Shown here: one piece after another, positions 1 through 21,566 of the stretch
Layout: each line of letters opens with the position of its first letter
Numbering within the stretch: position 1 is the first letter of the stretch
Virus record (IMG/VR): IMGVR_UViG_3300047408_000045
Location: 1-21,566 of that record
Source: a virus
Direction: 5' to 3' (one strand)
Length of the DNA: 21,566 nt
The notes under the pieces: model-generated
What the model saw: only the letters and a program-made list of their open reading frames with translations
The model's database searches: none
What the model was told of the DNA's origin: nothing
Translations under genes and position numbers: made by a program

Positions 1-209
1 GGACTCCCCATACCGCGCGCGCTGGAGGAACGAACGCAGCGGCACGAGGCTAACGAACGCGCGCCCGCCCGTACGCGACCGGGCGCCTGTTTTCCTCACG
101 AGGTCGCCGCCCGCGCGCTGCGAATTTTTGGTGGCGAGGCCTACGCGCAACCCGTCCATTGTGGAAATTTTCTCTCGAACGAGCCGGGCCGGCCGGGATC
201 GGGGCGACA
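1..209. other. Left end, non-coding, cos-proximal
   Basis: No gene is supported before the terminase small subunit. The stretch holds a 9-bp direct repeat AACGAACGC at 29-37 and 52-60, and two AT-rich patches (about 122-130 and 163-175) that stand out in a very GC-rich genome. The first 12 bases complete a palindrome with the last 5 bases of the window. A non-coding strip between a cos site and terS normally carries terminase binding sites (cosB-like) and sometimes a late promoter. That role is inferred from position; I see no convincing -35/-10 pair. Confidence 0.5.
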
Positions 210-518
210 ATGGCCGGGATGGCTCGGATACGTACCCGCGTCGGCCGTGTCGAGGCCGGCCTAGAACGGCAGCTACGAGAAAGCCCGAATATCGGGCCGG
301 CCGAACGGTCGGCGCTGCGGTCGCAGGCCCGCGCGGTCGACGTCGGCGAGCGGCGCGGCGACGTCGACGCCGTGAGCCGTGCGAACGCCGTATACCTGAG
401 CCTGCGGGCGGCGGCTGGAATGACGAGGAACGATGAGCGAGCCGGCGACCCTTTCGACGCTTTCCTCGCCGACCTTGCCCGCGCCTCGCCCGGCGCTCGC
501 GACGGCGAGAACACTTAG
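210..518 (+). CDS. Terminase small subunit (probable)
   Basis: A 102-aa, charged, helical protein directly upstream of the large terminase. The family binds the packaging site and hands DNA to TerL. The start at 210 follows a GGGG at 201-204 with usual spacing; an ATG nine bases later (219) is the alternative. The N-terminal part is a basic/acidic helix (residues 5-25). The C-terminal segment reads DPFDAFLADLARA, and this acidic DPFDxFL tail is common in small terminases of actinophages as I know the family. The gene overlaps the next one by 86 nt in another frame, an unusually long overlap in this genome. Identification rests on position, size and the C-terminal pattern, not on a strong motif. 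Confidence 0.65.
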   Translation: MAGMARIRTRVGRVEAGLERQLRESPNIGPAERSALRSQARAVDVGERRGDVDAVSRANAVYLSLRAAAGMTRNDERAGDPFDAFLADLARASPGARDGENT

Positions 519-1941
519 CCGGGCGTCGTACGGGCCTGCGGTCGGCGCGCTCGGCCGGGCGATGGGCCGGCCGCTTATGCCGTGGCAGCAATACGTCGCC
601 GACGTCGCGCTCGAAATCGACGACGCCGGCCGTTTCGCGTATCAGCTCGTGCTCGTGACCGTGCCCAGGCAGTCGGGTAAGACGACGCTGTTCGGCGCCG
701 TGCTCGACCATCGGGCGATTGTGACGAGGGCGGCGCGCTGTTGGTACACGATGCAGACGCAGAAAGATGCGGTCGACTGGCTGACGAACGAACACTGGCC
801 GCTGCTCGCACCGTTCGGCGACCTCGTACGGCTGCGCCGTATGGCCGGCTCTGAGAACGTGCGATGGGTCCGTTCCGGCGGCCTCGTGCGGCCGTTTCCG
901 CCGAACCCGGCCGGGCTGCACGGCAAGGTATCCGACCTCGTCGTCGTCGACGAGGCCTGGTCGTTCGATTACGTGCGCGGCGTGCAGCTCGACCAGGCCA
1001 TCGTTCCGACGCAGGCGACGCGCCCGAATGCGCAGGTCTGGAAAGTGTCGACGGCCGGCGACGCCGGCTCGACCTGGTGGCTTGGTTCGGTCGAGGCGGG
1101 CCGGGCGGCCGTGCTCGCCGGCCGTACTGACGGCGTCGCCTATTTCGAGTGGTCGTGCGGCGACCTCGACCCTACGGACGAGGCGAGCTGGGCGGCCTAT
1201 CACCCGGCGTACGACCGTACGGTCGGCGCGCCGGCGATGCGGGCGGCGCTGGAGCTGCTCGGCCCTGACGAATTCGGCCGGGCGTACGGGAATCGGTGGA
1301 CGTCGCAGGTCGCGCGGGTGATTCCGCTCGCCGCGTGGCGGGCGGCGGCGGCGCCGGATCTCGCCGAACCTGAGCCCGGCAACCTCGCGCTCGGTTTCGA
1401 CGTCGCCGTCGACCGCAGCGACGCGGCCGTCGTCGCCGCATGGCGGCCGGGCGCCGGCGGCGCCGCTCGAGGAACCCCAAAATTCGAAATTGGCGGTCTG
1501 GAGCTCGCGGGCGGCGGCGCCTGTATCGAGGTCGCCGCGAGCGAGCCCGGCGTCGGCTGGGTCGCCGACCGTGTCGTCGAGCTGGTCGAGCGATGGCGCC
1601 CGCGTGCCGTGTTCTACGACGCGGCCGGGCCGGCGCTCGACGTCGCCGACGTGCTCGAACGGCGCGGCGTCGAGCTGGTCGGTATGAAGGCGCGCGAGTA
1701 CGCGGCGGCCTGCGCCGGCCTGTACGACGCGCTCGTCGCGGAGCCGCCGGCCGTGCAGATACGACCGCACGGCGACCTCGACGCGGCGGCGGCGGCGGCG
1801 GCGCGCCGTACGCTCGGCGACGCCTGGGCCTGGGGCCGGCGGCAGTCGAGCACGTCGATAGCGACCCTGACGGCGGCGACCGTCGCGCTCTGGGCGTACG
1901 ACCATGCGGCGTCTGACCTGGGCGTATTCCGCGTCTGGTGA
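433..1941 (+). CDS. terL: Terminase large subunit
   Basis: The packaging motor ATPase and headful/cos nuclease, 502 aa. The Walker A motif is VPRQSGKTT at residues 77-85 (K83). Walker B is LVVVDE at 169-174, followed by the A-W of the family. The RNase-H-like nuclease domain starts around residue 317, with D323 in GFDVAVDRSD and a second acidic site D396 in VFYDAAG, as expected for the metal-binding triad. The start at 433 has the ribosome site GAGGAA just upstream, although it lies inside the small terminase gene. The portal gene follows after 25 nt. Length is normal for terminases of HK97-type siphoviruses. Confident from motifs and context. Confidence 0.96.
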   Translation: MSEPATLSTLSSPTLPAPRPALATARTLSRASYGPAVGALGRAMGRPLMPWQQYVADVALEIDDAGRFAYQLVLVTVPRQSGKTTLFGAVLDHRAIVTRAARCWYTMQTQKDAVDWLTNEHWPLLAPFGDLVRLRRMAGSENVRWVRSGGLVRPFPPNPAGLHGKVSDLVVVDEAWSFDYVRGVQLDQAIVPTQATRPNAQVWKVSTAGDAGSTWWLGSVEAGRAAVLAGRTDGVAYFEWSCGDLDPTDEASWAAYHPAYDRTVGAPAMRAALELLGPDEFGRAYGNRWTSQVARVIPLAAWRAAAAPDLAEPEPGNLALGFDVAVDRSDAAVVAAWRPGAGGAARGTPKFEIGGLELAGGGACIEVAASEPGVGWVADRVVELVERWRPRAVFYDAAGPALDVADVLERRGVELVGMKAREYAAACAGLYDALVAEPPAVQIRPHGDLDAAAAAAARRTLGDAWAWGRRQSSTSIATLTAATVALWAYDHAASDLGVFRVW

Positions 1942-1966
1942 CGGGCCGGCCGTAGGCTCGGGCGCG

Positions 1967-3193
1967 ATGACGCTTACGGCGCCGCCGGTACAGGTCGGCC
2001 GGCCTGCGACTATCGGCGCGCGCGGCGGCGGGCTGATACTGCCGCCCGGCGCGGCCAGTACGTTCGGCATGCCCGGCCCGTACGTGTACGACATACGCAC
2101 CGCGCGGCGTATACCGGCCGTCGGGCGGGCCGTGCAGCTATACGCCGGCCTCGTGAAGCAAATGCCGATCGACGCCGTGCGCGGCTACGACCGTGTCGAG
2201 CCGCAGCCGCGTATCTTGGCGGCACCTGACCCTGACCGCGGCGGCTCGTGGTTCGTCGCCGTAAACGTCGAGGATTACCTGCTGGCCGGTAACGCCGTCG
2301 CGCTCGTGACGAAACGCGGCGCCGACGGCTGGCCGCTCGCCGTGCGATGGCTCGAAGCGGCGTACACGGCGATTGTCTGGAACGTCGACAATACGGTCGA
2401 CTACGCGTACCGCGGCCAGTACCTACCGTTCGAGGACGTGATACACGTACGGCGCGGCGCCGATCGGTCGTACCCGGTACGCGGCGTCGGCGTCGTCGAG
2501 GAATACCTGAGCACGCTCGACCGTGTCGCGATGGAGGAAGAATACGAGCGGGGCGCGCTCGCCGGCGGCGCCGTACCGTCGGTCGCCGTCGTCGCGCCGC
2601 AGTCGCAGATAACGCAAGAGGTCGCCGACGAGGCGAAAGCCGGCTGGCTCGCAAAATTCAGCGGGCCGCAGCGGGAGCCCGTCATTCTGCCTAGCGGTAC
2701 GCAGGTAATTCCGCTCGCATGGTCGCCGACCGATACGCAGCTCGTCGAGGCGCGCCGTATGAGCCTGCTCGACGTCGCGAACATCTTTAACCTTGACGGC
2801 TACTGGGTAGGCGCGCCCGTCGCCGGGATGACGTACCGCACGGCCGGCCCGCAGTATCAGCAAATTTTGCGTACGAGCCTCGAACCCGTGCTCGCCGATT
2901 TCGAGGACGTCTGGAGTGCGGCGCTACTGCCGCGCGGTACGTTCGCACGTTTCCGACGGTCGCAGCTCCTACGCGAAGATCTCGCGACGTCGGCGACCGC
3001 GGCGGCCGGCCTGTACGCGGCCGGTATCTGGACGCAAGGCGAGGCGCGCGTCGCGACGGGCGTACCGCCGAACGCGCCGGGCGGCGTCGGCGCGATGGCC
3101 GACGTACTCGCGCCCGCGCCCGCCTCGACCTCGCCGGCGCTGCCGGCGCAGCCGGGCGAACCGACCGACCAGACCGTAGGAGGTCTGCCGTGA
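1967..3193 (+). CDS. Portal protein (HK97-type)
   Basis: A 408-aa protein forming the dodecameric channel at the capsid vertex through which DNA is packaged and ejected. It lies between TerL and the prohead protease, the canonical place. Family signs include a central region with an xPFEDVIHVRR-like strand segment (around residues 150-165) and SLLDVANIFNLDGYWVG (about 265-281), equivalent to the portal stretch where the clip and stem helices meet. The C-terminal tail is rich in Ala and Pro. I chose the ATG at 1967 rather than in-frame starts inside terL, because the upstream codons read like a shadow of terL. It ends in an AGGAGG-containing segment that serves as the ribosome site of the next gene. 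Confidence 0.93.
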   Translation: MTLTAPPVQVGRPATIGARGGGLILPPGAASTFGMPGPYVYDIRTARRIPAVGRAVQLYAGLVKQMPIDAVRGYDRVEPQPRILAAPDPDRGGSWFVAVNVEDYLLAGNAVALVTKRGADGWPLAVRWLEAAYTAIVWNVDNTVDYAYRGQYLPFEDVIHVRRGADRSYPVRGVGVVEEYLSTLDRVAMEEEYERGALAGGAVPSVAVVAPQSQITQEVADEAKAGWLAKFSGPQREPVILPSGTQVIPLAWSPTDTQLVEARRMSLLDVANIFNLDGYWVGAPVAGMTYRTAGPQYQQILRTSLEPVLADFEDVWSAALLPRGTFARFRRSQLLREDLATSATAAAGLYAAGIWTQGEARVATGVPPNAPGGVGAMADVLAPAPASTSPALPAQPGEPTDQTVGGLP

Positions 3194-3843
3194 CCGTCAT
3201 AGCAAGCGAGCAGCGGGCGCTCGTCGTCGACCTCGTGCTGCGCGACGCGCAGGCCGTCGGCGCCGGCCGCACGTACCACTACCTCGAAGGCCGGGCCGTG
3301 CCGTACGACGTGTTCGCAGACGTCGGATTCTTCCTAGAGCAGCACGCCGCCGGCTCGTTCGAGCGGTCGACGAAAGCCGGCTCGGGCCGGGCGCTGCCGC
3401 TCCTACTGTTCCACGAGAATCGGACGTTTCCTATCGGGACGGCGACGGGCTGGGAACACGCGAACGGCGGCCTCGACGGCGTCTGGAAGCTCGCCGATAG
3501 CGCGGAGGCGCAGCGGGCCGCGAAGGCCGCCGACGACGGCGAGCTGCGCGGCCTGAGTATCGGTTTCACTCCCATCGTTTCCGACTGGGAGTACGTCGAG
3601 GACTGGAATCCTGACCTGGGGCCCGCGCATATCGACCGTGTGACCCGCCTCGAAAGCCGGCTCGTCGAGGTATCGCTGACGCCGACGCCGGCATTCGACG
3701 CCGCGGAGGTCGCCGCCGTACGTACCGCGTTCACGGTCGAGCAGCGGCACGCCGCGGCACGAGCGGCGGGCCGTGGGCCGCGCCCGCGCGAGGTCGATGC
3801 TTGGCGCGACGTCGTCGAGCGTTTACGCTCGGTCGAGCACTAG
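3190..3843 (+). CDS. Prohead protease (capsid maturation, S78-like)
   Basis: A 217-aa serine protease that cleaves the scaffold domain of the capsid protein during head maturation. The GTG start overlaps the portal stop (GTGA), and AGGAGG lies at 3179-3184. Catalytic residues of the HK97-protease family are visible: His75 in LFHENRTFPIG and Ser123 in ELRGLSIGF, with the SLTPTPAF segment that usually closes the fold. The C-terminus ends at a TAG. The 144 nt after that stop still look coding-like in a shifted frame, so the gene may once have been longer (see findings). Cytoplasmic, inside the assembling prohead. Confidence 0.92.
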   Translation: MTVIASEQRALVVDLVLRDAQAVGAGRTYHYLEGRAVPYDVFADVGFFLEQHAAGSFERSTKAGSGRALPLLLFHENRTFPIGTATGWEHANGGLDGVWKLADSAEAQRAAKAADDGELRGLSIGFTPIVSDWEYVEDWNPDLGPAHIDRVTRLESRLVEVSLTPTPAFDAAEVAAVRTAFTVEQRHAAARAAGRGPRPREVDAWRDVVERLRSVEH

Positions 3844-3987
3844 ACCGCGGCCGACCCGTCGTACGGGCCGCCTCTCGGCCAGGCGTGCGAGGCGTCGAGC
3901 CCGCGCCGCCGTTCGAGGCGACCGAAACGGCAGTCGAGATCTCGCACCTGGGCGCTACCGAAACGCTCGACGTACGGAAGGCCTGCC
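3844..3987 (+). pseudogene. Coding-like gap between protease and capsid genes
   Basis: This 144-nt gap has no gene with a good ribosome site. Codon choice is nevertheless coding-like. Directly after the TAG the protease frame reads ADPSYGPPLGQACEA. From the GTG at 3885 the next frame reads EPAPPFEATETAVEISHLG with strong G/C at third positions, and it stays open far into the capsid gene. This fits a decayed C-terminal extension of the protease (stop plus frameshift) or a small overlapping gene starting at 3885. Neither can be proved from the sequence. The last bases hold GGAAGG, the ribosome site of the capsid gene. Confidence 0.35.
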
Positions 3988-5325
3988 ATGAACCCGGTAC
4001 TCGAAAGCCTGCGCGCGCAGCGCGCCGAACAAATCTCGACACTCGACGCGATTCTCGACCAGGTCGACGAACGCGACCTCGTCGACGCCGAACGGTCGCT
4101 GCTCGTCGCGGGCCGCGAACGTATCGCCGCGATCGACGCGCAAATCGAGCCGCTCGCCGCGTTCGAGGCGCTGCGGCAGTCGCACGCCGACACGGTCGCG
4201 ACGCTGCCCGCGCCGACGTCGCCGGCGGGCCGCCGCCTCGACGTCGCCGAACGGCCGCCGCTGTACCGCACGGCCGGCGAATTCCTCGTCGACTACCTGC
4301 GCGCGCACGGGATTACCGAACGGGGCGTACGCGACGAGCAGGCCGCCGCCCGCGTGCAGCAATCGCGCGCCGTCGGCGACCAGACCACCGGCAGCACGCC
4401 GGGCCTCATGCCGTCAACCATCGTCGGCGCCGTCGTGAACCTGATCGACGCGAACCGGCCGCTCATTACGAGCCTGGGCGGCGCGAAGGCGATGGGCGGT
4501 ATTCCCGGTACGGCGTTCGGCCGGCCGAAGATCACGGTACACGCGCTCGCCGGGAAACAGTCGGCCGAGAAAACCGCGCTCGCAACACGCGCCATGACTG
4601 TTAGCAATGTTCAATTCGTCAAGGAAACGCACGGCGGCACCGTCGATATCAGCCGGCAAGATATCGACTGGAGCAGCCCGGCCGCCTGGGACATTCTCGT
4701 CCGCGACCTCGCCGACGTGTACGCCGTCGAAACCGAAACGACGGTCGCCGCCGCGTTTAAGGCCGCGGCGGCCGGGACGGCGCCGCCGGCGCTGCCCGCC
4801 GCGCCGGTACTGGCCGACTGGACGAAGGCGCTTTACACGGCCGCGATGCATTCGTACAGCGCGGGCGGCCGCATGCCGAACGTCATCTGGTGCAGTCTCG
4901 ACGTCTGGGCCGGGATGGGCGCGCAGGTCGACCAGGCGCGCCTCGTGCTGCCGCAAGGCGGAAATCAGGACAACGCCGCCGGCAGCTCGACGCTCGCCGA
5001 TTTCCGCGGCGACGTGCTCGGCCTGCCGCGCGTCGTCGTTCCGACATTCCCCGCGAAGACGTGCATCGTCGGGAATTCGGCGTACTACGAGGCCTACGAG
5101 GAAGTAATCGGCCTGCTCTCGGTTATCGAGCCGTCGATTCTCGGCGTACAGGTCGCGTACGGCGGCTACCTCGCTTACGGGGCGATGGCGCCGACGGCGC
5201 TCATTCCGCTCGACCTGAGCGCCGTCACCGGCCTACCGACGGCGCTCGAAGCGAGCGTGCTCGACGACGGCGACGGCGACGCCGACGACGCCGGTAACGG
5301 CGGCACTAAGGCACGAGGGAAGTAA
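3988..5325 (+). CDS. Major capsid protein (HK97 fold)
   Basis: A 445-aa capsid subunit. Residues 1-75 form a charged coiled coil with repeated RxEQ, DERDLVDAE and AAIDAQIE blocks. This is the delta/scaffold domain that the upstream protease would remove. Around residues 95-140 a Gly/Thr-rich linker leads into the folded capsid domain. It includes LMPSTIVGAVVNLIDANRPL, which resembles the start of the mature protein, and the GGTVDISRQDIDW strand typical of actinophage capsids. The C-terminus is an acidic Asp/Gly tail (DDGDGDADDAG). The start is preceded by GGAAGG. Neighbours (protease before, head-tail connector after) confirm the call. Confidence 0.93.
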   Translation: MNPVLESLRAQRAEQISTLDAILDQVDERDLVDAERSLLVAGRERIAAIDAQIEPLAAFEALRQSHADTVATLPAPTSPAGRRLDVAERPPLYRTAGEFLVDYLRAHGITERGVRDEQAAARVQQSRAVGDQTTGSTPGLMPSTIVGAVVNLIDANRPLITSLGGAKAMGGIPGTAFGRPKITVHALAGKQSAEKTALATRAMTVSNVQFVKETHGGTVDISRQDIDWSSPAAWDILVRDLADVYAVETETTVAAAFKAAAAGTAPPALPAAPVLADWTKALYTAAMHSYSAGGRMPNVIWCSLDVWAGMGAQVDQARLVLPQGGNQDNAAGSSTLADFRGDVLGLPRVVVPTFPAKTCIVGNSAYYEAYEEVIGLLSVIEPSILGVQVAYGGYLAYGAMAPTALIPLDLSAVTGLPTALEASVLDDGDGDADDAGNGGTKARGK

Positions 5326-5331
5326 CGCGCG

Positions 5332-5655
5332 ATGGCGGCCTGGCCGAACCTGGCGGCAGTACGTACGTTCCTGCGACTACAGCCTGACGCTGCGCAGGAC
5401 GCCGTTATAGGTTCGGCCCTGGCCGCCGCCGTCGATTACGGCGTCGGCCGTTACAACGGCCGCTACGACGCCGACGCGCTCGACGTGCCCGACTCTGGGT
5501 ATCAGGCGTGCCTACTCCATGCGGCGAAGCTGTACCGGCGGCGCGATTCGGTCGACGGCACTATCGGATTCGGCGAAACAGTAATCAGGATCGGCCGTTA
5601 CGACGCCGATATCGACAATCTGTACGCGCAGCACGCGCCGCTCGTATTCGGATGA
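5332..5655 (+). CDS. Head-tail connector (adaptor, gp6-like)
   Basis: A 107-aa helical protein directly after the capsid gene, where HK97 gp6-type adaptors sit. Adaptors form a ring under the portal. Visible features are an N-terminal LAAVRTFLRLQP segment, a helix DAVIGSALAAAVDYGV, and a conserved-looking ACLLHAAKLYRRRDSVDGT segment. The latter matches the A-x-L-x-A-x-x-x-YRRR pattern of the family. The ribosome site is GGGAAG about 10 nt upstream. The gene overlaps the next by an ATGA. Confidence 0.8.
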   Translation: MAAWPNLAAVRTFLRLQPDAAQDAVIGSALAAAVDYGVGRYNGRYDADALDVPDSGYQACLLHAAKLYRRRDSVDGTIGFGETVIRIGRYDADIDNLYAQHAPLVFG

Positions 5656-6035
5656 GCTGGGAACGGCAGCCCGTCGCCGCCGCGCTCGTCGGGATGCTCG
5701 GGCCGCTCGACCCGTCGGTATCCGTGTTCGAGGCGCCGCCGCCGACGTTTAATCCACCCGCCTGGATCGTCTGGTACCCGCAGACCGTGACGTACGACGC
5801 GTTCGCGTTCGGTATCGACCTCGTCGTACTGCCGATCCTCTGCGTCGCCGGGCTCGGCGAATGGGATCGCGTCGACGGCCTCGTCGTCGCCGCGAAGAAA
5901 GCCGTCGACGCCGACCCGCAGCTCGCCGGCTCGGTCGCCGTCGCGAAAGCGGCGACGAATTCAGGATGGCGGCAGCTCGCCGTCGCCGGCGCCGACTATC
6001 TCGGCGCCGACCTCGTACTCGAAATTCGCGCGTAG
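5652..6035 (+). CDS. Tail terminator (probable)
   Basis: A 127-aa protein between the connector and the major tail protein. Tail terminators cap the tail tube and fix its length. The pattern fits: an N-terminal helix, FNPPAWIVWYPQTVTYDAF, then a hydrophobic strand LVVLPILCVAG, and a helix that includes DGLVVAAKKAV before GSVAVAKA. In gpU-like terminators the same order of PPA-V-V, central hydrophobic strand and helix is seen. The start ATG at 5652 overlaps the upstream stop. A head-tail stopper is the main alternative; no separate stopper gene was found, so one of the small neck proteins may do that job. Confidence 0.65.
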   Translation: MSWERQPVAAALVGMLGPLDPSVSVFEAPPPTFNPPAWIVWYPQTVTYDAFAFGIDLVVLPILCVAGLGEWDRVDGLVVAAKKAVDADPQLAGSVAVAKAATNSGWRQLAVAGADYLGADLVLEIRA

Positions 6036-6048
6036 AAAGGCGCCCGCT

Positions 6049-6558
6049 ATGACTGACGTAATGGAAGATACCGGCGGCAACGGCGGCGAACCGACGCCGA
6101 CCGTATCGGCTGCCGACCCGACGCCGCCCGCCTCGATCGCGCCGGTAATGATGACCGACGCCTACGTCGAGATCGGCGGCGCGAACCTGAGCTGCCTCGG
6201 TATCGAGGTCAGTATCGAGCCGGAAAACAAGCCGATCGAGCTAACGACATTCTGCGGCGTCGTCGACTATCCCGGCCCTGTCAAATGGCACTTTAAGGCG
6301 AAGCTCGCGCAGGATTTCAGCGTCGGCTCGACCGACGCGACGCTTACCGCGGCGCTGACCGCGTACGCGGCGGCCGGTACCGCCTGCCCGTTCCGCGTAC
6401 GTGCCTACAAGGGCCGCGCGGTTTCGGCGACGAATCCGTCGTTCGAGGGAACGATGATTCCGCAGGCGTACACGCTGTTCGGCGGCGCGGCCGGCGCCGC
6501 GAGCGAGGTCGACGTCGACTGGATCCTGAAGGCGCCGCCGTCGCGCGTCATTACCTGA
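6049..6558 (+). CDS. Major tail protein
   Basis: A 169-aa tail tube subunit. The N-terminal 30 residues are a flexible Gly/Pro/Thr-rich arm. The remainder is beta-rich: DAYVEIGGANLSCLGIEVSIE, then a helix-strand region, and a C-terminal EVDVDWIL strand typical of tube proteins. It lies between the tail terminator and the chaperones/tape measure, as in many siphoviruses. GAAAGG precedes the start. Low lysine and high Thr/Ala are normal for tube proteins. The call rests on size, beta pattern and position. Confidence 0.78.
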   Translation: MTDVMEDTGGNGGEPTPTVSAADPTPPASIAPVMMTDAYVEIGGANLSCLGIEVSIEPENKPIELTTFCGVVDYPGPVKWHFKAKLAQDFSVGSTDATLTAALTAYAAAGTACPFRVRAYKGRAVSATNPSFEGTMIPQAYTLFGGAAGAASEVDVDWILKAPPSRVIT

Positions 6559-6570
6559 GGCCGGCGCAGG

Positions 6571-7023
6571 ATGGCGCAGCCGGCCGTCGTCGGTATCGTC
6601 GGTATGGCCGCGCTGCGACGCGACCTGAAACATCTGACCGACGACGTCACGAGCCCGCTCTATAAGGCGATACGCGAGGCCGGGAAGAATGCCGTCGAGC
6701 CCGTCGCCGCGCTCACGCGCGAGCGACTGCCGCACGGTACCGGCGCGCTCGCCGGCAGCGTACGTACGAGCGGCACGCGCACGGGCGGCGCCGTACGTTT
6801 CGGCAGTAAGACGCGCCCGTATGCCGGCTGGGTCGAATTCGGCGGCTCGCGACCTGACGGCAGCTCACGCGAATACGTCGCGACCGGGCGGTACCTATTC
6901 CCGGCGGCGCGCGACCTCGCCGGTACCGCCGCGGAGCATTACAGCGCGGCGCTCGCCGCCGTATTCGCCCGCTCGGGAATCTGGACGAACGATACGAACG
7001 ACGGGAGCCGCGTACATGACTGA
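6571..7023 (+). CDS. HK97 gp10-like head-tail/tail completion protein
   Basis: A 150-aa protein with the hallmark of the HK97 gp10 family: a basic helix, PHGTGALAGSVRTSGT, then YAGWVEFGGSRP and an aromatic GRYLFPAARD segment. These proteins act at the head-tail junction or in tail completion. The usual place is upstream of the major tail gene; here it is downstream, between the major tail protein and the tail chaperones. The stop overlaps the start of the chaperone gene by 8 nt. Confidence 0.8.
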   Translation: MAQPAVVGIVGMAALRRDLKHLTDDVTSPLYKAIREAGKNAVEPVAALTRERLPHGTGALAGSVRTSGTRTGGAVRFGSKTRPYAGWVEFGGSRPDGSSREYVATGRYLFPAARDLAGTAAEHYSAALAAVFARSGIWTNDTNDGSRVHD

Positions 7024-7351
7024 GCACGAGCAGCTCGACGACGACGTCGTAATCGAGCCCGACCGACCGTTACGGCTGAGCGCCGACGCGATCCGCGCGC
7101 TGACGAAAGCGACCGGGCGTACGTTCTCTGACCTGATGGCCGACGACGACGACGAGGCGAACCGCGTGCAGGTAATGGCATTCGCGGAGCTGCACCGCCG
7201 GCACGCGCGGCTCGGCCACTTGCCCGACGCGAGCGAGCTATGGGAACGGGCCGCGCTCGTGCCCGTCGATTTCGTCGCGCCGGCGCCCGTCGACCCTTTA
7301 GGCGACGCTGGTTCGACAACCTCGCCGCCTTCTGCCGGTACTGGCGACTAA
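7016..7351 (+). CDS. Tail assembly chaperone, short form (gpG-like)
   Basis: A 111-aa acidic protein made when ribosomes do not frameshift. Tail chaperones of this type bind the tape measure during tail assembly and are absent from the virion. It carries a helical segment RLSADAIRALTKATG and an acidic run DDDDEA near residues 45-50. The last 16 residues (after residue 95) are low-complexity Gly/Ser/Thr/Pro, typical of the unshifted end. Position directly before the tape measure is diagnostic together with the slippery site. Confidence 0.82.
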   Translation: MTEHEQLDDDVVIEPDRPLRLSADAIRALTKATGRTFSDLMADDDDEANRVQVMAFAELHRRHARLGHLPDASELWERAALVPVDFVAPAPVDPLGDAGSTTSPPSAGTGD

Positions 7352-7458
7352 CGCCGGATGAGGTCGACGCGCTCGACGACGAAACGTACACGGCGTTCGT
7401 TCGTTTCATGGAGCGCGAAGCACGCGAGATCGAGAAGGCGAGCAAGGCGCGCCGGTAA
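7016..7458 (+). CDS. Tail assembly chaperone, -1 frameshift product (gpGT-like)
   Basis: The long form made by a -1 ribosomal frameshift at 7294-7300. The first 95 residues are shared with the short form. Translation then continues from base 7300 in the -1 frame for 52 residues, giving about 147 aa. The extension contains WFDNLAAFCRYWRLTPDEVD and ends in a charged helix EREAREIEKASKARR. This is well-formed protein with GC-rich codons and no start of its own, as expected for a T domain that recruits the tape measure. The stop TAA overlaps the ATG of the tape measure gene. Confidence 0.82.
7294..7300 (+). promoter_or_regulatory. Programmed -1 frameshift slippery heptamer
   Basis: CCCTTTA, in frame as C-CCT-TTA, matches the canonical X-XXY-YYZ rule. 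After slippage the tRNAs re-pair on CCC-TTT. It sits exactly where the downstream -1 frame becomes protein-like. The A-site codon TTA is infrequent in GC-rich genomes and could slow the ribosome. I did not identify a definite downstream pseudoknot. Confidence 0.85.
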
Positions 7459-9551
7459 TGGCTAGCGGGCCGTCGGTAGTCGTACGCGTTCTCGGCGACC
7501 TGAAAGGCCTCTCGGGCGCCGTCGACGGCGCAGCGACGAAAGGCGCCGGCGCGGCCGGGAAGCTACGCAGCGCCTTTAGCGGGACGCTCGGCGCGCTGAA
7601 TCAATCGGGCGTGCTCGGCCCGTTCTCAGAGGCGCTCGCCGGCGTCGACCAGGCGCTCGGCCAGGTAAGCGAGCACGGCCGCAAGATGGGAACGGTAATG
7701 ATGGGCGTCGGCGGCACTATGGCCGGCGTCGGCGTCGCGCTGAGCGCGCTCGGCAGCAAAGAGAAAGCGTCGCACGAGCAGCTAAAACAGGCGATTGAGA
7801 ATACCGGCAAGTCGTACGACGACTACGGGAAACGCATCGAGGCCGCCGGGAAACATAACGAGCGTTTCGGCATTACGACGCACACTACGAACGACGCGCT
7901 GCGCATACTGACGCAGGCGACGAAATCGCCGGAGAAGGCGCTGCAACTACTCGGTACCGCGACCGACCTCGCCGCCGCGAAGCACGAGGATTTGACGACG
8001 GCGGCGACGCAGATGGGCCGCGCGTACAACGGCGCCGGCAAGATCTTTAAGGAATTCGGGATTACCGCGGCGCCGAAAGTTGCGGCCGCGATGAAGGCGG
8101 TACAGGCCGCGACGAAAGGCGCGAGCGCCGCCGACGAGCACGCGAAGAAAGCGAAGCAGTCGCTCGCCGACTACCTCGAAATCTATAACTCGAAATCGAA
8201 GCACACCATCGCCGATCAACAACATCTGCGCGACAAGATGGTCGCGGTCGCCGACGCCGACGCGAAGGCGCGCGCCGCGCACGTCAAGCTGAGCGCCGCG
8301 CAGGAAGCGAACGCGAAAGCGGCGCGCGGTACCGCCGACAATATGGCGCAGCTCGCGAAGGCGGTACATGGGCAGGCCGAGAAGGCGGCCGATACGTTCA
8401 CCGGGAAACTAAAGGCGATGGGCGCCGGCCTCGAAGATGCCGCCGCACAATTCGGCGAGAAATTCGGCCCGGCGTTAACGGTCGGCGGTACTGCGCTCGC
8501 CGGGCTGGGCGGCGCGATGACGGCGACGCAGGCGATACTCGGCCTGTTTAAGTCGGCGCAGGTTGCGAGCACGGCCGCGACCGAAGGTATGGCCGTCGCC
8601 GAAGATTCGGCGGCCGTGTCAAGCTGGGCGATGCTCGGGCCGATCCTGCTCGTGATCGGCGCGATAGCGGCGCTCGTGCTCGCCGGCTACGTGATCTACC
8701 GAAACTGGAAAACCATCTGGAAAGGAATGCACGCCGCCGTAACGTTCGTCTGGGACTGGATCAAACGTAACTGGCCGCTGCTGCTCGCGATCCTGCTCGG
8801 GCCTATCGGTATCGCCGTCGCGCTGATCGTTCGTAACTGGGACAAGATCAAGGCCGGCATAGCTGCCGCGTACGACTGGATTCGGCATAACTGGCCGCTA
8901 CTGCTCGCGATCCTGACCGGGCCTATCGGCGCGGCCGTGCTGCTCATCGTTCGTAACTGGGACACGATCAAGGGCGCGATTCGCGCGGTCTGGGACTGGA
9001 TACGTACCGCGTTCGGCCAGGTGTACGAATGGCTTACGTCGCCGTTCCGCCGCGCCGCCGACGCGATCCGTACGGCGTTCGGCGCCGTGTACGACTGGAT
9101 ACGCGGCCTACCGGGCCGTATCGCCGACGTGTTCGGCCGCGTGCAGTCGATACTCGCGACGCCGTTCCAGAATGCGGCGAACACAATTCAGCGCCTCGCC
9201 GATTCGATCGTCAATTTTATTACCGGGATACCGGGCCGTATCGCTGGCGCGCTCGGCAGTATCGGTAGCGGCCTGAAAGGCGCGCTGTCGCATATTCCCG
9301 GCGCGAGCGTGATACCGGGCCTCGCTACCGGCGGCTACATAACGCACGAGGGCCTCGCCTATCTGCACGCCGGCGAAACGGTCGTACCGAAGATACCGAC
9401 GCCGTCGTACGGCGCGACCGTGCAGCCGACGAGCGCGGCCGGGAGTACGGCGCCGTCGGTCTGGATCGAGAACCTGACCGTACGCGAATCGCTCGACGTC
9501 GATACGTTCCTGCGGCGCGCCGCCTGGGCCGTGCAGCGCGAAAGGATCTGA
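7458..9551 (+). CDS. Tape measure protein
   Basis: A 697-aa protein that sets tail length and is ejected ahead of the DNA. By the usual rule of about 0.15 nm per residue, the tail would be near 100 nm. Residues 1-330 are mostly long Ala/Lys/Glu helices. A hydrophobic segment at about 391-413 is followed by two near-identical 40-residue units (about 433-512). Each unit reads DWI-x-x-NWPLLLAIL, then GPIG, then LIVRNWD, and each is membrane-active in character. The C-terminus has the familiar ATGGYITHEGLAYLHAGETV segment. It is the longest gene here, directly after the chaperones, and starts within the upstream stop (TAATG). Confidence 0.95.
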   Translation: MASGPSVVVRVLGDLKGLSGAVDGAATKGAGAAGKLRSAFSGTLGALNQSGVLGPFSEALAGVDQALGQVSEHGRKMGTVMMGVGGTMAGVGVALSALGSKEKASHEQLKQAIENTGKSYDDYGKRIEAAGKHNERFGITTHTTNDALRILTQATKSPEKALQLLGTATDLAAAKHEDLTTAATQMGRAYNGAGKIFKEFGITAAPKVAAAMKAVQAATKGASAADEHAKKAKQSLADYLEIYNSKSKHTIADQQHLRDKMVAVADADAKARAAHVKLSAAQEANAKAARGTADNMAQLAKAVHGQAEKAADTFTGKLKAMGAGLEDAAAQFGEKFGPALTVGGTALAGLGGAMTATQAILGLFKSAQVASTAATEGMAVAEDSAAVSSWAMLGPILLVIGAIAALVLAGYVIYRNWKTIWKGMHAAVTFVWDWIKRNWPLLLAILLGPIGIAVALIVRNWDKIKAGIAAAYDWIRHNWPLLLAILTGPIGAAVLLIVRNWDTIKGAIRAVWDWIRTAFGQVYEWLTSPFRRAADAIRTAFGAVYDWIRGLPGRIADVFGRVQSILATPFQNAANTIQRLADSIVNFITGIPGRIAGALGSIGSGLKGALSHIPGASVIPGLATGGYITHEGLAYLHAGETVVPKIPTPSYGATVQPTSAAGSTAPSVWIENLTVRESLDVDTFLRRAAWAVQRERI
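8755..9015 (+). repeat. 120-bp tandem repeat inside the tape measure gene
   Basis: Two units of 120 bp (from about 8755 and 8875), plus the start of a third at 8995, encode the repeated NWPLLLAI...IVRNWD module. Blocks such as AACTGGCCGCT and ATCGTTCGTAACTGGGACA are conserved at DNA level, while other positions have drifted. This points to an old in-frame duplication that lengthened the tail by whole modules. Confidence 0.75.
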
Positions 9552-9553
9552 CC

Positions 9554-10456
9554 GTGGCTTGTGTACGGCGCGCTTGGCTCGACCTCGACGGCCTCGTAAC
9601 GCAGCTCCATGATGAGAACGCCGGCTATTTCGTAACGTCGCTCGACCTCGGCTCGCCCGACGTGCGCGAGGTAACGAACGGCCGACCAGACCGACACGGC
9701 CTCGACGACCGAACGCAGCTATTCGGCGGGCGTGCGGTATCGGTCGCGATATCGGCGCTCGCCGGCGCCGGCGCGATCCTCGACCAGGTCGCGACCATGT
9801 TCGGGCCGTACATGACGCCGGCCGTACGGCCGACACTCCATTACGTGCTCGATCGGCCGGGCCTGCCCGAACGTACCCTCGTCGTACGGGCGTCGGCGTA
9901 CGCGTTCGCAGTCGACGACGCGTATCAGCGCGACGTGCAGCTCGCGTTCGTCGCCGCCGACCCTGTCGCGCGCGACCCGGCGGGCCAGTCGGCGACGTGC
10001 TGGGCGGGCGCGAGCGGCGGCGTACAGGGCCGCTCGTACGACCTCGGTTTCGACCGCGTGTACCCGGCCGGCAGCTCGGCGCCGGCGCCCGCCGCGATCT
10101 ATTCGCCCGGCGACGTGCCGGTACTGCCGCTCGTGCGCGTGTACGGGCCGATAACCGGCGGCAGCGCGCAATTCGGGATCGGCGCGAACGCGGTAGCGGC
10201 CGGCTCGGTCGGTTTCGTACCGTCGTACGTGATACCGGCCGGCTCGTTCGTCGAGGTCGACTGCGACGCGCGTACCGCGTACCTGAACGCGAGCCCGAAT
10301 AACAGTGTGCTCGCGTCGCTCGACTGGCTCGAAATCAGCGCGAACGGCTGGCCGCAGATACCGCCGCGCACGGCCGTACAGCTCACGCTCGTAGGCAGCT
10401 CGACGACGAGCGCGACGCAGGCTGTCGCGACCTGGCAGGACGGCTACCTCTCGTGA
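9554..10456 (+). CDS. Distal tail / minor tail protein (Dit-like)
   Basis: A 300-aa beta-rich protein directly after the tape measure, the position of the Dit hub that attaches the tail tip. The N-terminus is LDLDGLVTQLHDENAGYFV. A middle segment ADPVARD precedes an insertion and a beta-sandwich with RVYGPITGGSAQFG near residues 195-208. In Dit proteins this strand pair belongs to the C-terminal galectin-like domain. It starts with GTG two bases after the tape measure stop and overlaps the next gene (GTGA). The fold assignment is inferred from order and pattern. Confidence 0.7.
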   Translation: MACVRRAWLDLDGLVTQLHDENAGYFVTSLDLGSPDVREVTNGRPDRHGLDDRTQLFGGRAVSVAISALAGAGAILDQVATMFGPYMTPAVRPTLHYVLDRPGLPERTLVVRASAYAFAVDDAYQRDVQLAFVAADPVARDPAGQSATCWAGASGGVQGRSYDLGFDRVYPAGSSAPAPAAIYSPGDVPVLPLVRVYGPITGGSAQFGIGANAVAAGSVGFVPSYVIPAGSFVEVDCDARTAYLNASPNNSVLASLDWLEISANGWPQIPPRTAVQLTLVGSSTTSATQAVATWQDGYLS

Positions 10457-11790
10457 CGGCTGCGCTCGTGCCGCTCGCCGGCAGTCTCGACGACGCCGCG
10501 CCGTTTCCGCTGCCGGCCGGGCGCGGCCGATGGCGCCTCACGCTACATACGCGCGTGTTCGTCGGCGGCGGCTACGGCAGCGCCGGCTCGCCGTGGCAGT
10601 CGACACTGTTAGCGGTACTGACGCAGGCCCGCAGCCGGCGTATCGAGGTCGAGCTGAATAAAGGCGCGACGCTGACGTTTACGGTCGACGGGCGCGACCC
10701 GATCGCGAGCATGATTCGCGAGCTACAGGTCGACGTTATGGCCTGGCGCTGGGATGACTGGGCCGGCCGCGACGTCTGCGTCGGCCGTTTCGTCGTCGAT
10801 CATTCCGAAGATCAACTAAGCGAGCAGTCGCACGTCGTGACGTTCGGCGCGCATGATTACCTCGCGATGCTCGAGCGGCGGCTACTGACCGGCACGGCCG
10901 CGCTTTCGGTAACGCAGCTCGACCAGGACTCGCTCGTAGAACGGCTCGTACGCGATTACGGCGTGAACGCGCAGACCGTGCCGGGCGTATCGTTCCTGCC
11001 CGGCTCGTGGCTGCCGCTGTTCGTACTTATGGTGAACCCGGCCGGCCTCACGCGCGCGATCTCGGGCCGGCTGCGCGACCGCGTGTATCAGCCGGGCGCG
11101 CAGATATCGGCGCTCGTCGACGACCTCGCGCACGTCGCGAACGGCTACGACTACGACGTGCTGCCGGCGCCGGAAATCGCGCCGGGCCTCACGAGCCCGA
11201 CGGCCGGGCCGATACCGCAGAACGTCGACGCGTTACGCGTGTTCTACCCGTCGCGCGGCGTCGTACGTTCCGACGTGCTGCTCGTATATGGCGGCAACGT
11301 CGCGAACCTGACGCGCACGGTATCGAGCGCCGACTACGCGAACCGCGTATGGGCGATAGGTAACAAGGCGTCGTCCGACCCGCTCGCGCCGCAGCGTTAC
11401 GCCGACCAGGCGAACGCGACGGCGTACGGGCCGCCCGGCGGCCTCTGGGTCGACGTGCTGAGCGCGCCCGACGTATCCGACCAGAGCACGCTTAACGAGC
11501 AGACGGCCGGCCTGCTCGCGCTCGAAGGCGCCCTAACGCCGTCGTACACGCTCGGGATGCGGCCCGGCTCGTACCGTTACGGCTCGCCGAACCTGGGCGA
11601 CGTCGTCGGCCTCGTCGTACAGTCGGGCCGCCTCGACGTGCGCGAAGACCTGCGCATAATCGGGATCTCGTACGACGTCGGCGACGACGGCGAGGAAGAT
11701 ATCGGCCTGACCGTCGGGCGGGCGCCGACGACGTTAGGCGCGATCTTCCGAGACACTCGACGTACGCTCGACGCGTTAAACCGAAAGTGA
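10453..11790 (+). CDS. Tail-associated / minor tail protein (Tal-like baseplate hub)
   Basis: A 445-aa protein following the Dit-like gene, where siphoviruses encode the hub that closes the tail tip. The N-terminal half has SRRIEVELNKGATLTFTVDG and a FVVDHSEDQLSEQSHVVTFGA segment. This is the strand arrangement of gp27-like hub domains (a ReqiPepy6-type gp37 pattern in my knowledge of the family). Later segments such as VLLVYGGNVANLTRTVSSADYAN and the closing LRIIGISYDVG... strands also fit hub proteins. No peptidase or lysozyme motif is visible, so it may lack enzymatic activity. Confidence 0.7.
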   Translation: MTAALVPLAGSLDDAAPFPLPAGRGRWRLTLHTRVFVGGGYGSAGSPWQSTLLAVLTQARSRRIEVELNKGATLTFTVDGRDPIASMIRELQVDVMAWRWDDWAGRDVCVGRFVVDHSEDQLSEQSHVVTFGAHDYLAMLERRLLTGTAALSVTQLDQDSLVERLVRDYGVNAQTVPGVSFLPGSWLPLFVLMVNPAGLTRAISGRLRDRVYQPGAQISALVDDLAHVANGYDYDVLPAPEIAPGLTSPTAGPIPQNVDALRVFYPSRGVVRSDVLLVYGGNVANLTRTVSSADYANRVWAIGNKASSDPLAPQRYADQANATAYGPPGGLWVDVLSAPDVSDQSTLNEQTAGLLALEGALTPSYTLGMRPGSYRYGSPNLGDVVGLVVQSGRLDVREDLRIIGISYDVGDDGEEDIGLTVGRAPTTLGAIFRDTRRTLDALNRK

Positions 11791-11797
11791 GAACGAC

Positions 11798-12688
11798 GTG
11801 ACTAGGTACGCGCCCCAGTGGATACAGGCCGCGGCTTACCCGGCCGGCGTCGACCGTCGGCTGCTCGGCGCGCTCTGGCCGACGGTCGCCGTAACCGGGA
11901 TGGCCGTAACGCCGGCGTCGGCGATGACCGTGAACATCGCGCCGGGGCAGGCTGCGATACCCGCCGCGAACGGTACCGGCAGCGTTCTATGTTCGTCGGA
12001 TGCGGTCGAGCAGGTAACGCTCGGCGCGGCGCCGGCGTCGGGGCAGAATCGGTACGACCTCGTCGTCGCGCAGTCGCGCGGGCAGGATCTCGACGGCGGC
12101 GCGAATAACGACTGGCTGTTTACGGCCGTGGCCGGCAGCGCGAGCGCGAGCCCGTCGCCGCCGGCGGTACCGGCGGGCGCCGTCGCCGTCGCGCAGGTGT
12201 ACGTGCCGGGCGCGAGCGTGACCGTGACCGCGCCGAACATTCTCGACGTACGGCCGCGCCGCCTCGACCAACCCTGGGGTGCGAGCTGGGGCCTGATCGG
12301 CTACGTGCGAAACAGTCTCACTACCGGCCCGCTAACGACCGTCGAGACTGACATAGCGGGCCTGTCGATTACGTGGACGCCGATACCGGGCCGCCGGTAC
12401 CGCACGTCGGTAAAGGTTTCGGCGTCGTCGAGCGTGCTGAACGACGTCGCACAAATCAAGATCACCGACGCCGCGAACACAATGCTGGAGCTGCGCCGCG
12501 TCGTAATGACGACGGCCGGCGCGTACACGGTCGCGACGTGGGAAACGATGGGAACGGCGCTCGGTAGCGCGCTCGCCGTCACTACCCGCAAGGCGCGCGT
12601 CGTACGCGACGCCGCCGGTACCGGAAATATCACAATTTTGGGCGGCCCGAATAACGAAATCACGGTCGAGGATATCGGCCCGAACTAA
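11798..12688 (+). CDS. Minor tail protein, probable receptor-binding/tip protein
   Basis: A 296-aa protein at the end of the tail module. Residues 1-155 form a compact N-terminal domain with LLGALWPTVAV and RYDLVVAQSRG, ending in NILDVRPRRLDQPWG. This layout is often seen in actinophage tail-tip proteins that anchor to the hub. Residues 165-296 are Thr/Val/Ser-rich beta strands without enzymatic motifs, as in trimeric or carbohydrate-binding tip domains. It starts with GTG, preceded by GTGAGAACG. Host receptor recognition is inferred from position and architecture. Confidence 0.6.
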   Translation: MTRYAPQWIQAAAYPAGVDRRLLGALWPTVAVTGMAVTPASAMTVNIAPGQAAIPAANGTGSVLCSSDAVEQVTLGAAPASGQNRYDLVVAQSRGQDLDGGANNDWLFTAVAGSASASPSPPAVPAGAVAVAQVYVPGASVTVTAPNILDVRPRRLDQPWGASWGLIGYVRNSLTTGPLTTVETDIAGLSITWTPIPGRRYRTSVKVSASSSVLNDVAQIKITDAANTMLELRRVVMTTAGAYTVATWETMGTALGSALAVTTRKARVVRDAAGTGNITILGGPNNEITVEDIGPN

Positions 12689-12699
12689 GCGAGGTAACG

Positions 12700-12843
12700 A
12701 TGGCTACACCGAACGAACCGAACGAGCAGGCCGACGACGGCGGCGAGGCCGGCGAGGTTTACGAGGGCGCGCAGCCCGCCGACGAGCGCGGCCCGGCCGA
12801 CGTCGAGGCCGTCGAGCCCGTCGTTACCGACGACGGCGAATAA
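12700..12843 (+). CDS. Small acidic protein, unknown
   Basis: A 47-aa protein, strongly acidic (Asp/Glu over a third of residues), with no Lys and a single Arg. It has a good ribosome site (GCGAGG) and an ATG, and its TAA overlaps the amidase ATG. Placement between the tail-tip gene and the endolysin is reproducible for small accessory tail or lysis proteins, but nothing in the sequence shows a function. Probably disordered. Confidence 0.7.
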   Translation: MATPNEPNEQADDGGEAGEVYEGAQPADERGPADVEAVEPVVTDDGE

Positions 12844-13619
12844 TGGCGCCCGTCGACCTCGTCACAATTCACCATGAGGGCTCGCTCGCGAACGGCGGCG
12901 CGCCGTCCGACGACGTCGGCCGTTTCTTCGAGGGCGGCTACTGCGCGGGCCTGGGCGCCTCACTGTTCGAGCGTTGGCGCGCGCCGGCCGACAACTACGC
13001 GACCATGAATTACAACGGCGAGGACTGGACGCCGTGCTTTAGCGGCGACCACCACACCGGCACGCGACTACGCGACGAAGATATCGAGCTGTTACACGCC
13101 GCGTACCTCGACGCGTACGAGCGCGGCGAGGTAACCGCGGCGCCGCTCGTGCGCGCGCATCGAGACTCGCCCGGTAGCGCGACCGCATGCCCTGGCGATT
13201 ACGTAATCGAACGCTGGGCCGACGTCGTCGCCGCATGCCGCGCCGACCGCGCGCCCGCGCCGACGCCGCCGCCCGACGAAAGCGAGGTACTCGAAATGCC
13301 TGAGACAATCATGCTCACGCGCTCGACCGACGCGCGCGGGAACGAGCAGCCGTACCTATGGCTCGACGCCGCCGCGCGGCGCCTCTGGTCGTACTACGGC
13401 GCAGAGGTCACCTGGGAAGGCGGCGACGGCGATAGCACGCTGCACGGCGACGCCGACCCGCACTACTCGAACATTCCTGGCAGCGCGAAGGTTATGAGCT
13501 GGTGCGTGCTCGACCATGAGCGCGACGGCTCGCCGTTCGACACTGAGGGCGGTACACGTAAGCGCGTGTGCGTGACGTCGGTAACGGGCGCGGAGTATTT
13601 CGGCGTCGTACACGGCTGA
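12843..13619 (+). CDS. Endolysin, N-acetylmuramoyl-L-alanine amidase (Amidase_2-like)
   Basis: A 258-aa peptidoglycan hydrolase that cuts the bond between MurNAc and L-Ala at lysis. The amidase domain covers residues 1-140. Metal ligands are visible as VTIHHEG (His10/His11), RAHRDSPGS (His106) and ATACPG (Cys116), the H-H-C set of T7-lysozyme/PGRP amidases. A Pro-rich linker (PAPTPPPDESE, about 138-149) precedes a C-terminal domain of about 107 aa. That domain has W, Y and two Cys residues, and I do not recognise it as a known wall-binding family. There is no signal peptide, so export would depend on a holin. A possible internal start at 13296 would give the C-terminal domain alone. Confidence 0.9.
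   Translation: MAPVDLVTIHHEGSLANGGAPSDDVGRFFEGGYCAGLGASLFERWRAPADNYATMNYNGEDWTPCFSGDHHTGTRLRDEDIELLHAAYLDAYERGEVTAAPLVRAHRDSPGSATACPGDYVIERWADVVAACRADRAPAPTPPPDESEVLEMPETIMLTRSTDARGNEQPYLWLDAAARRLWSYYGAEVTWEGGDGDSTLHGDADPHYSNIPGSAKVMSWCVLDHERDGSPFDTEGGTRKRVCVTSVTGAEYFGVVHG
13281..13298 (+). promoter_or_regulatory. Possible internal ribosome site and start inside the endolysin
   Basis: AGCGAGG at 13281-13287 lies 8 nt before an in-frame ATG at 13296 (Met152), exactly at the border between the Pro-rich linker and the C-terminal domain. The same AGCGAGG serves the gene at 13925. Internal starts that release a free wall-binding domain are known from several phage lysins. Here it is an inference. 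Confidence 0.4.
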
Positions 13620-13621
13620 CC

Positions 13622-13909
13622 GTGCGAGGCCGGGAATGGGTCGCGCTCGTGCTCGCGTTCGGCCTCGCCGCCGGCATCGTCATTATCTGCCTCGCCGTCG
13701 CGATCAACGCCGTGCAGCATTCCGAACCTCTGAGCGACAACGCGACGCAGGTACTTACCGCGGCATTCGCCGGCATCGTCGGCGCGCTCGGCGGCTATCT
13801 CGGCTACAAGGCCGGCGAGGCGCATGAGCGCGCCCGTAACGGCGAGCACGGCGAGATCTCGGCCGATACGGATACGACGCGCGACGAGGGCGAGCTACCG
13901 GGCGGCTAA
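13622..13909 (+). CDS. Holin candidate (two TM segments)
   Basis: A 95-aa membrane protein right after the endolysin. It has a short basic N-terminus (RGREW), TM1 at about residues 7-29, a loop with HSEPLSDNA, TM2 at about 45-63 (Gly/Ala-rich), and a charged hydrophilic tail of some 30 residues. Two TM segments, a charged tail and a position next to the lysin are the usual criteria for class II holins. Holins form the membrane lesion that lets the amidase reach the wall. Start chosen at the GTG two bases after the amidase stop; upstream codons are shadow sequence. No strong ribosome site is seen, so translation is probably coupled. Confidence 0.72.
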   Translation: MRGREWVALVLAFGLAAGIVIICLAVAINAVQHSEPLSDNATQVLTAAFAGIVGALGGYLGYKAGEAHERARNGEHGEISADTDTTRDEGELPGG

Positions 13910-13924
13910 CGAAAGCGAGGAACC

Positions 13925-14017
13925 ATGAGCCACCTACAAGCCGGCGTCGTAATGGTCGCCGTATGCGTACTGGCGCTCGTCGCGCTCGTATCATTCCTGG
14001 CCGGCTACCGCCGCTAG
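13925..14017 (+). CDS. Tiny single-TM peptide, lysis region
   Basis: A 30-aa peptide: a short N-terminus, one hydrophobic helix from about residue 7 to 26, and a GYRR end. It has one of the best ribosome sites in the window (AAAGCGAGGAA, 5-10 nt before the ATG). Its place after the holin candidate suggests a second holin, an antiholin or a holin regulator. No sequence motif decides between these. Confidence 0.6.
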   Translation: MSHLQAGVVMVAVCVLALVALVSFLAGYRR

Positions 14018-14019
14018 GC

Positions 14020-14118
14020 GTGCTCGACGCCGTCGCGCAGACGCTGCTACTGGTCGGCCTGGCCGTCGCGCTCGTCGGCCTCGTGGCCTACGCGTACGGC
14101 CGCCGGCACGGCCGGTAG
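14020..14118 (+). CDS. Second tiny single-TM peptide, lysis region
   Basis: A 32-aa peptide starting with GTG two bases after the previous stop. It has a short acidic N-terminus (LDAVAQ), one Leu/Val/Gly-rich helix (about residues 8-26) and a basic YGRRHGR end. It has the same architecture as the preceding 30-aa peptide without clear sequence identity. Probably the last gene of the late operon, as the strong hairpin at 14171-14202 follows. Function unknown; a holin partner is the natural guess. Confidence 0.5.
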   Translation: MLDAVAQTLLLVGLAVALVGLVAYAYGRRHGR

Positions 14119-14170
14119 GCGTGCTCGGCCGTTTCACAGGAAACCGCGAGCGGGCTGCGCGAGAATGAGC

Positions 14171-14202
14171 CCGGCCCGCCGGTAGCGGTACCGACGGGCC
14201 GG
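14171..14202 (+). terminator. Strong hairpin between lysis and integrase genes
   Basis: A 14-bp stem with one C-A mismatch (CCGGCCCGCCGGTA against TACCGACGGGCCGG) and a GCGG loop. There is no U-tract, which is normal for GC-rich actinobacterial terminators. It lies in a 111-nt gap after the last late gene and before int, so it probably ends the late transcript and isolates int from it. Confidence 0.65.
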
Positions 14203-14229
14203 TAGCCGACCTAGTGAGAGGCCGACCAG

Positions 14230-15426
14230 ATGAGCAAGCCTAAGCGCCCGCAGACGCCGCCCGGCATTACGCCGCGCTGGAGCGCCCGCCGTGACGCCTA
14301 CGTGTACCTCGTGCGGTACCGGGCGCCTGACGGCACGAGCAGAGGCCGTACCTGTACGACGCTCGCGCAGGCGCGCACGTATCTCGCCGGCTCGACGGCC
14401 GACCGCAGCCGCGGCGACTGGGTCGACCCGGCGAAAGGCCGCCGCGACCTCGACGGCTGGGCCGACGAATACCTGCGTACCCTCGGTGCGCTCGAACCGC
14501 AGACGCGCGAACGGTACCGTTCGGCGCTCGCGTCGCAGATACGGCCGGCGCTCGGTGCGCTGCCTATCGCGTCGATTGACCAGGCGACCGTTCGTACGTT
14601 CCTCTCGGGCCTGCGCGACGCCGGCTACGCGCGCGGCACCGTCCACAACGCGCGCACGGTCCTATCGGGCGTGCTCGGCCTCGCCGCCGACGCCGGCGCG
14701 ATCCGCGTGAACCCGGCACGCGGCGCGAAGATCGGGAAGGCCGTCGAGGTCGAGCAGGTATTCCTGACCGCGGCGCAGGTCGAGCAGCTCGCCGACGCGA
14801 TCGAGGCGCCGCCGATCAAGCGGCACGGCGAACACCGCGCGCCGACGTACCCGCAGCTCGCGCTCGCCGTACGTTTCGCCGCGTATACGGGCCTACGGGC
14901 CGGCGAGCTATGGGCGCTGCGCGTACGGAACGTCGACCTGCTACGTCGCCGCGTACACGTCGTCGAATCGGCGACGACGACGTCGGGAAAGCTGACGGTC
15001 GGCCCGCCGAAATCGAAACGGCGCCGCACGGTCGCGCTGCCCGCGCATCTGGTCGACCCGCTCGTCGAGCACGTCGCCGGCCTCGACGCCGACGCGCTGG
15101 TATTCGCGGCGCCGCGCGGCGGCATGATGCGACACGGACACTTTTACGGCGACCATTACCTGCCCGCCGTCGCGCGTGCCGGCCTGCCCGCCGCGACCGT
15201 GTTCCATTCGCTGCGGCATACGTGCGCGGCGCTGCTCGCCGCGGCCGGCCTCACTGAGCTGGAGGTAATGGCGCAGCTCGGCCACGCGCAGCCCGTCGCG
15301 ACGTACCGGCACCTATTCCCTGGGAACCTCGACCGCGCCGCCGCCGCGCTCGACCAGGCGTACGAGCGGCGCGACGTCGCCGACGCCGACGTGCTCGACC
15401 TCGACCGAAAGCGGCGCGCGCGCTAG
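14230..15426 (+). CDS. int: Tyrosine-type integrase
   Basis: A 398-aa site-specific recombinase for integration and excision. The N-terminal 60 residues resemble an arm-binding domain (PRWSARRDAYVYLVRYR). A core-binding helical domain (about 70-165) contains WADEYLRTLG. The catalytic domain carries Arg223 in TGLRAGELWALR, the HSLRHT box with His326 and Arg329, His352 in LGH and the nucleophile Tyr359 in TYRHLF. The distance from His352 to Tyr359 is shorter than the usual nine or ten residues. The attP site lies about 290 nt downstream, past one small gene, the standard arrangement. The small zinc-ribbon gene overlaps its stop codon. Confidence 0.95.
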   Translation: MSKPKRPQTPPGITPRWSARRDAYVYLVRYRAPDGTSRGRTCTTLAQARTYLAGSTADRSRGDWVDPAKGRRDLDGWADEYLRTLGALEPQTRERYRSALASQIRPALGALPIASIDQATVRTFLSGLRDAGYARGTVHNARTVLSGVLGLAADAGAIRVNPARGAKIGKAVEVEQVFLTAAQVEQLADAIEAPPIKRHGEHRAPTYPQLALAVRFAAYTGLRAGELWALRVRNVDLLRRRVHVVESATTTSGKLTVGPPKSKRRRTVALPAHLVDPLVEHVAGLDADALVFAAPRGGMMRHGHFYGDHYLPAVARAGLPAATVFHSLRHTCAALLAAAGLTELEVMAQLGHAQPVATYRHLFPGNLDRAAAALDQAYERRDVADADVLDLDRKRRAR

Positions 15427-15695
15427 TGCGGCGCGCGCTGCCGGTATGCCGCTGCGGCCGGCCGGCGCTCGTCGGCGGCTGGATCTCGACCGGGCCGCAC
15501 GTCGCACGCTGGGGCTGCTCGGGCTGCGCCGGCGTCGAGCACGCGCACCCGTTCGTATCGAGGCCGGCGGTACCGGCTGCGGACGCGCACCCGACGAGCA
15601 GGCCCGCCGACCTCGCCGAAAATAATCTCGCGCGTACAGATCGCGTACAACTACGGCTCGACCTGCGCGGGCCCGACGGCCGCCCGGCGCTCTGA
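15426..15695 (+). CDS. Small zinc-ribbon-like protein between int and attP
   Basis: An 89-aa protein whose GTG overlaps the integrase stop (TAGTG). The N-terminal half holds Cys8-x-Cys10 and Cys31-x-x-Cys34, each followed by Gly or Ala, which is a plausible four-Cys zinc site. The C-terminal half is unstructured and Pro/Ala-rich. Its final 20 codons include the left integrase arm repeat at 15629-15656, so the C-terminus is constrained by the attachment site. Function unknown. It could help Int or act as a small regulator. Confidence 0.55.
   Translation: MRRALPVCRCGRPALVGGWISTGPHVARWGCSGCAGVEHAHPFVSRPAVPAADAHPTSRPADLAENNLARTDRVQLRLDLRGPDGRPAL
15629..15656 (+). repeat. Left arm-type repeat of attP
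   Basis: A 28-bp sequence repeated at 15847-15874 with two mismatches. Each copy holds two GCGTACA words spaced 11 bp, one helical turn. The copies flank the tRNA-Cys core on both sides in the same orientation. This is the usual layout of integrase arm-binding sites. Confidence 0.7.
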
Positions 15696-15712
15696 CCTGC
15701 GTTTATGCGTCG

Positions 15713-15757
15713 AGGCGGCGGCGGGAATCGAACCCGCGTGAAAGGTTTTGCAGACCA
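15713..15757 (-). other. attP: attP core: 3' part of tRNA-Cys(GCA)
   Basis: Read on the minus strand, this is the 3' part of a cysteine tRNA: anticodon loop CTGCAAA (GCA at 15749-15751), T arm GCGGG-TTCGATT-CCCGC, acceptor strand CGCCGCC and discriminator T. Anticodon, T arm and U73 all fit tRNA-Cys. The 5' half (acceptor 5' strand and D arm) is missing: no CGCCGCC partner lies at the required distance. So it is not a working tRNA but the segment that restores the host gene after integration. The host attB is therefore predicted to be a tRNA-Cys gene. Confidence 0.85.
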
Positions 15758-15846
15758 TTCCGCCGTCGCATCCGTGCGCACGTCTGCGCATTAGTGCAGG
15801 TCGGCCGCTCGACTGCACCCGCTATGCGTACGCCTGCGCAGTCCTG

Positions 15847-15874
15847 CGCGCGTACAGAACGCGTACAACTCCGG
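15847..15874 (+). repeat. Right arm-type repeat of attP
   Basis: Second copy of the 28-bp arm repeat (two mismatches to 15629-15656), about 90 nt beyond the tRNA-Cys core. It again has two GCGTACA words 11 bp apart. Confidence 0.7.
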
Positions 15875-15954
15875 CGGCGCGGCCCTTGTGCGATCGGGCG
15901 CGCAGGCGTACGTTCGGCCGGCCGGGCTGGCAGATACAGGTACGGGGGACCGCT

Positions 15955-16248
15955 ATGGCCGCACCGAAACGACGAGGCCGACCCGCCGGCGACGTCGAGG
16001 CCCGCCTGCTACGAATCGACGACGCCGCCGCCGCGCTGAGCGTGAGCCGCCGAACGGTCGAATACATGCTCGCCGACGGCCGCCTCGAATGGGTACGCGT
16101 GAACGGGCCGACGAGCCGGCGACTGATACCGACCGCGTCGCTCGACGCCTATGTCGAATCGTTACGTACGACGCAGGCGCCGCCGCGTAAGGCCGTCGCT
16201 CGACCTCGTACCCGCGCCCGCAAGGCTACGGGGGGGGGGGGGGCGTAA
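15955..16248 (+). CDS. Excisionase-like HTH DNA-binding protein
   Basis: A 97-aa protein. Residues 20-68 form an excisionase/MerR-type winged HTH: LRIDDAAAALSVSRRTVEYM is the helix-turn-helix, then GRLEWVRVN and a basic RRLIP turn, then LDAYVESLR. The last 25 residues are Arg/Lys-rich. The start ATG follows ACGGGGGA. As the first gene after attP it is the likely recombination directionality factor. With no CI-like repressor in sight it might also regulate early genes. The final codons lie in a 14-G run at 16230-16243, so the length of the gene is sensitive to slippage. Confidence 0.75.
   Translation: MAAPKRRGRPAGDVEARLLRIDDAAAALSVSRRTVEYMLADGRLEWVRVNGPTSRRLIPTASLDAYVESLRTTQAPPRKAVARPRTRARKATGGGGA
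16230..16243 (+). repeat. Homopolymer run of 14 G
   Basis: Fourteen consecutive G encode Gly-Gly-Gly-Gly at the end of the HTH protein and end 5 nt before the ATG of the exonuclease gene. No other run in the window comes near this length. The tract also supplies the only Shine-Dalgarno-like sequence of the downstream gene, so its length could affect both genes. A polymerase or assembly error in the count is possible. Confidence 0.9.
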
Positions 16249-17031
16249 ATGGCGGGCGCGACGCGTCGGATCGCGCGCGGCGCGGGCCATTCGTACGTGC
16301 TCGACGGCGAGCCCGTACGCGGCGTTACGACGCTCATCGGCGAAGGCTGCCCGAAACCGGGCCTACCGAACGCGGCTCGAACGCAGACCGCCGCGTACGC
16401 CGTCACCAATTGGGCCGACCTCGACGCGACGCCGATCGGGAAACGAGCGAGCGCGATCGACAAAGGCGCCGCCGCCGAATGGCGTAAAGGCAGCGCGCGC
16501 GGGACGGCCGTACACGGCTACGCCGCTGCGCTACTTAACGGCGACGAGGTCGACGTGCCCGACGAGGTCGCCGACGTCGTCGACGCTGCGCTCGCGTTCC
16601 TGACCGACTGGCACGTAGTCGAGCTGCACGTCGAGGCGCCCGTATTTAACCGCGGCTCGAACGCCTGGGGCGAGAAATACGCCGGCACGGTCGACCTGCT
16701 CGCGCACGTCGGCGACGACGTCTGGTTATTCGACTGGAAAACCGGCGCCTCGGGAATCTGGCCGGAGGTCGCGTTACAGCTCTGCGCGTACGCGCACGCC
16801 GAAACGCTGCTCGACGAACGGGCCGGCTACGAGGTACCGATGCCGCACGTCGCGCACGCCGCCGGCGTATGGCTGAGATCCGACGGCTACGACGTACACG
16901 AGGTCGACATATCAGACGCGACGTTTCGGGCGTTCCTGTACGTGAAGGCCGTCGCCGACTGGCGCGCCCGCCCGCGCGAGGATTTCGTAAGCGAGGCGCT
17001 GCCGGCACCGTACGCGGCGGCGAGCGCGTGA
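16249..17031 (+). CDS. PD-(D/E)XK exonuclease (RecE/Cas4/RecB-like)
   Basis: A 260-aa nuclease. The core motif is clear: Glu142 in GEKY, GTVDLL with Asp149, FDWKTG with Asp162 and Lys164, then Gln177 and Tyr181 in LQLCAY. This is the order of RecB-type and phage exonuclease domains. Such enzymes resect duplex ends to give 3' single strands for the annealing protein. The partner RecT-type gene lies 328 nt downstream in the same operon. It lacks the four-Cys cluster of Cas4. Translation starts directly after the previous TAA, and the following gene starts within its stop (GTGA). Confidence 0.88.
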   Translation: MAGATRRIARGAGHSYVLDGEPVRGVTTLIGEGCPKPGLPNAARTQTAAYAVTNWADLDATPIGKRASAIDKGAAAEWRKGSARGTAVHGYAAALLNGDEVDVPDEVADVVDAALAFLTDWHVVELHVEAPVFNRGSNAWGEKYAGTVDLLAHVGDDVWLFDWKTGASGIWPEVALQLCAYAHAETLLDERAGYEVPMPHVAHAAGVWLRSDGYDVHEVDISDATFRAFLYVKAVADWRARPREDFVSEALPAPYAAASA

Positions 17032-17363
17032 GCGTTCACGCGCACGCGCCGCAGCAAATACACGCGGGCCGGCCGCCGACCGAACGGCGCCGCTGCATCG
17101 CGATTACGAACCCGTCGCCGGGCCGCTGGTTATGGCGATACGACGGCGAGCAGCACGTACGGCGCTACGTCGAGGGCATACCGGGCGAGCAATGTACGAA
17201 CGGCGCGAGCCCGTGGCTGCCAGAGGTCGACTACTGCGCGACGCACCTACCGGCCGACGCCGTGCTGCTCGTGCAACAACGGATCGCGACCTATAACGAG
17301 CTGGCCGCGTACCTCTGGGCGAGCACGCTCGCCGACCATCCGTACCAGGCGGGCGCCTCGTGA
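17028..17363 (+). CDS. Small Cys-containing protein between exonuclease and RecT
   Basis: A 111-aa protein starting with GTG inside the exonuclease stop. Cys23 in RRCIAITN, Cys56 in GEQCTN, and Cys70 with His73 in DYCATH form a possible zinc site. The pattern resembles the small C-G-x-x-C...C-x-x-H proteins seen near phage recombination genes, with a longer spacer between the first two cysteines. The C-terminal 35 residues form a helix. It overlaps the RecT gene start by four bases. Function unknown; an accessory role in recombination is inferred only from position. Confidence 0.65.
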   Translation: MSVHAHAPQQIHAGRPPTERRRCIAITNPSPGRWLWRYDGEQHVRRYVEGIPGEQCTNGASPWLPEVDYCATHLPADAVLLVQQRIATYNELAAYLWASTLADHPYQAGAS

Positions 17364-18433
17364 CGCTCGCGATCTCGCGCGTCGAGCCGGTAACGCGATC
17401 CTGGGTCGAGCTGATGGCGCCCGCCGTCGAGCTAGCGAAAGCGATAGCCGGAACCGAATTCGTACCGGCCGCGCTGCGCAATAAGCCGGCCGCGATAGCC
17501 GCCGCGATCCTGTACGGCGACGAAATCGGCGTCGGCCCTATGCAGTCGCTCGCGACTATCGCCGTGATCGACGGCCGCCCGTTCGTCGCCGCGCAGACGC
17601 AGCGCGGCCTCGTATACGCCGCAGGACACGGCCTATGGCTCGACGAGGCGACGAACACGCGCGCGACCTGGGCCGGCCGCCGGCACGGCGCCGACGAGGT
17701 CACGCGCATTACATGGACAATGGACGACGCACGCCGGGCGAAGCTCGACGGGAAACCGAATTGGCGCGGCTACCCGCGCGCGATGCTTACGGCCCGCGCG
17801 TCGGCTGAGCTGGTACGCGCCGCATTCGCCGACGTCGTCGGCGGCCTCGCCGCTATCGAGGAACTCGACGAATTCGACCCGCAGCTCGTCGGCCTCGGCC
17901 GCGACGTCGAGCCCGGCCCGGCCGCGACCCCCGCCGTCGGCCGGCGCCGGGCTCGAACGCCGAAGCGCGCACCTGCGCCGGCGCTCGTGCCGCCGCTACC
18001 GCAGCCGGCGCCGCGCCCGCGCCCGCCGCTACCCGGCGAGGTCGACGTCGAGCCCGTCGTCGAGCCCGTCGTCGAGGTCGAGCCCGTCGCGCGCGAGCAG
18101 ACGCTGATAACGCCGGCGCAGCGGCGCCGCATGATGGCGCTGTTTAGCAAGGTCGGTATGGGCGGCCGTAGCGAAGATCAACGCGCGCAGCGGCTACGCC
18201 TCTCGGCCGACTGGATCGGCCGCACGGTCGGCAGCTCGAACGACCTCACGAGCGGCGAGGCCGACCGCATAATCGAGGCGCTCGAGCAGCTCGGCGAGCC
18301 CGTCGACGACGTCGAGGCGCCCGCCGGCGAGGCGCCCGACGACGACGACGTCGAGCAGCCCGGCCCGACCGCGCCCGTCGCGCCGCCCGCCGCCGACGTG
18401 CCGCTACCGCTCGACGACGAGCCGCCGCTATGA
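17360..18433 (+). CDS. recT: RecT-type single-strand annealing protein with C-terminal domain
   Basis: A 357-aa protein. Residues 1-180 carry RecT-family signs: GDEIGVGPMQSLATIAVIDG, then RPFVAAQTQRGLVYAAGH, then ITWTMDDARRAKL, and NWRGYPRAMLTARASAELVRAAFADVVGG. The family anneals complementary single strands after exonuclease resection and is used for replication and recombination. A Pro/Arg/Val linker (about 195-248) leads to a small helical domain, TPAQRRRMMALFSKVGM (about 251-312). This unit is also found at the C-terminus of other phage recombination proteins and may bind DNA or SSB. The last 40 residues are acidic and Pro-rich. Confidence 0.9.
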   Translation: MTLAISRVEPVTRSWVELMAPAVELAKAIAGTEFVPAALRNKPAAIAAAILYGDEIGVGPMQSLATIAVIDGRPFVAAQTQRGLVYAAGHGLWLDEATNTRATWAGRRHGADEVTRITWTMDDARRAKLDGKPNWRGYPRAMLTARASAELVRAAFADVVGGLAAIEELDEFDPQLVGLGRDVEPGPAATPAVGRRRARTPKRAPAPALVPPLPQPAPRPRPPLPGEVDVEPVVEPVVEVEPVAREQTLITPAQRRRMMALFSKVGMGGRSEDQRAQRLRLSADWIGRTVGSSNDLTSGEADRIIEALEQLGEPVDDVEAPAGEAPDDDDVEQPGPTAPVAPPAADVPLPLDDEPPL

Positions 18434-18591
18434 CGCTGCTCGTGCTCGTGCTCGTCGCGCTCGGCATGGTCGCCGGCTACGTTGCCGGCCGCCTCGACCG
18501 GGCCGAAACCGACGACGTCGCGAACCGCGTACTCGACGCGCTCGAACGGATCTACGAGCAGCGCGAGCGCGACGAGGACGGCCGGCCGTGA
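18430..18591 (+). CDS. Small single-TM protein
   Basis: A 53-aa protein with ATGA overlap to RecT. It has an N-terminal hydrophobic helix (about residues 2-20, Leu/Val-rich with GYVAGR at the border) and a charged cytoplasmic-type helix ANRVLDALERIYEQRERDE. The layout suggests a membrane-anchored coiled coil. A cryptic membrane peptide inside a recombination/replication operon is unusual; function unknown. Confidence 0.65.
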   Translation: MTLLVLVLVALGMVAGYVAGRLDRAETDDVANRVLDALERIYEQRERDEDGRP

Positions 18592-18812
18592 CCGCGCCCG
18601 CCTGGCCGCTCGTGCCGCCGCCGCGGCTGCTCGACCTCGCCGTCGAGATACCGGCCGGACCCTGGGAGTACCGGCGCAGTCTCGACGGCAGCGGCGCGCT
18701 GATTCTCTGGGATGGCGAATGGCCGCTCGCGCTGATTTACGGCGGCGTCGACCTCGCGAAATACCTGCGCCTGGTATCGCCGGCGCTACTGCTCGGGCGG
18801 CTGGAGGGCTAA
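18588..18812 (+). CDS. Hypothetical protein upstream of the initiator
   Basis: A 74-aa protein starting with GTG inside the stop of the TM gene and ending in TAATG with the next. It contains the beta-like segment PAGPWEYRRSLDGSGALILWDG, then LALIYGG and a C-terminal helix. It has a clean GC-rich codon pattern and tight coupling, so it is probably real. I do not recognise the family. Confidence 0.65.
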   Translation: MTAPAWPLVPPPRLLDLAVEIPAGPWEYRRSLDGSGALILWDGEWPLALIYGGVDLAKYLRLVSPALLLGRLEG

Positions 18813-19414
18813 TGCCGTTCGTACTGATCTACACCGACGACGACGTCGCCGACCTCGTAAAGCTGTTCGAGCAGCTCGCCGACGCCGATTTCGAGAGCTG
18901 GGAATTCGGCGACGCCGTGCTCGTACGCGTCGAGCCCGGCGACGACGGCCCGCCCGGCGCGCGCTCGTCGGCGGCGCGCCGGCAGGCCCGGTACCGGCAG
19001 CGGCAGAAAGCGGCGCGCGGTACCGTCGGCCGGCGACCTCGACCCGCCGACGACGACGACGAGGGCGCCGAAAGCGTTACGCGGCGCGTAACGCAAGGCG
19101 TAACGCCGCGTAACGCCGTGACGCGTAACGACCGTAACGAAAGCGTTACGGTCGACGCCGAAATTCTGCCAATTTTCGGGGGTAGTAACACTCTCAGCCC
19201 TGACAGGGCTGAGAGAGTGTTACTGCCCGACCCCGTTACGCGTGACGTAACGCGTGACGTTACGCGTAACGCCGTTACGCGTAACGCGCGTAACGCAGAC
19301 GCGGGCGAGGAATGGCGCTCGGATGCTCGGCCGCTCGACGACGACGAACGAGCCCGCGCGCATGCCGGCCTCGCCGCCGCCCGCGCTGCCCTACGAGAAA
19401 GCGGCCGACCATGA
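18812..19414 (+). CDS. Replication-initiator-like protein carrying the iteron/hairpin array
   Basis: A 200-aa protein. Residues 1-45 are a small alpha/beta domain (FVLIYTDDDVADLVKLFEQL). A basic patch at 56-67 (RRQARYRQRQKA) is of the kind common at the start of phage replication and DNA-binding proteins. Residues 89-115 and 142-162 are repetitive VTRN/VTRD/RNAVTR blocks, and the C-terminus is charged and helical. The repetitive peptide is simply the translation of the GTAAC/GTTAC array. That suggests the DNA is what is conserved, as in lambda O, where iterons lie inside the initiator gene. No ATPase or primase motif is present. The initiator role is inferred from the array and from operon position. 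Confidence 0.6.
   Translation: MPFVLIYTDDDVADLVKLFEQLADADFESWEFGDAVLVRVEPGDDGPPGARSSAARRQARYRQRQKAARGTVGRRPRPADDDDEGAESVTRRVTQGVTPRNAVTRNDRNESVTVDAEILPIFGGSNTLSPDRAERVLLPDPVTRDVTRDVTRNAVTRNARNADAGEEWRSDARPLDDDERARAHAGLAAARAALRESGRP
19074..19296. repeat. Iteron array around a hairpin, candidate replication origin
   Basis: Seven copies of GTAAC or GTTAC, mostly as GCGTAACGC, lie at 19074-19151 and seven at 19233-19296. Approximate 9-mer starts: 19074, 19086, 19098, 19108, 19123, 19132, 19143; 19233, 19245, 19257, 19264, 19272, 19279, 19288. Between them are an AT-rich patch (about 19161-19176) and a large hairpin (19180-19228) whose stem base also reads GTAAC/GTTAC. Both orientations occur, so many neighbours form inverted pairs. 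Iterons, an AT-rich segment and a hairpin are standard parts of phage and plasmid origins. Confidence 0.7.
19180..19228. repeat. 22-bp hairpin at the centre of the iteron array
   Basis: Left arm 19184-19201, loop GAC (19202-19204), right arm 19205-19224: 18 pairs interrupted by a 2-nt AG bulge. The stem extends by a T-G wobble and three G-C pairs to 19180/19228. It is less GC-rich than its surroundings. There is no U-tract and it lies within a coding frame, so a terminator is unlikely. Confidence 0.85.
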
Positions 19415-19704
19415 GCGCCGACCGCTACGTGCTGCTCGTACTGAGCAAGGGCGCGACCGTGCATGAGTGCCGCGACTGCGGCGCCGTCGTATTCCACCGC
19501 CTCGTACATGACGCCTGGCATGCCGTGAACGAGGCCGAAGCGTTACGCCTCGCGCAGCTCGTCGACGACGTGCTCGGCCGCTCGCACGTACAGGTAGTCG
19601 CCGACGTCGGCGTCGACGCCGACCTCGACGCCGCCTATCTGGCCGCGCAACTCACCGCGCACCGTGCCATTCGCGAGTATCGCAGCGATGCCCGACGCAA
19701 CTAG
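19411..19704 (+). CDS. Small zinc-finger-like protein
   Basis: A 97-aa protein with ATGA overlap to the initiator gene. Cys20-x-x-Cys23 and His33-x3-His37 (ECRDCGAVV...HDAWH) form a plausible C2H2-type zinc site. The C-terminal part is a helix-strand-helix with ADVGVDADLDAAYLA. Similar short CxxCG...HxxWH proteins are common in actinophage genomes, with unknown role. The next gene probably starts inside its last 17 bases. Confidence 0.65.
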   Translation: MSADRYVLLVLSKGATVHECRDCGAVVFHRLVHDAWHAVNEAEALRLAQLVDDVLGRSHVQVVADVGVDADLDAAYLAAQLTAHRAIREYRSDARRN

Positions 19705-20206
19705 GCGCCTCGCCTACGCCGACCCGCCGTACCCTGGGCAGGCCGCCCGGTACGCCGGCGGGCGCGAGGTCGACCTGCCCGCGCTCGTCGAGCAGCTACG
19801 CACCTACGACGGCTGGGCGCTCTCGACCTCCGCGTCGGCGCTGCGCGACGTCTGGAACCTATGCCCAGAGGCCCGCTGCGCCGCCTGGGTGAAAACCTGG
19901 GCCTCGAACGGCTGGGCGCGCGTGCGGTACTGCTGGGAGCCCGTCCTATTCGTAACCGACCGTCGCGGCCTACAACCCGGCGAACGGTCGACCGTATGGG
20001 ACGCGCTCGTATCGTCGCCCGGCTATGGCTGGTCTGAGGTCGCCGGCAAGGGCGGCGGCGCGAAACCGCACGCGTTCGTACGCTGGCTGCTCGACCTGCT
20101 CGACTACACCGACGGCGACGAGCTGGTCGACCTATTCCCAGGTAGCGGCACCGTCGGCCGATCGGCCCGCTACGACCAGACCGCATTATTCGAGGCGGCG
20201 CAGTAA
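19688..20206 (+). CDS. DNA methyltransferase (DPPY type, small)
   Basis: A 172-aa enzyme. The catalytic motif IV is DPPY at residues 12-15. The AdoMet-binding motif I is DLFPGSG at 148-154, near the C-terminus. This permuted order is that of beta-class amino-methyltransferases, and DPPY favours N6-adenine. There is little room for a separate target-recognition domain. Start set at 19688 so that eight residues precede DPPY; a GTG at 19664 is possible. It sits between a zinc-finger gene and an HNH endonuclease. Likely role: modifying phage DNA against host restriction, or marking the origin or packaging site. No matching restriction gene is evident; HNH is not shown to be one. Confidence 0.85.
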   Translation: MPDATRRLAYADPPYPGQAARYAGGREVDLPALVEQLRTYDGWALSTSASALRDVWNLCPEARCAAWVKTWASNGWARVRYCWEPVLFVTDRRGLQPGERSTVWDALVSSPGYGWSEVAGKGGGAKPHAFVRWLLDLLDYTDGDELVDLFPGSGTVGRSARYDQTALFEAAQ

Positions 20207-20481
20207 TGCCCGGCCGGCCGCTACCTCGAACGCGCGGCTACCGCGACCTATGCGACTACGTGCTCGCCCGCGATCGCAACCTCTGTCAGATACAAGGCCC
20301 GACGTGTACCCGCGTCGCTACAGAGGTCGACCATATCGTCGCCCGCGCCGACGGCGGCGACGTCTGGGCGGCCTCGAACCTGCGGGCCTCGTGCCGGGCC
20401 TGTAATGCCCGCAGAGGCGCCGAACGAACGAACGCCGCCCGCTACCGCACCGGGCTCGCCCGGTACGAGACACGGCTATGA
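20206..20481 (+). CDS. HNH endonuclease
   Basis: A 91-aa protein with a complete HNH fold: TEVDHIVARADGGD (Asp42-His43), SNLRASCRACNARRG (Asn58, Asn67), and zinc cysteines 27, 34, 63 and 66. The start overlaps the methyltransferase stop (TAATG). It lies about 1.1 kb before the right end; if the ends join, TerS and TerL follow on the other side. Small HNH proteins beside terminase are known packaging partners in HK97-type phages, where they help cut cos. A homing or restriction role is the alternative. Confidence 0.9.
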   Translation: MPGRPLPRTRGYRDLCDYVLARDRNLCQIQGPTCTRVATEVDHIVARADGGDVWAASNLRASCRACNARRGAERTNAARYRTGLARYETRL

Positions 20482-20654
20482 GCACGGCAGCTATCGGCGT
20501 CGGCGCGCGGGTACGGCTACCCGGCGGCCGGCGCGGCATCGTTACCCGCCTCTCACCATCGGGCCAGACCGCGCTCGTACGTATACCGCACGCGACGAGC
20601 AAAGGCGGCGACATCATGCGGCAGTACCGCACGGCCGTACTGCGGGCGCTATGA
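20478..20654 (+). CDS. Small beta-rich hypothetical protein
   Basis: A 58-aa protein coupled by ATGA on both sides. The sequence VGARVRLPGGRRGIVTRLSP followed by TALVRIPH suggests a small SH3-like or KOW-like barrel, which can bind nucleic acid. It is basic. No family recognised. Its compact codon pattern and four-base overlaps make it a likely real gene. Confidence 0.65.
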   Translation: MSTAAIGVGARVRLPGGRRGIVTRLSPSGQTALVRIPHATSKGGDIMRQYRTAVLRAL

Positions 20655-21124
20655 CGGCGCTCGTGCTGCCCGGCCTCGAAACGTCGGCCGTATGGCAGCG
20701 CCGCACGCGCGGCGACCTCGCCGCCTGCGCGCTATACGACCGTCACTACAGCCGGCAGACCATCGGCGCCCGAAACGTCGGCCCGCCCGGCCGGCTGCTC
20801 GTATTCGTTACCGCATGCGAACGGGCCGCCTGGGTGACGCACTACCCGCGCGCCGACCTCGCGCTCGACGGCGTCGACGCCTGGCGCTGCACCATGTTCC
20901 GAAACGAAGGCGCCGGCCGCTCGTCCGACCTGATACTCGAAGCGATGGCCGCGACCGCGCAGCTGTGGGGCGACGCGCCGCCCGCCGGCTGGCTTACCTA
21001 CGTCGATACCGCAGCCGTACGGTCTGCCCATCCTGGCTACTGCTACAAGCGGGCCGGCTGGTACCTCGACCGCGACTGGCACCCGGCCCGGCCTACGACG
21101 CTAATCAGACTGCGCGCGCTATGA
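20651..21124 (+). CDS. GNAT-fold protein, possibly Mom-like DNA modification enzyme
   Basis: A 157-aa protein. RNEGAG at residues 84-89 matches the R/Q-x-x-G-x-G acyl-CoA loop. It is followed by a helix (SSDLILEAMAATAQLWG), a strand (GWLTYVD) and PGYCYKRAGW, which resembles GNAT motif B. The N-terminal YDRHYSRQTIGA and PPGRLLVFVT fit a family widespread in actinophages. The phage Mu Mom protein, which adds a carbamoylmethyl group to adenine, is a divergent GNAT. A DNA-modifying role is suggested by the adjacent methyltransferase and HNH genes but not proven. Protein or small-molecule acetylation is the alternative. Confidence 0.6.
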   Translation: MTALVLPGLETSAVWQRRTRGDLAACALYDRHYSRQTIGARNVGPPGRLLVFVTACERAAWVTHYPRADLALDGVDAWRCTMFRNEGAGRSSDLILEAMAATAQLWGDAPPAGWLTYVDTAAVRSAHPGYCYKRAGWYLDRDWHPARPTTLIRLRAL

Positions 21125-21133
21125 CTGGCAGCC

Positions 21134-21229
21134 GTGCAGCTCGCCGTACTCGTGCTCGTGCTCGTGCTCGGGCTAGCCATAGCCGCCTTCTGCGCCGGCT
21201 GGATCTTCCACGAGGAACGCGACCGCTAG
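21134..21229 (+). CDS. Tiny single-TM peptide near right end
   Basis: A 31-aa peptide starting with GTG ten bases after the GNAT stop. It is a long Leu/Val/Ala helix (residues 2-25) ending in HEERDR. Architecture and codon use resemble the 53-aa TM protein at 18430. A competing frame from the ATG at 21121 gives an Arg-rich low-complexity start and is less convincing there. Function unknown. Confidence 0.45.
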   Translation: MQLAVLVLVLVLGLAIAAFCAGWIFHEERDR

Positions 21230-21255
21230 AGCTGCACCCGTCGCCGGCCGCGCTC

Positions 21256-21360
21256 ATGCGGCGCCGCGTCGAGCGAGGGCTGCTACCGCCGGCCTGGGCG
21301 CCGTGGTACGGGCCGACGCCGCACGCCGACCGACTGCTCGAACACTGGCGCCGTACGTGA
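21256..21360 (+). CDS. Small hypothetical protein
   Basis: A 34-aa peptide with the segment RGLLPPAWAPWYGPTPHADR, protein-like with many Trp and Pro. Its stop overlaps the GTG of the zinc-ribbon gene. No ribosome site is visible before the ATG. The same frame is open back to an ATG at 21121 that overlaps the GNAT stop, so the real product may be 79 aa with an Arg-rich N-terminus. Low certainty about the start. Confidence 0.4.
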   Translation: MRRRVERGLLPPAWAPWYGPTPHADRLLEHWRRT

Positions 21361-21524
21361 CCGACGAGCACGAGGTCGAGGCCTGCCCGGTCTGCGAGGA
21401 CGGCGCCTCGCTCGAAGCTGACGGGATCTGCTCGGCCTGCGGCCGTGTCGCCGGCTGCCCAGCCTGCGCCGACGACGACTGCACGCACCTAACCGAACGG
21501 CTCTGGTACCGGGCCATCTGGTAA
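21357..21524 (+). CDS. Small double zinc-ribbon protein
   Basis: A 55-aa protein with Cys10-x-x-Cys13, Cys25-x-x-Cys28, Cys34-x-x-Cys37 and Cys42-x-His44, enough ligands for two zinc ions. The spacing resembles rubredoxin-like and zinc-ribbon knuckles (CPVC, CSACG, CPAC). The GTG start overlaps the previous stop. It is the last gene before the right-end hairpin. It may bind nucleic acid or protein; no specific family recognised. Confidence 0.7.
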   Translation: MTDEHEVEACPVCEDGASLEADGICSACGRVAGCPACADDDCTHLTERLWYRAIW

Positions 21525-21529
21525 CGGGC

Positions 21530-21561
21530 GCAGGCCCGGCAAGGTGGCACGCCGGGCCTGC
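21530..21561 (+). terminator. Perfect hairpin at the right end
   Basis: An 11-bp perfect inverted repeat (GCAGGCCCGGC and GCCGGGCCTGC) with a 10-nt loop, starting five bases after the last stop. It probably ends the early operon before the cos region. There is no U-tract, as with the hairpin at 14171. Confidence 0.7.
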
Positions 21562-21566
21562 TATGG
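21562..21566. other. Right half of the end-joining palindrome (candidate cos)
   Basis: TATGG at 21562-21566 joined to GGACTCCCCATA at 1-12 gives a perfect inverted repeat with 8-bp arms (TATGGGGA and TCCCCATA) around a single C. Five of the eight pairs exist only because the two ends are joined. The window is therefore probably one unit-length genome. Confidence 0.6.

Follow-up and report, generated by a model that had tools for sequence, protein, structure and literature searches.

A hairpin-centred array of short words inside an early gene is probably the replication origin of a ~21-kb tailed phage

In phage lambda, the replication origin is located in the middle of gene O, where the iterons adjoin an AT-rich region (PMC7466680). 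By analogy with lambda, the origin of the RepA-dependent extrachromosomal mycobacteriophages has been suspected upstream of or within repA; that system differs from the locus described here, since no repeated words were found by its authors and RepA has a helix-turn-helix domain (PMC7157519). In the RepA_N-type origin of the V. cholerae PLE, repeated semi-palindromic words are bound by the initiator in a small replicon that uses host or helper machinery (PMC7145576). The locus shares these traits, but the PLE origin, recognised by a RepA_N protein, lies in noncoding DNA, whereas the site analysed here is coding and its protein is unrelated by Pfam and PHROG.

The locus belongs to a viral IMG/VR record, 21,566 bp long, the whole of which was analysed and is called the window. 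An initial annotation of this DNA had noted fourteen words, seven on each side of a hairpin inside a coding gene, and this count is exact: 14 CGTWACG words are present in 221 bp (19075-19295), seven to the left and seven to the right of the hairpin, inside the ORF 18812-19414. The best reading of the element is an in-gene, hairpin-centred iteron origin, with the logic of lambda O, an unrelated protein and a bipartite layout. To judge from its sequence, it is probably the replication origin of the phage, placed within the very gene that is the candidate for encoding the initiator. The features of the region are the following (window positions, with the strand for genes and protein segments).

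17360-18433, plus strand: RecT-like annealing protein (phrog_4171, E=1.4e-46), upstream of the array gene
18588-18812, plus strand: p74, small conserved neighbour directly upstream of the array gene, with a homologue in the equivalent position in 8 loci
18812-19414, plus strand: array gene, 200 aa, candidate initiator (ORF; 12 homologues)
18812-18943, plus strand: N-terminal small beta-alpha-beta-beta domain, codons 1-44 (AlphaFold2, mean pLDDT about 70, no PDB match)
18956-19021, plus strand: arginine-rich helix RRQARYRQRQ, codons 49-70 (conserved in homologues; helix in the AlphaFold2 model)
19075-19150: left half-array, CGTWACG starting at 19075, 19087, 19099, 19109, 19124, 19133 and 19144; CGTGACG at 19117
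19160-19177: AT-rich patch GAAATTCTGCCAATTTTC between the left array and the hairpin, candidate unwinding element
19180-19228: central hairpin of about 21 bp with a 2-nt bulge; the stem holds GTAAC (19185) and GTTAC (19219)
19234-19295: right half-array, CGTWACG starting at 19234, 19246, 19258, 19265, 19273, 19280 and 19289; CGTGACG at 19241 and 19253
19340-19402, plus strand: C-terminal helix PLDDDERARAHAGLAAARAALR, candidate partner-binding tail (pLDDT about 90-97; conserved in 13 homologues)
20206-20481, plus strand: HNH endonuclease, followed across the record ends by the packaging module (TerS/TerL), in an order collinear with that of the relative L007
231-518: TerS-like ORF directly before TerL, conserved in relatives

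The word CGTNACG is palindromic apart from its central base, so the mixed orientation, regarded at first as a distinctive trait, carries little weight for the window array. The three CGTGACG words fit the same pattern, and so do the GTAAC and GTTAC at the base of the stem, these two having rightly been recognised at the outset as copies of the array word; the general word is therefore taken to be GTNAC, with a total of 19 in the array. In the entire 21.6-kb record CGTWACG appears 27 times, compared with 10.0 in dinucleotide shuffles (sd 3.0, max 18), and the 13 words outside the array are scattered singles that form no second cluster.

Concerning the centre of the array, the initial annotation placed a 22-bp hairpin at 19180-19228. 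A strong hairpin is indeed present there, but the bulge and the length of the stem show that it is not a perfect one of 22 bp. The DNA fold of 19170-19240 reaches -22.7 kcal/mol versus -7.5 in shuffles (z -7.6, 0/200), and the hairpin energy is -19.1 kcal/mol versus a mean of -7.3 in synonymous samples (0/500 as strong). The AT-rich patch reported between the left array and the hairpin is also there, and the least stable 25-mer of the array gene, which starts at 19171 and overlaps the patch, belongs to the lowest 0.35% of the whole record. A search with the exact hairpin sequence found nothing. An intrinsic terminator was rejected since there is no T-run 3' of the hairpin, where the sequence is CTGCCCGACCCC. 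A rolling-circle origin was also set aside, because the loops differ among relatives, with no conserved loop sequence, and no HUH Rep endonuclease was found among the early genes scanned by Pfam and PHROG.

Selection on the array was analysed by synonymous permutation, in which the protein and the codon usage are held constant and the synonymous codons are permuted. The array gene of the window contains 14 words versus a mean of 4.1 and a maximum of 9 in the permutations (0/1000), and this excess over every permutation indicates selection on the DNA rather than on the peptide. When 24 window genes were scored without a preset word, the array gene presented the top 7-mer excess (z 10.0; the next was the integrase gene, 6.5). 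Hence the VTRN/VTRD repeats of the peptide follow from the DNA, as had been supposed.

The same layout is found in other phages. Relatives were searched with RecT as the anchor and then with a zinc-finger-like gene adjacent to their array gene, and 12 further viral contigs carry a homologue of the array gene in the same position. In 13/13 loci, a hairpin separates two half-arrays (left/right words 7/7, 6/7, 4/5, 5/7, 7/5, 7/7, 7/6, 8/10, 4/6, 7/8, 3/6, 5/7 and 8/8), with the hairpin centre at 0.46-0.62 of the array, as calculated from coordinates with the single outlying words in L015, L016 and L020 excluded. The word is largely uniform within each array and differs between phages: CGTWACG in the window, L007 and L017; GTNAC or GTSAC in L006, L008, L014, L016, L032 and L038; GCGACGC/CGACGC in L005, L018 and L020; and GGGGAC/GTCCCC, which is non-palindromic and appears in mixed orientation, in L015. 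Since the word turns over fully among relatives while the layout stays, the coevolution of initiator and word would, if the origin reading is true, become directly testable by swaps.

Within single genes the words occupy several reading phases and both orientations, and the peptide encoded by the array varies freely across relatives (VTRN, RDA, LSPE, VPGI). The words exceed the synonymous permutation in 12 of the 13 loci, L018 being the exception (66/1000); the words of the relatives were picked after a k-mer scan, which makes their p-values optimistic; the word of the window had been named beforehand in the initial annotation. Retention of the array in related phages, with DNA conserved beyond protein, had been put forward as a check on the first reading, and these 12 loci, the permutations and the changing peptide bear it out. 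Furthermore, the hairpin energies lie at the far end of the synonymous samples in 13/13 loci (0-12 of 500), and a comparison of L006, L014 and L008 (three sequences only) reveals three stem pairs in which both partners have changed in a compensatory manner, including the central base of the stem-base word. In most loci, the least stable 25-mer of the gene is located between the half-arrays, beside the hairpin.

The distribution of the layout was also delimited. No such array was found downstream of RecT in the more distant RecT relatives L019, L022, L024, L026, L027 and L030, nor near RecT in the named relatives Frokostdame, Sleepyhead, Kukla and P1312. The small terminase relatives RRH1, Emperor, GMA5, McGonagall and Schiebs presented no comparable array (GC-rich clusters in tail genes were disregarded), and a RecT scan of genome contigs gave no match.

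Regarding the protein encoded by the array gene, no Pfam or PHROG match, and thus no recognised initiator or DNA-binding domain, was obtained. Pfam and PHROG revealed no O-like winged-helix initiator domain, and the fold search with the low-confidence AlphaFold2 model was empty as well: Foldseek showed no match for the N-terminal domain or the model. There was also no Pfam match to a Rep family of the RepA_N or Rep_3 type. Four arginines of the arginine-rich helix (R55, R57, R60 and R62) are nearly invariant across the 13 homologues. Residues 88-156, which are those encoded by the array, are predicted by AlphaFold2 to be mostly disordered, between the arginine-rich helix and the well predicted C-terminal helix. 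As this stretch seems to be a disordered linker, the gene could accommodate any word whose translation is acceptable as a linker. The L007 homologue matches phrog_2447, annotated as 'replication initiation protein' (E=1.9e-4), a weak match that may rest partly on the repeated peptide. Searching with the 200-aa protein of the window gave no match among named phages or viral contigs, the L007 protein as query returned only noise, and an HMM built on the C-terminal helix retrieved the 13 proteins alone and neither L040 nor RRH1 orf17. At L040:4380-4500, the second half of a wHTH replisome-organiser-like ORF contains several words similar to GGTAGCGG/CCGCTACC.

The initial annotation compared the site with the lambda origin inside gene O, with a different architecture. 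The analogy stands for the logic: in both, an early-region gene known or proposed to encode the initiator contains short repeated words, with an easily melted AT-rich tract beside the words, and a repeat-encoded peptide that would serve as a linker. It does not extend to the protein domain, which is not O-like, unlike that of the lambda O family. The architecture also differs, since the window has two half-arrays with a central hairpin, whereas lambda-type origins have one array followed by the AT-rich tract, and the window words are far more numerous and shorter.

O-like genes are present in two lineages of the phages related to the window by their terminase. Gp22 of Curtobacterium phage Root is assigned by PHROG to 'replication initiation O-like' (phrog_8540, E=1.7e-35), and its gene contains GTSAC words followed by an AT-rich tract (L058:14330-14460). 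Gp23 of Arthrobacter phage Decurro (L060) is also an O-like initiator by PHROG, with GACACC and GGGGGTA words in the gene and then an AT-rich tract. In both phages the gene belongs to the early region that precedes the end of the genome, and the words differ between the two. Repeated words inside the gene were also observed in the O-like genes of Pseudomonas CF183a, Vibrio K71 and Arthrobacter Galaxy. None of these five O-like genes presents a central hairpin flanked by two half-arrays, and no published description of this layout was found within the open-access literature.

Similar arrays appear in two unrelated genes. In L023, a more distant RecT relative, GAGCCGG/CCGGCTC words are located on both sides of a hairpin (8960-8988) at 8793-9032, in the 3' end of a Toprim+AAA_25 gene, with 11 words versus a maximum of 9 in permutations; this array is a second candidate for an in-gene origin with a similar layout. 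L069, an IMG record found by the DNA pattern alone, carries 14 CGTSACG words at 7700-8070 (synonymous mean 3.0, max 10), which flank an inverted repeat, GGAGGAGGAG...CTCCTCCTCC, whose centre is AT-rich; the gene that contains them (minus strand, 7040-8500) shows a sub-threshold DnaA_N match (E 0.0035). These parallels suggest that arrays of such kind belong to replication genes. A wider proposal, which is speculative and more doubtful than credible at present, is that 'half-array, melting patch, hairpin, half-array' could be a distinct class of phage origin, a self-contained DNA module in coding sequence that would be read in ~21-kb phages by initiators of a new family and would also occur inside unrelated replication genes (the Toprim/AAA_25 gene of L023 and the DnaA_N-like gene of L069); the word would be replaced as a whole from one lineage to another and the layout would persist.

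As to how such an origin could work, the preferred version, leaning slightly to the side of belief, is that the array protein itself is the initiator. Several copies of it, through the N-terminal domain and the arginine-rich helix, would bind the words on both sides and wrap the DNA, and this wrapping would open the AT-rich patch. The hairpin could then extrude as a cruciform or on the freed single strand, and it might keep the bubble open or be the loading site for the host helicase and primase, perhaps via the conserved C-terminal helix. If true, an initiator and an origin could be named for ~21-kb tailed phages without recognisable replication proteins, which previously had no candidate. 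Moreover, there would be an unrecognised initiator family, and in-gene origins of metagenomic phages could be located by a simple marker, a coding word array with a hairpin.

The genomic context was analysed with Pfam and PHROG. The early genes of the window encode an integrase, an excisionase-like HTH protein, an exonuclease, RecT, p74, the array protein, a small CxxC/HxxxxH protein, an adenine-methylase-like ORF and the HNH endonuclease. The contigs G004 and G011, which carry L008 and L032, have identical ends of 127 and 81 bp, so they are complete, circular or circularly permuted genomes of ~20-21 kb. The two ends of the window come together in L007, where the segment from HNH to TerL is continuous, which implies that the window is close to a whole genome. 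The phages related by terminase are the smallest tailed actinophages, of 14-17 kb. No DnaB-type helicase (DnaB_C) was found in the 16 records searched, and no P-like helicase loader was recognised in the window record. The initial statement that this phage has no polymerase, primase or helicase of its own thus holds as far as scanned, in a record near genome length. Cumulative GC skew, suggested at the outset as a further check, does not point to the array: the window minimum is about 2.4 kb away, and in other genomes the extremes miss it by 0.6-8 kb.

Some neighbouring genes deserve a mention. The adenine-methylase-like ORF of the window (19664-20206) presents an ADPPY motif and a MethyltransfD12 match just under the cut-off (E=4e-4), and it was not seen at that place in L007. 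Directly upstream of the array gene, seven relatives encode a small C2H2-like protein (e.g. L006:7294-7545), whereas the window has a 97-aa CxxC/HxxxxH protein downstream of the array gene.

Within the origin reading, the words could instead be read by another phage or host protein, such as the neighbouring zinc-finger-like protein or a host factor. This version is unlikely, but it draws on the GTSAC words that recur in Root with an unrelated wHTH O-like protein, on the C2H2-like protein just upstream in seven relatives and on the N-terminal domain of the array protein, which has no known DNA-binding fold. Nevertheless, the words differ among relatives, as expected for a fast-changing phage reader protein, and the C2H2 set is not conserved, one His being lost in L005.

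If the element were not an origin, it could be a multi-site operator, to which a phage repressor or the array protein would bind cooperatively and so switch off its own gene or else the early operon. Clustered near-palindromic words suit the binding of a dimer, and the array gene is in the early region of an integrase-bearing phage. However, the array is in the middle of a gene and not at a promoter, the record holds no second cluster, the conserved hairpin and the easily melted patch would be superfluous for an operator, and in related phages the corresponding genome region is occupied by an O-like initiator, all of which makes this function improbable.

The two half-arrays around a centre are also reminiscent of a packaging site. 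In phage P1, pac consists of hexamer clusters that flank the cut or functional centre inside the small-terminase gene. A terminase or accessory protein could likewise recognise the two arrays and cut between them; the array gene lies about 2-3 kb before HNH-TerS-TerL, the contigs end at differing places, and two of them have identical ends. P1 pac also shares with the window the position of its clusters inside a coding gene, but that gene is the small terminase subunit itself, whereas in the window TerS is a separate gene and the array is outside it. This TerS-like ORF is conserved directly before TerL, HNH is beside TerS in relatives, the array protein has no TerS match, and the cluster AN terminase relatives have 11-base 3' cohesive ends (PMC5513430). 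A packaging function therefore has a very small probability.

An even smaller one is given to an RNA element, in which the hairpin and the words would function at the mRNA level and the arginine-rich helix would bind RNA, in the manner of lambda N antitermination. Folded as RNA, the hairpin is strong (-39.9 kcal/mol, z -6.8), and the helix resembles RNA-binding motifs. Nevertheless, the words appear in both orientations, even where they are non-palindromic (GGGGAC/GTCCCC in L015, GAGCCGG/CCGGCTC in L023), which suits duplex DNA; there was no Rfam match, and the missing T-run discards a terminator. Finally, a by-product of a low-complexity peptide, for which the VTRN/VTRD repeats of the translation might speak, can be dismissed, as it is refuted for the window by the synonymous permutation, the peptides of relatives vary while the architecture is constant, and the array-encoded stretch is predicted to be disordered.

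In addition to the array gene, the integrase gene of the window (14230-15426) contains 14 CGCCGCG words, above its synonymous permutations (z 6.5), which may merely reflect GC-rich codon pairs.
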